DNA from: Candidatus Uhrbacteria bacterium
Lineage (GTDB): Bacteria; Patescibacteriota; Patescibacteriia; 2-12-FULL-60-25
Length of the DNA: 64,000 nt
Direction of reading: 5' to 3'
Assembly (NCBI GenBank): GCA_030649995.1
Contig: JAUSEV010000042.1
Coordinates: 1 to 64,000, forward strand
Part shown: one piece after another, positions 1 through 64,000 of the stretch
Numbering within the stretch: the stretch's first letter is position 1
How the letters are laid out: every line of letters begins with the position of its first letter
Translations under genes and position numbers: made by a program
Notes under the pieces: generated by a model
The model's input: the letters and a program-made list of their open reading frames with translations, nothing else
The model's database searches: none
Told to the model about the DNA's origin: nothing

Positions 1-1420
1 ACCAAGTATTGGTGTCACCCAAAAGAGTAGATGACGAGCCGCTACCTCCACCACACCCTGTACACGTTCCAACCGTCAGAGTATTTACTCGAAGACTCGT
101 ACCTGTTGCGCCTACACATCCCAACCATCCTGTTGAGGTGACGTTATAGACGGTCTCTGTGGTGCCGCTCGCAGTCGTATAGCCTAACCATGTGGTTGTG
201 ACATTGGAAGAAGTGACGTTGATGGTTGTGAGATTGGTGATGGTGGACGTGGCAGAATTGACGAGAATGCCTCCGCTTAAAGTCGCGAGACTTGTCGCTG
301 ACAATGTGGTGAAAGCTCCAGTGGACGCATTCGTTGCGCCAATGGTTGTTCCATCAATAGCTCCTCCTGTGATGGTGACATTCGATGAAGTGAGATTGAT
401 GGCTCTAAGAGTAGTGCATGAGGAACTGGTGAAAGCTAAGGCTGTGGTTGTGGCGTTTGTGGTTGTGACACTGGTGAAGATGCCGGTTGAAGCATTGGTT
501 GCGCCGATCGTCGTTCCGTTGATCGTCCCACCGGTGACCGTCACGTTTGAAGAAGTGAGGTTGATGATATTTCCCGTGGTGCCTGATGCTGTCGTAAAAC
601 CGAGCCAAGAAGATGTGGCGTTTGTGGCCGTGAGATTGTAGATGGTCTCGTTGGTTCCTGAAGCGGTCGAAAAACCTAGCCATGTTGTGGTCGTGTTTGT
701 TCCTGTGGCATTGACCCATGTTAAACCCTGTAACGAGGAAGAACCGCTGACCGTCAAATTGCTTGATGCGGTAAACGCTCCAGTGGAAGTCCCTCCTTGA
801 AATTGAATGGCATTTGTTGTCACGTTGCCTTCATCGGTAATTTGCTGCAGCGTGCCCGTGGTTGATCGAAAGGCTTTCCACGTACTCGATGCGGCGTCAA
901 AAAAGTAGACGATGTTGTTGGCGGTATTGTAGTACATCCTTCCTCCGGTCGCGGAAGTTGGAGCCGAGCCGAGGGCGGTGATGCCGGCAGACGTATAAGC
1001 ATAAGCCGTGCTGTTTATGGGAACGCGCGGCGACATTTCTCCATCTCCATTCACTTCTGTGCTTAAAAAAAGCGGTTGATTAAAATCAAACGTACCGGGA
1101 AACGCCGTGACCGATCCCAATTGCACCGCGAAAAAACTTTGATCAACGGCGATCGTGTTTTGCGTTTCCGTGTACACGGCCGTTCCGCCGGTCAAAGAAG
1201 TATAAAGTCGAAAAATAAAATTAAAATTTCCAGTTTGAGCCACACCGGCAGCGGTCTTTAGTCGCCCCTGATAACCCAAAGTGGTTGCTATGGCCGCTTG
1301 AGCCTCCGGAACACGAAAAAACTCGAAAAAAGAAACGCTAAAACTCGCAGGTTGTCCTACGCTTAAAAATACGGTAACTGCAACAGACAGAAACCGGAAA
1401 AACTTTTTTCTCACAATCAT
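1..1420 (-). CDS. Secreted repeat-rich surface protein (partial, 3' end outside window)
   Basis: An open frame runs from ATG at 1420 to the window edge without a stop (about 473 residues seen). The N-terminus has a basic start, a hydrophobic stretch and a signal-peptidase-like VPEAQA site near residue 40. The next ~100 residues (TLGYQGRL, ...FNFIFRLYT...) resemble the N-terminal part of many CPR surface proteins. From about residue 175 the chain is Thr/Ser/Asn-rich and repetitive: ATNATSSWLGF, NLTSSNVT and GTTIGATNASTG each recur two to four times, as in tail-fibre-like beta-solenoid proteins that often end in an S74 chaperone domain. That end is not visible here. An AGAGGG site lies 5' of the ATG. 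The role is probably cell-surface or adhesive, by inference only; no enzymatic motif was seen. Confidence 0.75.
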   Translation of the reverse strand, partial: MIVRKKFFRFLSVAVTVFLSVGQPASFSVSFFEFFRVPEAQAAIATTLGYQGRLKTAAGVAQTGNFNFIFRLYTSLTGGTAVYTETQNTIAVDQSFFAVQLGSVTAFPGTFDFNQPLFLSTEVNGDGEMSPRVPINSTAYAYTSAGITALGSAPTSATGGRMYYNTANNIVYFFDAASSTWKAFRSTTGTLQQITDEGNVTTNAIQFQGGTSTGAFTASSNLTVSGSSSLQGLTWVNATGTNTTTTWLGFSTASGTNETIYNLTATNATSSWLGFTTASGTTGNIINLTSSNVTVTGGTINGTTIGATNASTGIFTSVTTTNATTTALAFTSSSCTTLRAINLTSSNVTITGGAIDGTTIGATNASTGAFTTLSATSLATLSGGILVNSATSTITNLTTINVTSSNVTTTWLGYTTASGTTETVYNVTSTGWLGCVGATGTSLRVNTLTVGTCTGCGGGSGSSSTLLGDTNTW

Positions 1421-1577
1421 TTTTCCCTCTTCCTTCCAAGATCTTGTCTCGGACGAAGAGGAGAGAAGGTGCGAAAAATTTCCCACCCTCCGATCCTCCT
1501 CACCTATCCACAGGATAGCGCACCAACATCTTCGCGCGAATAGAATCTCGTCAAGAGTCCATGGGTGACTGATCTTC

Positions 1578-3662
<2,085 letters not shown>

Positions 3663-3700
3663 CTATTCTAATGTTCTTAAGAATTTGAGAATATTTTTAA

Positions 3701-4468
3701 TTAAAATAACACTCTCGTCATCCACTCTTGAATTGTCTGACCAAACCACAATGTGATGATTGCGCCAAAAGCTAAAAGAGGGGCAAAGGGAATGCGTGTG
3801 CCGCGCTTGGCCATTCCGCAAATAAACAAAATGATGGCTAACGCTCCACCGGCGAGATAGGTCATGTAAAAACTGATGGCGATATCCGGCCATCCCAACA
3901 CCGCTCCAATCAAACCGGCCATCCACGGGTCTCCCAACCCCATCCAACGGCCGCGCGAAACCAAAACCTGAATACCGAGAAATGCTATGCCCACACAGCA
4001 ACCGATCACGAGCAATGGCCATGCCATCCATCCCATCAGGACATTCCATGCGCCAAAGAGAACGATCGAACCGATCATCCACTCCATCGGCAACAAACGA
4101 AAACGCCAATCAAACGTGGTAAGCATCAACAAGTTGACGGTGAACAAGCTTTCAAATAAAAAAAGATTGAGTTGCGCCGGATCAAGAAAAAAATCGTGTC
4201 GAGCCAAAGCGATCACAAGCAACACGCCGGAAGCAAGTTCGACCAAAGGATATTGAGAATGAATGCGTTTGTGACAATCCGCGCACCGACCGCGTAACAT
4301 CAACCAAGAAAAAATCGGCACCAAATGACGCGCACGAATCCGTTTATGACATTCCGGACAATGAGAACGTCCCCACAACGATGAAGCATCTTTCAAACGA
4401 ATAACCAAAACATTCACAAAAGACCCAACAACCGTCCCCAACACAAAAACAAAAAAAAATTTAATCAT
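3701..4468 (-). CDS. pilD: Prepilin peptidase / N-methyltransferase PilD
   Basis: Membrane aspartic protease (A24 family) that cuts the leader from type IV prepilins and usually methylates the new N-terminus. With start ATG 4468 (SD ggag 12 bp upstream) it has 255 residues. The N-terminal domain carries two CxxC pairs (C37/C40, C62/C65) that bind zinc in the family. Several membrane segments follow, with both catalytic aspartates: D120 in TTFDWRFRLLP and D180 in GLGDPWMAGL. A longer frame back to 4528 is open but would translate one arm of the inverted repeat at 4496-4618, so the shorter start is preferred. It lies downstream of the pilin gene and upstream of ligA. Confidence 0.93.
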   Translation of the reverse strand: MIKFFFVFVLGTVVGSFVNVLVIRLKDASSLWGRSHCPECHKRIRARHLVPIFSWLMLRGRCADCHKRIHSQYPLVELASGVLLVIALARHDFFLDPAQLNLFLFESLFTVNLLMLTTFDWRFRLLPMEWMIGSIVLFGAWNVLMGWMAWPLLVIGCCVGIAFLGIQVLVSRGRWMGLGDPWMAGLIGAVLGWPDIAISFYMTYLAGGALAIILFICGMAKRGTRIPFAPLLAFGAIITLWFGQTIQEWMTRVLF

Positions 4469-4495
4469 ATTCTTTCTCGCTCCTCCCTCTCTCTC

Positions 4496-4618
4496 GGGGC
4501 TGCGGTATGAAAAATTTTGCCGCGCCAAGTGTCTGAGAACGAATACGCAGCCGCTTTTTGAAAAAAAGCAAAAAAACGATCGAGTTTTGGCGCAAAAAAT
4601 TTTTCATACCGCAGCCCC
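4496..4618. repeat. Long inverted repeat between pilin gene and pilD
   Basis: The arm ggggctgcggtatgaaaaat (4496-4515) and its continuation to about 4519 recur inverted at 4595-4618, with weaker pairing inward, around about 75 bp that hold a smaller hairpin (gccgctttttg / aaaaaaagc). It fills the gap between the pilin stop and the pilD ribosome site. In RNA it would fold into a long stem that could attenuate pilD or protect the pilin message. It could also be a small non-autonomous element, as no coding capacity is present. Confidence 0.8.
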
Positions 4619-4619
4619 T

Positions 4620-5087
4620 TTATTTCTCTTCATCTTTTTGATCAATCCCCGAGGCGTGCGCGTAATACACGTTGGCTTTACCGAGCGTTGTCTCGCTTTC
4701 CGTCTGAAAACGGATCGAATACCCGTCGGCCGCGCCGCGATAACGATAGTATTCGTTCAATTTTGGTCCGATTGGCACGCGAGGAAGATAAATCGGAGGC
4801 TTAGCCTCACGCGCGGCCGCAAAACCTTCCGCCGTAAACACTTCGGTATTCGTTCCCGGCTGACCCAGATTGACTCCTCCGCTCGCCGGATACGAGGCTT
4901 TTTCCAACCAAAATTGACTTAAGGCGGTGCGTAAAATCGTGACATCGGAAATACGCTGGGCATCGCGTAAACGTAAACGGGAACTACGCAAGGATAAAAT
5001 AGCCAGAGTCGCCAAAAGCGCAAAAACAAGAATGACGATGAGAATCTCTAAAATGGTAAACCCGCGACGCAAAGCAGATGTTGACAT
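4620..5087 (-). CDS. Type IV pilin-like protein (prepilin)
   Basis: Structural pilin or pseudopilin, 155 residues from ATG 5087. A short basic leader ends RRG, then the mature protein starts FTILEILIVILVFALLATLA, the classic class III cleavage site (G|F, Glu at +5) followed by the hydrophobic helix. The helix continues with an Arg-rich amphipathic part (SLRSSRLRLRDAQRISDVTILRTALSQFW) as in GspG/PilE proteins. The C-terminal half has YPASGG, PRVPIGPK and YYRYRGAADGYSIRFQTES strands. A GTG at 5108, one base after the response-regulator stop (TAATGTG), is an alternative start that lengthens the leader to 16 residues. Neighbouring pilD would process it. Confidence 0.9.
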   Translation of the reverse strand: MSTSALRRGFTILEILIVILVFALLATLAILSLRSSRLRLRDAQRISDVTILRTALSQFWLEKASYPASGGVNLGQPGTNTEVFTAEGFAAAREAKPPIYLPRVPIGPKLNEYYRYRGAADGYSIRFQTESETTLGKANVYYAHASGIDQKDEEK

Positions 5088-5109
5088 AGGCTGAAATGAT
5101 GATAGCACA

Positions 5110-5484
5110 TTATTTTTTTATGGAAAAACGTTTTTTCACCAGAGCGACGATTTCTTGAGCCGTGTGTTGGGACTTGATCAAATACTCGCAAGCGCCTGCC
5201 GATAAACAACGTTCAATATCCTCGCGAGCGCTCAAGTTTGTGAGCATCATCACGGGAATTTTTTTGGTCTGCGTATGCGTTTTTAATTCTTCCAAAATTT
5301 CAAAACCGTTTTTTTTCGGGAGGGCGATGGCGAGCACGATCATGTCAGGCGGATCTTTGAGCGCGCTTTCAAATCCCTCTTCCCCGCTCGAGGCATGACG
5401 CACATGAAATCCCGCCTCTCGAAAATGTCGAGCATAAATGTCCGCCAAAAACTTATCGTCTTCGATGAGCAGGATATGTTTCAT
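5110..5484 (-). CDS. CheY-like receiver protein lacking the phospho-acceptor Asp
   Basis: A stand-alone response-regulator receiver domain of 124 residues. The acidic pocket (IEDD, residues 7-10), the switch Thr (MLTN, T82) and the conserved Lys (LIKSQ, K104) are present. The position normally occupied by the phosphorylated Asp is Ala52: the frame reads VLAIALPKKNG instead of VLDIxLPxxxG, with codon gcc at the site. It is therefore a pseudo-receiver, probably signalling by protein contact rather than phosphorylation. It sits between pilM and the pilin gene, where CPR pilus operons often carry a receiver. The start codon is preceded by the TTCGTA-type repeat at 5480-5523, leaving no obvious ribosome site. 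Confidence 0.92.
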   Translation of the reverse strand: MKHILLIEDDKFLADIYARHFREAGFHVRHASSGEEGFESALKDPPDMIVLAIALPKKNGFEILEELKTHTQTKKIPVMMLTNLSAREDIERCLSAGACEYLIKSQHTAQEIVALVKKRFSIKK

Positions 5485-5523
5485 TTCGTATTTTCGTAGT
5501 CATTCGTACTTTCGTAAATCACG
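5480..5523. repeat. TTCGTA-type tandem repeat between pilM and receiver gene
   Basis: Two 18-bp units (ttcgtattttcgtagtca and ttcgtactttcgtaaatc) span the gap from the pilM stop to the receiver start codon. The same motif order recurs at 22470-22508, so it is a dispersed family. It replaces the normal translation initiation region of the receiver gene. Confidence 0.7.
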
Positions 5524-6589
5524 ACTCGATTTCTCGCATCGCGCATCCAATCGACACGGCCATACGAGTTCCAATCTCATCTAACACGGGACGTAATTCC
5601 GGAGGATAAATGACACGTGCCCATGGATTGCCGAGATACGTGTTGACGTTCATTTCTTTGGTCAAAAATTCGGGCAGGCGTGGTAGCAATGATGAACCAC
5701 CGGTAAGAATAATTTTTTCGATACGACCGGAAGTTCCCCCGTTTTGTTGTTGATATTGATTCAATGAATAGCGCACCTCGTCTAAAATCGGCTTGAGCAA
5801 AACAGACAGGATGGGAAACAGATCGCCGGTGGGAGTAAAGGATTGCATCGCTTTGATGTCTCGCTTCATGGTTTCCGCTTGTTCAAGCGGGATTCCCAAA
5901 GTCTTGGCGATCGTTTGCGTCATCGCGTCTCCGCCGGCTGCGATAGAACGAGTCACAAAAGGAATTCCGCGTTCTACAATAATGACGTTGGTGCGTAACG
6001 ATCCGATATCCACAATCATCATGGTCGATCGATCCTTGCCAACCAGCGCGCGAATTTCCGCGAACGCTTCCGTTTCCAACGACACCAGCTCCAATCCGGC
6101 TTGCTTAAAAATGTCAAGATATTTTGCGACCAGCGTTTTGGGCGCGGCGGTCACGAGCACACGCGAAGACGCTTTGACCCCTTCTGACTTTTCGATTTTC
6201 TCAATCACCTTGGTATCGAGTGACACTTCCTCGAGTGGCAACGGAACAAGTTTTTTTGCCTGCACCGCCACCGCGTCCTTTAATTCCTTATCATCGGTGG
6301 TAGGAATAATCAAAATAGAAGAGAACACGGACGAGATGGGCAGAACGGAAATCGTTTTCTTGGTCGTGGTGCGAGCCTTCGCCAACATTTTTTTGATCAA
6401 ACTCACGGTCGCCGGAATGTCCGACAACATAGATTTTTCTAAACCCTCTGTCGGTAAATTAGCATAGGCATAGGTAACCAAACGCGCCCGCGCTTTTTCA
6501 TTAGCCAACTCAACCATTTTGACTCCCCCAAATCCCAAATCCACACCGAGATAACTCGTGAGAGCCGACCGAGAAGAAAAGAGACCCAT
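5519..6589 (-). CDS. pilM: Type IV pilus assembly protein PilM
   Basis: Actin-like cytoplasmic ATPase-fold protein that binds the PilN tail and couples the inner-membrane pilus platform to the assembly motors. It has 356 residues, typical for PilM. The phosphate-1 loop appears as YLGVDLGFGGVKMVEL (residues 13-28), the second phosphate loop as MMIVDIGSLRTNVIIVERG, and the adenosine motif as ILTGGSSLLPRLPEFL. It heads the operon pilM - receiver - pilin - pilD. No pilN, pilO, pilB or pilC is in the window, so the rest of the machine must be encoded elsewhere. Confidence 0.95.
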   Translation of the reverse strand: MGLFSSRSALTSYLGVDLGFGGVKMVELANEKARARLVTYAYANLPTEGLEKSMLSDIPATVSLIKKMLAKARTTTKKTISVLPISSVFSSILIIPTTDDKELKDAVAVQAKKLVPLPLEEVSLDTKVIEKIEKSEGVKASSRVLVTAAPKTLVAKYLDIFKQAGLELVSLETEAFAEIRALVGKDRSTMMIVDIGSLRTNVIIVERGIPFVTRSIAAGGDAMTQTIAKTLGIPLEQAETMKRDIKAMQSFTPTGDLFPILSVLLKPILDEVRYSLNQYQQQNGGTSGRIEKIILTGGSSLLPRLPEFLTKEMNVNTYLGNPWARVIYPPELRPVLDEIGTRMAVSIGCAMREIES

Positions 6590-6599
6590 AGATGAAAGG

Positions 6600-6628
6600 A
6601 GTATAGCACAGTAAGCATGAAGTGTCCG
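6600..6628 (-). promoter_or_regulatory. Candidate promoter of the pilM operon
   Basis: On the minus strand, CGGACA (6623-6628) and TATACT (6600-6605, preceded by TGTGC) are 17 bp apart. Transcription would start about 4 bases before the pilM ATG at 6589, giving an almost leaderless message. Pattern match only. Confidence 0.5.
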
Positions 6629-6660
6629 TCAAACGTCTTGCCCCCGCTGTGTAAATCTTT

Positions 6661-6760
6661 TTGTCATTGCGAGGAGGAGTCTGCGACAACAAAACAATCT
6701 CCCCGCAACCATCGGAGATTGCCGTGCTCCGTATGACTTCACTCGTAACGATAGGGGCTT
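6661..6760. repeat. Intergenic GTCATTGCGAGGAG-type repeat (family C)
   Basis: Starts with ttgtcattgcgaggag and continues with caatctcc...ggagattgcc, the inverted layout of a dispersed repeat known from many bacterial genomes. It occupies most of the gap between pilM and the hicBA cassette. The right arm (ccgtatgacttcactcgtaacg) is degenerate. Nothing else was seen in this gap apart from the pilM promoter. Confidence 0.6.
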
Positions 6761-6788
6761 GATACCCATCCGCTTGTAATGGAGTAGT

Positions 6789-7541
6789 TTATTTGTTTCT
6801 TAATAATGATTGAATTTTTTGAAACTGCTGTTTAGAAAAATTTCGTTCACTTAATATTGGATTTCTGGTGCTCCTTGGTTTAAAATAATTTCTGCCTAAC
6901 TTTTTCACTGCGCTTCGCCATTCTTTTTCGCCCCTTAGCAATATAATCATTGCTTTTCTTTCAATGGCTTTTTCAAGTAAATAAAAACTATATCTCTGTG
7001 GCTCCAATATTGTATGAAGTGAACGGAAATTTTTTGAATGATAAGGAAAAAACTCAATGCAACAAATATTTTTTGCAATTTTCTTATAATCCTTTTCATT
7101 TTTTATCAATGTCGCAAACAATCTTGACCAATATCTGAATCCGCCCGTAATTCTATAATCAGGGTTGAGTTTATAAAAAGGAAATTTTCCGTACGTATGT
7201 AACAAATTTTTTAATTTGTCTTCTTTCAAAGAAGGAAATGTGACACATTCAATGCTCTCATTTGGCTTGGAAAAGCCTGGAGGAAAATCAGATCCTGGGT
7301 TTAATTGTAACAAAACTATTTTTGCATGAAATACATCACCAACATAAGGAATGGGTAAAGTATCTAAATTTATTTTATGCTCAAATTTTGCTTTTAAGTT
7401 GTATTGGAAAATTTCTTTTTTATCATTCTCAAGAACAAAAGGTGCTTTTTTCGGTAGCTTTTTCCAAGGATTCATCACCACCCCCGACTCCGGCGGTTCG
7501 GGATGCAATGCACCATATCTAAACAATTTTTCTGGGCTCAT
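6789..7541 (-). CDS. Unrecognised protein translationally coupled to hicA (possible uracil-DNA-glycosylase-like fold)
   Basis: A protein of 250 residues from ATG 7541, which overlaps the hicA stop as ATGA. The frame can be extended to a TTG at 7553, but the overlap makes ATG 7541 more likely. I do not recognise the family with certainty. Features seen: IVLLQLNPGSDFPPGF near residue 80, a central GGFRYWSRLF, IEFFPYHSKNF, a predicted strand MIILLRGEKEW and a final NPILSERNF. The spacing of an early LNPG loop and a late NPILS loop is reminiscent of uracil-DNA-glycosylase-like proteins, but this is a weak inference. The gene is much more A+T-rich than its neighbours, suggesting acquisition together with hicBA. 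Confidence 0.7.
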   Translation of the reverse strand: MSPEKLFRYGALHPEPPESGVVMNPWKKLPKKAPFVLENDKKEIFQYNLKAKFEHKINLDTLPIPYVGDVFHAKIVLLQLNPGSDFPPGFSKPNESIECVTFPSLKEDKLKNLLHTYGKFPFYKLNPDYRITGGFRYWSRLFATLIKNEKDYKKIAKNICCIEFFPYHSKNFRSLHTILEPQRYSFYLLEKAIERKAMIILLRGEKEWRSAVKKLGRNYFKPRSTRNPILSERNFSKQQFQKIQSLLRNK

Positions 7542-7774
7542 AACGCTTCCCAAATTTGATCTTCAGAAAATCCCCAAGCTTTCAACTTATTAAAAATTTT
7601 CTGATTGATTAATTTATGCAAATGATACTGAATCGTATACTTGGCATTTCCGTTTGGCTGACAAACAAGAACATGGCTGCCTTTGCCATGTTTCGTTTCG
7701 ACGATGAGTCCCAATCTCCGGCAGGCCCGAATCCAATCCTGTTGTGAAATATCAGCCAAACTTCGGCTAGGCAT
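7538..7774 (-). CDS. hicA: HicA-family mRNA interferase toxin
   Basis: A small dsRBD-fold ribonuclease toxin of 78 residues, usual for HicA. The N-terminal helix (DWIRACRRLGL) leads to the beta strands with the catalytic histidine in KHGKGSHVLV, followed by a strand (YTIQYHLHKLINQKIFNKLKAWG) and the final helix SEDQIWEAL, matching the HicA plan. In HicAB systems this protein cleaves mRNA and is blocked by HicB. It overlaps the end of the antitoxin gene by 8 bp and the start of the next gene by ATGA, so all three are probably translated together. The order antitoxin-first is the less common HicBA arrangement. Confidence 0.82.
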   Translation of the reverse strand: MPSRSLADISQQDWIRACRRLGLIVETKHGKGSHVLVCQPNGNAKYTIQYHLHKLINQKIFNKLKAWGFSEDQIWEAL

Positions 7775-8105
7775 AAACCCGCTTCGTCAAATGGACAGGT
7801 TCTCCTTCCGCCCTCATCAAGGCATCCTTGCAAAGATGCGGAGGAATACCGAAGTAAGTAAAGATGGCGTCTTTAATTTGCGCGGCTGCGTCTTGCAGAT
7901 TGTAGCCACCGGTGATGATGCCATCGATGTTCGTTGATTCAGCTGCCCAATTTCCGTCTTTATCAACCTCGATCGTAAATTGAATGCCTCCAAGATCATG
8001 GATACTCTTGCGCATAACCTGAACACGGGGGTCGCTTTCTTCATGAAAATTGATCCCGACTTTTCGGGCTGCTTGAGCGAGTTTATACACAATTTTATTC
8101 ACCAT
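7767..8105 (-). CDS. hicB: HicB-like antitoxin
   Basis: A protein of 112 residues from ATG 8105; a GTG at 8117 is an alternative. The core FTIEVDKDGNWAAESTNIDGIITGGYNLQDAAAQIKDAIFTYFGIP is the HicB partial RNase-H-like fold: beta strands, the small-residue-rich loop before the helix, and the helix itself. A preceding segment of about 50 residues (KLAQAARKVGINFHEESDP) is an N-terminal extension rather than the usual C-terminal DNA-binding domain. It should neutralise the HicA encoded immediately downstream. No obvious ribosome site is present, and no operator palindrome was recognised upstream. Confidence 0.78.
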   Translation of the reverse strand: MVNKIVYKLAQAARKVGINFHEESDPRVQVMRKSIHDLGGIQFTIEVDKDGNWAAESTNIDGIITGGYNLQDAAAQIKDAIFTYFGIPPHLCKDALMRAEGEPVHLTKRVYA

Positions 8106-8144
8106 ATTCAATATCACATTTATACCATGACTTTTTTCTTGTGA

Positions 8145-8567
8145 CTAGTCCCCCACCGATCTTCTCATCCCCTTATCCATCGCCGCGTTCGCGAGCGCAT
8201 CCGCCTCTTTATTTTTTTCGCGGCGCACGTGACGGTAGCGCACACGGCCAATGTGCGTTTCCAAATTTTTCATTTCAACATAGCGACTCGCCAGTTCCCG
8301 ATTTTTGACTTTATATTCTCCCTTCGCTTGTTTGATCAAAAGTTCACTGTCCGCAACCACCTCGACTTCGGTCGCGCCCAAAGCCACGCACCGACGCAAA
8401 CCCAAAATAACGGCGCGATATTCCGCTTGATTGTTCGTGGTGTGACCGATGAATTCGGAATGCTGCTCCACGATCTCGCCTGTTTCGGCGTTTTTGATGA
8501 CAACTCCGATGCCAGCGGGACCGGGATTCCCGCGAGCGCCCCCGTCTGTGTGTAGAATGAGATGCAT
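8145..8567 (-). CDS. rnhA: Ribonuclease HI
   Basis: Degrades the RNA strand of RNA-DNA hybrids, removing primers and R-loops. The 140 residues cover just the catalytic domain. All four metal-binding acidic residues are visible: D8 (HTDGGARGNPG), E49 (NNQAEYRAVILGL), D73 (VVADSELLI) and D123 (NKEADALAN). No N-terminal hybrid-binding domain is present. It lies 3 bp downstream of recJ and is likely co-transcribed, which makes sense for replication and repair. Confidence 0.95.
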   Translation of the reverse strand: MHLILHTDGGARGNPGPAGIGVVIKNAETGEIVEQHSEFIGHTTNNQAEYRAVILGLRRCVALGATEVEVVADSELLIKQAKGEYKVKNRELASRYVEMKNLETHIGRVRYRHVRREKNKEADALANAAMDKGMRRSVGD

Positions 8568-8570
8568 AAT

Positions 8571-10394
8571 TCAAATCGCTGATAATCGAAAATCCACCAA
8601 ATGACATTCGATGCTCGATCGTCCGTTCCAGTCATTTCTCGTCACATGATACACGATATCGATCGGTGATCCTATGGTGATCTCCTCGCGACGCGAACCG
8701 TTTTTGAAGGCCACGGCTTTTATTCGGCGACCGTCTTCTGCGACGAGTGTCAATCGCAAATGTTGTTTGGTCGCTCCCATCGTATCCGCGGAAGTAACGG
8801 AACAGCGCGAGGATAAAAATACCGGACGCCGATTGCCTTCGCCAAACGGTTCGAGTTGATCGATGGCTTGCATCAAATCTTCGTTGATGGATGCGAGCGG
8901 AATTTCCGCATCGATTTCCAGCGTCGGAATCATCTGCTCCGGTGACAAGCGTGCTGATGCGTGATTGATGAGCCGCTCCTGCAAAAGTGTGAGCTGACCT
9001 TCATCCTCCAACGCGAATCCGCACGCTTGCGGATGCCCGCCCACGCGAGTCAAAATTCCCTCACCGGTTTCGCGCATGGCCTCGGTGATGTTGTAACCGT
9101 TGATCGATCTGCCTGACCCGATCCACTTTCCCGCGTGTTGACCGACGACGACGACCGGCCGCGCAAACCGATCAACAAATCTACCAGCGACTAAACCCAC
9201 AAGCGACGGCGACCATTTACGATTCCAAAGGATGATAGCTGTAAGCTGTAAGCTGTCACCTGTAAGCTGCCCCTCCGCTTCGCTCATCATTTGCCGCACT
9301 GCGTCCTGCCGCTCGCGATTGCAACGCTCAAGTTCTTGCGCGAGTAATCGCGCTTCCTCGTCGTTCTCCGCCAAGAGCAAACGCAACGCCAATTCCGCGT
9401 GATCCATTCGCCCGGCGGCATTCAGTCGCGGACCGATCGCAAAGCCCACAGACTCGGTGTCCAGATCGCCAAACGTCAATCCCGCGGATTCGATGAGCGC
9501 GCGCAATCCGATACGACGCGTTTTATTCAGGACGCGCAACCCGTACGTTTCGAGGACGCGATTTTCTCCGATAAGCGGCACCATATCCGTCACAGTCGCA
9601 ATGGCGACGAGATCGAGCAACCACTTTTCCCAGCCCGCGGGAATATCAAGAGTCCGACGACGAGCCTCCTCAATCAACGCGCACGCAAATTTGTAAGCGA
9701 CGCCAACGGCCGCCAAATATTTGAAGGGATAAGTTTCTTCCGGCAAACCCGGATGGATCAAATGACCAACGGGCAATGTTTCGCCGAATTGATGATGATC
9801 GACGACGATCGTATCTATTCCTGTTAAACGAGCAAGCGCGATCTCCTCCACGCAAGCTATCCCACAATCCACCGTGATCATAACCGTAGTGCCTCGTGCC
9901 TGAAGTTTGGGAACAGTCTCACGATGCAAACCATATCCCTCTTTGTCGCGATGCGGGATGTAGAAATCGATGAGGGAAACCTCCCCTAACCCCTCCTTAT
10001 CAGGAGGGGGATATGCCGACCATCCCCCTGACAAGGGGGAACGAGGGGGTTGCAGCCGTCGTTCAATCTCTCTCAACGCGGTAATCAACAACGCCGAGCC
10101 CGTAATCCCATCCGCGTCATAATCTCCATGCACGGTGATGCGCTCATGACGTTCAAGCGCTTGAAACACACGATCAACAGCCCCTGCCATTTGACGGAAT
10201 TGCGACGGCTCATGAATTCCCGTCTCCCACGACGGATCAAGAAACGTCGCGATGTCATCCGGTTCGCGTACATTGCGAGCCCACAAAAGCTGTGCCACAA
10301 CTTGATCGACTCCTCTCCTTTCGAAGGAGAGGTTGGGTGAGGTTGGAGCGAATTCCGACGGGCAACCATCCGCAATGTGCCAGCGCTTTTTCAT
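8571..10394 (-). CDS. recJ: Single-stranded-DNA-specific exonuclease RecJ
   Basis: A 5'-3' single-strand exonuclease of recombination and mismatch repair, 607 residues. DHH-family motifs are intact: HGDYDADGITGSALL (motif I), the metal-binding VDCG loop, TIVVDHHQFGE (motif III), and GGHPQACGFAL in the DHHA1 domain, followed by an OB-fold C-terminus. Three stretches look foreign to the family and coincide with DNA repeats. They are residues ~15-29 (PTSPNLSFERRG), ~114-140 (PPRSPLSGG...PPPDKEGLGEV) between motif I and the following strand, and ~374-386 (GQLTGDSLQLTAI) in the linker between DHH and DHHA1. None breaks the frame. rnhA follows at 3 bp; a 32-aa peptide gene precedes. Confidence 0.95.
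   Translation of the reverse strand: MKKRWHIADGCPSEFAPTSPNLSFERRGVDQVVAQLLWARNVREPDDIATFLDPSWETGIHEPSQFRQMAGAVDRVFQALERHERITVHGDYDADGITGSALLITALREIERRLQPPRSPLSGGWSAYPPPDKEGLGEVSLIDFYIPHRDKEGYGLHRETVPKLQARGTTVMITVDCGIACVEEIALARLTGIDTIVVDHHQFGETLPVGHLIHPGLPEETYPFKYLAAVGVAYKFACALIEEARRRTLDIPAGWEKWLLDLVAIATVTDMVPLIGENRVLETYGLRVLNKTRRIGLRALIESAGLTFGDLDTESVGFAIGPRLNAAGRMDHAELALRLLLAENDEEARLLAQELERCNRERQDAVRQMMSEAEGQLTGDSLQLTAIILWNRKWSPSLVGLVAGRFVDRFARPVVVVGQHAGKWIGSGRSINGYNITEAMRETGEGILTRVGGHPQACGFALEDEGQLTLLQERLINHASARLSPEQMIPTLEIDAEIPLASINEDLMQAIDQLEPFGEGNRRPVFLSSRCSVTSADTMGATKQHLRLTLVAEDGRRIKAVAFKNGSRREEITIGSPIDIVYHVTRNDWNGRSSIECHLVDFRLSAI
9238..9273 (-). repeat. Heptamer repeat (family B) inside recJ
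   Basis: Five imperfect units (agctgta, agctgta, agctgtc, acctgta, agctgcc) encode RecJ residues ~374-386 in the linker between DHH and DHHA1. It is closely related to the repeat at 25600-25634, which forms another interdomain linker. Confidence 0.75.
9977..10052 (-). repeat. Double palindromic element (family A) inside recJ
   Basis: Two adjacent palindromes: 9990-10009 (8-bp arms cccctcct / aggagggg) and 10023-10040 (7-bp arms tccccct / aggggga). The first has the TTAGGGGAGGTT-like tail on the minus strand. Together they encode about 27 extra residues (~114-140) of RecJ without a stop or frameshift. Confidence 0.8.
10309..10350 (-). repeat. Palindromic element (family A) at recJ N-terminus
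   Basis: A core with 9-bp perfect arms (cctctcctt / aaggagagg, 10312-10332) followed by the tail ttgggtgaggtt. It encodes RecJ residues ~15-29. The same core and tail are found in lepA. Confidence 0.8.
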
Positions 10395-10400
10395 GACAAA

Positions 10401-10499
10401 CTAAAAATACCCGAGCGGGCCGAACAAAAATAACACCATGGCCGCGATCAAAAAAATCGCGAAAATTTTCCAGATAAATTTAAGAGTTTTTCGTTTCAT
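10401..10499 (-). CDS. 32-residue single-pass membrane peptide
   Basis: A small frame between lepA and recJ starts at ATG 10499 and ends TAG at 10401. It has a basic N-terminus (MKRKTLKFIWK), then one hydrophobic segment IFAIFLIAAMVLFLFGPLG that would cross the membrane. No known domain was recognised. Small peptides of this make-up (Lys-rich start, VLFLFGPLG-like end) are familiar to me from CPR genomes, so it may be conserved; that is from memory and untested. The heptamer-rich repeat at 10503-10572 sits just upstream, so there is no clear ribosome site. Confidence 0.6.
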   Translation of the reverse strand: MKRKTLKFIWKIFAIFLIAAMVLFLFGPLGYF

Positions 10500-10502
10500 A
10501 TA

Positions 10503-10572
10503 TGAGGCTCTAGGCTCTAGGCGCTAGGCGCTAGGCTCTAGCTAAAGCCTAGTAACTAGCGCCTAGCGCCTA
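10503..10572. repeat. Heptamer repeat array with inverted partner between lepA and the 32-aa gene
   Basis: Units ggctcta, ggctcta, ggcgcta, ggcgcta and ggctcta are followed after about 10 bp by inverted copies (ctagcgcctagcgcc), so the RNA can fold on itself. The lepA stop codon TAG (10570-10572) lies at the edge of the array, which may also act as the transcript end of lepA. Confidence 0.75.
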
Positions 10573-12414
10573 ACTTCTGCGTAGCACTTTAATAAACGTG
10601 TCCGCGGGAATTTCCACGGCGCCTTTTCCGTGTTCCATCATCCGTTCTTTCCCCTTTTTTTGTTTCTTCAACAATTTGGATTTGCGAGAGTAATCGCCTC
10701 CGGACATTTTTGCAAGCACATCCTTACGATACGCCGAAAGCCGCTCCGCCGCAATAATCTTTGCGCCAACGGCTGCCTGAAGTTTGACCACGAATTGCTG
10801 ACGCGGCAATTCTTCTTTCAGCGTCTCGACGATTTGTTTACCTCGCGCATACACCTCGCTTTCGTGGAGTAACGTTGACAATGCCTCCACCGGTTCGTCG
10901 GCGACGAGAATCGTGAGCCGCACAACCTCGGACGGACGATAGCCTGTAAACTCATAATTCATGGAAGCATATCCGGCGGTTACTCCTTTTAACTTATCAT
11001 AAAAATCCACGATCACGGAAGCGAGCGGCATTTGATAATGCAAAATCGCACGCTGGCTATCCAGATATTCCGTGTTCACATATTCCCCTCGACGATCTTG
11101 CACGAGTGACATCACGTTTCCCAGATATTCTTTCGGGCACACGATATCCACCTTAACCCATGGCTCGCGCGTTTCTTGAATACGCGAAGCATCCGGAAAA
11201 TCCGCCGGTGATTTGATAAACTTTTGTTCCCCGCTCGTCAGCACAACCTCGTATCCGACCGAGGGCGAAGTCACCACCACCTCCATATTGAACTCTCGGC
11301 TCAACCGTTCTTGCACGATTTCCAAATGCAACATTCCGAGCAAACCGCAACGAAAACCAAAACCCAAAGCCGAAGAATGTTCCGGCTCAAAGGTGAGCGC
11401 GGCATCGTTTAATTTTAATTTGAGAATCGCGTCGCGCAATTTTTCATATTCTCCCCCGTCCGTCGGAAACAGTCCGGCATAGACCATCGGTCGCACCTCT
11501 TTATATCCGGGCAAAGGATCGATGGGTAATGCGTCATGCGTAATGCGTAATGCGGCGACCGTATCTCCGACACGAACCGCGGAAATATCTTTTAAGCCGG
11601 TGACGAGATAGCCGATTTCGCCGGTCTGCAAAATTCCACTAGACACATGTTCCGGTTTCATGTAACCGACTTCCAACGCCTGACCGTCTGACGTACTCGC
11701 AAAAAAATGGACAGATTGATTTTGCTTCAGTTCCCCATCAACGCACCGAATATAAGCGACCACCCCTTGATACTCATCATATTTTGAATCAAAAATGATG
11801 GCACGAAATGGTTTTAAAGGATCACCCTGCGGCGACGGAACGTCGCGCACGATACGTTCGAGAATTTGATCAACCCCGGCCCCAGTCTTGCCGGACGCGA
11901 GGATAATCTCTTCCCGTGCGCAGCCGATCAAATGCATCAATTCCGCGGCGCGACACTCAACATCGGCATTGGGCAAATCGATTTTATTGAGCACCGGAAT
12001 GATCACCAAATCCTGTTCAATCGCCAAGTATAAATTGGCAATGGTTTGTGCTTGCACGCCCTGTGTCGAATCAACAAGCAACACCGCTCCTTCGACGGCG
12101 GCAAGCGATCGCGAAACTTCGTAGGTAAAATCCACATGCCCGGGCGTATCGATCAAGTTCAGCTCGTATTCGATATGTCCCTCTTCTTGCGAAGGAGAGG
12201 TTAGGTGAGGTTTGGTTCGATACATCATCCTCGCCGGTTGAAGTTTGATGGTGATCCCGCGTTCGCGCTCCAAATCCATAGTGTCAAGCAACTGCTCCTT
12301 CATTTTTCTTTTTTCGACAGTCCCGGTCATCTCAAGCAAACGATCGGCAAGCGTAGACTTGCCGTGATCAATATGCGCGATGATGCAAAAGTTTCGAATA
12401 AATTTTTGATCCAT
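10570..12414 (-). CDS. lepA: Elongation factor 4 (LepA)
   Basis: A ribosome-associated translational GTPase that back-translocates or remodels stalled ribosomes. From ATG 12414 it has 614 residues. G motifs are clear: AHIDHGKST (P loop), DTPGHVDF (G3), NKIDLP (G4) and SGKTGAG (G5), followed by the LepA-specific C-terminus ending KGKGAVEIPADTFIKVLRRS-like. The frame stays open to 12507, but that would translate the 34-bp operator palindrome; homologues start close to the P loop, hence ATG 12414 with gggg upstream. Two stretches are repeat-encoded: residues ~67-79 (KPHLTSPSQEEG), just before G3, and ~288-297 (LRITHDALPI). Both keep the frame. Confidence 0.95.
   Translation of the reverse strand: MDQKFIRNFCIIAHIDHGKSTLADRLLEMTGTVEKRKMKEQLLDTMDLERERGITIKLQPARMMYRTKPHLTSPSQEEGHIEYELNLIDTPGHVDFTYEVSRSLAAVEGAVLLVDSTQGVQAQTIANLYLAIEQDLVIIPVLNKIDLPNADVECRAAELMHLIGCAREEIILASGKTGAGVDQILERIVRDVPSPQGDPLKPFRAIIFDSKYDEYQGVVAYIRCVDGELKQNQSVHFFASTSDGQALEVGYMKPEHVSSGILQTGEIGYLVTGLKDISAVRVGDTVAALRITHDALPIDPLPGYKEVRPMVYAGLFPTDGGEYEKLRDAILKLKLNDAALTFEPEHSSALGFGFRCGLLGMLHLEIVQERLSREFNMEVVVTSPSVGYEVVLTSGEQKFIKSPADFPDASRIQETREPWVKVDIVCPKEYLGNVMSLVQDRRGEYVNTEYLDSQRAILHYQMPLASVIVDFYDKLKGVTAGYASMNYEFTGYRPSEVVRLTILVADEPVEALSTLLHESEVYARGKQIVETLKEELPRQQFVVKLQAAVGAKIIAAERLSAYRKDVLAKMSGGDYSRKSKLLKKQKKGKERMMEHGKGAVEIPADTFIKVLRRS
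11526..11553 (-). repeat. Heptamer repeat (family B) inside lepA
   Basis: Units gtaatgc, gtcatgc, gtaatgc and gtaatgc encode LepA residues ~288-297 (LRITHDALPI), in the segment leading to LPGYKEVRPMVYAG. Confidence 0.75.
12179..12217 (-). repeat. Palindromic element (family A) inside lepA
   Basis: Arms cctcttctt / aaggagagg (one mismatch) with a 3-bp loop at 12180-12200, then the tail ttaggtgaggttt. It encodes LepA residues ~67-79, directly before the G3 strand. It matches the recJ element at 10309-10350. Confidence 0.82.
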
Positions 12415-12456
12415 GCGCCCCATCTTGCAAGAAAAATCAATTCTTGGCAACTCCCT

Positions 12457-12490
12457 ATTATTCTCATATTCGTACGAATATGAGAATAAT
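12457..12490. promoter_or_regulatory. Perfect 34-bp palindrome upstream of lepA (candidate ArsR-type operator)
   Basis: A perfect palindrome centred on cgtacg, with half site attattctcatattcgt. It lies 43 bp upstream of the lepA start and just downstream of the ArsR-family gene. A diverged copy precedes that regulator gene (12793-12826). The location and symmetry suggest an operator for the dimeric regulator. Confidence 0.75.
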
Positions 12491-12503
12491 GGAAAGTCGA
12501 CTC

Positions 12504-12770
12504 TCATGTCTGATCAAGATGGTTCAAAATGTGGCGCGCCAAAAGAGGCATCTCTTTTGAGAGGCGATAAAAGACGTTGATCGAACGCTGATCACGATCC
12601 AAAATATCGAGGGCCGTCAATAATCTTAGATGATGAGACGTGGATTTAAATGAGAGATGAATTTTTTTCGCGATCGTATCAACCACAAGTTCCTTCTCCA
12701 TTTTGAGGAGTTTGAGGATAGCTAGCCGTCGCCGATTGGCAAAAGCTTTCAAAACTTTTTCTTCACTCAT
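12504..12770 (-). CDS. ArsR-family winged-helix transcriptional regulator
   Basis: A small dimeric DNA-binding regulator of 88 residues. The family plan is clear: ANRRRLAILKLLKMEKELVVDTIAKKIHLSFKSTSHHLRLLTALDILDRDQRSINVFYRLS contains the helix-turn-helix (STSHHLRLL recognition helix) and the beta wing (RSINVFYRLS). No Cys metal site (CVC) is present, so it is not a typical arsenic or metal sensor and its signal is unknown. An AGGA(T)G site lies 8 bp before the ATG at 12770. The 34-bp palindrome at 12793-12826 lies 22 bp upstream and a perfect copy lies just after the gene, so the protein probably represses itself and may also control lepA. Confidence 0.88.
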   Translation of the reverse strand: MSEEKVLKAFANRRRLAILKLLKMEKELVVDTIAKKIHLSFKSTSHHLRLLTALDILDRDQRSINVFYRLSKEMPLLARHILNHLDQT

Positions 12771-12792
12771 AGCTGATCATCCTAATGATAAC

Positions 12793-12826
12793 ATCATTCC
12801 AATATTCGTACGAATGTGAGAATGAT
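12793..12826. promoter_or_regulatory. Imperfect 34-bp palindrome upstream of the ArsR-family gene
   Basis: Same centre (ttcgtacgaa) and length as 12457-12490, with 14 of 17 half-site positions paired. It overlaps the likely -35 region of the regulator gene (a TATCAT -10 candidate follows about 18 bp later), the expected place for an autoregulatory operator. Confidence 0.7.
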
Positions 12827-12835
12827 GAAGGTGTC

Positions 12836-14428
12836 TTAGGGGATTCGTGAGAGACGACGTTTAAGTCCCGACCAAAACTCCTCCATCTCTTCCGACTTGC
12901 ACCATCGCGCGACAAGTAAAAAAACCAGTCCACCTCCCATGGACGAAAAAATCACTTCAAGCGCGGCCTGCCAAAATAGCGGCAGCCAGTATGTCACGGT
13001 TATCCATTGCCGAAGGAGCGCAGGAGTGATGATGATGAGCGCGGCCGTTGCCAAAATTGTTTTGAAACTCGACCGCCAAAAATCCGCCGAGGTCAAATTT
13101 ATTTTTTTGCGATGCAGAAGAATCCACAGAAGCATGATGTTGATCCAAAATGCCACGGAAAATGCGATCGCGAGTCCGACGATCCCAAACGGCCCGCGCA
13201 GCCAATAGGCGAGGATCAAATTGATCGCCTCGCATACGATGCTGATCCAAAAAGGTTTCCAGGCATCTTGCAAGGCAAAAAACGCGCGACTCAAAAGCGG
13301 AACAAGCGATTGTGCAACAAGAGAAAACGCAAACCAACCCATGACATCAGCGGTTCGATGCACGTCGCTCGCGACAAATTTTCCGCTGTGCAAAATCATC
13401 GTGACGATGGGCACGCGCAAGATGATGAAAAGCGCCGCAGATGGAAGCATAAAAAATACTATTTTTCGACCGGCCGCGTTGAGGGCCTGTGAAAACGCCG
13501 CATCATCGCGACGGCTTGCGGCTTGCGATAGGGCAGGGAATGCGGCCAGCGCAAACGAAATCCCAAAAATGCTCAAAGCAAAACTTTGGATATTGTTCGC
13601 CAGATTAAACACCGTGACCGCGCCGACGGTGAGCGATGAGGCGAGGCTCAACAGAATAACCAGATTGATCTGCGACACGGCGAGACTCATCAAACGTGGT
13701 GCCGTCAGTTTGATCAGTCTCCCAACACCCTCGGCGGCAAATGATGGCCACACAATATGACCGAACCCGGCGCGACGCGCCACCGACCATTGAGCAAGAA
13801 AATGCACGAACGCTCCCAAAACCACGCCCCACGCGACACCCATGATCCCCATACGCGGGGCCAGTACGACCATCCCAAAAATAATGCCGAGGTTATACAA
13901 AACCGGCGCCAAGGAAAAAGCGAAAAATCTTTTCGTCGCTTGCAACACGCCACCCATCACCGCTGACAATCCCAAAAAAATGGGTGAGAGCAGCATGATG
14001 CGCGTGAGCGTGATCGTGAGCTCTGTCGCTTGCGTGGAAAATCCGCGAACGATGAGAGGCATCAACCATGGAACGAGGATGATCAAGAGCGCACTCAAAG
14101 CAATCATGACGATCCCAACCCATGTAAAAATCTGCGCGGTGAATTTGATCACCGATTCTTTTCCTCGTTGCTCCGCATATTCGGTGAAGAGCGGAATAAA
14201 ACCGGCGGTGAACGCGCCAACGATCAACAAATAAAACAATAAATCCGGCAGACGGAAGGCCGCGTAATACGCATCAAGTTCCGTGCCTGCGCCAAACGTC
14301 GAAGCAAGCAAACGATCACGAATGACCCCCAACACACTCGAGATAAGCGAGGCACCACCAATCAAAAAAGCGGCCGCGGTCAATCCGCCGGTTTCTCCGT
14401 GCCACAATTTTTTAAAAAAAGAAATCAT
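12836..14428 (-). CDS. murJ: Lipid II flippase MurJ
   Basis: A polytopic membrane protein (MOP superfamily) that flips lipid II for peptidoglycan synthesis. It has 530 residues and about 14 hydrophobic segments. The family signature near the N-terminus is plain: GGASLISSVLGVIRDRLLASTFGAGTELDAYYAAFRLPDLLFYLLIVGAFTAGFIPLF includes the functional Arg-rich and GAGxxxDAYxxAF region of MVN/MurJ proteins. The start codon overlaps the Rieske gene stop as ATGA, so it is translated in the GT2 - Rieske - murJ chain. It shows that the cell makes its own peptidoglycan. Confidence 0.95.
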   Translation of the reverse strand: MISFFKKLWHGETGGLTAAAFLIGGASLISSVLGVIRDRLLASTFGAGTELDAYYAAFRLPDLLFYLLIVGAFTAGFIPLFTEYAEQRGKESVIKFTAQIFTWVGIVMIALSALLIILVPWLMPLIVRGFSTQATELTITLTRIMLLSPIFLGLSAVMGGVLQATKRFFAFSLAPVLYNLGIIFGMVVLAPRMGIMGVAWGVVLGAFVHFLAQWSVARRAGFGHIVWPSFAAEGVGRLIKLTAPRLMSLAVSQINLVILLSLASSLTVGAVTVFNLANNIQSFALSIFGISFALAAFPALSQAASRRDDAAFSQALNAAGRKIVFFMLPSAALFIILRVPIVTMILHSGKFVASDVHRTADVMGWFAFSLVAQSLVPLLSRAFFALQDAWKPFWISIVCEAINLILAYWLRGPFGIVGLAIAFSVAFWINIMLLWILLHRKKINLTSADFWRSSFKTILATAALIIITPALLRQWITVTYWLPLFWQAALEVIFSSMGGGLVFLLVARWCKSEEMEEFWSGLKRRLSRIP

Positions 14429-14766
14429 GCAAACGGATCCTCGGGTAATGATAACACCCCAAAAATTTGATCGTCCTCGACGAGCAGTTCGATCGGGGTG
14501 AGTGATGTGCCTTTTGGCGCTTCTCCCTCAATCGCGAGACCTGTTACGGGATCAAACTCGGCCTGATGCCACCGACAACGAAAACGCTGACCGCTTTTCA
14601 TCAATTCCACTGGACCGCCCATATGCGTACAGCGATTGATATACGCCTTAATCGTCCCGCGATCGTTAAACGCAATCCCATTGGCGATCCCAAAACGAAA
14701 TGACTTTGTGCGCCCCTCCGGAATTTCCCCTCTCTTGGCGATAAAAAGTTTTCGCACGTTCACCAT
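14425..14766 (-). CDS. Rieske-type [2Fe-2S] ferredoxin-like protein
   Basis: A soluble Rieske domain of 113 residues from ATG 14766, one base after the GT2 stop (a GTG at 14778 is an alternative). Both cluster boxes are intact: CTHMGG (C46, H48) and CRWHQAEFDPVTG (C64, H67). No membrane anchor, signal peptide or oxygenase domain is attached, so it resembles stand-alone ferredoxins that donate electrons to oxygenases or reductases. The partner is unknown. A PhyH-type oxygenase lies 30 kb away but does not normally need a Rieske donor. Its place between a glycosyltransferase and murJ is unexpected. Confidence 0.87.
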   Translation of the reverse strand: MVNVRKLFIAKRGEIPEGRTKSFRFGIANGIAFNDRGTIKAYINRCTHMGGPVELMKSGQRFRCRWHQAEFDPVTGLAIEGEAPKGTSLTPIELLVEDDQIFGVLSLPEDPFA

Positions 14767-14767
14767 A

Positions 14768-15526
14768 TCATGATTCACGATTTTCTTCTTCGCGCATCGC
14801 GTCGCCGACGCGTTCCCAATTTGTGAGATATTTTTGTCCCATGGGTGTTTCCGCTTTTAACGAACCGCGCGTGAGCATATACATTTCCGTAAAAATATAT
14901 TTGACGGCCAAATTCAACCGTCCGTCTTTTTGCAAACGTCGAACCGATACCGGGACTTTGTGCGTATGTAAAATCCCGACCTTAAATCCCGCTTTCTTGG
15001 CTCGACGCGCATAATCATGATCTTCCGCAAACACCACGCGTTCATCAAATCCGTGAATCGCCGCATGCGCCGCGCGCGATGTCAACAAACAAAAACCGGC
15101 GGCGTGCGGCAAAACCTTTTCCGTGGCCAAGGTATACAAGTTATACGCATGATGCAAAAGGCGATCGAGAGTTGATCCATCCAAAGCCAGTACCTGACAA
15201 CTTGCCACATCCAATCCCCGCTCTTCCTTCTCCCGTAAACAGTCTTGCAAAAACGTGGGGTGAGGCAAAATAATATCGGCGTCAAAAAAAAAGATGTCCT
15301 GTCCTTGCGCCTTCAAAGCTCCGCGATTTCTCCCCACGCCGGGCAATCCACCCTCCACGATTTTTGCGCCGAAAGAAACGGCGATTTCTTGCGTCGCATC
15401 CGTGGATCCGGCATCCGCCACAATCACCTCCACGTCTTCCCGCAATGACTGTTGACGAATGGATTCCAACAGGTTTGGCAATAACCGTTCTTCATTTTTT
15501 ACCGGAATGACAATGGATAATCGCAT
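14768..15526 (-). CDS. Family 2 glycosyltransferase
   Basis: A GT-A fold transferase of 252 residues. It opens with MRLSIVIPVKNEERLLPNLLESIRQQ, the GT2 nucleotide-binding strand, followed by VIVADAGSTDATQEIA and the DXD motif in IFFFDADIIL (metal and sugar nucleotide). DERVVFAEDHDYARRAKKAGFKV is the acceptor-side ED-like motif. Some hydrophobic stretches in the middle (LDRLLHHAYNLYTLATEKVLPHAAGFCLL) may associate with the membrane. The substrate cannot be told from sequence. It is linked tightly to the Rieske and murJ genes. Confidence 0.9.
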   Translation of the reverse strand: MRLSIVIPVKNEERLLPNLLESIRQQSLREDVEVIVADAGSTDATQEIAVSFGAKIVEGGLPGVGRNRGALKAQGQDIFFFDADIILPHPTFLQDCLREKEERGLDVASCQVLALDGSTLDRLLHHAYNLYTLATEKVLPHAAGFCLLTSRAAHAAIHGFDERVVFAEDHDYARRAKKAGFKVGILHTHKVPVSVRRLQKDGRLNLAVKYIFTEMYMLTRGSLKAETPMGQKYLTNWERVGDAMREEENRES

Positions 15527-15536
15527 GCCGATCAGC

Positions 15537-15986
15537 CTATCTTAAAATACCCCACGCGGCAATGCCTGCGGCCACGGATACATTCAACGATTCTTTTATT
15601 CCGCGCTGTTCGATTTTGATCGTTCCGTCACACAGTTCAAGCAGGGATGGCGGGATGCCGCTTGTTTCCGTACCAAGCAGTAACGCCATTTTTTTTGGCG
15701 GTTGAAATGTCGCGAGATCTTGAGCATCGTCAGTTAACTCCAACGCAAAGATCATCATCCCCTCTTTTTTTAATTGATGGATGAGTGTAACGACATCCGT
15801 CATCTTTTCAAAAGCGACCGATCGCTCTGCCCCCAAAGCCACTTTGGAAATTTTCAGATCCGGTGGAGCCGGCGTATAACCCGTGAGCCACAATTTTTTC
15901 ACCCCCAAAGAATCGCAGGTGCGGAATAACGATCCGACATTTTCACGCGACCGGATGTCGTGGGCGATCAATGCGAGATGAATCAT
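15537..15986 (-). CDS. SpoU/TrmH-type RNA 2'-O-methyltransferase
   Basis: A SPOUT knot methyltransferase of 149 residues. All three SpoU motifs are seen: AHDIRSRENVGSLFRTCDSLGVKKLWLTG (motif 1), ALLLGTETSGIPPSLLELCDGTIKIEQ (motif 2) and KESLNVSVAAGIAAWGIL (motif 3). It modifies a ribose in tRNA or rRNA; the short length without an N-terminal RNA-binding domain resembles the TrmL or TrmH minimal forms. Its ATG lies inside a heptamer array (tgattca units, 15977-16022), so the first codons ATGATTCAT are themselves repeat-like and no ribosome site is present. Confidence 0.92.
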   Translation of the reverse strand: MIHLALIAHDIRSRENVGSLFRTCDSLGVKKLWLTGYTPAPPDLKISKVALGAERSVAFEKMTDVVTLIHQLKKEGMMIFALELTDDAQDLATFQPPKKMALLLGTETSGIPPSLLELCDGTIKIEQRGIKESLNVSVAAGIAAWGILR

Positions 15987-16022
15987 GAATCAGGAATCAT
16001 GAATCAGGAATCGGGAAACGTC
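15977..16022. repeat. Heptamer repeat array (family B) carrying the SpoU start codon
   Basis: Units alternating tcatgaa and tcaggaa, then tcgggaa, lie between the SpoU gene and the terminator of the next gene. The start codon of the SpoU gene (15984-15986) is within the array. Confidence 0.75.
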
Positions 16023-16025
16023 AAA

Positions 16026-16047
16026 CAAAAAGAGAGCCGAAGCTCTC
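16026..16047 (-). terminator. Rho-independent terminator of the 16076-16921 gene
   Basis: On the minus strand, a perfect 6-bp stem gagagc / gctctc with a ttcg tetraloop, followed by tttttgttt. Confidence 0.85.
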
Positions 16048-16075
16048 GTGTAAGGAAGGTGCGCGGGTTGCGACT

Positions 16076-16921
16076 CTACGATGACCGCCGAGACGCCTGT
16101 GCCGCATCCGTGCGCCTACGCTGCTTGCCGCGCTGTGCGCTCGCCTTGTAATCACGCACCCATTGATCGATCAGAAACAGCTTTGCTCGCATGCGGCTAT
16201 TCATCTCGCGACGATCCACAAGCAGAGACATCGCGGATCCGACCTTAGTTGGCGTCGCAGCGATGGAGTAAATGTCGCGGTCGCGTAGGGCAGAAACGCA
16301 ACCCGTCCTGATCATGGACTCGTAGATCTCGTTGATCAACCTGATCAAGCACTTGATGGACGCGCGATAGCACCGATCCGTGAACTCGCCCCGCGGCGAG
16401 CTACGCCGATCGTTATAGATCGGAAACCCCTTGAAGGCGCGCCAGAACTCGTCCATGGCGCGCACGTGATCCGGCTTCGGCTTGGCGAGATGCCATGCCA
16501 CGCGATCCTGCCACAGCCTGTCCGCGGACAGGTGGGCGAACAGGTAGTGGTTGGTGTCCGTGACCAACGCTCGAAAACGCCGGAAGATGTACTGCAGGTC
16601 CTCCCCGCTGCCGAAGAGCGTCGCCACCGTTGCCGGGAACGGATGCGGGAGCATGCCATCGATCTCGATCACTGCCTCGATGAGCCTGTTCCGCGCTCCC
16701 CTCTCGGTCACCCTCTCGCTCAAGCAAACCATGAGCTCGTTCCGCAGCGCGTTGGCGTTCACGATCCGCTCGAGGATGTCATCGAACGACATGCCCGTGT
16801 CGAGCAACCGTTGTATCACCTCTTCTCCATCATCGAGCTGTTGATGTCCCAGCCGCGCCAGCGCGGTTGCGTCCCGACGGCAGGCTGCCAACAAACTTTC
16901 CAAGGCCGTTTCTCTCACCAT
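16076..16921 (-). CDS. Unrecognised 281-residue protein in an autonomous single-gene unit
   Basis: No family recognised. The protein looks largely helical and soluble, with no signal peptide or membrane segment. It is rich in Arg, Ala and Asp and has a basic C-terminus (QRGKQRRRTDAAQASRRSS). The motifs MSFDDILERIVNANALRNELMVCL and DRLWQDRVAWHLAKPKPDHVRAMDEFWRAFKGF may help profile searches. A strong ribosome site (aggaggg) precedes the ATG, and a stem-loop terminator follows the stop. Base composition is clearly richer in G+C than the surrounding glycan genes, a feature shared with four other solitary genes in the window, which suggests a separate origin. Confidence 0.75.
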   Translation of the reverse strand: MVRETALESLLAACRRDATALARLGHQQLDDGEEVIQRLLDTGMSFDDILERIVNANALRNELMVCLSERVTERGARNRLIEAVIEIDGMLPHPFPATVATLFGSGEDLQYIFRRFRALVTDTNHYLFAHLSADRLWQDRVAWHLAKPKPDHVRAMDEFWRAFKGFPIYNDRRSSPRGEFTDRCYRASIKCLIRLINEIYESMIRTGCVSALRDRDIYSIAATPTKVGSAMSLLVDRREMNSRMRAKLFLIDQWVRDYKASAQRGKQRRRTDAAQASRRSS

Positions 16922-17029
16922 TGCCCTTCCCTCCTGCCACCATCTGTGGCAATCCGAGGTTCACGATTCTCCGTCACCATGACGGATGGGCATTGTCTTC
17001 CCATACTTTTATAAATCCGTCAAGAGCGC

Positions 17030-18058
17030 CTACATCTTTCTCAATCCGAGCAAAGATTTATTCGCGATCGTATAATCAATGGTGTGTTTAAGACCGTTGT
17101 CGAGAGTGACGAGCGGCAACCAATCCAGTTTTTCTTTGGCTTTGGTTAAATCAGGTAAGCCCAATTCGGTCATAAAAAGAAGCGCCGGTTTGAAGATGAT
17201 TTTGGATGAGGAACCGGTCATTTCTATGATGCGACGCGCCACATCGGTCAATACCACGTCAAGATCGCTGCCGAGATTGACGGGGCTCATGTTGGTTGGT
17301 GCTTGCATCATTTTTATCATCCCATCAACCGCGTCTGACACGAACAAAAGGGAAGTTTTAAACGTTTCATCGCCATAAATTTCCAGATCCTTGCCCTCAA
17401 GGGCGTTCGTGATAAAATCCGGAATCATTTGGCCGTCATAGAGAGGCATGCGCGGTCCATAGGTACGAAAAATTCTGGCAATACGCACATCAAGTCCATG
17501 AACCTGTTGATAGGTGGAACACACACTTTCCGCAAAACGCTTACCCTCGTCATAACAGGCTCGTGGAGAAAGTAAATCCACCGTGCCGATTTCTTCTTCC
17601 CGGAAGGCGTGGCCGTCAACCGGTCGTGATCCATACACGACCGAGGTGGAAGCGTGTAAAACTTTTGCGGTGTAACGCACGGCGAGATCCAACACGTTTT
17701 TGATGCCGATCGAATTGGCGTACAGCGTTTGCATCCGATACTGATCGAATTTTTTTGGACTGGTGGGACACGCAAAATGATAAATTTCTTGCAAACCTTG
17801 AAATTTGATCTGAAAACGCGTCAACTCGGGAAAGGCTTCCGGATCAAACGGCACGTTGATGTCGTGACGGATAAATTCAAAATCCGTATTTTGCAATAAA
17901 CGATCGATGTTCGATTCCTGACTGGTAATAAAATTATCCACGCAAATGACTCGCGCGCCCGTCTTCAAAAGATGCTCGCATAAATGTGAACCGATAAACC
18001 CGGCGCCGCCGGTCACCAAAACATTCTTTTTTTCGAATGAAACTTTTGCCGTTGGCAT
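17030..18058 (-). CDS. UDP-glucuronate decarboxylase (UDP-xylose synthase)-like SDR
   Basis: Extended short-chain dehydrogenase of 342 residues. The NAD site is VLVTGGAGFIGSHLCEHLL. YHFACPTSPKKFDQYRMQTLYANSIG matches the HLACPASP...NVIG signature of UDP-xylose synthases, ASTSVVYG carries the Ser/Thr base, and CYDEGKR contains the YxxxK pair in the exact UXS wording. The protein therefore probably oxidises and decarboxylates UDP-glucuronate to UDP-xylose, or acts on a related sugar nucleotide. It is the left-most enzyme of the glycan region. The gap of 108 bp before it (16922-17029) holds only the leader of the previous gene. Confidence 0.85.
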   Translation of the reverse strand: MPTAKVSFEKKNVLVTGGAGFIGSHLCEHLLKTGARVICVDNFITSQESNIDRLLQNTDFEFIRHDINVPFDPEAFPELTRFQIKFQGLQEIYHFACPTSPKKFDQYRMQTLYANSIGIKNVLDLAVRYTAKVLHASTSVVYGSRPVDGHAFREEEIGTVDLLSPRACYDEGKRFAESVCSTYQQVHGLDVRIARIFRTYGPRMPLYDGQMIPDFITNALEGKDLEIYGDETFKTSLLFVSDAVDGMIKMMQAPTNMSPVNLGSDLDVVLTDVARRIIEMTGSSSKIIFKPALLFMTELGLPDLTKAKEKLDWLPLVTLDNGLKHTIDYTIANKSLLGLRKM

Positions 18059-18104
18059 AGATCGAAATCAGATTAGCACAGAAACAAGAAAACGCAAAAA
18101 AACA

Positions 18105-18545
18105 TCAGATCCCCGCTTCTGCGCCGCTCTGTTTTGCATGCTTAAACGTATAAAAACGATGCATCACGTAGGTGTAAAAGGCGGAAATACCGGCGCTCAA
18201 AAAAACAACGGCAAAGTCATACCAATGGAGATACTCGTGCCCAAACCAAAAGAGACCGGCCTGAAACAGCATGGCGCTCGCGAGGACCGCCAGATAACGC
18301 CAAAATTGTTTCGCGTGACTCATGGCATGAGACTGAAAGGTCCAATGACGATGAGCGAAAAAATTAAACACGGCGGAAACGCAAGTGGCGAGAAAATTTT
18401 CCAAAGTACGATTACCGTCGATCCAAAGAATACGCGAAAGAAGCGCGTACCCTCCGGCATACAAAAGCCAAGACGAAAATCCGATGATCCCGAAACGGAT
18501 CACCTTTCGACATTCGTGCAAACAGGTGTGCCAAAATATGGTCAT
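18105..18545 (-). CDS. GtrA-family membrane protein
   Basis: A small polytopic protein of 146 residues from ATG 18545, which overlaps the protease stop as ATGA. Four hydrophobic segments fit the GtrA family: RFGIIGFSSWLLYAGGYALL, LATCVSAVFNFFAHRHWTF, YLAVLASAMLFQAGLFWF and FAVVFLSAGISAFYTYVMHRFYTF. NFFxxRxWTF and the final xxRFYTF are the family hallmarks. GtrA proteins are thought to flip polyprenyl-linked sugars or to assist GtrB-type transferases across the membrane. Confidence 0.9.
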   Translation of the reverse strand: MTIFWHTCLHECRKVIRFGIIGFSSWLLYAGGYALLSRILWIDGNRTLENFLATCVSAVFNFFAHRHWTFQSHAMSHAKQFWRYLAVLASAMLFQAGLFWFGHEYLHWYDFAVVFLSAGISAFYTYVMHRFYTFKHAKQSGAEAGI

Positions 18546-20065
18546 AGAATTACTTGGAGCTTGCCATCGCTCCATTCTAGGTCAGCGCGAAATCCTCTTG
18601 GCCCTTTCACATGAATCGCAGAGGTTTCCTCATCTATTTGCAAGCGCCACGATCCGATCCGTTTTTTTCCAAAAGGGAACGAACGGCTCACCACACGTCC
18701 CTCACGATTGATAACCATGGCATGTCCGCCTCCACGGGTAGGCCACAACAACCATCCTTCATCATCCGGAAGCGTGAAGGATTGTATCCCGCCGCGCAGA
18801 TTTAATCCATACGGCTGCCAACGCGTAGAGGAAGCTCGCTTGTCAGAAAAGATCACCCAGCTGGAAGTCGGGCTGGAAACCAAAATGGGTTCGACTGATG
18901 GAACGGATGATGAAACGGATGTTGATGCGGCCACGATCGTTCCGGTTGCCAATCCGGCCAATGCCCGTCCGGCATTGAGGCGACCGGCGCCAAGTCCGCC
19001 TTTCTCCTCCGGCTTGAGATTGTCTTCAATGGGGTCGCTTGTTTCTATGATGCGACGATAAATTTGTTGCGGTGTCCATTCTGGCCGCACGGATTTGATC
19101 AACGCCGCGACTCCGGAAACGAGAGGCGCGGCCAAGCTCGTGCCGGTCATGCGATCAATATAGCCGGGAACGGTCGATGTGGCGCGCTCACGGTCGTGAG
19201 GATAGCTCGGACGAGCGGCGAACAATTCTTGAGCTGGCGCCGCAACATCCGTGCAACTCTTCCCATAATTCGCAAATGGCGCTTTTTGATCCAACGTATC
19301 GGTCCCGCTCACGCCCAACACCATGTTAGACGTTCCATCATAGCAAGCCGGATACACGGGAATATCGTCAATGTTCAAACCGGCCTTCTGTTCATCATTT
19401 CCCGTAGCCGTGACAACGACGACTCCGGCTTTCACCGTATTTTGGATCAATCGATCAAGCGCCTCGTCATATTCATACCCCACCAAACTAAAATTAATGA
19501 TGGCGGCTCCGTGACTCACGGCATAACGAATGGCCTTACTCAAATTGACGATCTTCCCCTCGCCTTCCGCGCCTAAAACCACGAGCGGCATGATCCGTAC
19601 GTTCCAAATCACTCCGGCGATCCCAATGTCATTATTCCCTTTGGCCCCTAAAAGAGATGCAGTCACCGTGCCATGACTCCACGCATCCTCAAACTGCTTA
19701 TCCTTAAACACCGGACGAACATCCGGAGAGTTGGTGACAAAATTCCATCCGTGGACATCATCAATCAATTCATCACCATCATTGTCCAACCCATCGCCGG
19801 GTATCTCTTTTACATTTGTCCAGATATTATCCGCTAAATCCAAATGGGCAATGTCCACTCCCCCGTCGATGGTGGCGACGATCACCGCGTGACTGCCCGT
19901 AGTCACGCTCCAGGCCTCTTCCGCGTGTATTTGACGGAGATACCACTGCTTGTGCCAAAACGTATCATTAGGAATCACCTCGGCGGCCAAAACCGGCGAC
20001 ACAAAAAACAAGAAAACAAAAAAACAGGAAAGGAGAAGCGAGGATAGGTACTTTTTGATTTTCAT
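18542..20065 (-). CDS. Secreted subtilisin-like (S8) serine protease
   Basis: Exported protease of 507 residues. The signal peptide is MKIKKYLSSLLLSCFFVFLFFVSPVLA|AEV. The catalytic triad is complete: D67 in VATIDGGVDIAHLD, H131 in SHGTVTASLLG, and S310 in MTGTSLAAPLVSGVAALI, with oxyanion N223 in TATGNDEQ. After residue ~375 an additional domain of 130 residues (SSVPSVEPILVSSP linker, then beta-rich) follows, perhaps for substrate or cell-surface binding. It is divergent from the sugar transferase gene across only 46 bp, and its stop overlaps gtrA. A role in processing surface proteins such as the one at 1-1420 is a guess. Confidence 0.93.
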   Translation of the reverse strand: MKIKKYLSSLLLSCFFVFLFFVSPVLAAEVIPNDTFWHKQWYLRQIHAEEAWSVTTGSHAVIVATIDGGVDIAHLDLADNIWTNVKEIPGDGLDNDGDELIDDVHGWNFVTNSPDVRPVFKDKQFEDAWSHGTVTASLLGAKGNNDIGIAGVIWNVRIMPLVVLGAEGEGKIVNLSKAIRYAVSHGAAIINFSLVGYEYDEALDRLIQNTVKAGVVVVTATGNDEQKAGLNIDDIPVYPACYDGTSNMVLGVSGTDTLDQKAPFANYGKSCTDVAAPAQELFAARPSYPHDRERATSTVPGYIDRMTGTSLAAPLVSGVAALIKSVRPEWTPQQIYRRIIETSDPIEDNLKPEEKGGLGAGRLNAGRALAGLATGTIVAASTSVSSSVPSVEPILVSSPTSSWVIFSDKRASSTRWQPYGLNLRGGIQSFTLPDDEGWLLWPTRGGGHAMVINREGRVVSRSFPFGKKRIGSWRLQIDEETSAIHVKGPRGFRADLEWSDGKLQVIL

Positions 20066-20075
20066 GTATCTTGGC

Positions 20076-20105
20076 TGGACAGTTAAAACAAAACTAGTCT
20101 ACTCT
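20076..20105 (+). promoter_or_regulatory. Candidate promoter of the sugar transferase gene
   Basis: TGGACA (20076-20081) and TACTCT (20100-20105) are 18 bp apart. The predicted start of transcription falls at or within a base or two of the ATG at 20112, suggesting a leaderless message. Confidence 0.4.
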
Positions 20106-20111
20106 ATCTTC

Positions 20112-21488
20112 ATGCTCCGAGCCAATCACACCCTCAAGCGATTCCTGCTGATGTTTGGCGATCTCGCCGTGTTTGAGCTGGCCCTCGTCATCACGCTCCT
20201 CATTCGCAATAACGGTATCACCGGCAACCTGTGGCATCTTCATGTGTGGCCATTCTCCATTTTGGCCTTATTTTGGATTGTCAGTTTTTATGTGGCGGGA
20301 TTGTACGATCTGTATCTTCTTCGAGAACCCATCAAACTGTTTCGCACCTATCTTGAAGGTATGATCGCCAATCTGGCGCTCGCCATGGCCTTTTTCTATC
20401 TCATCCCCGTTTTTGGAATCGCCCCTCGGACAAATCTTTTTCTTTATTTTGTTGTCAGTCTTTTATTGGGCTATCTCTGGCGACTGCTGTTCCAACGATT
20501 TATCAATGAACGTTTTTCCCACGGGCGCGTCCTCTTTATCGGCCCGGCGGAGGAAGCAAAGGAGGTCCATCGATTGCTTGAATCCAGCGCTCTCGGACTT
20601 AAACTCACGGCCGCTTTCCCAACCTCCGGCTCTCCGCAATACGATCTTCCCATCTCATGGTGGCAGGAGTGGCCGGCTTTGCACAAACAAATCCAACAAG
20701 AAAAAATCAGCGCGGTGGTGTTGGGGATAAAACCGGATGACCACGAGGAACTGAAAAATCTCCTCTACCACCTTCTGTTTGATTCCGTCGTACTCTTGGA
20801 TCGAGCGGAAATTGAAGAACTGACGACCGGTCGCATTCCTCTCTCCTACGTTTCGGAAACATGGTTTCTCCACCATCTCCATGAATCCGATAAAGCGTGG
20901 TATGAAATCGTCAAACGAGGATCGGATATTATTTTGGCGATTCCATTTTGTTTGTTGACGTTTCTCGCCTACCCGCTTTCGGCTCTGATAATAAAATTGA
21001 GTTCTCCTGGTCCGGTTCTGTATTCACAAACACGCGTGGGAAAAAATGGAAAACTCATTCGCATTTGGAAGTTCCGCACCATGCATACGGACGCGGAAAA
21101 ATACGGTCCGCAATTTACCGCTTCATCCAAAACAGACCCTCGCCTGTTCGCTTTCGGTCGTCTCATGAGACAACTGCGCGTTGATGAACTGCCTCAAATT
21201 TGGAACGTTCTTCGTGGCGATCTCTCTTTGATAGGCCCGCGACCGGAACGTCCGGAATTTGTGACACCCCTCGTGGAACGCATGCCCTACTATGTCTTGC
21301 GACATTTGAGCCGGCCCGGATTAACCGGCTGGGCTCAAGTACGTTTTCTAACGCCCACTTCCAGTCTGGATGATAACTTAAAAAAATTGCAATACGATCT
21401 GTATTATATTAAACACCGGTCACTGCTACTTGATATCGCCATTCTGTTGAAAACGATTGGGATCGTGTTGAGAAGGCAGGGAACATAA
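20112..21488 (+). CDS. Polyprenyl-phosphate sugar phosphotransferase (WbaP/PssY-like phosphoglycosyl transferase)
   Basis: Transfers a sugar-1-phosphate to undecaprenyl phosphate, the first committed step of surface glycan assembly. From ATG 20112 it has 458 residues. It carries four to five N-terminal membrane helices, a central CoA-binding-like domain (GRVLFIGPAEEAKEVHRLL) and a C-terminal catalytic domain. The latter shows KRGSDIILAIPFCLLTFLAYPLSALIIKLSSPGPVLYSQTRVG, KFRTMHTDAE, RVDELPQIWNVLRGDLSLIGPRPERPEF and RPGLTGWAQV, all signature blocks of the family including the catalytic Asp-Glu pair. The open frame extends upstream to 19950 but there overlaps the protease gene. The stop lies 2 bp from the convergent epimerase stop. 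Confidence 0.93.
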   Translation: MLRANHTLKRFLLMFGDLAVFELALVITLLIRNNGITGNLWHLHVWPFSILALFWIVSFYVAGLYDLYLLREPIKLFRTYLEGMIANLALAMAFFYLIPVFGIAPRTNLFLYFVVSLLLGYLWRLLFQRFINERFSHGRVLFIGPAEEAKEVHRLLESSALGLKLTAAFPTSGSPQYDLPISWWQEWPALHKQIQQEKISAVVLGIKPDDHEELKNLLYHLLFDSVVLLDRAEIEELTTGRIPLSYVSETWFLHHLHESDKAWYEIVKRGSDIILAIPFCLLTFLAYPLSALIIKLSSPGPVLYSQTRVGKNGKLIRIWKFRTMHTDAEKYGPQFTASSKTDPRLFAFGRLMRQLRVDELPQIWNVLRGDLSLIGPRPERPEFVTPLVERMPYYVLRHLSRPGLTGWAQVRFLTPTSSLDDNLKKLQYDLYYIKHRSLLLDIAILLKTIGIVLRRQGT

Positions 21489-21490
21489 TT

Positions 21491-22408
21491 TCAACTTTCA
21501 TCGCTCAACAGTTGATGCAATCCGTCAACAAATTTTATCTTTGGCTCCCAACCTAACAACTCTTTGGTGAGAGAAATATCCGCAAGCGTATGACGCGCCT
21601 CCCCCTTGCGACTGTCTTCGTGCACCGTGGGGCCGCCGATCAAACTTGCGATCTCGTTGACTGAATGTTGTTCACAGGCTCCCGCGTTTAACACTTCCCC
21701 GTGTCCGACTCGATTTGACTGCATGGCCAAAAGGTTAGCGCGCACGATATCGGAGACGTGAGTAAAATCGCGTGTCTGTTCTCCATCTCCGTGGATGGTG
21801 AGCGGTTGCCCTGCTTTGCGTTGCCGCTTAAAAATAGAAATGACGGTCACATACGCGCCCTCATCTGCCATGCGTGGGCCATACACATTAAAATATCGGA
21901 GCGACACCGTCTCCAAACCATAGAAGCGATAAAATTGTTCCGCAATTTTTTCTCCCACATATTTAAATAACGCATACGGATTGAGTGGATTGGCCGGCAT
22001 CTCCGGTCGCAGCGGCAACACCTCTTGAGCGCCATAAGCCGAAGAAGATGCGGAATAGACAACGCGTTTGACTTTTGCATCACGCGCTGCCGTGAGCACG
22101 CATAATGTTCCAAAGATATTCGCTTGCGCGGATTCGATAGGATGCTCAATGGAAAATGGAATACGCGGCAATGCGCCCACATGAAAAACTCCGTCCACTC
22201 CGATGAAACTCGATTTGATCTGATCCAATTGCGTAAAGTCAGCCTGAATAAATTCCGCTTTCGCATGCACTCGTTCGCGTTTTCCCGTGGAAAGATTGTC
22301 GATCACCCGCACCTCATGACCGGCCTCAATCAACGCATCCACCAAGTGTGAACCGATAAAACCGGCTCCGCCCGTGACAAGATAAAGTGACATACTAATA
22401 CGAATCAT
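21491..22408 (-). CDS. NAD-dependent UDP-sugar 4-epimerase-like SDR
   Basis: Extended SDR of 305 residues, about the size of GalE/WbpP-type enzymes. The nucleotide site is YLVTGGAGFIGSHLVDALIEAGH, followed by VIDNLSTGKRE. The catalytic Ser is in SASSSAYG and the YxxxK in NPYALFKYVGEKIAEQFYRFYGL; RYFNVYGPRM and IHGDGEQTRDFTHVSDIV are the usual substrate-binding blocks. It probably epimerises UDP-GlcNAc/GalNAc or related sugars. ATG 22408 has gggg upstream; a second ATG at 22393 starts closer to the Rossmann strand. It runs tail to tail with the sugar transferase gene. Confidence 0.88.
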   Translation of the reverse strand: MIRISMSLYLVTGGAGFIGSHLVDALIEAGHEVRVIDNLSTGKRERVHAKAEFIQADFTQLDQIKSSFIGVDGVFHVGALPRIPFSIEHPIESAQANIFGTLCVLTAARDAKVKRVVYSASSSAYGAQEVLPLRPEMPANPLNPYALFKYVGEKIAEQFYRFYGLETVSLRYFNVYGPRMADEGAYVTVISIFKRQRKAGQPLTIHGDGEQTRDFTHVSDIVRANLLAMQSNRVGHGEVLNAGACEQHSVNEIASLIGGPTVHEDSRKGEARHTLADISLTKELLGWEPKIKFVDGLHQLLSDES

Positions 22409-22469
22409 GTTCCCCGCACAGGATCACGTCAAACAGAAAAGTATCAAAAATCGGACCTGACACCATTTC

Positions 22470-22508
22470 TCATTCGTATTTTCGTATGATCCATTCGTAA
22501 TTTCGTAG
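22470..22508. repeat. TTCGTA-type repeat, second copy
   Basis: Two dimers of ttcgta (cattcgtattttcgta and cattcgtaatttcgta) separated by tgatc, the same build as 5480-5523. It lies between the epimerase promoter side and the terminator of the FG-GAP gene. Confidence 0.7.
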
Positions 22509-22513
22509 GCAAT

Positions 22514-22546
22514 AAAAAAACCGCCGTCACAGGTGTGTGAGGGCGG
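22514..22546 (-). terminator. Terminator of the FG-GAP protein gene
   Basis: Minus-strand stem ccgccctcac / gtgacggcgg (one mismatch) with a six-base loop, then ttttttta. It lies 11 bp after the stop codon at 22557. Confidence 0.85.
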
Positions 22547-22556
22547 CGAGTAAAAC

Positions 22557-24044
22557 CTACTGCGAGGCGTTGATGAGTACGCTTACGGCGTTGGCCGAGT
22601 GGTTGGTGACGACAAGGTCGAGCTTACCGTCGGCGTTCCAATCGCCAGCGGCTACCGAGAGTGGCGTCATACCGGACGGAAAGCTCATCACCGGCTGGAA
22701 GGTGCCATCACCCTTGCCGAGCAGGATGCTGACTTGTGCGGCGTCATTCTTGGCTACGGCGATATCCAATCTGCCATCGCCGTTCCAATCGCTCACAGCC
22801 ACGAAGGCGGCCTTTGCGCCAACAGGAAAGTGCCTCGCTGGCTCGAACAAACCGTCTCCCTTACCGAGCAAGACGCTGACGCTCTGACCGTCCAGATTTG
22901 CCACCGCAAGGTCGAGATTGCCGTCGGCGTTGAGATCAGCGGCATGGATGCCTCGCGGTACGGTTCCGACCACAAACGTCTGCGGACTCACCGTGAACGT
23001 TCCGTCACCCTTGCCGATGAGAATGCTCACATCTTCCCTCCGTTGCCGCACGACAGCGAGATCAAGCTTGCCGTCGGCGTTCCAATCGCCGACGGCGACC
23101 GATTGAGGCCCGGAACCGACCGGAAAATTCTTGACCGATCCAAAGGTGCCATCACCCTTACCGATGAGGATGCTGACGTCCGCGCTGCTTTCATTGGCCG
23201 TAGCCAGATCCGGTTTGCTATCCCCGTTCCAGTCACCGACAACTATCGATCGAGCGCTCGAACCGACCATGAAGTTCATCGCCGGTTGGAAGGTGCCGTC
23301 GCCCTTGCCGAGGAGAACGCTGACGTCCGCGCTGTTGATGTTGGCCGTGGCGAGATCAAGCTTGCCATCGGCGTTCAAATCAGCCGCGACCAACTCCGTG
23401 GGTCCGATCCCCGTTCGGAAGTTTTTGGCTGACTCGAAAGCGCCATCTCCCTTGCCGATGAAAACACTCACCTCCGCGCTCATGAGGTTTGCCGTGGCGA
23501 GATCAAGCTTGCCATCGGCATTCAGATCAGCCGCGACCACTCCCCACGGTGATGCGCCTGTACCGAAAATCGTCGGAACGGAAAAGTCCAGCTTTCCCCA
23601 GAAATACTTGAAACCGTTCTTTCGGGTCGTTTGCTCTCCGTTCCCGCTCACGACCGTAACGTCCGCCATCCCAGCCTGACCGAAATGGGAAGGCAGGATG
23701 CCCATCAGCCTTTCCATCCCAATCCGCTGAAGGTTCCCGAGTGGCTGCCCTCCGATGAGAGCGGCCAACTTGATGCCTGTCTCGAACTTGGACCCTTCGA
23801 TGGTGATCGAGATGCCACCCGTCGTGGGTCCGATGGCCGGCATGACACTCGCGATTACCGGCGCCGTCGGAGACACGGCCATGTCGCCCTTCTCGATCAT
23901 GTCGCCATCCCCGTCTCGCGGTGGCACGAAGCCGTCGTGTTCCATCAGGCTCCCACCGCTCTTGAGCGCATCCCAATCCGCATCTGTGATGCAGCTCGCC
24001 GAGAGACAGGTCGTGAGTACGGCCATCATCCTCAAGGTCATCAT
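22557..24044 (-). CDS. Lipoprotein-like IPT/TIG and FG-GAP (VCBS) repeat protein
   Basis: From ATG 24044 (SD gggaggag) the product has 495 residues. The N-terminus MMTLRMMAVLTTCLSASC ends in a lipobox-like LSAS|C, so it is probably a lipid-anchored surface protein. Residues ~60-150 resemble an IPT/TIG Ig-like domain (GPTTGGISITIEGSKF). Seven FG-GAP-type repeats of about 48 residues follow, each with a D-x-N-x-D-G-x-x-D calcium loop (for example ADLNADGKLDLATAN) and an S-x-x-GKGDGTF end, predicting a seven-bladed beta-propeller. Higher G+C, its own promoter (TTGACA, 17 bp, TATCCG) and its own terminator mark it as an autonomous unit. Confidence 0.92.
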   Translation of the reverse strand: MMTLRMMAVLTTCLSASCITDADWDALKSGGSLMEHDGFVPPRDGDGDMIEKGDMAVSPTAPVIASVMPAIGPTTGGISITIEGSKFETGIKLAALIGGQPLGNLQRIGMERLMGILPSHFGQAGMADVTVVSGNGEQTTRKNGFKYFWGKLDFSVPTIFGTGASPWGVVAADLNADGKLDLATANLMSAEVSVFIGKGDGAFESAKNFRTGIGPTELVAADLNADGKLDLATANINSADVSVLLGKGDGTFQPAMNFMVGSSARSIVVGDWNGDSKPDLATANESSADVSILIGKGDGTFGSVKNFPVGSGPQSVAVGDWNADGKLDLAVVRQRREDVSILIGKGDGTFTVSPQTFVVGTVPRGIHAADLNADGNLDLAVANLDGQSVSVLLGKGDGLFEPARHFPVGAKAAFVAVSDWNGDGRLDIAVAKNDAAQVSILLGKGDGTFQPVMSFPSGMTPLSVAAGDWNADGKLDLVVTNHSANAVSVLINASQ

Positions 24045-24097
24045 GGGTCTCCTCCCTCTTCGTTTTGTTGTCAACTCAAAATCAACCGTTATCATTA

Positions 24098-24126
24098 CGG
24101 ATACCATGAATCTCGGTGTTTGTCAA
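24098..24126 (-). promoter_or_regulatory. Promoter of the FG-GAP protein gene
   Basis: Minus-strand TTGACA (24121-24126), 17-bp spacer, TATCCG (24098-24103). It overlaps the 3' end of the upstream methyltransferase gene (stop 24123). Confidence 0.65.
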
Positions 24127-24884
24127 TGAGGTTTGTTCCAAAGATATATCCGATACGACCAAAAACGTTTGGGTGATTTTCGGCACAAAAATTCCCAGAC
24201 AGTCAATGTCCAATGCACAAAAGGAGTGATCATCCTTTTTCGCAACGGAGAACGATAATGGCAAAGGAGGCGCCATGCCGATGAAGGCGCCGAATACTCG
24301 ACCGCGACTCTCGGAAAAAGCGCCGTGAGTCGAGATTGCGTGATGGCGCGCAAACCCTTTTCGGCGGGAATGAAAACGGAAAGAGCAAAAATCATAAAAT
24401 TCCAAGGGTTGGGTTCGATGGCGGCGACGAGCCCGGGTGTTCGCGCGACGCGCCACATTTCAGAAAAAAACTTTTCGCGCTGATCATCATTTTCCAAATG
24501 ATGCAACACATCTCGACAAAATACGATGTCAAAACTCTGATCGGCAAACGGTAAAGCTAAACCGTCGGCAACTTGAGCTTGAAACCCCTGGCTTACTGCT
24601 TCCGTAACCGCTTCGGGACTAAAATCAACTCCTTCGAGATGCACGATGGTTTCATCCAAACCCAGCTGCCGAAGATATTTCAAATTCACCCCTTCTCCGC
24701 AACCGCTTTCCAGAAGTCGCAACGGTCGTTTGAGCCGCTCATGAAGTTTCTGAATCGCTTGAACAAGAGGCAAGGTGGTTTGATGTTCTCTTGCCATGAC
24801 AAACGGATCTTCCGTTTGCCAACAAAAGCGCTCGTGATGTTTGAGGCGCCCAAAATACGCGCGTTGTTGACCGGCGTGATCCAT
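24123..24884 (-). CDS. Class I SAM-dependent methyltransferase
   Basis: A Rossmann-fold methyltransferase of 253 residues from ATG 24884, whose A is shared with the previous stop (TGATG). Motif I is RLLESGCGEGVNLKYL, the acidic end of strand 2 is LEGVDFSPEAV, and post-motif blocks DGLALPFADQSFDIVFCRDVLHHL and WRVARTPGLVAAIEPNPWN fit Methyltransf_11. A C-terminal part with hydrophobic segments (PFVHWTLTVWEFL) may touch the membrane. Its substrate is unknown; by context it is a lipid-linked sugar or glycan. Confidence 0.88.
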   Translation of the reverse strand: MDHAGQQRAYFGRLKHHERFCWQTEDPFVMAREHQTTLPLVQAIQKLHERLKRPLRLLESGCGEGVNLKYLRQLGLDETIVHLEGVDFSPEAVTEAVSQGFQAQVADGLALPFADQSFDIVFCRDVLHHLENDDQREKFFSEMWRVARTPGLVAAIEPNPWNFMIFALSVFIPAEKGLRAITQSRLTALFPRVAVEYSAPSSAWRLLCHYRSPLRKRMITPFVHWTLTVWEFLCRKSPKRFWSYRIYLWNKPH

Positions 24885-26314
24885 CACAAAAAATACATTT
24901 TTCGCGCCGCGAACCAACACATGCGCAAGAGGAGAAAACCGTCGCGAAAACGATGGATCTGCGTTTCTCCATAGGTTCGGCTTTTGTAGTGCACGGGAAT
25001 TTCCGCCATCTTTAACGAAAGTTTGGAAGCGCCGAAAATCAGATCAAAATCTCCAAACGGATCAAAGTCGCCAAAATAGACGCGCTGCCGCACGAGTTTT
25101 TTATAGGTATCGCGCCATAAACATTTTGTGCCACACAAAGTGTCTGACAGTTCTTGTTTCAATAAAAAAGTGAGCGTGGCACTGAATATTTTATTCCCGA
25201 TCCAATTAAGCGGACGCATAGCCTCTCCTTCCATGGGGTACACGAGCCGTGTTCCCTGCACATACTCCGCGCGTCGATCAGCCAACAATTGATAGAAGCG
25301 GGGGAGCTCCTCCGGCATCACCGTAAGATCCGCGTCCAAAATCATAAGCAGATCATGGGTGGCTTTCTCAAATCCCAAACGCACCGCATCCCCTTTTCCT
25401 CGACCGGTTTGTTGATAGGTCAAAACGGAGAAAGGCCAATGCTCTTGCGAAAGTTTCTGAATTTCTTCCCACGTCCCATCCTGCGAATGACCTTCGACAA
25501 AGATGACTTCGAGCGGACCCGGGAAACGCGGCATCCGTTCTAAAGCAACCCTCACATTTCCCTTTTCATTGCGCGCCGGAATGACGACGGTGACTGATGG
25601 CTGTGAGCTGTCAGCTGTAACCTGTGACCTGCCCTCTGCCCTACGGCAAATAAAATATTCGACCAACGCCAAACGATTCAAAAATGGGAGATGTGCCAAC
25701 ACCTGATTACACACCCACGACACGATCGGGATGTAGATCGGCAATAGACAAAACTTATCTTGATGAATCACCTCAAATCCGGCCAGCTCTAAAATCTGAC
25801 GACACTGTCGCTGGCTCAACCAGTTGGAATAGCGTCGCGGTTCTACCAAACCGAACCAGGAACCCAGCCGAAAGAATGGTCCCCAAAACGGATTCATTTT
25901 TGTGAAAACGAGACGCGTTTCCGGAGCGCAGATACGACGCACCTGTTCCATGGCTCCCTGAAAATCCTGCAAATATCCGACAAGATCAATGGCGAGAATA
26001 TACTCAAACGTTTGCGCCATCGGTGGAAGGGTGTCTGAAATATCATGAACCAACCACTGGCCTTCCGGATGACGAGCGCGCGCCAACTGAATGAGTCCGT
26101 GACTAAAGTCGATTCCCATGGCTTGAGACGGCTTCAAAGCCATAAGCTCGGTTCCGTCACCGCAACCCAATTCCAACACCCGACTCTCTTCCGGTACCAC
26201 ATATCGCAACCAACGTCGCAGCTCCGAAAAATAATATCGCTGCTTGCGACGCTGCACGTCAAAACGAGACACGAGTCCCTCAAAATGTTCTAATAATTTT
26301 TGCGAATGATTCAT
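24884..26314 (-). CDS. Fusion of SAM methyltransferase and family 2 glycosyltransferase, joined by a repeat-encoded linker
   Basis: A protein of 476 residues with two complete domains. Residues 1-225 are a class I methyltransferase (RVLELGCGDGTELMAL, AMGIDFSHGLI, LAIDLVGYLQDF). Residues 240-476 are a GT2 transferase of the polyprenyl-phosphate type (VTVVIPARNEKGNVRVAL, IFVEGHSQDGTWEEI, GRGKGDAVRLGF, DXD-like LDADLTVMPEE). The junction, residues 227-240 (EGRSQVTADSSQPS), is encoded by heptamer repeats at 25600-25634, so the fusion could have arisen by, or been extended by, the repeat. It overlaps both neighbours in coupled fashion (ATGA with the fucose-synthase-like gene's start side, TGATG downstream). 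Confidence 0.92.
   Translation of the reverse strand: MNHSQKLLEHFEGLVSRFDVQRRKQRYYFSELRRWLRYVVPEESRVLELGCGDGTELMALKPSQAMGIDFSHGLIQLARARHPEGQWLVHDISDTLPPMAQTFEYILAIDLVGYLQDFQGAMEQVRRICAPETRLVFTKMNPFWGPFFRLGSWFGLVEPRRYSNWLSQRQCRQILELAGFEVIHQDKFCLLPIYIPIVSWVCNQVLAHLPFLNRLALVEYFICRRAEGRSQVTADSSQPSVTVVIPARNEKGNVRVALERMPRFPGPLEVIFVEGHSQDGTWEEIQKLSQEHWPFSVLTYQQTGRGKGDAVRLGFEKATHDLLMILDADLTVMPEELPRFYQLLADRRAEYVQGTRLVYPMEGEAMRPLNWIGNKIFSATLTFLLKQELSDTLCGTKCLWRDTYKKLVRQRVYFGDFDPFGDFDLIFGASKLSLKMAEIPVHYKSRTYGETQIHRFRDGFLLLRMCWFAARKMYFL
25600..25634 (-). repeat. Heptamer repeat (family B) at a domain junction
   Basis: Units gctgtga, gctgtca, gctgtaa, cctgtga and cctgccc encode the linker between the methyltransferase and glycosyltransferase domains. 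It is closely related to the recJ linker repeat at 9238-9273. Confidence 0.78.
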
Positions 26315-27258
26315 AGCAAATTCTCTGATCGCGCTTGCTCAAACCAATGGATCGTTTCCCTCAAACCGTCTTCAAACGGCGTGCTGGCACGGAAACCGAA
26401 CAACCGTTCGGCTCGTGACACATCGAGCGAGCGACGAGGTTGTCCATCCGGTTTTTGCGTATTCCAGCGAAACTCTCCTTGATACCCTACCAGACGCTTG
26501 ATCGTTTGCGCCAGATCGCTCACAAGGATCTCCGAACCGTTGCCGATGTTGACCGGCTCGGGTCCATCATATTGTTCCAGAGCTAAAACCAAAGCTTCCG
26601 CCGCATCACGCACAAAACAAAAATCCCGAGAAGCTTTTCCTGTTCCCCACAATTCTACGATGGACTCGTGAGCCTCTCGCGCCTCCACCATCTTCCGAAT
26701 CAGCGCCGGGATCACGTGACTGGAAGCCGGGTCAAACTCATCTTCCGGCCCGTATAAATTTACCGGCAAAAGATAAATCGCATTCCATCCATACTGTTTG
26801 CGATAGGCTTGCGCTTGCACAAGTAACATTCTCTTAGCCAATCCGTACGGAGCGTTCGTTTCTTCCGGATAGCCATTCCACAAATCATCCTCTCGAAAAG
26901 GAACGGGGGTAAATTTTGGATACGCGCACACGGTCCCCGCGATCAAAAATTTCTTGATGCCCTGACGATACGCCGCATCCATGAGCTGAATGCCCATCAT
27001 CGCGTTATCATAAAACAGTTCTGCCGGATGCTCCTGATTGTATCCGATCCCGCCGACACGCGCCGCCAAATGGATGACCGTATCAATCCCATGCAACAAG
27101 CGCTCACACGTGGCGCGATCACGCAGATCATCTCCGGGACGTTCGGGTAGGATGATCGAAACGCTCTTTCCCCAGCGCGCATGAATCTCTTTCTGCACAT
27201 GTCGTCCCAAGAATCCGGCACCACCGGTAAGTAAAATCACGGAAGGCTGGTACGTCAT
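26311..27258 (-). CDS. GDP-L-fucose synthase-like NAD-dependent epimerase/reductase
   Basis: Extended SDR of 315 residues. [13 protein letters not shown] is the cofactor loop; [52 protein letters not shown] is nearly diagnostic for WcaG/Fcl enzymes, and YGLAKR holds the YxxxK. These enzymes epimerise and reduce GDP-4-keto-6-deoxy-mannose to GDP-L-fucose; the related ColC acts on a 3,6-dideoxy substrate. It overlaps gmd (ATGA), as expected for consecutive steps. With the ColD-like gene at 29726 the product could be GDP-colitose rather than GDP-fucose. Confidence 0.9.
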
Positions 27259-28289
27259 GGGGTTTGAGACACGCGCCAGGCAAGCGGATCAGCCGGAACG
27301 TCAAACGTCGGCTTTAACCCTTCATGCCTCATATCGGCCGCAAGCATCATTTTGACCAAATCCGGAAAACGCACCCGCGGCTGCCAACCCAAAATCTGTT
27401 GCGCTTTGGTCGCATCTCCCAGAAGCGCGTCCACTTCCGTGGGTCGAAAATACCGAGGATCGATTTTTATCACCTTGTCCATGTCAAGACCGATCAACCC
27501 TGTGGCCATCGTCAAAAACTCGCGAACCGAATGTGTCTCCCCGGTTGCTACCACATAATCATCCGGTTTCGGCTGTTGCACGATCAGCCACATGGCTTCC
27601 ACAAAATCCGGCGCATATCCCCAATCGCGCTTCGCATCCAAATTTCCCAAATAAATATGCGAATCTTTTCCGGCCAAAATACGCGCCAAACCTCGCGTGA
27701 TTTTACGAGTCACAAACCCCTCACCGCGACGAGGACTTTCGTGGTTAAACAACATACCGTTCGATATGTGCAAACCATAGGCTTCGCGATAATTAACGGC
27801 AAACCAATAGGCCGCGACTTTGGAGATGGCATACGGACTGCGAGGATAAAAAGGCGTTTTTTCGTTTTGCGGTGGTGGCGCGCCGCCGAACATTTCACTG
27901 GAAGAGGCTTGATAGAAACGACACGGCACTTGTGCCTCGCGGATCGCTTCCAGCAATCTCACGGTCCCCAATCCTGTGACATCCGCCGTGTACAGAGGAA
28001 CATCAAAACTCACGCGCACATGGCTCTGCGCGCCTAAATGATAAATCTCATCCGGCGCGATCCGCGTCAAGAGACGCGCAAGCATACTGGCATCGTTCAA
28101 ATCTCCGTAATGCAAAAAAAGACGGATGTCGGACTCGTGCGGATCACGATACAAGTGCTCAATACGCGCGGTGTTAAAAGTGCTCGCGCGACGGATCAGC
28201 CCATGCACCTCATAGCCTTTGGCTAAGAGCAGTTCCGCGAGATAACTTCCGTCTTGACCGGTAATACCGGTGAGAAAAGCTTTTTTCAT
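27255..28289 (-). CDS. gmd: GDP-mannose 4,6-dehydratase
   Basis: Converts GDP-D-mannose to GDP-4-keto-6-deoxy-D-mannose. At 344 residues it shows [39 protein letters not shown], the classic Gmd N-terminus; [20 protein letters not shown]; the catalytic SSSEMFG and [10 protein letters not shown]; and [23 protein letters not shown]. Gmd families keep these nearly unchanged. The product feeds the fucose-synthase-like enzyme encoded immediately downstream and possibly the PLP enzyme at 29726. A second, diverged Gmd-like gene is at 50378. Confidence 0.95.
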
Positions 28290-28314
28290 AGTTCGGCAAG
28301 CTCACTATAAAGGA

Positions 28315-29721
28315 TTAACCTTTTTGGTCAAGAGATCGTTTTTTGACTTTCAGGAGAGTCATTAATGCATACAGAGCTAAAGGGAGCTCGGAAAAGATGA
28401 ACTGCGTTCGATAGCGCGCCGTGGCCTGGGCCGCGATGTTGAGCGACAAGGCGATGACCATGAGTTGATACAGACACAAAAACAGGACGACCGGCCAAAG
28501 CCTACGATCCCTCCGCCACGCCAAAATGGGTGCCGCAAGGCTTAAAGCGAACAGAGCAAGAAAATAAATACGACCGATGATCGCGATGATCCATGGACTG
28601 AAAACAAAACCCCATACCGCGGTGATGGTCGGACCTACCCCCTCCCGCGCGAGTTTTACGATGGGCGAAAAACTCGGATACGGCGCGTGCGTATATCCCG
28701 CCGAATTCAATATCAGGACCGTGGTATCCTGACCCACGATGGTCAAAAACGCGCCGACCTGGGAAATGACAAATTCTTTTGGATAGCGCCTGATCGTCGC
28801 AAACGCTTCTTTTTGGAAGATCGGCTTAAACTCAAATCCGGACACGTCTCGTTCCAAAACCGGTCGCTTTTGCACATACCCTTTCTCCCACAGCCGATCT
28901 AAAAATTCGAGGCGCATGGTTGGGTAATCGCGACCATCATGGATCGCCTCAACGGTCGCGGCCGTACGCGTGTACATATTAAACCAACCGACACTTGAAT
29001 AATTAAAGACTCCGAATACGATATAATTCCGCAAAAGCCATGGCGTGACAACGGCCGCAAAGCCTGCGAGACAGGCGAGGGATATAACTCGCGCGTGCCG
29101 TTTGATTTCAACGGTACGCGGGGTTTTAAAAAATGCCGCTAATATAAAAAGCAACGGCAAAAACTGCGAAACGGGTCTTACAAGAGTCGCCAGACCCGTC
29201 ATGAGACCGGCAGCGACCGAATACCACATCTTGCGATGCAAGGCATAAGCACACAGGACAATGGACCAAGCAAAAAATGGCGCGGCCAGACCTTCGGATC
29301 CATAAATAAAACTGTAATAGAAAAGATTGGGATCAAGCGCGAGGATCGCGGCTGTAAGCCACCAAAGACGACGATCATCGGTGAACAAACGCATCAACAA
29401 AAATCCGGCTAACGGGATCGTGGCCCCAAGGAGCAACGTGAGATAGAGGCTGGGATAGAAAGATCCTGTTACGCGTTTTACGAGAGCGAGAAAAATGGGA
29501 TACGCGGGAGTACGAATGGTATCCGGCACATACGGCGGCTCCCTGTGCAGACTTAACCCGTTACCGGACAAAAGATTATTTGCGAGAAGCTGGTAATCGG
29601 CATAATCCGACCCGCGATTCTCAAAGTAGGCTTTCGGAAACGCGGCAAAAAAAATCAGCGCGTGTACGGCCAACGTTGCAAAAAAGATGAGTATCATCGA
29701 TCGCAAAAATTTGTTTGGCAT
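28315..29721 (-). CDS. GT39/ArnT-like polytopic membrane glycosyltransferase
   Basis: An integral membrane protein of 468 residues with about ten hydrophobic segments, of the PMT/ArnT (GT-C fold) superfamily. The first large loop carries an acidic pair (NRGSDYADYQLLANNLLSGNGLSL), followed by PDTIRTPAYPIFLALVKRV, a stretch typical of these transferases, and a later ATLVRPVSQFLPL. Such enzymes move a sugar from a polyprenyl-phosphate carrier to a protein, lipid or glycan on the outer face of the membrane. It is one of four GT39-like membrane domains in the window; substrates cannot be told. Confidence 0.85.
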   Translation of the reverse strand: MPNKFLRSMILIFFATLAVHALIFFAAFPKAYFENRGSDYADYQLLANNLLSGNGLSLHREPPYVPDTIRTPAYPIFLALVKRVTGSFYPSLYLTLLLGATIPLAGFLLMRLFTDDRRLWWLTAAILALDPNLFYYSFIYGSEGLAAPFFAWSIVLCAYALHRKMWYSVAAGLMTGLATLVRPVSQFLPLLFILAAFFKTPRTVEIKRHARVISLACLAGFAAVVTPWLLRNYIVFGVFNYSSVGWFNMYTRTAATVEAIHDGRDYPTMRLEFLDRLWEKGYVQKRPVLERDVSGFEFKPIFQKEAFATIRRYPKEFVISQVGAFLTIVGQDTTVLILNSAGYTHAPYPSFSPIVKLAREGVGPTITAVWGFVFSPWIIAIIGRIYFLALFALSLAAPILAWRRDRRLWPVVLFLCLYQLMVIALSLNIAAQATARYRTQFIFSELPLALYALMTLLKVKKRSLDQKG

Positions 29722-29725
29722 ATCG

Positions 29726-30949
29726 TTAACGCACCTTAAAAAACCGCTTGAACTGATTAATGATATAGTTGAGATCTTTTGTTCTCATTTCCTGATGGCA
29801 GCCAATATAAAATCCGTTTTGATTTATCCACTTTGCCACAGGATAATCGGATTCCTTCACTCCAAAATCCTTGCGGTAGAACGGCTGATTCACGAGAGGC
29901 AACATATCGCGAGTCTCAATGCCTCGATCTTCCAAAAAATTAATCAAGGTGCGCTTAGCAATGCGAATGCCCGGTCGAATCACAATCGGAAACATCATAA
30001 AGGCGTGTCCGCTATGCGCGGGATGCCATGGCAGTTGCAAACGATCTGCCAAGGGAGCCAACCCCAAAAGCAATTTTTTTGCGTTTTCCTTGCGCCGCTT
30101 AAACATCCACTTACGCAATTCCAGTTGAGCGCAACCAAGAGCGCCCTCAAATTCGGTCACCCGATAACTATACCCGTTACGCACAAACTTAAAACGCCGT
30201 TCAACCACATCATGCAGGGCTTTTCCGCGCTTCCCCTGCACATCGTCGAGACCCGTATAAATACTGTCACGACCGTGATTTGCGAGACTGCGCAAAATAA
30301 TCGCGTACTTCGAACGGTTCGTCACCACGACTCCCCCAACCCCTGTGACGAGCAAATGCGCGATGTAGGTGGAAAAACAACCGATGTCCCCCATGCTCCC
30401 AACGCTCTTCCCTTTGTAACGAGTAAAAAGCGTTTCACAAGAATCTTCGATCACCCGCAAATGATATTTTTTGGCGATCTTTAAAATCGGATCCATTTCC
30501 GCGGGCTGACCAAATAGATGAACGACCATGATAGCGCGCGTGCGCTTAGTGATCTTTTCTTCGATCTTGGACGGATCGATATTATAAGTACGGGGATCAA
30601 CATCCACAAAAATGGGGCGTAATCCTTGCTGCACGATCACGTTGGAGCTGGCAACAAATGTCACGGCAGGCACGATCACCTCATCACCCGGTTTCCAACC
30701 ATGCGCTTGGTACAAACAGGTCACGGCAAGTTGAAGAGCAGACGTTCCGCTGTTCACCATGACGCCATAACGAACATCATGTCCGCGGCTAAACTCTCTT
30801 TCAAAACGTTGAATAAACGGGCCATAGGACAAGCGCCTGGTGTCCAGAACCCGCTTAACATATTTATAGGCATTCGCATTCAGGCTGACCGTACCCACCC
30901 CAAGACTGCTGTTCTCCCAATTCATGACACCTTTCTTGGTTTGCTTCAT
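29726..30949 (-). CDS. DegT/StrS-family PLP enzyme with His in place of the catalytic Lys (ColD/E1-like sugar 3-dehydratase candidate)
   Basis: From ATG 30949 the protein has 407 residues and the fold-type I plan of sugar aminotransferases: NSGTSALQLAV, GDEVIVPAVTFVASSNVIVQQG, VIEDSCETLF. The position of the Schiff-base lysine (SFxPxKx in aminotransferases) reads FSTYIAHLLVTGVGG, with His198. Known enzymes with His here are ColD and E1 (RfbH), which remove the 3-hydroxyl of 4-keto-6-deoxy hexoses. Together with gmd and the Fcl-like gene this suggests a 3,6-dideoxyhexose such as colitose. A TTG at 30988 overlapping the upstream stop is an alternative start. Confidence 0.87.
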   Translation of the reverse strand: MKQTKKGVMNWENSSLGVGTVSLNANAYKYVKRVLDTRRLSYGPFIQRFEREFSRGHDVRYGVMVNSGTSALQLAVTCLYQAHGWKPGDEVIVPAVTFVASSNVIVQQGLRPIFVDVDPRTYNIDPSKIEEKITKRTRAIMVVHLFGQPAEMDPILKIAKKYHLRVIEDSCETLFTRYKGKSVGSMGDIGCFSTYIAHLLVTGVGGVVVTNRSKYAIILRSLANHGRDSIYTGLDDVQGKRGKALHDVVERRFKFVRNGYSYRVTEFEGALGCAQLELRKWMFKRRKENAKKLLLGLAPLADRLQLPWHPAHSGHAFMMFPIVIRPGIRIAKRTLINFLEDRGIETRDMLPLVNQPFYRKDFGVKESDYPVAKWINQNGFYIGCHQEMRTKDLNYIINQFKRFFKVR

Positions 30950-30984
30950 AATTGATGACCGATAGAATAACACTTCCTTGACCT

Positions 30985-31767
30985 TCAACGCAATTGAGGC
31001 ACCCCGCGATCCATCAATTTTTCATGGGAGAACGTATCGCCAAGCTCGGCTAAAATTTGCGTATACTGTTCCAAACGTTTGAGTTTCATCGCGCGATCAT
31101 GCTCTTCGCTCCGGCTTTGCGACGGATCGTATGTGTAATCAATGGGGACGGATGCCACACGCTTTCCGTCTCGATACGCATCGAGTACCGGTTTGATAAT
31201 GGCATCCCATTTATCCAGCTTGCCCTTATAGTCCGTAAAATATTTTGCCCCTTCTCGATTCATGGCTTTAGGGCCAAACCACAAATCCAAAATTTTATCG
31301 GTGTTCAGTAAACGCGCCGCTCGTTGATTCGCGCGACTTTCCATCTGTCGTTGAAATTTTGGAAGAGACTCCATGCTTTCCCTTTTTGGAACGATCACAT
31401 CCACTTTTTTATCTTGAAACTCCTTGAGCAGACGAGAAAGGTTTTCCTGCGTAATCAATCCATCTTTCTCCGGTTCAGACCACAAAAAGTATGGCACGGG
31501 AAATTCCAGCGCTTTATTCAGAGCCGCGCGCCGCCCTTCCCCCATCCCAAGGGTTGGATCCTCGAGAAGAGTGACATGCGGCAGAGATTTGAGAAAAATC
31601 AAAAAATCCGGATTCGACCCTCCGTCAACCACGACACAGCGAATGCCGAGCTTGCCGGCATTTTCTAAAAAACGTTTTGCCAAAACCGATCGAACGGCGG
31701 AGACCGCATCTTCTCGATATAGGGTTGTGGTAAAAATGACAAATTGATCCCCAAGGGCTTTGGTCAT
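30985..31767 (-). CDS. GT-A-like glycosyltransferase, family uncertain
   Basis: A soluble protein of 260 residues. FVIFTTTLYREDAVSAVRSVL and IRCVVVDGGSNPDFLIFLKSLPHVTLLED resemble the first two strands of a GT-A fold. MGEGRRAALNKALEFPVPYFLWSEPEKDGLI occupies the DXD position, with SEPEKD instead of DXD, a wording I associate with mannosyl-3-phosphoglycerate-synthase-like and unnamed CPR families. The C-terminal part (WDAIIKPVLDAYRDGKRVASVPIDYTYD) matches the acceptor side of polyprenyl-phosphate GT2 enzymes. The function as a glycosyltransferase is an inference from fold-like motifs. It overlaps the PLP-enzyme region and is likely co-transcribed. Confidence 0.72.
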   Translation of the reverse strand: MTKALGDQFVIFTTTLYREDAVSAVRSVLAKRFLENAGKLGIRCVVVDGGSNPDFLIFLKSLPHVTLLEDPTLGMGEGRRAALNKALEFPVPYFLWSEPEKDGLITQENLSRLLKEFQDKKVDVIVPKRESMESLPKFQRQMESRANQRAARLLNTDKILDLWFGPKAMNREGAKYFTDYKGKLDKWDAIIKPVLDAYRDGKRVASVPIDYTYDPSQSRSEEHDRAMKLKRLEQYTQILAELGDTFSHEKLMDRGVPQLR

Positions 31768-31851
31768 ACGAACCCATGATAGCTATGAAAAATATCTATT
31801 GCCAAGCAAGGTAATACCTTCTTCCGTCTTTCGTCAACCACAAGACCAAGG

Positions 31852-32592
31852 TCACTCGAAGGCTCTCTTGTGTTGAGGGGGTGGTAGGGATTTGCCGCGC
31901 AGTAAAGCTATTCCACGAAAAAACCATTTAACATATTCTCCGAACCAGGAACCTAAAGAAAATGTGGATTCGCCGCCATAAAATCTGTTGATGGAAGTCA
32001 TGGGCACCTCACCAACCTGCAATCCCAACGCCTGAGCTTTTATGGACAGTTCAAAGGCGATCGCCCAACCTTTTTTGGATTCTATCTTCATGTTTTGAAA
32101 CAACTCCTTCCGAAACATTTTAGGTCCAAAGGTTGCATCTGTGAGTTTGGAAGAACTGAACACGCGAAACAACGTGTTGGCGGTTTTTGAAAGAAACTGC
32201 TGCAACCGCGATCCTCCAAAAACTCTGCCTCCAAACCCATATCTGGTACAACCCACCAATCCGCATCCCTTATCCATTAAATCCGCCATCGCATCCAGCG
32301 CAAAAACCGGTCCGATGTCATCCGCCATCAGAGTCACAACATACTCTCCCCGGGCTTCACCGACCCCTTGTATGATGGCGGCGATCGCGCCTCTCGCGAG
32401 ATCGTTATGAACCAACCTGATGTTTGGATCGGTTTTTTGGACTTCCCGCGCTATGGGTACGCTGTCATCTTCCGGAAAATCATACACCACAAGCACCTCA
32501 TAGGAGCTCTTCAGTATTGCTCGGAGAATACGAAGCATGATATTGAGGTTTACTCCTTCATGAAAAACCGGCAAAACGATTGAAATTCTCAT
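31852..32592 (-). CDS. Family 2 glycosyltransferase (polyprenyl-phosphate type)
   Basis: A GT-A transferase of 246 residues from ATG 32592, overlapping the upstream stop as ATGA. Motifs: MRISIVLPVFHEGVNLNIML, SYEVLVVYDFPEDDSVPIA, RGAIAAIIQGVGEARGEYVVTLMADD (the DXD equivalent is ADD). It has no C-terminal membrane anchor beyond a short basic tail. It is likely to load a sugar on polyprenyl phosphate or a growing glycan. The 84-bp gap below it (31768-31851) holds nothing recognisable. Confidence 0.88.
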   Translation of the reverse strand: MRISIVLPVFHEGVNLNIMLRILRAILKSSYEVLVVYDFPEDDSVPIAREVQKTDPNIRLVHNDLARGAIAAIIQGVGEARGEYVVTLMADDIGPVFALDAMADLMDKGCGLVGCTRYGFGGRVFGGSRLQQFLSKTANTLFRVFSSSKLTDATFGPKMFRKELFQNMKIESKKGWAIAFELSIKAQALGLQVGEVPMTSINRFYGGESTFSLGSWFGEYVKWFFRGIALLRGKSLPPPQHKRAFE

Positions 32593-33326
32593 AGGTGTTC
32601 TGCAAGCCAGCGATTCCATTTTGAAGAGTCCAACGATGTATCAACTCCGATGGGCACATCATCCAATTGATTTTTTACGTCTCTAAATGAAATCTTTTTG
32701 AGACTTGGTTTGTATTTGCTGAATCGTTCGTAGCTGGACATTCGCGGACTCCCGATATTGATCGGTCCCGTGATATCTGATGAATAAAGGAAAAAAATAT
32801 TTTTTGCCACTTCAGCGACGGGAAGCTTGGAAGAATACATATCATCCGGTGACTCATCAAACGGGATGTAGTCCGGAACAAAAAAAGCCGTGCGCACCAG
32901 GCAAGCGTTCGGAAGAAGATTGACGGAACATTCTGCGCCAAGCTTCGTCCAGCCATATTTCTGATACGGAATGAGCGGATCTGTTTCTTTGTGATTTCCC
33001 CCTTTCCCGCCATAGAGCTGATCCGTCGAGATATGAATGAATCTCAAATTCGGATTTTTCCGAAGCACCGCGCGTACAAGATTCGAGGTCCCACCCAGAT
33101 TCACCGTAATGCCTTCGATCGGATTTTTTTCGCACTTTTCAATACTCACCAAAGCGGCGGTATGTATGACTCCTTCGAATTCGTTGGTTTCCATATACCG
33201 CATCACCGCATCTTCATTCGTGATATCCAACTCTTGATGACTGGGAGCCGACAGATTTGGAAAAAGACCGGACTGCCGTATCGCAGTACCTAATTTTCCA
33301 GAACCTCCCGTCAATAAAATATTCAT
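32589..33326 (-). CDS. RmlD-like NAD(P)-dependent sugar reductase
   Basis: An SDR of 245 residues from ATG 33326 (ATGA overlap). MNILLTGGSGKLGTAIRQSGLF, PSHQELDITNEDAVMRYME and GVIHTAALVSIEKCEKNP follow the dTDP-4-dehydrorhamnose reductase pattern, with ISTDQLYGGKGG and YGWTKLGAE holding the catalytic Thr and YxxxK. Base composition is lower in G+C than the preceding genes, as is the next gene, so the pair may have moved in together. The exact sugar is unknown. Confidence 0.85.
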   Translation of the reverse strand: MNILLTGGSGKLGTAIRQSGLFPNLSAPSHQELDITNEDAVMRYMETNEFEGVIHTAALVSIEKCEKNPIEGITVNLGGTSNLVRAVLRKNPNLRFIHISTDQLYGGKGGNHKETDPLIPYQKYGWTKLGAECSVNLLPNACLVRTAFFVPDYIPFDESPDDMYSSKLPVAEVAKNIFFLYSSDITGPINIGSPRMSSYERFSKYKPSLKKISFRDVKNQLDDVPIGVDTSLDSSKWNRWLAEHL

Positions 33327-34201
33327 TCCCATTGTTTCATGCGTTCGTACGTCAATTGCAAACCTTCTTCAAGAGTATGTTTTGGCTCCCACCCGGTCAG
33401 ACGTTTAATCAGAGAAATATCACATTGAAAATTCATGGGTCCGGAAACATTCTTATTGAGGTCAATAATCTTCTTTCCGGAAATCCGTTCCAGAATTTCC
33501 ACGACTCTCGCAACAGATACTGACGTTCCGGTTCCGAGATTGACAGGTCCAGTGTGCTCCGTTTCCAATAATTTCACAATAGCTTCGGCCGCATCATCCA
33601 AATACAGAAAATCACGAACGGGTTTCGTGTTCCATACGGTGACCTCGTCTTTCCGCAGGAGATCCTGAATCAACGTAGGGACTAAATCGGGTCTCACTAA
33701 TTTTGACGGTCCGTAGATGTTGCTAAAACGCACGATGATGGAGGGAACGGTATCCGCATAAAACCTGATCACTTCTTCTGACTGATACTTACTGAAAATA
33801 TAGTCATTGACATAGGGTTGTATCGGCTGGGTTTCGTCAACGGGTAACTTCATTTTGTCGACATCATAAAGAAGGATGGTGGTAAAGCAAATGAATTTTT
33901 TGAGTTTCCGCTTTTGGAGATAAAAAAGAGCCTTTTTCAAAGGGGTAACATTATAATCAATCCCCATGCAGGCCAGAGTATTAATCTGGTGATGATTGGA
34001 GCTACCGATTAAAAAAATCACCTTATCAAAATCCAAAGAATCCAAAACACTCAAATCATTCAAATCCGGTATCGAAATATGTTTATTTTTTATGTAGTCG
34101 GGCAGTGGACTTCTGCCTACCGAAATAATATCCGGATATTTCTCTAAAATGATCGGCCCCAAAAGGCCGCTGCCGCCAAAGAGGATTGTTTTTGAATTCA
34201 T
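33323..34201 (-). CDS. NAD-dependent sugar epimerase/dehydratase
   Basis: Extended SDR of 292 residues. The cofactor loop is ILFGGSGLLGPIIL, somewhat diverged from GxxGxxG. Later blocks are the catalytic TTILLY (Thr in place of Ser), NDYIFSKYQSEEVI with YxxxK, VRFSNIYGPSKLVRPDLV, and VWNTKPVRDFLYLDDAAEAIVKLL. It therefore belongs to the epimerase/dehydratase family, but with an unusual early segment (SSNHHQINTLACMGIDYNVTPLKKAL). A+T-rich codon use matches the following RmlD-like gene, to which it is translationally coupled. Confidence 0.83.
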   Translation of the reverse strand: MNSKTILFGGSGLLGPIILEKYPDIISVGRSPLPDYIKNKHISIPDLNDLSVLDSLDFDKVIFLIGSSNHHQINTLACMGIDYNVTPLKKALFYLQKRKLKKFICFTTILLYDVDKMKLPVDETQPIQPYVNDYIFSKYQSEEVIRFYADTVPSIIVRFSNIYGPSKLVRPDLVPTLIQDLLRKDEVTVWNTKPVRDFLYLDDAAEAIVKLLETEHTGPVNLGTGTSVSVARVVEILERISGKKIIDLNKNVSGPMNFQCDISLIKRLTGWEPKHTLEEGLQLTYERMKQWE

Positions 34202-34211
34202 AGGACATCAA

Positions 34212-35366
34212 TCAAAAGTCTTTAACAGGATTCAAAACGTTCTCTCGAATCCAGTTTTCCGTTAAAAATGAAAAGAGGATGGGCATGCGCTCCAGACGCG
34301 GCAATAACCGTTCCTTGATTTTCGACAAAAGTCCCGGCAAACGATTATCTTCATAATGATGGCGGCGCAGGCTTCGTAAAATGCGCATCACATCCCAACG
34401 CTGTGTCGCCGCCAAGATCAATACATATTCTTCGACCGGCAAAACATTGGCCGTGTGATAGGCCTGCAAAAATAACCGAACTTTTGACTGTCTATCCCCT
34501 TCCGGATTTTTTTTCAAAAATTCCGTCATAAATGAGGTCAGCGTATTTCCCAAATCCCACACAAAGGGACCAAAACTTGCCTGATCAAAATCCAAAAAAG
34601 CCGAGACCGATCCATCCGGAGCAAATAATATATTCCCACCATTTACATCATTATGCAAAATACCATGAGCGCGCTCCTTTGCATTGATCCCGGACGCATC
34701 AATAAAAGAAATCGTCTGATCCAAAAACTCCATCTGTTCACGAACGGCGGCGCAAACTTCCGGCGCCTGACAACCGATGTGAGGCTGCCGTAAATCCGTT
34801 CGCATGGATTCACCATAGAGAGTTCGTGATTCTTCATAAGGCATTTCCACCAAAATCATTTTTTGCAACGCTTCTTCCTGTCCCGAATGTTCATCGAGCC
34901 ACCCTCGCCCCATGGCATGAAATTGACCTAATGCCGCGCCGCTCGCGATAAAATGTTCATCGCTTAAATTGAATGGCACTCCCTCCACACAGCTCATGAC
35001 TACGGCGGGGCGACGATCGCAGCTCACGACCCAAGCGCCGCTTTTTGAAGCAAGTGTAGGCGCGAGCGGGACTCCTTTGCCGCGTAACCGCTCGGATAAT
35101 TCATACACCGCATTCAAAGAACGGATCACTCGCTCCTCTCCCCCGAATTTCGGGGGATGAAACCATGAGGAAATTTTCAGAATAATCGCCCCCACCGGCT
35201 CAACCACGGTCCGAAAGACATCGCTGGAAGAGGTATTGATCGCTCGCGCCAATGCGTGCGACGTTAATCGCCAACCATATTCTCGAAACAACACTTCAGC
35301 CACGGCCGTCCGTTCTTCGGAAGTCGCCGGAATAAACTTTGCCAATGTTGGAAGCGAATCTCTCAT
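34212..35366 (-). CDS. Aminoglycoside-phosphotransferase-fold kinase (probable sugar or choline-type kinase)
   Basis: From ATG 35366 (ATGA overlap) the product has 384 residues. The kinase core is visible: the beta-3 lysine in AIILKISSW, the catalytic loop AHGILHNDVNGGNILF (HxDxxxxN) and the metal-binding LDFDQASFGPFVWDLGN. This is the APH/ChoK family, which in glycan loci often phosphorylates a free sugar. A palindrome (35139-35157) encodes HPPKFGGEE just after the beta-3 lysine and may be an in-frame insertion. The gene sits between a phosphatase gene and sugar epimerases, so a role in activated-sugar supply is likely. Confidence 0.85.
   Translation of the reverse strand: MRDSLPTLAKFIPATSEERTAVAEVLFREYGWRLTSHALARAINTSSSDVFRTVVEPVGAIILKISSWFHPPKFGGEERVIRSLNAVYELSERLRGKGVPLAPTLASKSGAWVVSCDRRPAVVMSCVEGVPFNLSDEHFIASGAALGQFHAMGRGWLDEHSGQEEALQKMILVEMPYEESRTLYGESMRTDLRQPHIGCQAPEVCAAVREQMEFLDQTISFIDASGINAKERAHGILHNDVNGGNILFAPDGSVSAFLDFDQASFGPFVWDLGNTLTSFMTEFLKKNPEGDRQSKVRLFLQAYHTANVLPVEEYVLILAATQRWDVMRILRSLRRHHYEDNRLPGLLSKIKERLLPRLERMPILFSFLTENWIRENVLNPVKDF
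35139..35157. repeat. Short palindrome (family D candidate) inside the kinase gene
   Basis: Nine-bp perfect arms tcccccgaa / ttcggggga around one base, translated as part of HPPKFGGEE. The arms are like those of the 39-bp insertion at 53132-53170. Confidence 0.5.
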
Positions 35367-35992
35367 AGGGCGGCTTTTGCGTCCGGGGGACGATTGATAC
35401 ATACTATGCGCCAGCGTTTTTTTTCATGGTCATATTCAACGACGTTGATCGCGCAATAATCCTGAACGATACGCGAACGATAGCGGAACGGAATATCCAA
35501 CATGTGGCCCAAGATCACACGAAAAACATTTCCATGACCCACATACAGTAATGTGCTGCCAGGATCATATTCCTGAACATGCTGTTCAATCATTGGGACA
35601 ACACGATCGTGAACATCTTCATAATTTTCTCCGCCCACCGGTCGAGCATCTATCTCCTTGGCCCAAGCAGCCATCATGTCCGGATAACGCGCGCGAAATT
35701 CTTCTTGCGTAATGCCCTCCGCCTCACCCTTGGAGCGTTCGTTGAACTCCGCCAATTCTTGATAGGGGATTTCGTGATGGTACTGACGAATGGCCTCGGC
35801 GGTTTCCATCACTCGTTTGGCTTGACTGGAAAAAATTGCCGTAAAATTGAGAGGCTTAAGGGTCTCGGCCAAAATTGCGGCTTGTTTGTGTCCCTCCGGC
35901 GTCATGGGAATCAACAGCCCTTGTCCTTGAACAATTCCTTTGTCCTTTGCTTCACTGATTCCATGACGAACAAAAATCAATTTTGTCTTCAT
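35363..35992 (-). CDS. Histidine phosphatase (phosphoglycerate-mutase-like) family protein
   Basis: A soluble phosphatase fold of 209 residues. FVRHGISEAKDKGIVQGQG contains the phospho-accepting His in RHG; FSSQAKRVMETAEAIRQ carries the second Arg, EFNERSKGEAEG the acid, and YVGHGNVFRVILGHML the second His. These features fit phosphatases such as those removing phosphate from sugar or nucleotide intermediates. It overlaps both the NeuA-like gene (ATGA at 35989) and the kinase gene, so by context it may remove the phosphate from a nonulosonate 9-phosphate, though that is inference. Confidence 0.9.
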   Translation of the reverse strand: MKTKLIFVRHGISEAKDKGIVQGQGLLIPMTPEGHKQAAILAETLKPLNFTAIFSSQAKRVMETAEAIRQYHHEIPYQELAEFNERSKGEAEGITQEEFRARYPDMMAAWAKEIDARPVGGENYEDVHDRVVPMIEQHVQEYDPGSTLLYVGHGNVFRVILGHMLDIPFRYRSRIVQDYCAINVVEYDHEKKRWRIVCINRPPDAKAAL

Positions 35993-36708
35993 ACGTTTTG
36001 CGCTCGTTTACGCATCAACAATTCCGCCACCTCAAAATCAAAGGCCGTGTCAATGTTGATCGCATCCTCTCGGGTCATAATCACCCCTCGAATTTTGGTC
36101 CCGATCGATGAATGTTTCTCTAAAATCGTGGCCGGCGCGATCACATGCACGCAAGAATTTTGCACGTACGCCGGCGGCAAACTTTGTCGCGGTTGTTTGG
36201 CCGCTTCTTTCAGACCAAACACTTCTTCGGGAATAAACGGTGAGAGATCCTCCCCTTCAAATTTCCATGTCTTGAGCGGATGGGCTGGCGATAACGTGAC
36301 AGTGATGAGCGCATCATGTCCGGGTGCAGACAAAAAACGACGGACGCAATCATCAATATGTTCCGCGCGCCGCAACGGATTCGTGGGTTTGAGTTGGACG
36401 ACGATGTCCGGATGATAATTTTCGTGTTCCATCAACCAGTTGAGCGCGTGCTCGAGCAGACCAATGCTCTTTGCTTGATCGGTCGCAAATTCCGCGGGCC
36501 GCAAAAACGGCACCTCCGCTCCCCACTCTTTCGCGACCTCGGCAATTTCTTGATCATCGGTGCTGACGATCACACGCGTCACGGTTTTGGCCTGCTTTGC
36601 AGCCTCGATCGTCCAAGCGATCAAAGGTTTTCCGGCCAACGGTTTTATATTTTTCCGCGGCACGGATTTGGATCCTCCGCGGGCCTGAATGATAGCCAAA
36701 ACTTCCAT
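35989..36708 (-). CDS. CMP-sialic-acid-synthetase-like cytidylyltransferase
   Basis: A nucleotidyl transferase of 239 residues. The N-terminus AIIQARGGSKSVPRKNIKPLAGKPLIAWTIEAA is the NeuA/KdsB-type signature (ARGGSK..PxKN), followed by VIVSTDDQEIAEVA and LKPTNPLRRAEHIDDCVRRF, the CTP and sugar-acid-binding blocks of acylneuraminate cytidylyltransferases. It should activate a nonulosonic acid as a CMP sugar. The neighbouring synthase (37877) supplies such a sugar acid, supporting the call. Confidence 0.92.
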   Translation of the reverse strand: MEVLAIIQARGGSKSVPRKNIKPLAGKPLIAWTIEAAKQAKTVTRVIVSTDDQEIAEVAKEWGAEVPFLRPAEFATDQAKSIGLLEHALNWLMEHENYHPDIVVQLKPTNPLRRAEHIDDCVRRFLSAPGHDALITVTLSPAHPLKTWKFEGEDLSPFIPEEVFGLKEAAKQPRQSLPPAYVQNSCVHVIAPATILEKHSSIGTKIRGVIMTREDAINIDTAFDFEVAELLMRKRAQNV

Positions 36709-36713
36709 ATCAT

Positions 36714-37799
36714 TTAGATCGTCACCGGAGCGTAATCGACGGTGATCACGCGCTTTTCACGTTCGGATTGATGGGCCGCCGCGAGCACGGCCATGGTATC
36801 CAAAGCACGCTGCAAACGGATGGGAGAATCTTCGATGCGCGTCGCACCGTTCAAGAGTTGATCGATGTGCTGAATCTCGCGAAAAAATTCATCGGTACGA
36901 GATTTGGCGATGTCAAACATTTCTCGATCTTTACCGTGGAGCTGAATGGAAACTTGATCAAGAGTTTTACTGACATCGTTATCCCACAGAAGCGATCCTT
37001 TGGTGCCTTGAATTTGCAAAAACTTTTTCTTAGGCAACGTAATCACATCCTGTATCAGGCGACCGACTAAACCATTTTCTGTTTTTAAATTCATAAAACA
37101 GGCACGATCATACTCGGCACCATTCTCCGTGATGTACTCAACCAGCGCACCAACCTCCGTGACGCGACCGGCACCAACGAGATGCGCGGCATGTTGCCAC
37201 ATACTGATCCCATGCGCATGCTCCCCTCCGGCCCCTCCTCCGCGTTTCCAATATCCCAAATACGTATCCTGCGGACCCTTGAGCCAAGGATGCGCGTCAA
37301 AAATATTTTTCCAATGACTGCGAAACTCGCAGTCCATCAACAACGGTTGACCGATGAGACCCTGCTTTATAATCTCCTCCATCTTTACCGTCTGTTCAGA
37401 GAGAAGATGGTTAAAACCGACAATAATTTTTGTATCCGGATGTTTGCGCACCTGCTCCAAAAATTCCGACATCCCTTCGAGCGTCGGTGAACACAAGGGT
37501 TTCTCAATCTGCAACACGCGCGGCGCTTCGTCACGCAACACCGCCGTCGCAACCGATAAATGAAAATCCGGCGGCGTTCCGATCAGCATCACATCAAATC
37601 CACCTTTTGGAGCTTTGTCCGGCGTAAACTGTTGAATCGCCTCGTCCCACGCTCCATAACGCTTGGGATAAATTTCCTCCTTCATGCGCTTCAACGCCTG
37701 CTCATCCCGATCGACCACCATCACTTCCCAGCCCATGCGACGACAGGCTTGCGACAGGTGATTGCCGATGGATCCGGCTCCGATAACTTTTATCTTCAT
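36714..37799 (-). CDS. Gfo/Idh/MocA-family sugar oxidoreductase
   Basis: An NAD(P)-dependent sugar dehydrogenase of 361 residues. KIKVIGAGSIGNHLSQACRRMGWEVMVVDRDEQAL is the Rossmann strand; DVMLIGTPPDFHLSVATAVL and VLQIEKPLCSPTLEGM hold the conserved EKP lysine, and KIIVGFNHLLSEQT leads to the C-terminal alpha/beta domain with the HAHGISMWQH stretch near the active site. In nonulosonate loci this family often oxidises a precursor, though the substrate here is unknown. The 77-bp gap before neuB is A+T-rich with no recognised feature. Confidence 0.9.
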   Translation of the reverse strand: MKIKVIGAGSIGNHLSQACRRMGWEVMVVDRDEQALKRMKEEIYPKRYGAWDEAIQQFTPDKAPKGGFDVMLIGTPPDFHLSVATAVLRDEAPRVLQIEKPLCSPTLEGMSEFLEQVRKHPDTKIIVGFNHLLSEQTVKMEEIIKQGLIGQPLLMDCEFRSHWKNIFDAHPWLKGPQDTYLGYWKRGGGAGGEHAHGISMWQHAAHLVGAGRVTEVGALVEYITENGAEYDRACFMNLKTENGLVGRLIQDVITLPKKKFLQIQGTKGSLLWDNDVSKTLDQVSIQLHGKDREMFDIAKSRTDEFFREIQHIDQLLNGATRIEDSPIRLQRALDTMAVLAAAHQSEREKRVITVDYAPVTI

Positions 37800-37876
37800 A
37801 TGCGGGATATTCTACTCTAAAAAAGCCGTTTGTCAACAGATCTGAAATTTTATCGCTTCAAAAAATGAAGCGAATT

Positions 37877-39415
37877 TTAATCAAACTGATGTCGTCCCCA
37901 ATTGATGAGTTTTGTTTTGCGGGCTTCGCGCGGCAAGGCGTTGATCGCCGGATCGTCGTAAATCGAATCATCGTTAAAATGAGTGGAAGAAATTTCTTCA
38001 AAGATCGCCCCGGTCTCTGACCAAAAACGATGTTTGACGCCGCGCTGCACCACCAAAATATCCCCGGAATACAACACTCGACGACGGCCTTCGAGTTCCA
38101 CGTACAATTCACCCGACAACACCTGAAAAGATTCTTCCTTTTTCCGGTGATGGTGGTAGGGGTGCTGTTGGCCGGGCAACTGAATCAAAATCTTTTTACA
38201 GTATTCGCGGTTGATGCAGTCGATGATGGTCGTTCCCACTTCTTGAAAACGCTCTATGCCGTAATGATGCGACAGCTCCATGGAAAATTCCGTGCTCAAA
38301 GCGATTTTGGCATCGTTCAGCATGCCCTTCATCTCATGAATGGCCTGATAAATGATTTCTCGTTTGGAAGGCACCGGAGACAAGATGGCATCGGCAATGG
38401 CGGCATTGGCCGGATAATCTCGATCCGCAATCAGACCGGAACGCCAACGACCGCTCGAAAGCTGACCAGACTGAATGGGAAAAGCGAAGAACACGTCATC
38501 GCGCGCTATCTCTTCCCCTGCCTTGATCGATCGCTTCGCAAAAATCCCTCGTTGGAGAGTCAACAAATCTCGCGATTCCTCCGATTCGATCACGCGCGCA
38601 TCATCAGGTCCCATGGCCGCCACCGCCTCACGATAGGCGGCCAACCAATAAGCGATCTGCTGCGGAGTCGAAGAATAGGCGTTCAAGGTAATGGTGTCGG
38701 TTGGAACGCCCACGTGTCGCTCAAACACGCGAGCTCCTTTGGCATACGCCATTTTGATCGCATCAAAATTATTCGGATCTTCATGCGTGGAAAAACCGAT
38801 GGTCGCTTGCGGATATCTCTGACGCAAACGCTCAATATGATTCAACTGTAATTTTTCCATCGGAGTTGGATAAATAGCCACGCAATGCATGATGGCGTAG
38901 TGCGCGTATCGATGATCCAAAAAACTCACCAAGTTATCCACGTCTTTCATGGAAAGACCGCCTGTCGAAACAATGATCGGTTTTCGACTCTTGGCCGCTC
39001 GCTCCAAAAGTGGCCAATCCTTGGCCGAACAACTGCCTATTTTTAAAATATCAATTTCCAAACGCTCCAACAGATCAACGGATGGTTCATCAAAAGGCGT
39101 ACACATGGTGAGCATTCCTTGCGCGCGGATTTCCGACACGAGTTCGGCAAACTGCTCTGAAGAAAGACGCGTAGAAAGAAAACGCTGGATGTGTTTGTTA
39201 TCCGTATTCTGTCGATAGTCCGGGTGGACAAACGTGTCCAAATCACGAAATTGCAGCTTGATGGCTCCTCGAACCCCCGCCTGGCGAACTCCGGCCGCAA
39301 TCTCACGAATAATGCGTTTGCCGTGTTCAACATCCCCCTGATGGTTATTCGCCATTTCAAAGGTAAATAAACCGTCAAAATTCAATTTATGATCATCCAA
39401 CAATTTAATAGGCAT
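37877..39415 (-). CDS. neuB: NeuB-type nonulosonic acid synthase fused to SAF and cupin domains
   Basis: A 512-residue fusion. Residues 1-~265 form the NeuB TIM barrel (FTFEMANNHQGDVEHGKRIIREI, IKLQFRDLDTF, TPFDEPSVDLLE, LKIGSCSAKDWPLL, STGGLSMKDVDN, GFSTHEDPNN), which condenses phosphoenolpyruvate with an N-acyl hexosamine. Residues ~290-350 are the antifreeze-like SAF domain (RGIFAKRSIKAGEEIARDDVFFAFP). Residues ~405-490 are a cupin with a His cluster (HPYHHHRKKEESFQVLSGELYV...YSGDILVVQRGVKHRFW), perhaps an isomerase or sensor for the sugar acid. Ordinary NeuB ends after SAF. A hairpin (39441-39461) lies just upstream. Confidence 0.94.
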   Translation of the reverse strand: MPIKLLDDHKLNFDGLFTFEMANNHQGDVEHGKRIIREIAAGVRQAGVRGAIKLQFRDLDTFVHPDYRQNTDNKHIQRFLSTRLSSEQFAELVSEIRAQGMLTMCTPFDEPSVDLLERLEIDILKIGSCSAKDWPLLERAAKSRKPIIVSTGGLSMKDVDNLVSFLDHRYAHYAIMHCVAIYPTPMEKLQLNHIERLRQRYPQATIGFSTHEDPNNFDAIKMAYAKGARVFERHVGVPTDTITLNAYSSTPQQIAYWLAAYREAVAAMGPDDARVIESEESRDLLTLQRGIFAKRSIKAGEEIARDDVFFAFPIQSGQLSSGRWRSGLIADRDYPANAAIADAILSPVPSKREIIYQAIHEMKGMLNDAKIALSTEFSMELSHHYGIERFQEVGTTIIDCINREYCKKILIQLPGQQHPYHHHRKKEESFQVLSGELYVELEGRRRVLYSGDILVVQRGVKHRFWSETGAIFEEISSTHFNDDSIYDDPAINALPREARKTKLINWGRHQFD

Positions 39416-39495
39416 AGGATAATTCTCTTTTTAACAAACCTTGATAAAAAAATCAAGGGGTGGGGGTGTGGCCGCGGGATAGAGCCTGCCATAAC

Positions 39496-39524
39496 TTGAC
39501 GGAAAAGCAAAAATCCGCTTAACT
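39496..39524 (+). promoter_or_regulatory. Promoter of the 39556-40638 gene
   Basis: TTGACG (39496-39501), 17-bp spacer, TTAACT (39519-39524), 31 bp before the start codon. A strong ribosome site (aggaggtg) follows. Confidence 0.6.
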
Positions 39525-39555
39525 GTGGGCGGTGTTCCCACACAGGAGGTGAACC

Positions 39556-40638
39556 TTGAAAAGCGTAGCGGTAGTGGTCGGTGACATCGGATCCGCGGCA
39601 GAACTGGTACCGGCCGTGGCCGAGCTCGTACGACGTGGCGTGGCAGAAGTGAGGTGGTTCGCGGATCCAACGGGAAAGGCGGGCACGAACGTGCTCGAAA
39701 AGCACGGGATCCCCTACGAGTCGCGTCTGCCGAATGGGGATGATGTGTTTTCGCTCGTCCTCGTCGGCGCGAGCGTCACGGCGTGCCGGTATCAGAAGGA
39801 ATGGATTTACTGGGGACGGAGTCACGGCGCGCGCACCATGATGTACGAAGATCTGCACACGACCGGGGCGCGACCGCATGTGCTGGGGATCGACCCCCAC
39901 GTCATGCTGGTGATCGACGAGGAAGCAAGCCGAATCACCAACCGCACGCGTCCCGCTCGTACACTCGAACATGTGTACGTAGTGGGAAAACCGACGTTCG
40001 AGGATCTGCCCGACATGATCGCGCAGAGAGACACGATCCGTTTCCGCGTCCGAGCCGAGCTCGAAGTCTCCCCCTATGACTTCCTCGTGGTGTACTGGTC
40101 GGCCGGCGAAGCACCGGAGCAGCCCCGCGTCCATCTGGACGCGTTGCGCGACCTCGGCATCATCGACGGACGACGGGTCGTGTTTGCCCCGCGTCTCCAC
40201 CCCAAGCTCCCGGACTTCCATGAGCTGTGGGCGCATGCCACCACCGGTTCGTGCGCGACCGTGGATGCGCGTCACATCAACAATCCGCCCGAGCACTTGA
40301 GCATCGCGGCGGATCTGGTCGTCGCGGCATGGCAAGGAACCGGAGGACTGCGAGCGGCGCTTCTGGGCCAGCACGTGGCCATTCCGCTTTTCCCGGACGA
40401 TACGGAAAAACGGATCGCCGCCGGTCACGAGCAGGGTCTCACCCCGCTTCTGCGTGCCAAGGCAGCACTCCCCATCGTAAGCGCGGAACAACTTCCGTCG
40501 GTCATCAGTCGGGTCATCACGGAAGGCGACGCTCTGCGCGCCGAACTCTGCCAAAAAGCCATAGCTTCCTTCACCTGCCTGCTCCAGCCCGGCGCCGTGA
40601 AACGCATCGCCGATGCCGTGGCGCGCGAACTCGGATAA
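39556..40638 (+). CDS. Unrecognised protein, GT-B-like, in an autonomous single-gene unit
   Basis: TTG start at 39556 with ribosome site aggaggtg. The 360 residues show a Rossmann-like start (KSVAVVVGDIGSAAELVPAVAELV), RTMMYEDLHTTGARP, then a second alpha/beta half with FLVVYWSAGEAPEQPRVHLDALRDLGII and IAADLVVAAWQGTGGLRAALLGQHVAIPLFPDD, reminiscent of the donor-binding half of GT-B glycosyltransferases. I do not recognise a defined family. The gene is conspicuously G+C-rich, and the opposite strand holds a 450-residue open frame that is only its shadow. Promoter, leader and terminator are all its own. Confidence 0.82.
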   Translation: MKSVAVVVGDIGSAAELVPAVAELVRRGVAEVRWFADPTGKAGTNVLEKHGIPYESRLPNGDDVFSLVLVGASVTACRYQKEWIYWGRSHGARTMMYEDLHTTGARPHVLGIDPHVMLVIDEEASRITNRTRPARTLEHVYVVGKPTFEDLPDMIAQRDTIRFRVRAELEVSPYDFLVVYWSAGEAPEQPRVHLDALRDLGIIDGRRVVFAPRLHPKLPDFHELWAHATTGSCATVDARHINNPPEHLSIAADLVVAAWQGTGGLRAALLGQHVAIPLFPDDTEKRIAAGHEQGLTPLLRAKAALPIVSAEQLPSVISRVITEGDALRAELCQKAIASFTCLLQPGAVKRIADAVARELG

Positions 40639-40675
40639 GCGCGAGTCATTCCTCGATCTTTCTCTCTCCTCAACC

Positions 40676-40708
40676 GAGACGCTGTTAAAACCACGCGTCT
40701 CTTTTTTT
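40676..40708 (+). terminator. Terminator of the 39556-40638 gene
   Basis: Seven-bp stem gagacgc / gcgtctc with a 12-base loop, then seven T's. Confidence 0.85.
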
Positions 40709-40734
40709 ATTTTCTTGCTGTAAAAAATACTCAT

Positions 40735-40766
40735 GGAATATCAAAAGACAGGAATATCAAAAGACT
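40735..40766 (+). repeat. Tandem 16-bp direct repeat before a promoter
   Basis: Two copies of ggaatatcaaaagac plus one base (40735-40750, 40751-40766), ending at the -35 box of the EamA-like gene. It could be an activator site or a simple duplication. Confidence 0.7.
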
Positions 40767-40794
40767 GGACAAGATCACCATCGTCGTGTATAAA
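40766..40794 (+). promoter_or_regulatory. Promoter of the EamA-like transporter gene
   Basis: TGGACA (40766-40771), 17-bp spacer, TATAAA (40789-40794), 40 bp before the ATG. Ribosome site gagaggtg. Confidence 0.65.
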
Positions 40795-40834
40795 ATTCTG
40801 TCCGTTCCTTCACACCACATCAGAGAGGTGAAAT

Positions 40835-41851
40835 ATGCAAGGACAGGCTATTGGGCTGCTCCTTCTGGGCTGTCTGTTTCTCTCGTCCATGCAGATCGTC
40901 AAGCGCTGCATCCTCAAGAGCGGAAGCATAAAACCAACGCGTTTTCTGGCATGGCAGATGTTCCTCGCCGCCGCCATGTACGCCGGCTTGTATCTTGTAG
41001 TTTGGGGATGGCGACTGCCCTCGCTCGCACCGAAATTCTGGTTGGCCGTCGCGCTCGCGAGCGCGGCAAATGTCATCATCCAGTACTTGAATGCGAAGGC
41101 TGCCACTCTGGAACAAGGCGAGGTCTCGTTGATGGCACCGCTTCAGGCCATGACCCCCGGCATGATCACTCTGCTTGCCATCACCATCGGCGAGCTGCCG
41201 GGTCTTCTCGGATGGCTCGGGATTCTCTGCATGGCCGCCGGCTCCTACTACATCATGTGGCCCCGGCAAAAAGAGTTCTGGTACGACCGGATCGGCCCCG
41301 TGTATCGACTGCGTCTCCTGTTCCGACTGCACACCCTCGATCCTGTCGAACGCGGTCGAACGATCGCCGTATGCCTGGGACTTGCCTCGGCCACCTGTGG
41401 AACCTTTGGTCTGCTCTTCGAGAGCCTGTACGCGCGACGCGCAGGCAGTCTGCAGGGTATCGTTCTGGGCTCGCTCACGTTCTCTTTAATCCTTGGCGTC
41501 GTCTTCACCATCCCTCGCTTCTTCACGTCAAAACCCGTCGAACCCACGAACACATCCAAAATCTCTCGACGGTTTTTGCTCGGCATGACGGTCATGGGCT
41601 TTCTCTGGGTTGGACACCAGGTGTGCATTCAACCGGCGTTTCTCCATCTGCTCACGTCCTACGTGGGAACCCTCAAGCGCTTGAGCATCATCCTATCCGT
41701 TGTCCTTGGGATCGTCCTGTTCCGCGAGGGAAAAGATCAGCTCAAAAACCGTCTGTGGGCGGCAATCCTCATCACTCTTGGATCCATCCTGATTTCGTGG
41801 GATGGAATCACCAACACGCTTACCAATACCTTCGAACGATTCGGCCTCTAA
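40835..41851 (+). CDS. EamA/DMT-like drug/metabolite transporter
   Basis: A polytopic membrane protein of 338 residues with about ten hydrophobic segments in two halves separated by a polar loop (residues ~150-180, KEFWYDRIGPVYRLRLLFRLHTLDPVERGRT). The tandem 5+5 layout, with GEVSLMAPLQAMTPGMITLLAITIGE in the first half and VGTLKRLSIILSVVLGIVLFREGK in the second, matches the DMT/EamA superfamily, including the E/LxxP-loop segments that end each repeat. The substrate is not predictable. The gene is G+C-rich and carries its own promoter, ribosome site and perhaps a weak terminator (41841-41880); a long overlapping frame 40786-41910 is a shadow. Confidence 0.85.
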   Translation: MQGQAIGLLLLGCLFLSSMQIVKRCILKSGSIKPTRFLAWQMFLAAAMYAGLYLVVWGWRLPSLAPKFWLAVALASAANVIIQYLNAKAATLEQGEVSLMAPLQAMTPGMITLLAITIGELPGLLGWLGILCMAAGSYYIMWPRQKEFWYDRIGPVYRLRLLFRLHTLDPVERGRTIAVCLGLASATCGTFGLLFESLYARRAGSLQGIVLGSLTFSLILGVVFTIPRFFTSKPVEPTNTSKISRRFLLGMTVMGFLWVGHQVCIQPAFLHLLTSYVGTLKRLSIILSVVLGIVLFREGKDQLKNRLWAAILITLGSILISWDGITNTLTNTFERFGL

Positions 41852-41860
41852 GCCGACGAC

Positions 41861-41880
41861 TCCCGAGGGTATTTTTTTAT
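41861..41880 (+). terminator. Weak terminator candidate after the EamA-like gene
   Basis: A small stem (actc / gggt with loop ccga) before attttttt. It also lies close to the carbamoyltransferase end on the other strand. Confidence 0.35.
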
Positions 41881-41896
41881 TCTCAAGTCCTCCCAT

Positions 41897-43672
41897 TCAC
41901 TTTTTCGTGATCAAAAAATTCTCGATCACCAAATAATCCAAATCCGTGGAGACAAAATCTTTTAAAGCATCTTCCGGTGTTTCGATGATCGGTTCGCCAG
42001 CCAAATTAAAAGAGGTATTCAAAATGAGCGGGATGCCGGTCAACTCATGGAAACGTTTAATGAGATCGTAATAAATCCCGTTATCTTTTTGATTCACGGT
42101 TTGAATGCGACACGTGCCATCCACATGCACGATCGACGGAATTTGCGCTTGCTTGTCTTTGTGTACAGGGGCAACCATCAGCATAAATGGGCTTGGGCGA
42201 TCGATCTCAAAATATTCCGTCACCTGTTCTTCAAGCACGGATGTTGCGAATGGACGCCACCATTCACGATGTTTGACGCGACGATTCATCACGTCTTTCA
42301 TGTCCGGAACGCAAGCATTGCCGATCATGGAACGATGGCCGAGCGCACGGGGACCATACTCGCTCCCCCCTTGAAACCATCCGATGATTTTTCCTTCTTT
42401 CAACAAACGAGCGGTCGCATCCACAATATCGGCCGGTTGTTCCACATGAATCCGACTTTGAAATTTTTCCATCGCTTGTTGACACTCGTCATGGGCATAC
42501 GATCGCCCCATGTAGGCATGGTTCATGGTCCAAAAACGCGGTTGATCCAAAATCACATGATACCCGTACAGGGCGAGACCGAGGGCGAGACCCGTGTCTG
42601 AACAGGCTGGCTGAATCCACACATCTTCAAAACCCGCTTCATCAAGAATTTTTTTATTGGACACGCTATTGAGTCCCAAACCGCCGGAGATGCATAGATT
42701 TTTGACTCGGGTGATTTGCCTGGCTCGCTTGGCCCAGCCAACCAAAATCTTTTCCAAAATCACCTGCACAAGATAGGCAAAATTCGTGTAATATTCATCC
42801 GGAAGATCTGTCTTCTTATCACGCATGGGACGCGACAAAGAAACGCGAGGAAACCATCGGGGATCCGCTAAAACCCATTTTTTAACCGAAGCGAAATTTA
42901 ATAAAAATGATCGGCCCTTTGGCAATGAATTATTTATAAACTGTCCTCCTTGGTAGATCTTTGCTTTCACCCATCTTACCCATGCAGACAAAGTCGATGG
43001 ATAACGGATGTTGGTATTGCAATAAAAACTTCCACGTCGCTCTTGATACCAAACAGATTCCGGAAAGGTATTAAAGTGCGTGGGTTTTCCATAGGGAGCG
43101 AGGCCCATGGTCTTCCCCTCTTCATACGCTCCAAATCCCAAATACTGAGTGATAAAACTGTACAGATGGCCGATGCCGGACGTAAAAATGAAATGTTTTC
43201 CAAAACGAACATGGAGACTTTTGGAAATTTCCGTTATGGCATGTTCATGCCCGTAAAACAATGTTTCCGTTTCTGTGGCGGGTACGCCAAAGTGTGTCGA
43301 GAATTTTTCTCCGGAACCATCATAAATCATGATGGCCGCCTCTTGAAATGGACTGCAAAAAAAGGCATTTGCCGCATGAGCCGCATGATGATTGATCACT
43401 TCAATCCTGACAGAAGAAAATCGATCTTCTGTCTCTTCATGAAAGATCTTTAACGTAGGCACTTGATCGATTTGATCAATCACAATCAGATCAAGTTCGC
43501 GCGGTTCGATTTCCAGAGATTTTAAGCAATACTCAATCGCCAAATGCGGAAACATGTTTGGCGAGTGTTTTATTCGATTCAATCGCTCTTCCGCAATGGC
43601 CGCCACGCGATCGTGAGCCAGCAAAGCCGCGCCTGTATCATGTCCGCGAATTTTTAGACCTAAAACATTCAT
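41897..43672 (-). CDS. Carbamoyltransferase (NodU/CmcH family)
   Basis: From ATG 43672 the protein has 591 residues. Residues 1-~350 carry the TsaD-like domain (GLKIRGHDTGAALLAHDRVAAIAEERLNRIKHS; HHAAHAANAFFCSPFQEAAIMIYDGSGEKFSTHFG), which forms carbamoyl adenylate. The C-terminal domain has GSEYGPRALGHRSMIGNACVPDMKDVMNRRVKHREWWRPFATSVLEE, the family signature. It transfers a carbamoyl group to a hydroxyl of a sugar or nodulation-type lipid, so it probably decorates the surface glycan. It heads, or lies at the end of, the chain 41897-50203. Confidence 0.93.
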   Translation of the reverse strand: MNVLGLKIRGHDTGAALLAHDRVAAIAEERLNRIKHSPNMFPHLAIEYCLKSLEIEPRELDLIVIDQIDQVPTLKIFHEETEDRFSSVRIEVINHHAAHAANAFFCSPFQEAAIMIYDGSGEKFSTHFGVPATETETLFYGHEHAITEISKSLHVRFGKHFIFTSGIGHLYSFITQYLGFGAYEEGKTMGLAPYGKPTHFNTFPESVWYQERRGSFYCNTNIRYPSTLSAWVRWVKAKIYQGGQFINNSLPKGRSFLLNFASVKKWVLADPRWFPRVSLSRPMRDKKTDLPDEYYTNFAYLVQVILEKILVGWAKRARQITRVKNLCISGGLGLNSVSNKKILDEAGFEDVWIQPACSDTGLALGLALYGYHVILDQPRFWTMNHAYMGRSYAHDECQQAMEKFQSRIHVEQPADIVDATARLLKEGKIIGWFQGGSEYGPRALGHRSMIGNACVPDMKDVMNRRVKHREWWRPFATSVLEEQVTEYFEIDRPSPFMLMVAPVHKDKQAQIPSIVHVDGTCRIQTVNQKDNGIYYDLIKRFHELTGIPLILNTSFNLAGEPIIETPEDALKDFVSTDLDYLVIENFLITKK

Positions 43673-43689
43673 AGAATGGAACAAAAAAA

Positions 43690-44475
43690 TTAAGAAATCG
43701 ATCCCTCCGCTCGTCTTTTTTTCAACAGGACAAAAACCGTGCCGGTGACAAGATTTTTGACCTGATGTTCGGGAAGCATCAGACGCATCAACCCATACTG
43801 AATCCTATGTCGTGGGATGGTGATGGGAAGATGATAGACAAATCGCACAATGTCAAATGGATAGGTGGAAACGGCACTCTGATAAAAAAGAAAATGCTCA
43901 ATTTCCTCCACATTAAAAAACCATCGATGTCTATCCATGGGAGACTCAAGAGGCAATCCATAACTCGAGCTCGTCCCTCGCCCCAAGAGCATCGCCTTAA
44001 ACATTTTCCTCCAACAATTCGGCAAGGAGATCACCACGTATTCTTTTGCCACGCGCAAGACATCTTCAAACGCATAATGAAAACGGTCGATATGTTCCAG
44101 CGTATCCAAACACACAACGGAATCAAAACTTTGATCGGGATAGGGGAGCGCTTCTTCTTCCCAATTCCAAACGGGAAGATTGGGGTTATTTTTATCAACA
44201 AGTTGGCATCGGTCTCCAAGAACCTGCCGCGTGGATTCATCCCGATTCCCCACATCCAAAATGGAACCGTTCTGAATCTCTTGTTTAAATTCATCCGCCA
44301 CCAACAAATATCGCCAGAGAGACTTGGGAAGATAGGATTGATTCGAAATGGATTGAAAGAAAGAAAATTTTTTTGAAAGCTGTTCCACGGAGCGGATTCC
44401 TTCCGGACGATACTGTCCTTGAAAATACCGGCCATGATCACGGTAACGCTCTTCTAAGTTCGGGATGTTTTGCAT
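43690..44475 (-). CDS. Class I SAM-dependent methyltransferase
   Basis: A protein of 261 residues with a methyltransferase core: SILDVGNRDESTRQVLG (motif I diverged, Asn-Arg in place of Gly-Cys-Gly), VWNWEEEALPYPDQSFDSVVCLDTLEHIDRFHYAFEDVLRVAKEYVVISLPN. C-terminal residues include a Trp-rich and hydrophobic stretch (FDIVRFVYHLPITIPRHRIQYGLMRL). It probably methylates a glycan or its lipid carrier; the substrate is unknown. It lies between the carbamoyltransferase and the PhyH-type gene, all decorating enzymes. Confidence 0.83.
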   Translation of the reverse strand: MQNIPNLEERYRDHGRYFQGQYRPEGIRSVEQLSKKFSFFQSISNQSYLPKSLWRYLLVADEFKQEIQNGSILDVGNRDESTRQVLGDRCQLVDKNNPNLPVWNWEEEALPYPDQSFDSVVCLDTLEHIDRFHYAFEDVLRVAKEYVVISLPNCWRKMFKAMLLGRGTSSSYGLPLESPMDRHRWFFNVEEIEHFLFYQSAVSTYPFDIVRFVYHLPITIPRHRIQYGLMRLMLPEHQVKNLVTGTVFVLLKKRRAEGSIS

Positions 44476-44494
44476 AAAATTTTGTCCCTAAAAA

Positions 44495-45448
44495 TCAATA
44501 AGCTTGAACCTCCTTCAGCTGCCTTGGAATGCGCGTAGGCGCTAAAAGATACTGCTGAACCGGATCGAGCTTGAATGCTTTGAATGCGTCGGGGGAAAGA
44601 GGGGTATAACGAATTTGCCAAGGTGAAGCGGAAGAAATATACACGGCGGTGAAAAGCAAACGTTCTTTTTCCGTAGCATATCCTCCCCGATGCAGTCCGC
44701 TCGTATCACAAAATATCACACTCCCGCTTTTAGCGGTACATGTCCTGACAGCCTCGGAAGGGATGAGCCGCTCCACGGCTCCATCGGGCGGATAAGACCC
44801 TTGAGGGGGTCGCTGAGGAAATGTCTGACGCCATTGGCCCCTATCGTGAGATCCCGCAATGTATTGAAACGGTCCAGATGTTTCATCAACATCCGTTAAG
44901 TATATGAACACCTTACAAAGTCTGCGATCTTCCGGGTCACGATGCCAACGTTGTGATTGAATCCGATCGCTCCCTGAAGGCGTTACGCGCGTCAGAGTGC
45001 AGCTAAAATAGTTTAATTTTGCACAAACAGACAAATACGAATTAACGATGTCCAAAATCGTACGATGCAGGAGAACCCCCACAAAGGGATTATGCATGTC
45101 AATCAAAGGAAATTTTTCAAATAATTCAACAAAAAATTCTTTCCTTGAATGTTCCTTTGCCGTCGAAAAAAACTGTGCGGTATGGAGACTGAGTCGTCCC
45201 TCTAGGGATTTATCACAAAATAATTCCTCCAACGAGGTGATCGCCAAACCTGTTTGTTCCAGTGATGTCACGATTTTCTGCTGGGTGATTGAAAGGCGGG
45301 GGTTGGACTCCTTATACAAAATTCGAGCGCGTCTATTTAAAATAAAAAACCACACAGGCCAAATAGTCCGTAAACGATAATACGGCGCCAAGAGCCGCTC
45401 TCGCCATGAGAGGATTGTTTTGCTTCGCTTCAGTAGGCTGCGCAACAT
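44495..45448 (-). CDS. Phytanoyl-CoA dioxygenase (PhyH)-like Fe(II)/2-oxoglutarate oxygenase
   Basis: A protein of 317 residues from ATG 45448, which lies 7 bp after the upstream stop. The open frame extends to 45520, and ATG 45487 with ggaagg upstream is an alternative. The cupin-like core shows SQRWHRDPEDRRLCKVFIYLTDVDETSGPFQYIAGSH (HxD iron ligands) and the distal His in FCDTSGLHRGGYAT, with a 2-oxoglutarate Arg nearby (EKERLLFTAVYIS). It probably hydroxylates a glycan or lipid. It requires O2, worth noting in a CPR-like cell, so a scavenged or micro-oxic setting is implied. Confidence 0.88.
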   Translation of the reverse strand: MLRSLLKRSKTILSWRERLLAPYYRLRTIWPVWFFILNRRARILYKESNPRLSITQQKIVTSLEQTGLAITSLEELFCDKSLEGRLSLHTAQFFSTAKEHSRKEFFVELFEKFPLIDMHNPFVGVLLHRTILDIVNSYLSVCAKLNYFSCTLTRVTPSGSDRIQSQRWHRDPEDRRLCKVFIYLTDVDETSGPFQYIAGSHDRGQWRQTFPQRPPQGSYPPDGAVERLIPSEAVRTCTAKSGSVIFCDTSGLHRGGYATEKERLLFTAVYISSASPWQIRYTPLSPDAFKAFKLDPVQQYLLAPTRIPRQLKEVQAY

Positions 45449-45455
45449 AGGATCA

Positions 45456-46316
45456 TCAAAAAGATTTTTTCCTTGCCGTAAAAGCATATCCTTCCGTAAA
45501 ATCAGGATCGGATGGAGCAAAACGGAAAAAAACAGGAAACATCGTCGCCTCTATGGCTTTGATAACACGATGCAAGAGTTTAGCGCAACTTTGCCAAAGT
45601 TTATTCTGCCAAGATCGCTTAAACGGTTCAACGGTGTAGAGGTATTGAAACATTTTATTTCGAGTTGTTTGATGAACCGAGTAAACACTCCCCAGAGGGG
45701 AAATCTCGGTAGCATCAAATCCCATCTCAGATAATAAACGCTCCCACAAAAGAAAGGTGTGGCGGACATAATCATGGGGTTTTTGATGAACGGCGAGGAG
45801 AAAAGGAATAACGACCATCAACCGACCTCCGGGCTTCAAAACACGAAAACATTCCTCCAATACATGCACGGTATTCGGAAGGTGCTCAAATGAATTAGAG
45901 GCGATCAGGACATCAATGGACTGGTCGCGAATAGGCCAACGCTTCGTTAAATCCGCTACCAAATCAATGCCGGGGAAGGGAAGGAAATCAACGGTCACAT
46001 AATTTTCAAAATCTTTAAACAAGGAACGGAAGACTCCGTCACCCGCCCCCACGTCCAACACAATGCTCCGGCGATCAATATTTTGGAGACGCGATTGATA
46101 GTAGATCCACTCCGCCTGACGCAACGAAGACCATAAATGGGGATCAAAAATATCCGGTCGTATCACGGGGATACCCATCGTAGCCGATTCCTCTGTAAAA
46201 AAAATGGTGTCGTTCCGTTCCAGAGCGCCATGTTCGCAGATCATCCCCTTTTCCTGTTGCCAGCCGGCAGGACATTTGGGACATTGGACCGTTAATGCCG
46301 CAAGATTTTTTTTCAT
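45456..46316 (-). CDS. SAM methyltransferase with N-terminal zinc-ribbon-like segment
   Basis: A protein of 286 residues. Residues 1-30 have Cys pairs (CPKCPAGWQQEKGMIC) like a small zinc ribbon, then a linker to the Methyltransf_11 core: SIVLDVGAGDGVFRSLFKDFENYVTVDFLPFPGIDLVADLTKRWPIRDQSIDVLIASNSFEHLPNTVHVLEECFRVLKPGGRLMVVIPF. Its start overlaps the flippase stop as ATGA. It may methylate a sugar of the glycan exported by that flippase. Confidence 0.87.
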   Translation of the reverse strand: MKKNLAALTVQCPKCPAGWQQEKGMICEHGALERNDTIFFTEESATMGIPVIRPDIFDPHLWSSLRQAEWIYYQSRLQNIDRRSIVLDVGAGDGVFRSLFKDFENYVTVDFLPFPGIDLVADLTKRWPIRDQSIDVLIASNSFEHLPNTVHVLEECFRVLKPGGRLMVVIPFLLAVHQKPHDYVRHTFLLWERLLSEMGFDATEISPLGSVYSVHQTTRNKMFQYLYTVEPFKRSWQNKLWQSCAKLLHRVIKAIEATMFPVFFRFAPSDPDFTEGYAFTARKKSF

Positions 46317-47680
46317 ACGGATGAGGAAAGAAAAAAATGTTTCATTTTTCTTTGTAAGAAATTTTTGATTTCAAGAACATCCGACCTTTGAGGAACAAAA
46401 TCTCTCAAGCCGAGAGAGAGATGAAGATGGGAACGGATCCAAAGCCATCGTATCAACAAAAAAAACAGCGTCCCTGTAAGGGATTCCAGCGCAACGGCCC
46501 ACACACCGAGAGAAGGAAGGAGAATCCATAGGAAGACTGCGGAAAAAATGATCCGTACACTCGACAAACCGCATAAAACTTTCTGTAAACGTAAAGCGGG
46601 ATAGAGGGCGTTCAAGACGGCTCCGAAAGCGATAAACAGGATAACGGCTGAAAGGACAAGATACAGGGCAACGGCTGGGACAAATTTAGGAAAAAGAAAT
46701 GGAAGAATAAACCAAATTCCGAGAGAGCTCAAAACAAAAATTCCTATCGATAATAGCGTTCCCACCCGTACGGCTCGAGCTATCGCCCGCGAGAGTCGTT
46801 CCGTATCCTGTACGAGACGTGGTAATAATCCTGTTAATGCTGGTCCAAAACTGAGAAGTCCCGCGACATGACCCAGCAAGGATTCTGCCAATCCAAACAA
46901 ACCGACGGCTGTTGGTCCAACAAATACCGCTAAAAGCCAAATCCGTCCAGCATCCAGATAATCTTTCAGAACATCCGTTGCCAAAGCCCATTTTCCATGT
47001 TGACCAAAAAGTCTGAATAGAGCCCGTATTTCCTGTCGGAATGAAGTGTTTGGGCACTGCCGCATCTTCACAAAAAGAATAGGCGCCATGGCTCCGGCAA
47101 TACCGCCCGCCGTGACAACATTGGCCAAACCCAATCCCCAAGCTCCATCATGTCTCATGACTAAAAAAAAGATTAATAAGGCGAGGTATAAGAGACTTTC
47201 CACGATTTGAATATACAACTGATTCTGAAACTGATACATAATGGAAAACCAACTAAAGGCATGGACTTTAATCAACCAAAAAACCATGAGAAAAAAGGCA
47301 AGAATGATGAGTCGAGCATCTTGAATTTTCAGGAGGTGAGCCAAACGATCGGCAAAAATAATTCCGATCGTCAAGAGAATACCCGCAATAAGCAACGTCA
47401 CACGGACAAATCCGCGCCAAAGGATTAGTCCCGTTTTCTCCGTATCATTCATCGATCGAATGGCTTCGATCGCAATCACGCTTCCCAGAGCGGTAAGCCC
47501 TCCCAACAGCAGAGCCGTGAGGGACAAAGCGATACGCCAAATGCCGTACGTCGCCGGATCGAGCAAACGAAAAATAATCAGCGAACTGAACAAGGCGCTT
47601 ATTTTGGTAATCCATGAACCGATGGATGTTTGTAACACGGCATTTCCCACCGCTTCCGCTCCAATAGAATTTTGGTTCAT
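46313..47680 (-). CDS. wzx: Wzx-like polysaccharide flippase
   Basis: A polytopic membrane protein of 455 residues with 12-14 segments in the MOP (PST/Wzx) family. NAVLQTSIGSWITKISALFSSLIIFRLLDPATYGIWRIALSLTALLLGG is the typical N-terminal bundle; FSFGPALTGLLPRLVQDTERLSRAIARAVRVGTLLSIGIFVLSSLGIWFILPFLFP lies in the second half. It exports lipid-linked oligosaccharides built by the surrounding transferases. It overlaps both neighbours by ATGA, so its level is tied to them. The locus may be completed by a polymerase outside the window. Confidence 0.9.
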   Translation of the reverse strand: MNQNSIGAEAVGNAVLQTSIGSWITKISALFSSLIIFRLLDPATYGIWRIALSLTALLLGGLTALGSVIAIEAIRSMNDTEKTGLILWRGFVRVTLLIAGILLTIGIIFADRLAHLLKIQDARLIILAFFLMVFWLIKVHAFSWFSIMYQFQNQLYIQIVESLLYLALLIFFLVMRHDGAWGLGLANVVTAGGIAGAMAPILFVKMRQCPNTSFRQEIRALFRLFGQHGKWALATDVLKDYLDAGRIWLLAVFVGPTAVGLFGLAESLLGHVAGLLSFGPALTGLLPRLVQDTERLSRAIARAVRVGTLLSIGIFVLSSLGIWFILPFLFPKFVPAVALYLVLSAVILFIAFGAVLNALYPALRLQKVLCGLSSVRIIFSAVFLWILLPSLGVWAVALESLTGTLFFLLIRWLWIRSHLHLSLGLRDFVPQRSDVLEIKNFLQRKMKHFFLSSSV

Positions 47681-49050
47681 ACGCGAGTAGCCGGCGAACG
47701 ATCCCCTCGAAGATATCCGAGAAGAACGTCACCAAGAGACTTGGCGGCGATAGGTTTACGATCAATACATTGTTCACGAATAATTCTTTCTCGTCCTTCA
47801 TGATCCATTTCAGGATGCGCAAGGTACTTTTTAAGATCATTCACAAATTCTTCATAGGAATGCGCCACCCGAACTCCGCCCGAACTCACTATGGGACGAT
47901 AATGTTCACGTTCATAATACCGCGCATTCGACATAATCCAGGAAGTCGGTTTTGGATCAAAACCGACATTGATGATGGGCTTATCAAAGTAAGCGGCTTC
48001 AACGCTCATGGTGGAAGCCGTGTTGGAAGTCACGGTTGCGTGTCGCAAAGAAGACATGAGATGCATCAAGTCACGGTCTTCATATTCCCAGCTTGCGAGA
48101 TCCCCTACCACATACGTTCCCGGTCGATCTAAGATCAAATGTTTTTGATGTTTCAAATGCTCGGCCCCGCAGTCATATTTTGGATGCATGCGTACCAGCA
48201 CTTGCAATGGACCAAACACTCCGCGTTCAATGTCCTCATTCAAATGCGTTAAAATTTCCGGTTCATCCGGCGACATCCATAACCCGGCCGCACAATAAAG
48301 CAATAAAGGGACGTTGGGCTGGAGCTTCATGCGCTGAAAAAATGCCTCTCGCGATTCCAAAAGAGCCGGATCTCTATAGCGATCAAATTGCGGCAAACCC
48401 ACTACAGAAATCTTCGAGCGCGGATAATGAAAATAACGAACCGCTTCATCACGCACCAGATTGGTATGAACGATCAGGTGGTCCGGCGAGACGGACCAAC
48501 TTAATTTTGTGGTGACATTATCCCATGTTTTGACCATGCCAATAACCGGAATCCCTTTTTTCTTCCCATAACGCACGAGGTCGATTTCTTCTATGGTGAG
48601 CAGCGTGGGACAAAAAATAAGGGCCTGCGGATCCGCATCGACCAAATCACGCACGCTTTGTGGAATGGGGTGAAGGATGACCAGATGTTGAAGGACCCAA
48701 CGTATCGGAAAAAAATGACCGAGCGCCCACACGCATAAACGTAAAAAACCCAAGACATATTTCTTCCGTTCCATCATCCGGCGCAAATGGCGCAACAACA
48801 TCATGTGTGTCGGAATCGCCCCGATGCCGATGATCTGCAAACGGACGAGCCAGTCCGGTCGCGGGATCACGGGATGTGGAATGACCCGATATCCTTGGCT
48901 TCCAAAACGATCTTGATAATATTTAATTTTTCGTTCCTCCACAATCAAAACAACGGGATATCCCGCTTCAATCAGAGGCTTGAGCGCGCCGGAATCAACC
49001 AAAGCCTTGGAAATCGACCCATCATAAATTGGGACAAGAACAGGGCGCAT
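47677..49050 (-). CDS. GT-B-like glycosyl- or glycerophosphotransferase, function uncertain
   Basis: A soluble or membrane-peripheral protein of 457 residues. RPVLVPIYDGSISKALVDSGALKPLIEAGYPVVLIVEERK resembles the N-terminal Rossmann half of CDP-glycerol glycerophosphotransferase-like (TagF/TagB) and similar enzymes; PDHLIVHTNLVRDEAVRYFHYPRSKISVVGLPQFDRY and MHLMSSLRHATVTSNTASTMSVEAAYFDKPIINVGFD match the nucleotide-binding second half. No clear catalytic motif tells sugar from glycerol-phosphate transfer. It is translationally coupled to the flippase gene. Confidence 0.8.
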   Translation of the reverse strand: MRPVLVPIYDGSISKALVDSGALKPLIEAGYPVVLIVEERKIKYYQDRFGSQGYRVIPHPVIPRPDWLVRLQIIGIGAIPTHMMLLRHLRRMMERKKYVLGFLRLCVWALGHFFPIRWVLQHLVILHPIPQSVRDLVDADPQALIFCPTLLTIEEIDLVRYGKKKGIPVIGMVKTWDNVTTKLSWSVSPDHLIVHTNLVRDEAVRYFHYPRSKISVVGLPQFDRYRDPALLESREAFFQRMKLQPNVPLLLYCAAGLWMSPDEPEILTHLNEDIERGVFGPLQVLVRMHPKYDCGAEHLKHQKHLILDRPGTYVVGDLASWEYEDRDLMHLMSSLRHATVTSNTASTMSVEAAYFDKPIINVGFDPKPTSWIMSNARYYEREHYRPIVSSGGVRVAHSYEEFVNDLKKYLAHPEMDHEGRERIIREQCIDRKPIAAKSLGDVLLGYLRGDRSPATRV

Positions 49051-49075
49051 ATTCAGACAGGGACTCTACCAGAAA

Positions 49076-50203
49076 TCAACATGAGGGACAAGGTGGAAGA
49101 TCGTGAAAAAATTTCACGATCATCTTTGCTCGATCCTGCGCCGTAAGGAGCTGTGTCGGTTCTTGTGGGATGGCGGACGCTTGCATGGCGATCTTCAGCG
49201 CTTCGGCCAGCGCACGGGGATCGTCGGGAAAAAAATAATTGATACCGATGGCACCAACCATGGCAGCGGCTTCCCGAATCGACGGCAGATCACTCGCCAC
49301 GATCGCCGCTTCGGCAGCCAAGGCTTCAAACAGTTTTAACGGGCTCGTGTCTCTCACGGAAACCTCAAACCGTCCGGAATTCGGAATCACGACAAGCGTT
49401 GCGGCGCGCAACCAAAATGGAATCTCTTCTTTGGGGCGCTGGCCGTGAAAGATGACGCGCGCGCTATCTTTTGGTAGTTGTCCGGCGAGCTGTTTGCAAC
49501 GCTCCAAGTCCGACCCGCTTCCTCCGACGAGGTGTATAACGATATTCGCGGAAAGATACTCGGCTGATTTTATCAACGTGTCCACGCCCTTCCAATCAAA
49601 CATCTGACCCGCATACACAATCGACATTTCATCGGCAGGAATACCCAACCTCGCTCGTGCCTCTCCCCTTTCAATGCGATGATACACAACCGGCTCAAAC
49701 GTCACGGCATTGGGAAGAACGATGGACGGCGGCAAAGGTGATCGAATCCCCTTCAGCATCTCAAGTTTCAACTCATTCGTGCTCACGATGGCTCGCACCT
49801 GCGCGAGAATGCGACGGATAAGCCATCTCCGTTCAAAACTCTTCACATCAGGAATGTCATGCACCTCCCACACCGTTGGCCATTGTTTTGATACGACCGC
49901 CGCTTGCAAAGGATCGTTGGCGATCACCACATCCGGATGAAAAGATTTGATGACGCGTGCCGCCATGATCGCGCCAACAAAACGCAACGGATGAAACATC
50001 CACGGCCGATGCAATTTGACCTTGTACCCAAACGGCAAAAAAATCACACCGGAAATCGGCTGCGGCACATCGTCCGTCCGACGAGGGAAAGCGATCGCGA
50101 CATCGTGACCGGCCGCGACATATCCTTCGGCCATGGTGATGGTCTGAATACCATAAGCCTTTTCCGTCGGAAAACGCGCGTTTAATAAAAGCAAGATACG
50201 CAT
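49076..50203 (-). CDS. Family 4 glycosyltransferase
   Basis: A GT-B transferase of 375 residues. The N-terminal half reads RILLLLNARFPTEKAYGIQTITMAEGYVAAGHDVAIAFPR, and the donor half SIVYAGQMFDWKGVDTLIKSAEYLSANIVIHLVGGSGSDLERCKQLAGQL, ARVIFHGQRPKEEIPFWLRAATLVVIPNSGRFEVSVRDTSPLKLFEALAAEAAIVASDLPSIRE, which contains the retaining-type ExxxxxxxE motif (RDTSPLKLFEALA region). The enzyme adds a sugar to the lipid-linked chain; donor and acceptor are unknown. Confidence 0.9.
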   Translation of the reverse strand: MRILLLLNARFPTEKAYGIQTITMAEGYVAAGHDVAIAFPRRTDDVPQPISGVIFLPFGYKVKLHRPWMFHPLRFVGAIMAARVIKSFHPDVVIANDPLQAAVVSKQWPTVWEVHDIPDVKSFERRWLIRRILAQVRAIVSTNELKLEMLKGIRSPLPPSIVLPNAVTFEPVVYHRIERGEARARLGIPADEMSIVYAGQMFDWKGVDTLIKSAEYLSANIVIHLVGGSGSDLERCKQLAGQLPKDSARVIFHGQRPKEEIPFWLRAATLVVIPNSGRFEVSVRDTSPLKLFEALAAEAAIVASDLPSIREAAAMVGAIGINYFFPDDPRALAEALKIAMQASAIPQEPTQLLTAQDRAKMIVKFFHDLPPCPSC

Positions 50204-50269
50204 ACTGTTTCGTCACCATACGTCCAAATGACGATTTTGAAAAGATGTCCCCTCTGTTTGTCCCCTCTG

Positions 50270-50395
50270 TTCTGACCCTCCCTCTTAGCATAAGAGGGAG
50301 ATGGAGGGAGTTAAAATTAATCAGGGGTTACCCTCATAACCCTTTTATTTTTTAACTCCTCCTCACCTCCTCTTAAGTTAAGAGGAGGAATCTGA
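50270..50395. repeat. Inverted pair of family A palindromes; the right one forms the end of the epimerase gene
   Basis: Palindrome 50278-50300 (10-bp arms ctccctctta / taagagggag) and palindrome 50366-50388 (10-bp arms cctcctctta / taagaggagg) face each other across the gap, with matching tails (gatggagggagttaaaa and the inverse). The stop codon of the 50378-51337 gene (50378-50380) lies inside the right palindrome. Confidence 0.82.
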
Positions 50396-51337
50396 AAATT
50401 CTTCAAGATCCTCTCTGACCATCATCTCGATTAATGATCGAAAATCCGTCTTCGGTGTCCATCCAAGAATTTTTTCCGCCTTGGTGATGTCCCCTACTTT
50501 CGGATTCGGCTCTGTTGGTCTGTAAAATTCAGGTGAGACTTCGATGATCTTATTAAATTCAAGACCAAGCGCCTGCGCGGCGATCGTGATCGCATCTCGA
50601 ACCGTGTGCAGCTTGCCTGATGCGATGACAAAATCTTGCGGCGCGTCCAACTGCAACATCTTCCACATAGCCTCGACATAGTCACCGGCAAATCCCCAAT
50701 CGCGCGACGCATCGACATTACCGATCGTGAGCCTTGAGGCGAGGCCGAGCTTGATCTTGGCAAGCGTGCGCGTGATTTTTTTTATGATCGCCGCTTCAGG
50801 GCGTCGCGGGGATTCGTGATTGAACAAAAATGCGGAGCATGCATAGGCTCCCTGTTTGTCGCGTGAGCCGACAATAAAATCACGATCCGCCGACATCTTC
50901 GCGATGGCATACGGATTTTTTGTCTCCCAGTCGCGGGGCGAATCTTCATTCAACGGAGATGACGAGGGCACAAAGATCTCGCTCGATGACGCCTGAAGAA
51001 ATCGCACATGCGGATTGACGGCAAGCGACGCCTCAAACAAAACGCCAACGCTTTCGTAATTAATCTTCCATGTCATTTCCGGTTCTGCGTACGCGGTTTT
51101 GAGATCCGTGACCCCCGCAAGATTGTAGACTTCATCCGGTGTCGATTGTTTGACGGCAATTTTTAGAGAATCAAAGTCAGCCAGATCGCCGGAGAGAGTG
51201 TTGACCTCTTTTGGTACGTATCGCACATCCGATCTCGGCTTCACCAAACCAAAAACCTCATATCCTTTGGCCAAAAGAAATTCCGCCAAATAAGATCCGT
51301 CCTGACCGGCAACGCCGGTGATGAGAGCTTTTTTCAT
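50378..51337 (-). CDS. Gmd-like NAD-dependent sugar dehydratase/epimerase
   Basis: Extended SDR of 319 residues from ATG 51337. [63 protein letters not shown] and NHESPRRPEAAIIKKITRTLAKI show it is a diverged relative of GDP-mannose 4,6-dehydratase (shorter, with different early substrate loop). It may act on another GDP-sugar, for example as a 4-keto-reductase such as RMD, so I keep the function open. The last residues, SDSSS-stop, are encoded by the right palindrome at 50366-50388, so the native C-terminus was probably replaced. Confidence 0.85.
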   Translation of the reverse strand: MKKALITGVAGQDGSYLAEFLLAKGYEVFGLVKPRSDVRYVPKEVNTLSGDLADFDSLKIAVKQSTPDEVYNLAGVTDLKTAYAEPEMTWKINYESVGVLFEASLAVNPHVRFLQASSSEIFVPSSSPLNEDSPRDWETKNPYAIAKMSADRDFIVGSRDKQGAYACSAFLFNHESPRRPEAAIIKKITRTLAKIKLGLASRLTIGNVDASRDWGFAGDYVEAMWKMLQLDAPQDFVIASGKLHTVRDAITIAAQALGLEFNKIIEVSPEFYRPTEPNPKVGDITKAEKILGWTPKTDFRSLIEMMVREDLEEFSDSSS

Positions 51338-51342
51338 AATGG

Positions 51343-51371
51343 TTGACATAAAACCCATTTAATGCTATTTT
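51343..51371 (+). promoter_or_regulatory. Promoter of the 51416-52003 gene
   Basis: Perfect TTGACA (51343-51348), 17-bp spacer, TATTTT (51366-51371). It sits back to back with the start of the Gmd-like gene, which reads the other way from 51337. Confidence 0.7.
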
Positions 51372-51415
51372 TCCAAACGTACTTTTAACAACCTCTCGAC
51401 ACAAGGAGACAACGA

Positions 51416-52003
51416 ATGCTGCTTTCCGTGGAAGAAGAAGCACTACTCAAGGATCTGCTCGAAAAGGCATACGACGGTCATCCGGAACACTGGGTGCCCA
51501 AGAGCTGCCTGCCTGCGTATCACCGCCTCGGAACAGCGGTCTTCAGCGAGATGGCATTTGTCAAGGAGCTCTTCGCGAAGTACGACCAGGAGCCACGGAT
51601 CTACCTGAAGCATCGCGACGATGAGCACTGGCCCGACACATGGCACCTCCCCGGAACCAAGCATGCCACGCACATCACCCACGGCAACAGACTGGAAGTC
51701 GTGCAGGCCCTGGCAGAGCGTGAGTTCCCGGGGATCGTGATCACGAGAGCATGCATGGTCGATGGGTTCCAATGGAAGATGGGCTCGGACAAGGCCGCGG
51801 GAGAGCATCCCTGGTCCAACGCCTTCTCCGCTGTCACGCTCTGCGAGGTCGGATACACTCTGCCTGAGACGCCAGACGGAAGGTTCTTCACCATAGCCGA
51901 GGCCAAGAAGCTCCGGCTCGCCACGCACCATCTGAACTTCTTCAATGCGTGCTGCGATGTCATGATGAACAAGCAACCCTTCATCTACCGCCGCGCTCGC
52001 TGA
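51416..52003 (+). CDS. Unrecognised 195-residue protein in an autonomous single-gene unit
   Basis: ATG 51416 with ribosome site aaggaga. A soluble protein; the segment DTWHLPGTKHATHITHGNRLEVVQALAEREFPGIVI has the start of a Nudix-like pattern (LPG...G...E...RE) but lacks the REuxEExG acids, so any Nudix relationship would be degenerate and non-catalytic. VDGFQWKMGSDKAAGEHPWSNAFSAVTLCEVGYTLPE follows. It is richer in G+C than the glycan genes on both sides and is framed by its own promoter and terminator. No role can be assigned. Confidence 0.75.
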   Translation: MLLSVEEEALLKDLLEKAYDGHPEHWVPKSCLPAYHRLGTAVFSEMAFVKELFAKYDQEPRIYLKHRDDEHWPDTWHLPGTKHATHITHGNRLEVVQALAEREFPGIVITRACMVDGFQWKMGSDKAAGEHPWSNAFSAVTLCEVGYTLPETPDGRFFTIAEAKKLRLATHHLNFFNACCDVMMNKQPFIYRRAR

Positions 52004-52020
52004 CCGTAGCACCTCGCTAA

Positions 52021-52059
52021 ACGGCGCTCCGCATGACTCATGCGGACGCCGTCTTTTTT
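52021..52059 (+). terminator. Terminator of the 51416-52003 gene
   Basis: Long stem (acggcg and ccgcatg paired with catgcgg and cgccgt around the loop act) followed by ctttttt. The convergent C-methyltransferase gene ends in its T-run. Confidence 0.88.
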
Positions 52060-53353
52060 ATACGATCTTAACCTCCGGCAACGGCACAATAAACTTTGTT
52101 CCTCCCGCCACAAGATCAGCTTCCCGTTTAATGAAACCATCAATGAAACTGTACGGCAAGGCGAGCAAGAAGTCAGGCTTGGCTCTGCGCATATCTTCTT
52201 CGCTCTTGATGGGAATATCCGAACCGATAACATATTTTCCCACCTTGAACGGATTGGAATCAGCCGCAGCAGCTATTTCCTCATGACCAAGATTGCAATA
52301 TTGAAGGATCGTATTGCCTTTAGTCGAAGCGCCATAGATCCAAACCGTTTTTCCATCTTGTTTAATTTTTTTTAACAAAGCACAAAGATCGTCTCGTGTT
52401 TTTTGGACTCTCTGCATAAACGTGTGATACGTCGTGGGATCAAACAATCCTTCTTTCAGTTCCCGTTCCAGAATTTTTTGATAACGCTCGGTCGGCACGA
52501 ATCGCTCACACCCTTTTTTCTTCACAAACACGCGAAAACTTCCGCCATACACATCATTTTCCATCACGTCAAACACTTCAAGACCAACCTGTTCCATCAG
52601 CCACTTCATGTGATGGGCGGCATAATAACCAGCGTGTTCGTGTACGATATTGTCATACATGTTGGTACGTATCATCGCGGGGAGATACGCCATTTGAATG
52701 ATCCACACCCCTTCGTCATCAAGACACGCGGCAACGTCGCGCGCAAAGCCCACCGGATCGTTCAGATGATAAAACATCGCGATGCTAAAAATCAGTTTCG
52801 CTTTTTTTGCGGACACGGTTTTGAAAGCCTGTTCGTTAAAAGACGTTCGGACATCGGTATAGCGAGGACCGTCCATCAAAGATTTGACGTTCTGCGCAGG
52901 ATCAATGCTGATAAGTTGATAAGGATCGTCACGAAAAAAAGAAAGGAGCGTCCCGTCATTTCCTCCGATATCAAGAATCACGTCTTCCGGTTGCAGATGG
53001 TTGAGCGTTCGCCCGCTCTCCGCCACATCCTGCAAAATTTTTCCCATGGATGAGTTGGTCGAACTCGTATAAGGATACGCGTCATACATCGCGGACAAAT
53101 CCAGACGATGGCCGAGCTGAATCAACCCGCACGTACCTGCATCCCCCGAAGCTTCAAGCGTAGGGGGACGTTTTTTACACATCACCATATCTAGAGGATA
53201 TCTGACCGCGGTCGAACGATAGTTGAGATCCGTCGGAAACACGGATGACAGATATTGCTCACCAATGTCGATGCACGGAATGAGCTCGGTATTTCCGCAC
53301 ACGCGGCATCGGTCGATTTTCGTCGCAGACACGGCTGTTGATGGTTGTGACAT
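52058..53353 (-). CDS. Sugar C-methyltransferase-like enzyme with zinc motif split by an in-frame insertion
   Basis: A three-part protein of 431 residues. The N-terminal zinc-binding domain has CRVCG (C16, C19) and C59...C75; the middle is a class I methyltransferase (DVILDIGGNDGTLLSFF, LISIDPAQN, LIFSIAMFYHLNDPVGFARDVAACLDDEGVWIIQMAYLPAM); the C-terminal part (VWIYGASTKGNTILQYCNL) is the NAD-like fold of the TylCIII/NovU C-methyltransferases acting on 4-keto dTDP sugars. Relatives read CxxCGLIQLGH. Here 39 bp (53132-53170) encode RPPTLEASGDAGT between the two Cys, moving C75 away from C59. It suggests a branched-chain deoxysugar in the glycan. Confidence 0.92.
   Translation of the reverse strand: MSQPSTAVSATKIDRCRVCGNTELIPCIDIGEQYLSSVFPTDLNYRSTAVRYPLDMVMCKKRPPTLEASGDAGTCGLIQLGHRLDLSAMYDAYPYTSSTNSSMGKILQDVAESGRTLNHLQPEDVILDIGGNDGTLLSFFRDDPYQLISIDPAQNVKSLMDGPRYTDVRTSFNEQAFKTVSAKKAKLIFSIAMFYHLNDPVGFARDVAACLDDEGVWIIQMAYLPAMIRTNMYDNIVHEHAGYYAAHHMKWLMEQVGLEVFDVMENDVYGGSFRVFVKKKGCERFVPTERYQKILERELKEGLFDPTTYHTFMQRVQKTRDDLCALLKKIKQDGKTVWIYGASTKGNTILQYCNLGHEEIAAAADSNPFKVGKYVIGSDIPIKSEEDMRRAKPDFLLALPYSFIDGFIKREADLVAGGTKFIVPLPEVKIV
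53132..53170 (-). repeat. 39-bp palindromic insertion (family D) in the C-methyltransferase gene
   Basis: Nearly palindromic core with arms cccccgaagctt / aagcgtaggggg. It is flanked by acgt on both sides, which may be a duplicated target or coincidence. Removing 39 bp would restore the CKKCGLIQLGH reading typical of the family. Confidence 0.8.
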
Positions 53354-53396
53354 AGTATTTTAAGTTCATTGTTAGTTTCAAACATTTTTTAGCTTG

Positions 53397-53492
53397 GTTG
53401 TCATCCTGAACGGAGGTCGCCGGAGTGAAGGATCTTCGACGGTCCGAGGGGAGATTCTTCGCTTTGCTCCGCGACGCTCAGAATGACAAATG
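53397..53492. repeat. Intergenic family C repeat
   Basis: Runs from tgtcatcctgaacgg to cgctcagaatgacaaatg with an inner gaaggatcttcg...gattcttcgc. The GTCATCCTGAA / TTCAGGATGAC layout is a widely seen dispersed repeat. It fills the gap between the C-methyltransferase and the next gene. Confidence 0.75.
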
Positions 53493-53503
53493 AATGAAAC
53501 TCG

Positions 53504-54226
53504 CTATGGGTTCTTTGTCATTCCAGCCTCCACAGGGATGACATAATTGTCTAAGAATAAAAGAACCTCACTCGCCTCGGGAAAATCCGACTCCGGATTT
53601 TCGATTTCTTGATGATCCAACGCGCCTTCAAACGCGCCGGTTGATCCTATATGTTTCGCCACATCTTTGAGCGCCATCGCGTTCCGTCCACCGACTTCGA
53701 CGATGCCTGATCGATGCAAATTGGAAGCGATCCAATTTGCGGCAAAATCAACGTCCGCAAAACAATACCGACTCTCCCCGTCCACAAACACCGTTTTGTT
53801 CTGCATCATATCAACTAAGACGCCTTTTTTCATGTTTTGACTGTAAAGCGCGCCAAAACGGACAATCAAATGCTGATCGAAGTCGCACAACTTCTCCGTC
53901 GCCGCCTTATGCCGTCCGTACACGGTGTCGAGCTGACAGCGAGCGGACACGGTGCTCACTTGCACGAATTTTTTGAAGCTCCATCCGTAAAGAAGTTTTG
54001 CCGTTTTTTCCACGGTCTCAACAAAATCTTTTTCCGGATTCTGTTTTGCCCAAAACCGAGCGGATGGCATGGCGCAATTGATCAACACGTCATAAGAATC
54101 TTTTTTCATCTCCTCACAATTCTCGCGTGTGACGGCAACGGCCGTGTATTCCGAGGACCGAGAAAACGCACGCATGAGTGCGCTCCCGAGGAATCCCTTT
54201 GCTCCGACAACAGCCACTCGCGGCAT
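53504..54226 (-). CDS. NAD(P)-dependent sugar reductase/epimerase with repeat-derived C-terminus
   Basis: A short SDR of 240 residues. PRVAVVGAKGFLGSALMRAF is the cofactor strand, VQVSTVSARCQLDTVYGRHKAATEKL carries the YxxxK, and VRFGALYSQNMKKGVLVDMM and YCFADVDFAANWIASNL follow. In deoxysugar pathways such proteins reduce 4-keto groups. The last ~12 residues (VIPVEAGMTKNP) are encoded by a family C repeat (53513-53550), which also provides the stop region. It is co-oriented with the cupin gene 3 bp upstream and the C-methyltransferase downstream, fitting a branched-chain or 4-keto sugar pathway. Confidence 0.85.
   Translation of the reverse strand: MPRVAVVGAKGFLGSALMRAFSRSSEYTAVAVTRENCEEMKKDSYDVLINCAMPSARFWAKQNPEKDFVETVEKTAKLLYGWSFKKFVQVSTVSARCQLDTVYGRHKAATEKLCDFDQHLIVRFGALYSQNMKKGVLVDMMQNKTVFVDGESRYCFADVDFAANWIASNLHRSGIVEVGGRNAMALKDVAKHIGSTGAFEGALDHQEIENPESDFPEASEVLLFLDNYVIPVEAGMTKNP
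53513..53550 (-). repeat. Family C repeat forming the end of the sugar reductase gene
   Basis: gtcattcc...gggatgac palindrome (tgtcattccagcctcc and its partner) read as VIPVEAGMTK in the last codons of the gene. Confidence 0.7.
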
Positions 54227-54229
54227 AGC

Positions 54230-54634
54230 TCAATCCTGCACCGGAGGGTTGCCCTTCAAAAATTCCACTTGCACGATCGGGGGGTTACAGTCATCCCACC
54301 TTTTGGAAAGCATCGCCACGGCTGTGACCGGGGTGATCGCGTAAAACGTGTGGGAGACGCCGATGGGCGTGCGCGTACACGAACCTCGACTCATGTGAAT
54401 CAGCTCTTCCGGCTCGGTCTCGGAATCGCGCGTCACCATCACGCCGGACCCTTCCACCACCAAAAAATATTCGTTGAACTCCGGATGATAGTGATGACCG
54501 CGAGTTTTCCCCGGCTGAAAATACAAAATATTAAACTCCACGATCGGATCCTTTGGAAGCCAAGTAAAAATACCCCCGCGGCCGTCCCGAACGGTCTCAA
54601 GATTGCAAGAAGGAACAAGGTGTTCGATTTTCAT
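54230..54634 (-). CDS. Cupin-fold sugar-nucleotide isomerase/epimerase-like protein
   Basis: A single-domain cupin of 134 residues. FNILYFQPGKTRGHHYHPEFNEYFLVVEGSGVMVTRD is the first cupin motif with its His cluster, RGSCTRTPIGVSHTFYAI the second. Size and placement fit the WxcM/FdtA-like or RmlC-related proteins that isomerise 4-keto deoxysugars. It lies 3 bp upstream of the sugar reductase and near the C-methyltransferase, so a step on a 4-keto-6-deoxy sugar is the best guess. The ATG at 54634 is preceded by an A+T-rich, repeat-like stretch (atgataatgatatttat). Confidence 0.87.
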   Translation of the reverse strand: MKIEHLVPSCNLETVRDGRGGIFTWLPKDPIVEFNILYFQPGKTRGHHYHPEFNEYFLVVEGSGVMVTRDSETEPEELIHMSRGSCTRTPIGVSHTFYAITPVTAVAMLSKRWDDCNPPIVQVEFLKGNPPVQD

Positions 54635-54684
54635 AATGATAATGATATTTATAGCAATTCGAGGCGACTATGGCAAGTATAGCT

Positions 54685-54760
54685 TTTTGTCATTCCTGCG
54701 AAGGCAGGAATCCATCCCCTCTGACTGGATCCCCGCCTTCGCGAGGATGACAAATGGAGA
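54685..54760. repeat. Intergenic family C repeat (GTCATTCC...GGATGAC)
   Basis: Left arm gtcattcctgcgaaggcagg and right arm ccgccttcgcgaggatgac are inverted copies of one widespread dispersed element, around a spacer of about 35 bp. It is the only content of the gap between the cupin gene and the next glycosyltransferase. Confidence 0.8.
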
Positions 54761-54778
54761 GTTTTTACAATAAATTTA

Positions 54779-55531
54779 CTACCGTCTGTCAAAATACACC
54801 ATGAGTATGAGCTTAAAAAAGTAACCCCAAGCTTGTTTTAAGAAACTGACTTTGGACTCGCCGAATTTTCGCGGAGAAAAAGTGACGGGGATTTCCGTAA
54901 TCCTGGCGCCTGCCTGTTTGGCTCGAATAATGGTTTCAAACAAAAAAAACTGCCTGTCCTCGACCGTACAAAAAGATTTCCAAGTGGAAGACCGGATCAC
55001 GCGAAAATTGGTGTTGTAATTTTTGAGACCAACTCCGCTCATCATGCCGATGATCCGATTCGACAGCGGACTCACCACATGATTTTCACACCACCCTTTG
55101 AGCGTATGGGCTTTCTGTTTTACATCATCGGATGACTCATCGGCAACGGAGAGCCCCGGGGCGATTTTGAATCCGAGCACGAGATCAAATCCGGTCTGAA
55201 TTTTTTCATACAAACGGCGCATATCGCTTGAGGAAAAAGAAAGATCGGAATCAGAAGATAAAATGTATTCCCCCCGAGCCATGTTATAGCCATCGCGCAG
55301 AGCAGAACCTATGCCGAGAAGTCCCGGCCGCTCGAGCAGAATGATATTCGGATCATTCTGATGGAGGCCTTGGATAAACTCGCGTGTCCCATCCTCGGAA
55401 TGATCATCAACAATAATCACCTCATGCGGAGTATCTTGAAATTCTTGTTCGATGCGAGGGATCAGGATCGCCAAATTCTCTTTTTCTTTATACGTGGGAA
55501 GGATGATCGAAAGTGTGATTGAAGTATTCAT
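54779..55531 (-). CDS. Family 2 glycosyltransferase (dolichol-phosphate-mannose-synthase-like)
   Basis: A GT-A transferase of 250 residues. ITLSIILPTYKEKENLAILIPRIEQEF, VIIVDDHSEDGTREFIQGL, GIGSALRDGYNMARGEYILSSDSDLSFSSSDMRRLYE (DXD as DSDLS) and FRVIRSSTWKSFCTVEDRQFFLFETIIRAKQAGARITEIPVTFSPRKFGESKVSFLKQAWGYFFKL show the DPM-synthase type, which makes polyprenyl-phosphate sugar. Such a donor is what the GT39-like membrane transferase encoded next (55537) would use. Confidence 0.92.
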   Translation of the reverse strand: MNTSITLSIILPTYKEKENLAILIPRIEQEFQDTPHEVIIVDDHSEDGTREFIQGLHQNDPNIILLERPGLLGIGSALRDGYNMARGEYILSSDSDLSFSSSDMRRLYEKIQTGFDLVLGFKIAPGLSVADESSDDVKQKAHTLKGWCENHVVSPLSNRIIGMMSGVGLKNYNTNFRVIRSSTWKSFCTVEDRQFFLFETIIRAKQAGARITEIPVTFSPRKFGESKVSFLKQAWGYFFKLILMVYFDRR

Positions 55532-55536
55532 GGTTA

Positions 55537-57018
55537 TTATTTTCGTTCAAAAATGAGATAATTCCCGTGATCAAGCGTGGTACGTTTTTGATATCTTGTC
55601 AAGAATTTTCGGGCTTTCTCTTCCGACGCTTCGGCCATGACGACGACATCTGGCACGCCATTTTGCAAACTCATAAGCTGATCTTTCCCGAAGGCATCAT
55701 TGTAATAGAGCAGTTCAAAATATTGCGAATAGTTATCACTTTTGAAAAAGGTGATGGCTTCCAGCGTGTGATAAAAAAAGACGTGTTTTGACGGATCAAG
55801 CTGACCGAAAAAGGCGGTGAGTTCGCTTGTTCGCAAGTTCTGATAATAAGCCGCGACCCACGAACGAAAAGAAACTTGATACAACTGGAACGCGACCATC
55901 ATCGTGAAGACGATCACAAGGATCATGCGAAACTTAGATGAAACAAGGTAAAAACAAGAAGCGACAAAATAGGGAAAGGTGATAATTTGCGCGACGAAGA
56001 GATAACGAAAAAAACCGGGCATCTTGAGAAAATAGGCTATGGTCACAATCACAAAACCAATGGCCACAAGTTCATGAAGCGGAAGCGATATCTTTCGTCT
56101 ATAACGAACGCATACGGAAACGATCCAGACGACGACGGTCACCAAAAGATACGCGGGGGTTGATTGTTGAACGAATAGCAGAGCATTTTTTTGTATCAGA
56201 CCGGCGAGCGTAAGCCCGGTAAGCTGTTGAAGTCCCGGAAGATTTCCATAGCCCGCGAAGCTCGTAAAAATGGAAGTCGTAAAACCAAATTGCAATAAAA
56301 AATTGACTACGATGGGGATAGCGAGAGCCACAAAACATCCCAAAAGTTCTTTCCAACTCGGCGTGAGTCGTTTCCATCGCAGAAGAAGCGCGATGCCGAG
56401 AACGGGCAAGAGCAACAGAAAATTCGGTTTTGTCGCCATGAACAATCCTGCGGACAATCCGGCCACAATCCACAACTTCCCCTCCTTACGAAGGAGGGGT
56501 AAGGGGAGGTCTTCGATACGTGAGATGCAATAGAGCAACAAAAAGAAAAAAAAGAGACCCGGAACTTCTCCTAACACATTTTTTCCATTGCCATACACGG
56601 GCGCATGACTCGCCACAAGAAGCGTTGACCAAAAGGCGCCGCGAAAACCCCATACGCGATAGGCAAAAAGATACAGCGCCGTCACCATCAAAAGGATATA
56701 CACGACCATGACGGCACGTGCCTGAAGCAAACCTTCGCCAAACAGATAAAAGCTGATGCTGATCGGAGCGATCACGGGAAATCCAATCGTCGCCAAAGCG
56801 CCCGCAGGCACCACTTGCGTGGGAGAAGCTCGCAAAACATACGAGCGATGCTCGATGGCGTTACGCGCGATCTGAACAAACATCCCTTCGTCAAACCAGG
56901 TTTTTGGACTTTCCAAGAGTTTGTACGTCGAAAAAAATCCCGTGATGATTAAACAAAAAATCAATCCAAGCGCTCGCTGGTGTTGTAAGAAAAAAGCCTT
57001 ATTGAAGTGAATCTCCAC
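55537..57018 (-). CDS. GT39-like polytopic membrane glycosyltransferase with repeat insertion
   Basis: A membrane protein of 493 residues with about ten segments; the first loop has the acidic motif WFDEGMFVQIARNAIEHRSY, typical of the PMT/ArnT superfamily. Residues ~169-180 (EDLPLPLLRKEGK) lie between two membrane segments and are encoded by a family A palindrome (56479-56512). It should transfer a sugar from a polyprenyl-phosphate carrier, supplied by the DPM-like enzyme encoded downstream, to a target outside the cell. The start at 57018 lies about 50 bp from a 38-bp palindrome that also precedes the gene pair at 61992/62205. Confidence 0.87.
   Translation of the reverse strand: MEIHFNKAFFLQHQRALGLIFCLIITGFFSTYKLLESPKTWFDEGMFVQIARNAIEHRSYVLRASPTQVVPAGALATIGFPVIAPISISFYLFGEGLLQARAVMVVYILLMVTALYLFAYRVWGFRGAFWSTLLVASHAPVYGNGKNVLGEVPGLFFFFLLLYCISRIEDLPLPLLRKEGKLWIVAGLSAGLFMATKPNFLLLLPVLGIALLLRWKRLTPSWKELLGCFVALAIPIVVNFLLQFGFTTSIFTSFAGYGNLPGLQQLTGLTLAGLIQKNALLFVQQSTPAYLLVTVVVWIVSVCVRYRRKISLPLHELVAIGFVIVTIAYFLKMPGFFRYLFVAQIITFPYFVASCFYLVSSKFRMILVIVFTMMVAFQLYQVSFRSWVAAYYQNLRTSELTAFFGQLDPSKHVFFYHTLEAITFFKSDNYSQYFELLYYNDAFGKDQLMSLQNGVPDVVVMAEASEEKARKFLTRYQKRTTLDHGNYLIFERK
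56479..56512 (-). repeat. Palindromic element (family A) inside the GT39-like gene
   Basis: Nine-bp perfect arms cccctcctt / aaggagggg around acg, then tail taaggggaggt. It is translated as LPLPLLRKEGK between membrane segments. Confidence 0.8.
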
Positions 57019-57065
57019 AAGAATATTTAGTATATCATGGAATGATTTTTTTACACATTTTTTAT

Positions 57066-57103
57066 GTGTGACAAACTTTGACGATAGCTAGAGTTTGTCT
57101 CAC
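57066..57103. promoter_or_regulatory. Degenerate 38-bp palindrome upstream of the 57018 gene
   Basis: The right arm tagctagagtttgtctcac is identical to that of the palindrome at 62107-62144; the left arm matches it at 14 of 19 positions. It lies 48 bp before the GT39-like start and is a candidate operator shared with the 62 kb promoter region. The rest of this 136-bp gap is A+T-rich without other features. Confidence 0.65.
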
Positions 57104-57154
57104 CCTTTGTCGTATCAATTTCTTTTTTCCATTCTCTATTTTCCATTTTCTCTT

Positions 57155-58504
57155 CTATGATTTAATCCTCTGCAGATGTTCCAAAACTTTTTCCTTGTTT
57201 CCCCATACATCAGAGATGGTGGCGATGATCAGGATCGCCCATGCTCCCAAAAGCGACTTCCAACGATCTTTCCCGCGCACGAACATCAACCATTCGACGG
57301 CCAAAAGCGTTGCAAACGGAAGCATGGGAATGCGATAGCGGTTGATGACGACGGTCAAGGTTGGGGCGATCGCGAGGGCGATGATGCCAAGACAAGAAAA
57401 CAACACCAACCAATGTCTCACGCGCCTCGTGCGAACGATCTCCCACAGTTGCGCAAACGCCATGGACCATAAAACGAAGTTGAACAGGATGGATCCGACT
57501 ACCGTCAACGCATGATCGAGAGTTGAACGATAATGAAACCAAAAACCGGAGGTCTTGCTCAAAGCGAACAACTTGAACGCTTTGTGCACGGTACGCTTTA
57601 GCGCATATCCCGGATGATTCAAAACAATTTTTTTTGTTTCCTCCAAACTCGTGCGCTCGCGCGCCGCGGCATCAAGGCCTTCCAATTTTTTTGTTACTTC
57701 CGCCGGAACGTTAAACTCTCCCCCGCTCTCCGGATGCAAGCCCACCCAAAAATCACGACCACCAACCGGCGCGTTCAAAACAAAATGATGATAGACCTGC
57801 ACATTGCGAACATTCCACGGAACTTGCAAAGCAACGGCGATCAAGATGATGAGAACGGCTTGTTTTGCAAGTCGTCGCCAGATCAAAAACGCGACGGAAA
57901 GCAAAAGAATCAACAAACCTGGCGGACGAACCATAAAGAGCGCGCCGAGAATCAAACCTAATCCGATCACCGTGATCCAATGAATGGATTTGGCGACGTC
58001 TTTTTTTTCTATCAGATAAACGAGTAACCGAACGCTCGCCATCATCAAAAATACAAACAACGCTTCAGACATGAGCATCGCGGTCTGCTGAACCAAGTCA
58101 GGATGAAAGGCGTAGAGCGAGAGCGGGAGGAAAAAATGCCAACGATGACCATCAGAAGGAAGGATTTTTTTGAGCAAAGTCCACAGCCACGCGACCACGA
58201 TCGTGTGCATGAGTGCCTGAATGAGCCAAACGATCCAAAGATGAACTCCAAATGTTCGATAGATGGCAGACAGAAAAAATTGATATCCGGGCCCCACATT
58301 GTCCATGGCCGGATCTCGATCCGGCGGCACCGTGTCGCACGAAACGCAGTAACGGCTATGCGTGGCGATTTGCATCGCGGTTTCATGAAACAACCGAGCG
58401 TCCACCGATGGCGGAATGCGATAAAGAAGTGCGTAGCCAAACGAGACACAAAACGTCAAAAGGAGAAATCCGATTTTCCAACGATCAGAAAAAAAATTTT
58501 GCAT
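57155..58504 (-). CDS. GT39-like polytopic membrane glycosyltransferase
   Basis: A membrane protein of 449 residues with about ten segments. The first outer loop holds DARLFHETAMQIATHSRYCVSC and DPAMDNVGPGYQFFLSAIYRTFG, with the acidic residue and the P-G-Y-x-x-F-L-x-x-x-Y run often found in this superfamily. Later, LGALFMVRPPGLLILLLSVAFLIWRR resembles the TxxRPxxLLL segment of PMT-like enzymes. Function: sugar transfer from a lipid carrier outside the membrane. It belongs to the three-gene unit 57155-61992 (GT39, GT4, GT4-GT39 fusion). Confidence 0.85.
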   Translation of the reverse strand: MQNFFSDRWKIGFLLLTFCVSFGYALLYRIPPSVDARLFHETAMQIATHSRYCVSCDTVPPDRDPAMDNVGPGYQFFLSAIYRTFGVHLWIVWLIQALMHTIVVAWLWTLLKKILPSDGHRWHFFLPLSLYAFHPDLVQQTAMLMSEALFVFLMMASVRLLVYLIEKKDVAKSIHWITVIGLGLILGALFMVRPPGLLILLLSVAFLIWRRLAKQAVLIILIAVALQVPWNVRNVQVYHHFVLNAPVGGRDFWVGLHPESGGEFNVPAEVTKKLEGLDAAARERTSLEETKKIVLNHPGYALKRTVHKAFKLFALSKTSGFWFHYRSTLDHALTVVGSILFNFVLWSMAFAQLWEIVRTRRVRHWLVLFSCLGIIALAIAPTLTVVINRYRIPMLPFATLLAVEWLMFVRGKDRWKSLLGAWAILIIATISDVWGNKEKVLEHLQRIKS

Positions 58505-58522
58505 AGTTCGAAAGATTTATCT

Positions 58523-59545
58523 TCATTGCATCTCATGGATCATGCTTTGGAGAGTATGACGCAGTTCGTGATGCGCGACAACTTCCGCACGAAGCGCCTG
58601 TCCGTCCATCGGATTTTGAAGTTGAGCATCAATGGTCGAGGCGAGCGCTTCGATATCAAAGCTTGGCACAAAGGCTTCGGCTGGAAGAATGGGTTTGAAA
58701 GCTTCGTTTGCCACAACCACGGGGCAACCGCAGGCCATAGCTTCGAGCACCGCCTTATCTAAACTGCCGGTGGAACTGACGTTCAAAAAAACAGAAGCTT
58801 CTTGATACAAACGACGTACTTCGGAAGGATTTTTTCCGCCACGAAAGAGCACTTGATTGCGCAAACCCAATTCCAGCACCTGCGTTCGCAACACTTTTTC
58901 ATACGCCACGTCGCTCTTGAGTACGGGCGTGCCGACGATCTCGAGCTGAACCACGCTTCCTCGTTCCTTCAAAGCGGCCACCACCTCGATCATCAAATGA
59001 ATATTTTTTGCGGGCGTAATACGACCGACGGTGATAACTTTCCCCGGCAGACGTTGGATGGCTGGATCGAGAATAAAAAAATCCGTCTCAATAGCTTGAC
59101 CGACAAACCGAGCCTTTTTTGATGGGAATCGAAAACTTGCGCGTGAAGAACTAAAAAATTTGGTCACACATTTTTCCGAGAGCTTCAACGTCCACGAAAC
59201 CCTCTTGTGCGCAAACCATAAATACATTTTTTTGTGGAACACTCGAGCAAACGGCACAGTCAACAAAACATACAACGGAACCATGAGTACCAAAATCGCG
59301 TCCACGCGAGGAACATTCCGGCTCAAGAATCGAAACAGTTGAATCAATTGCCGTGGACGTGAAAAACCCCGCTCTTTTCCCAGAGAATAAATTTTTACAT
59401 TTGACGGCAGGTGATGCTCTCCAACGGACTGCGCGATCACCGTGACCTCTTCGACCATGCCGGAAAGAACCGTCAACCAACGAACATGATTCGCAAGATT
59501 CGTATCTTTCTCATCAACACGTTGAGTGATAATCAGTAACTTCAT
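58523..59545 (-). CDS. Family 4 glycosyltransferase
   Basis: A GT-B transferase of 340 residues. KLLIITQRVDEKDTNLANHVRWLTVLSGMVEEVTVIAQSVG begins the acceptor half. The donor half shows VGRITPAKNIHLMIEVVAALKERG, VLRTQVLELGLRNQVLFRGGKNPSEVRRLYQEASVFLNVSSTGSLDKAVLEAMACGCPVVVANEAF, carrying the ExxxxxxxE-type motif as SLDKAVLEAMACG. It overlaps the 816-residue fusion gene by ATGA, so both are made together and may act successively on the same glycan. Confidence 0.9.
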   Translation of the reverse strand: MKLLIITQRVDEKDTNLANHVRWLTVLSGMVEEVTVIAQSVGEHHLPSNVKIYSLGKERGFSRPRQLIQLFRFLSRNVPRVDAILVLMVPLYVLLTVPFARVFHKKMYLWFAHKRVSWTLKLSEKCVTKFFSSSRASFRFPSKKARFVGQAIETDFFILDPAIQRLPGKVITVGRITPAKNIHLMIEVVAALKERGSVVQLEIVGTPVLKSDVAYEKVLRTQVLELGLRNQVLFRGGKNPSEVRRLYQEASVFLNVSSTGSLDKAVLEAMACGCPVVVANEAFKPILPAEAFVPSFDIEALASTIDAQLQNPMDGQALRAEVVAHHELRHTLQSMIHEMQ

Positions 59546-61992
59546 ACAAGTTTTTTATGACGAAACCGCTCGAAAAAAATCAATCCGCCATACGCCGCGT
59601 ACAAAAATTCGATCGGCATGAGTGGATAGCGCAATCGAGATTCAATGCCCAAACCATCAACCCACACAACCGCGGTCATGTACGCGCAAAGCGCCAAAAG
59701 AAACACAAGTTGCAGACGCCGATCCGGAATCCTTCGATAGGCGGCAATGAGACCTGTGATGAAAAAGAATGTGATCGCGAGCCAGATCAGCCGGCCGAAA
59801 ACGCCAATGGCGTAAAATGGCTGTGAAAAAATTTTCCAAAACGAACCAAACAAATCTCCGATTCTTCCCTGTGCAAGATAATGCGTCGGTGGCAGCACGG
59901 AATGATCAATACGCGGAATCAAACGGTAATAGTTGAGAAATCCGTTATAATTGCTAGAGGTCCAAAAGGTGAACGTATTAATCGCAATGAGACGCGCGAG
60001 AATCCCCGGATTTTCCTTCATATAACCAATGGCCGCCTGCATAGACGCCGCGCTCCGTTCGGTCGGTGTCATCGAATTTCCATAAGCTTGAACAAAATCT
60101 TGTTTGACCTTCGCTTCCGCGTCCTGATAGGTCAACTGATCACGCACGGACACAATCGAAGTCCCAAGATAAAACAGCGCGGCATTCGGTCCTTGAGAAC
60201 TCAACGACCATGAATGGAAAACTTGATCATTGCGATACATCCACGGAACCAGAATGATAAAAATAGTCGCAAGAATAATCACCGTGTGCTTGATAGTCAT
60301 TTTCCAATGGATACGTCGCGACCATGGAAGCATGAAAAAAAACAGGATAAACGGAAAAAACTGCAGGAGTGGTTTGATGAGCATGCCAACGCCGAACGCG
60401 ATGCCTGCGCGCAAACTGTCCGTGACTCGCATCGTCTCCATGGTACGAAAAATATAAATGAGACCAATCAAAAAAATCAGCGTGTACATAGATTCCGTCA
60501 AAATGGTCACGCTGTAATACACGAGATGCGGTTCAAGCGCCACAATCCAAGCCGCGATCCATGCCGCTTTTTTTCCAAGATGCAATTGTTTGCCCAGACG
60601 CAAAACAACAAGCGGTGTAAAAGAAGCGAGAAAAATTTGAAACAAAATAAAGCCGATCGTCGAACGAAAAACAGCCAATCCACCGGCGAGGAATAGCGGA
60701 TAACCGATGGTACGGAAAAAAAACGGAACGCCGTCCAAAGAAAAACCGTGACCGGCAAGCAATGATTTTGCCAACCCCAAATACTGAATGCTATCCCCAA
60801 GCTCAAATCCTTTGGAGCCGACAAAAATAAGGATGACGGCAAAGAGAAGAAACCGAACGCCGAACGCTGCTAGGAATAGAGGCCAACGACTCGCTCCCGT
60901 CTCGGCCCGTGTTGTCCGCTCCAACGATTGCCTGACGCTTGAGACGGTTTGCTCAACCGTTGGCAGATGTTGAATGGACTCACGCGCGACGCGAGCCAAT
61001 CGTTTGGCACGCGTCGGATCATCAATCAAATCAACCATCGCGTCCGCCAGCACCCCCTCGTTTTCCGGCGGCACAATGATTCCCGATTCTCCGTTCACGA
61101 TGACTTCCCCGGCGCAACCGACATCCGTCATCACGATCGGCAATCCGGCAGCTGCAGCCTCGATGACGGTTCTCCCCCATCCTTCAAAACGGGAGGGTTG
61201 AACGTACAGCGTGGCCGCTTGATAAAACGGACGAAGATCGTTTTGTTGACCGACAAATGTCACGGCTTCTCCGATTCCAAGCTCTCGCGTTTGACGTTCA
61301 AGTGTCGCGCGCTCCGGCCCTTCGCCGACGATCGTCAGCCGTACGTTTGATCGTTTTTTTATGACCAACGCAAAGGCGCGTAACAAAAGATCCACGCCTT
61401 TTTCGCGAGACAGACGAGCGACACATAAAATGCGAGGTTGATCCGTCGCAGGATGAACAAGGTCAAGCAAATGCTCTGTCGGCGTGGCTACGGAAATCAC
61501 ATCAACGCGTTCATCTGATACGCCAACCTTCAACAGACCTTTACGCCCACGCTCACTCACGGTGCGTACGCGATCTGCTCGACGTACGATGAAACGAGCC
61601 AAACCTTTAAATAATTTTTCTTTGAGTCCGAACGCCGGACGCGCAAACGCGGCGCTGTGATCTTGAATGTGAAGGGACACGGATCGACCACCCCGCGCGA
61701 GATACCCGATCGCGCCGCACAAAAAAGGATCTTGCACCGTCATCACGTCATACGAGTTTTGATGAAGGGTACGCCACGCAAAATAAAACGTCTGCCAAAC
61801 CGCGGACAAAAAATTTCCTCCGCCCGGACGGAAAACGCGTACCATCGAAGACAGTTGAACTTCTTTTTGATCGCCAGCCGCCAACACCAAAATATCCGCC
61901 TCAAAACCCTCAAAATATCTTAATTGCCGCTGTGCCGATCCGGAACTCGGATTCAACACGTCTTGATCCAAACCAATCACCAGCAATCGCAT
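59542..61992 (-). CDS. Fusion of family 4 glycosyltransferase and GT39-like membrane transferase
   Basis: An 816-residue protein. Residues 1-~370 are a GT4 enzyme (DILVLAAGDQKE; ILCVARLSREKGVDLLLRAF; VTFVGQQNDLRPFYQAATLYVQPSRFEGWGRTVIEAAAAGLPIVMTD with the EGWGRTVIE motif). Residues ~385-816 are a GT39-like integral membrane transferase (FVGSKGFELGDSIQYLGLAKSLLAGHGFSLDG, RTIGYPLFLAGGLAVF, about ten segments). The cytoplasmic GT4 could build a lipid-linked sugar that the membrane part then uses. Fusion of a soluble GT-B with a GT-C-type domain is uncommon. Its start lies 115 bp from the perfect 38-bp palindrome at 62107-62144. Confidence 0.88.
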   Translation of the reverse strand: MRLLVIGLDQDVLNPSSGSAQRQLRYFEGFEADILVLAAGDQKEVQLSSMVRVFRPGGGNFLSAVWQTFYFAWRTLHQNSYDVMTVQDPFLCGAIGYLARGGRSVSLHIQDHSAAFARPAFGLKEKLFKGLARFIVRRADRVRTVSERGRKGLLKVGVSDERVDVISVATPTEHLLDLVHPATDQPRILCVARLSREKGVDLLLRAFALVIKKRSNVRLTIVGEGPERATLERQTRELGIGEAVTFVGQQNDLRPFYQAATLYVQPSRFEGWGRTVIEAAAAGLPIVMTDVGCAGEVIVNGESGIIVPPENEGVLADAMVDLIDDPTRAKRLARVARESIQHLPTVEQTVSSVRQSLERTTRAETGASRWPLFLAAFGVRFLLFAVILIFVGSKGFELGDSIQYLGLAKSLLAGHGFSLDGVPFFFRTIGYPLFLAGGLAVFRSTIGFILFQIFLASFTPLVVLRLGKQLHLGKKAAWIAAWIVALEPHLVYYSVTILTESMYTLIFLIGLIYIFRTMETMRVTDSLRAGIAFGVGMLIKPLLQFFPFILFFFMLPWSRRIHWKMTIKHTVIILATIFIILVPWMYRNDQVFHSWSLSSQGPNAALFYLGTSIVSVRDQLTYQDAEAKVKQDFVQAYGNSMTPTERSAASMQAAIGYMKENPGILARLIAINTFTFWTSSNYNGFLNYYRLIPRIDHSVLPPTHYLAQGRIGDLFGSFWKIFSQPFYAIGVFGRLIWLAITFFFITGLIAAYRRIPDRRLQLVFLLALCAYMTAVVWVDGLGIESRLRYPLMPIEFLYAAYGGLIFFERFRHKKLV

Positions 61993-62106
61993 AGTGCCAA
62001 AAGAATATCAGCTCCATTGACAAAAGGGAAATTCTCCAAGTTCTCATTTCATTACCTACATTTTTAATCACTTTTTTTTATTTCATCACTATTACGAGTT
62101 TCGACA

Positions 62107-62144
62107 GTGAGACAAACTCTAGCTATAGCTAGAGTTTGTCTCAC
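62107..62144. promoter_or_regulatory. Perfect 38-bp palindrome between divergent glycan genes
   Basis: Nineteen-bp perfect arms, half site gtgagacaaactctagcta, in the gap between the fusion gene (61992, minus) and the deacetylase gene (62205, plus). A degenerate copy is at 57066-57103. Position and symmetry suggest an operator or a dispersed palindrome. The remaining ~150 bp of the gap is A+T-rich. Confidence 0.75.
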
Positions 62145-62188
62145 TTGAATTCGAATTTTTGAATCAGTGGATTTTTGGGGTAAGCCCA

Positions 62189-62197
62189 TGCTACACT
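62189..62197 (+). promoter_or_regulatory. Extended -10 promoter of the deacetylase gene
   Basis: TGCTACACT (62189-62197) is an extended -10 box; transcription would begin within about two bases of the ATG at 62205. No convincing -35 box. Confidence 0.5.
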
Positions 62198-62204
62198 CTC
62201 TCGA

Positions 62205-63224
62205 ATGGCAAAGCTGATCTTGATCCTCGCATATTGGTTGGGAATTCCGACCCTGTTTCGTTATTGGCACCGAAACCGTTTGACGATCTTGCTCTATCAT
62301 GGCGTACGATCAAAACAAGATACGCATTCGACCGATCTGCGCGGCAAACATATTCCGGCGTCTATTTTTGAAAAACATATTCACTATCTCAAAAAACATT
62401 ATCACCTGTTATCGTGGTCGGAAGCCTTCTCCTATTTGCAAAACAAACAACCCTTCCCGCCTCACTCTCTATGTATCACGTTTGATGACGGGTATGCCAA
62501 CCAAGCTCATGTCGCGGCGCCAATCTTAAATCGCTACAACATCAAAACGATTTTTTATGTGACCACCGGTTTTCTTGATGGCGAACCATTGTGGACCGAT
62601 CGCTTTGAGCGAGCGCTCACCGCCATTCGTGAACCCATATTTGAGGTGATCATCCGCGGACAGAAAAAATCCTACGCGTTTGGCGCGCAAAAAAATCTTG
62701 AAGAAACCGATGACAAACTCAAACGCGTGTTAAAAACCTTGACCGCGGAAGAACGCAAACCGATCCTGATGGAACTCGAACGCTTGGCCGGACCGTTATC
62801 ACCGGCTCCCCTGCTCGAACCTATGAGCTGGGACGATGCTCGTCAACTCACTCACGATGGACATGAAATCGGCGCGCATACCGTCACGCATCCCATTCTA
62901 TCGCGCGAGTCGGACGAAACCTGCCGAGAAGAACTGCAAAAAAGCAAAGAGGTGATTGAAAAGCGACTGAAAGTTCCCTGTTTGCACTTCGCTTATCCAA
63001 ATGGCAACGCCGCGGATTTCCATCAAACAACGATCGCGCTCGTGCGCGAGGCTGGCTACACTTCCGCTGTCACAACAATCCCCGGCACCGTCGGAATGAT
63101 GGACGATCCTTTGCGTCTCCGTCGCTTGGCGATTGATTATTGCTTTGATCAGGCCATGTTTGTCTGCACCATAACCGGTGTGAGATACTGGCTATCTAAT
63201 GTAAAACAAAGTTTCTTTCTATGA
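62205..63224 (+). CDS. NodB-type polysaccharide deacetylase
   Basis: Carbohydrate esterase family 4 enzyme of 339 residues. An N-terminal hydrophobic stretch (MAKLILILAYWLGIPTLFRYW) may anchor or export it. RLTILLYHGV is the first family block; ITFDDGYANQAHVAAPIL holds the catalytic base and metal Asp (D94, D95); HEIGAHTVTHPIL supplies the two metal His residues (HxxxH); LHFAYPNGNAADF is motif 3. It removes N-acetyl groups from a surface polysaccharide or peptidoglycan. It is coupled by ATGA to a methyltransferase gene, so both may edit the same glycan. Confidence 0.92.
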   Translation: MAKLILILAYWLGIPTLFRYWHRNRLTILLYHGVRSKQDTHSTDLRGKHIPASIFEKHIHYLKKHYHLLSWSEAFSYLQNKQPFPPHSLCITFDDGYANQAHVAAPILNRYNIKTIFYVTTGFLDGEPLWTDRFERALTAIREPIFEVIIRGQKKSYAFGAQKNLEETDDKLKRVLKTLTAEERKPILMELERLAGPLSPAPLLEPMSWDDARQLTHDGHEIGAHTVTHPILSRESDETCREELQKSKEVIEKRLKVPCLHFAYPNGNAADFHQTTIALVREAGYTSAVTTIPGTVGMMDDPLRLRRLAIDYCFDQAMFVCTITGVRYWLSNVKQSFFL

Positions 63225-64000
63225 ACCTATCCGATACTCAACCTCGCGTGACCCGATTTTTCAACGATTTTGCGCCAACCTATTTTTCGCGTTATGAAAT
63301 GCGAAATCAGGACGGCCATTCTTTCCGCATTCGAAAACAACGAGTGCTGGAAGGGCTGCATGATCTTCCGTCCGGCGCGACCGTGCTTGATGTGGGGTGC
63401 GGACCCGGAGTCATGATTCGAGAATTGTTGGCGCGCGATTTTCGAGTGATCGCGACGGATATTGCACCGGCGATGATCGAGGAGTGTCGTCGGCGGTTTG
63501 GCGATGAACCGCGACTCACGCTCGCCGTGACTTCGGCGGAACAACTGCCCGTGGCTGACAGTTCTGTCGATGCGGTCATTGCCATGGGGCTGGTGGAATA
63601 TCTGCCGGATGATGAAGCCGTGCTGCGTGAATTTGCGCGCGTGTTAAAACCGAATGGCCGACTGATCGTCACGCTCCCGCACGAAGCCTGTCCTTCGCGG
63701 CTGTGGGATCGATTAACAAAATTTCTCGCGCGACCCATCGTCCTCGCCGTTCGTCGCGCGCGAGGCAAAACCATCCCACAAGTCATCCATCGAGAGTATC
63801 GAGTAAACACCTATCGCCAACTCTGTGAGGCCGCCGGTCTCAACGTGACGAATGTAATTTTTTACAACATGAAATTTTTTTTGCGACCCCTTGATCGTCT
63901 GTTTCCGTCGCTCGGCGTATGGTGTTCTGAACGCTTGGAACGATTTGGTCGCACCCCGATGATCCGCCGTCTTGGCACCGGTTTTATTGTGTTTGGACGG
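63221..64000 (+). CDS. Class I SAM-dependent methyltransferase (partial, 3' end outside window)
   Basis: ATG 63221 overlaps the deacetylase stop (ATGA); 260 codons are visible with no stop. Motifs: ATVLDVGCGPGVMIRELLARDFRVIATDIAPAMIEECRRRF (motif I and post-I), AEQLPVADSSVDAVIAMGLVEYLPDDEAVLREFARVLKPNGRLIVTLPHEACP (motifs II-III), the Methyltransf_11 pattern. The C-terminal part has FLRPLDRLFPSLGVWCSERLERFG. The substrate is unknown; its coupling to the deacetylase points to a surface glycan or lipid. Confidence 0.9.
   Translation, partial: MNLSDTQPRVTRFFNDFAPTYFSRYEMRNQDGHSFRIRKQRVLEGLHDLPSGATVLDVGCGPGVMIRELLARDFRVIATDIAPAMIEECRRRFGDEPRLTLAVTSAEQLPVADSSVDAVIAMGLVEYLPDDEAVLREFARVLKPNGRLIVTLPHEACPSRLWDRLTKFLARPIVLAVRRARGKTIPQVIHREYRVNTYRQLCEAAGLNVTNVIFYNMKFFLRPLDRLFPSLGVWCSERLERFGRTPMIRRLGTGFIVFGR

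Follow-up and report, generated by a model that had tools for sequence, protein, structure and literature searches.

A short palindromic stretch within a sugar C-methyltransferase gene of Candidatus Uhrbacteria is very probably a copy of a dispersed, non-autonomous hairpin element of the Patescibacteria, 27-29 nt long, that landed in frame in a loop of the putative zinc-binding domain. The hairpin, with a conserved loop and a covarying stem, recurs in the same genome and in related genomes, in RNase P RNA genes (rnpB), in the 3' flanks of tRNA genes and in the gene for glyceraldehyde-3-phosphate dehydrogenase (GAPDH). At the methyltransferase site it is lineage-specific and is accompanied by an in-frame gain of 21 nt.

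The methyltransferase and its putative zinc-binding loop

The following features, in the window (the whole 64,000-nt stretch of DNA analysed), are needed for the argument.

52058-53353, minus strand: host gene, encoding a predicted SAM-dependent sugar C-methyltransferase of 431 aa, of the MtmC/TcaB9/KijD1 kind, assigned from Pfam domains and a match to 4rv9
53297-53308, minus strand: Cys16 and Cys19, first pair of putative zinc ligands, invariant
53177-53179, minus strand: Cys59, third putative zinc ligand, invariant
53129-53131, minus strand: Cys75, fourth putative zinc ligand, invariant
53132-53170, minus strand: the 39 nt (13 aa) of the original prediction, encoding RPPTLEASGDAGT, whose last five residues, GDAGT, are not inserted
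53147-53167, minus strand: net gain over the orthologues, 21 nt in codons 63-69 (PPTLEAS), as judged from codon-level comparison with L012, L013 and L061, its exact placement being ambiguous by a few bases
53142-53168, plus strand: mini-hairpin core, TCCCCC-GAAGCTTCAAGCGTA-GGGGGA; the model match covers 53141-53169

The host protein contains the Pfam domains Methyltransf_13, _23 and _14, the four zinc cysteines and a conserved Glu-His pair, as do MtmC/TcaB9-type enzymes; C16, C19, C59, C75, E239 and H240 are unchanged among the 15 methyltransferase proteins compared. Its structure-linked match is 4rv9 (E 3.5e-49), and the same MtmC structure is the best match to the predicted fold (TM 0.90). 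While it shares domains, cysteines and predicted fold with the MtmC/KijD1/TcaB9 kind, it differs in the interval between the third and fourth cysteines, which holds fifteen residues here and 2, 4 or 8 elsewhere. Orthologues at 81% identity in the same genus, at 79% in the same family and at 61% in an Omnitrophota genome all read C-X8-C at this place (CRKREDGTTC, CEKKADGSTC and CAHRESPPSC); two homologues at 39-40% identity likewise have eight residues, and the spacing is four or two in remoter ones. Since the near orthologues have eight residues and this protein fifteen, the net gain is seven (PPTLEAS, 21 nt).

The original prediction had placed a palindromic 39-mer encoding 13 residues in this interval and had read it as a recent in-frame insertion. 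The 39-mer is there, and none of the close homologues carries the loop, so that a lineage-specific, in-frame insertion of a palindrome between Cys59 and Cys75 holds good. Its size does not: an inverted repeat lies inside the 39-mer but spans 27 nt, and the gain is 7 rather than 13 residues, the GDAGT of the methyltransferase aligning with EDGTT or ADGST in orthologues. The insert sits at a position of the zinc domain that differs in length among relatives anyway, and the age of the event can be bounded only as later than the split from a relative whose DNA is 77% identical.

The enzyme probably survives its insert, given that all four zinc cysteines are kept, that purifying selection is strong and that the predicted fold matches MtmC/KijD1. 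Comparison with the sister-species orthologue L012 gave dN 0.128 and dS 1.49 (near saturation), values that indicate strong purifying selection over the whole gene but span the whole divergence from L012 and are thus no proof of constraint after the insertion. The structural model has a mean pLDDT of 89.9, falling to 63 over the insert block (residues 61-70), and the model of the sister-species orthologue, which has no insert, is equally good (90.7). These models suggest that the insert is a flexible loop and that zinc binding is likely kept.

Between 53504 and 55531 an RmlD/epimerase-like gene adjoins the methyltransferase, with a family 2 glycosyltransferase further on, making up a sugar or glycan cluster. 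Another palindromic repeat, of the GTCATCCTGA...CAGAATGAC kind, occupies the intergenic positions 53398-53490 directly upstream of the methyltransferase start.

Structure and distribution of the mini-hairpin

The inverted repeat at 53142-53168 consists of 13-nt arms, 85% complementary, around a 1-nt spacer. By itself the folding energy of the stretch is unremarkable against shuffles (z -0.69); what makes the hairpin non-random is its repetition. In related genomes the copies have a fixed, asymmetric 17-nt loop, CGAAGCTTTATGCGAAG, between flanks that vary in sequence and are complementary. An alignment of 45 copies, all taken from other genomes, shows pairing in 95.6% of pair cells; 50 cells have changed on both sides of the stem, where shuffles give 11.9, and covariation scores 0.396 against 0.142 shuffled (0/500), with slid controls at or below 0.122. 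These rows were pre-selected for pairing, for which reason a search with the loop, blind to the stem, is the fairer test; it agrees, nearly all exact loop matches having complementary flanks. Four of the six reading frames are open in 41-44 of the 45 copies (the other two in 29 and in 5), so that many in-frame landings would be readable. Rfam yielded no match for the element or for the methyltransferase region.

The covariance model R1, of 29 positions and built with no copy from the own genome, was run on that genome (1.08 Mb) and returned 11 matches, the weakest of which may be chance. One is the methyltransferase copy (33.7 bits, E 7.6e-5 genome-wide). The identified sites comprise four in rnpB, one adjoining tRNA-Ser, one in a conserved noncoding block, one in the methyltransferase and one in GAPDH. 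A DNA search with 81 bases around the site found two further core matches, on contigs C6 and C8 (E 0.0017 and 4e-5), and in a pattern search the forward pattern matched five times and its reversed control not at all; the core is thus not unique in its genome. The methyltransferase and the other own-genome cases come from the sequence of one metagenome-assembled genome. All 11 matches lie on the plus strand of their contigs, eight in number, which would be odd if contig orientation is random.

The second coding case in this genome is GAPDH, which reads VIGVN-APTFAKASAGKQ-VINNASCTTNC, where 26 orthologues from the family have VIGVN-EKxAGKxA-xVINNASCTTNC or close variants; the net gain is three residues, and most of the loop has been replaced. 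In rnpB the own genome has four copies against one in the sister species. The RNase P RNA gene concerned (L105:2477-3109, contig C6, minus strand) is 633 nt long, and its sister-species counterpart 481 nt. The noncoding block (L106:2983-3182 and L100:524-720) measures about 200 nt, with 81% conservation from one sister species to the other, and holds one copy that shows a compensatory stem change; no Rfam family fits the block, which may be an undescribed RNA. Some copies have been kept vertically, with compensating changes in the stem, as on C8 of the own genome and C31 of G001. Vertical conservation with compensating stem changes suggests that copies have a function in some places and are not purely selfish.

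On a wider scale, model matches occur in 24 of 41 genomes of the family, with 0 to 55 in each (E <= 0.05), and in 118 of the 380 Patescibacteria sampled (E <= 0.001), the E-values being rough. Among 111 copies whose context was examined, gathered by several searches and hence not a random sample, 15 are in rnpB and 23 lie within 80 nt 3' of a tRNA. Others occupy terminator-like sites with T-tracts, group I introns (L263, L269), an RNase P RNA (L257) and spans matched by 23S rRNA (L252, L258, L270), where they possibly sit in intervening sequences. Coding insertions are a minority, most of the remaining copies being intergenic or in RNA genes. They also appear to include an 18-aa insertion in Pol IV of G195, relative to 7yll, that corresponds to two tandem elements, and an element at the C-terminus of an ATP-dependent DNA ligase in G454. 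Long open reading frames over other copies mostly have no Pfam domain, are probably spurious and were left uncounted, as were those for ribosomal protein L1 and IPP transferase, in which the element lies outside the true domain, ahead of it or behind it.

Two related genomes show variations of their own. In G016 the hairpin belongs to a dispersed repeat that is longer (about 100 nt or more) and exists in some eight almost identical copies (L127-L137). In G033 many of the 23 matches are a longer variant of 37-38 nt (for example L164), possibly a sister subfamily.

Competing explanations and mode of spread

The reading that fares best among the alternatives is that of a functional RNA signal with repeated origins, acting as terminator, stabiliser or protein-binding site, the gene copy being an antisense terminator or a selected mRNA structure. 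Many copies do adjoin tRNA 3' ends or T-tracts, the stem covaries, an orthologous copy carries a compensatory change, and CGTTTTTT comes after the methyltransferase copy on the plus strand. Some copies, in particular those that follow tRNA genes, also have the G+C-rich hairpin followed by a T-tract that marks intrinsic terminators. Yet the loop sequence, unlike that of such terminators, is conserved across loci and genomes, and the copies in rnpB, GAPDH, Pol IV and the methyltransferase do not end their host genes. At the methyltransferase copy the T-tract is on the antisense strand only and derives from two Lys codons, and the orthologous gene has no hairpin at that place. Without copying, it is implausible that the same asymmetric 17-nt loop arose de novo at many sites, and we regard this explanation as unlikely. 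Both readings may hold together, if a copied element was later exploited as a terminator.

It is highly improbable that the hairpin is of the REP type and is moved by a RAYT (TnpA-REP) transposase. REP elements are likewise short, dispersed palindromes, often beside genes and of a similar size class (20-40 bp; PMC3733652), and the copies described here are mostly intergenic. Against this, the Y1_Tnp domain (PF01797) is absent from the own genome and from several copy-rich relatives, among them G031 with 30 matches and G016 with 18, while some relatives that have Y1_Tnp have no copies. The frequent location within ribozymes and coding genes is unusual for REP, and neither REP tag, GTAG or CGTC, is found at the ends of the consensus, nTCCCCCGAAGCTTTATGCGAAGGGGGAT.

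Equally hard to credit is that a CxxC ancestor received 39 bp and a 4-bp target duplication of ACGT, as the original prediction implied in saying that removal of the 13 residues restores the family motif. ACGT is present on both sides, CxxC occurs in distant homologues, and a 40-nt match of 87.5% to the copy downstream of the gene in the sister species extends slightly beyond the core. The near relatives, however, all have eight residues, with DG.T residues aligned to the supposed insert, which disfavours the proposal on parsimony: CxxC is the state of distant relatives only, the flanking ACGT is not a target-site duplication in the orthologue alignment, and the unit that recurs is a 27-nt core. 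Indel drift of the ordinary kind, in a zinc-knuckle loop of variable length and with an accidental palindrome, would suit the natural spacings of 2, 4 and 8 and the unremarkable folding score but has very little probability, as the insert matches an independently built family model genome-wide and a second gene, GAPDH, carries the same element in a loop where 26 orthologues lack it.

We favour a copied element of the form [stem]-CGAAGCTTTATGCGAAG-[stem'], which would spread non-autonomously through genomes of the Patescibacteria. It would have entered the Cys59-Cys75 loop, in frame, once the lineage had parted from its sister species. Its retention would be owed to the tolerance of that loop for changes in length and to the absence of stop codons from the reading phase concerned. 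In the methyltransferase gene it appears to be tolerated rather than useful. The weakest step is the mechanism of movement, for which we propose that a hairpin donor may be copied, through template switching or recombination, into a target that looks like one arm of the stem. The proposal stems from the two own-genome coding cases, in both of which the 3' arm resembles sequence present at that place in orthologues (GGGGGA against GGAGGA in the methyltransferase, GGCGGGC against GCGGGG in GAPDH); two cases hint at such a route and carry low weight. The methyltransferase site lacks, in the orthologue alignment, the target-site duplication by which a MITE would be recognized. A search for a mobilising enzyme produced no candidate: Y1 transposase is absent from G000 (the own genome), G001, G016 and G031, and across the family copy number follows neither Y1 transposase nor reverse transcriptase, both of which were rejected as drivers.

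Relation to Rickettsia palindromic elements and significance

Protein-coding palindromes are best known from Rickettsia. The elements known there, RPE (Rickettsia palindromic elements; Ogata et al. 2000, 2002, reviewed in PMC2229807), measure 105-146 bp. Their host genes comprise 19 that encode proteins and those for tmRNA and RNase P RNA, and activity persists in one enzyme that carries an insert (PMC2229807). The mini-hairpin resembles them in being palindromic, repeated and open in several frames, and in its insertion both in frame into conserved protein genes (methyltransferase, GAPDH, Pol IV) and into RNase P RNA; like RPE, it seems to be tolerated by its host protein. It differs in length, with a core of 27 nt and a model of 29 positions, in its conserved asymmetric loop and freely covarying stem, and in its occurrence in Patescibacteria, RPE having been described from Rickettsia. 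On grounds of size we would class it as a kind of its own, shorter than RPE but working in a similar way. Searches of the open literature for the core sequence and for palindromes in CPR/Patescibacteria found no description, and an earlier one elsewhere is possible.

We tentatively suggest a wider view, which is possible though not the likelier outcome: a phylum-wide, transposase-independent mini-hairpin with a fixed loop, one of whose stem arms can be supplied by the target, may recurrently join RNase P RNA, tRNA 3' ends, introns, rRNA and core enzymes, as a selfish coding palindrome in minimal form, giving rise to new RNA helices and new loops in proteins. The presence of empty and filled sites in close relatives makes the mechanism testable. 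For annotation, peptides such as PTLEAS, FAKAS, SHKAS and EALCEGG in these proteins can be element-derived. A family a quarter of the size of RPE, found throughout a phylum of reduced genomes and within ribozymes and core enzymes such as GAPDH and Pol IV, would mean that short hairpins are able to seed new loops and helices outside Rickettsia as well.
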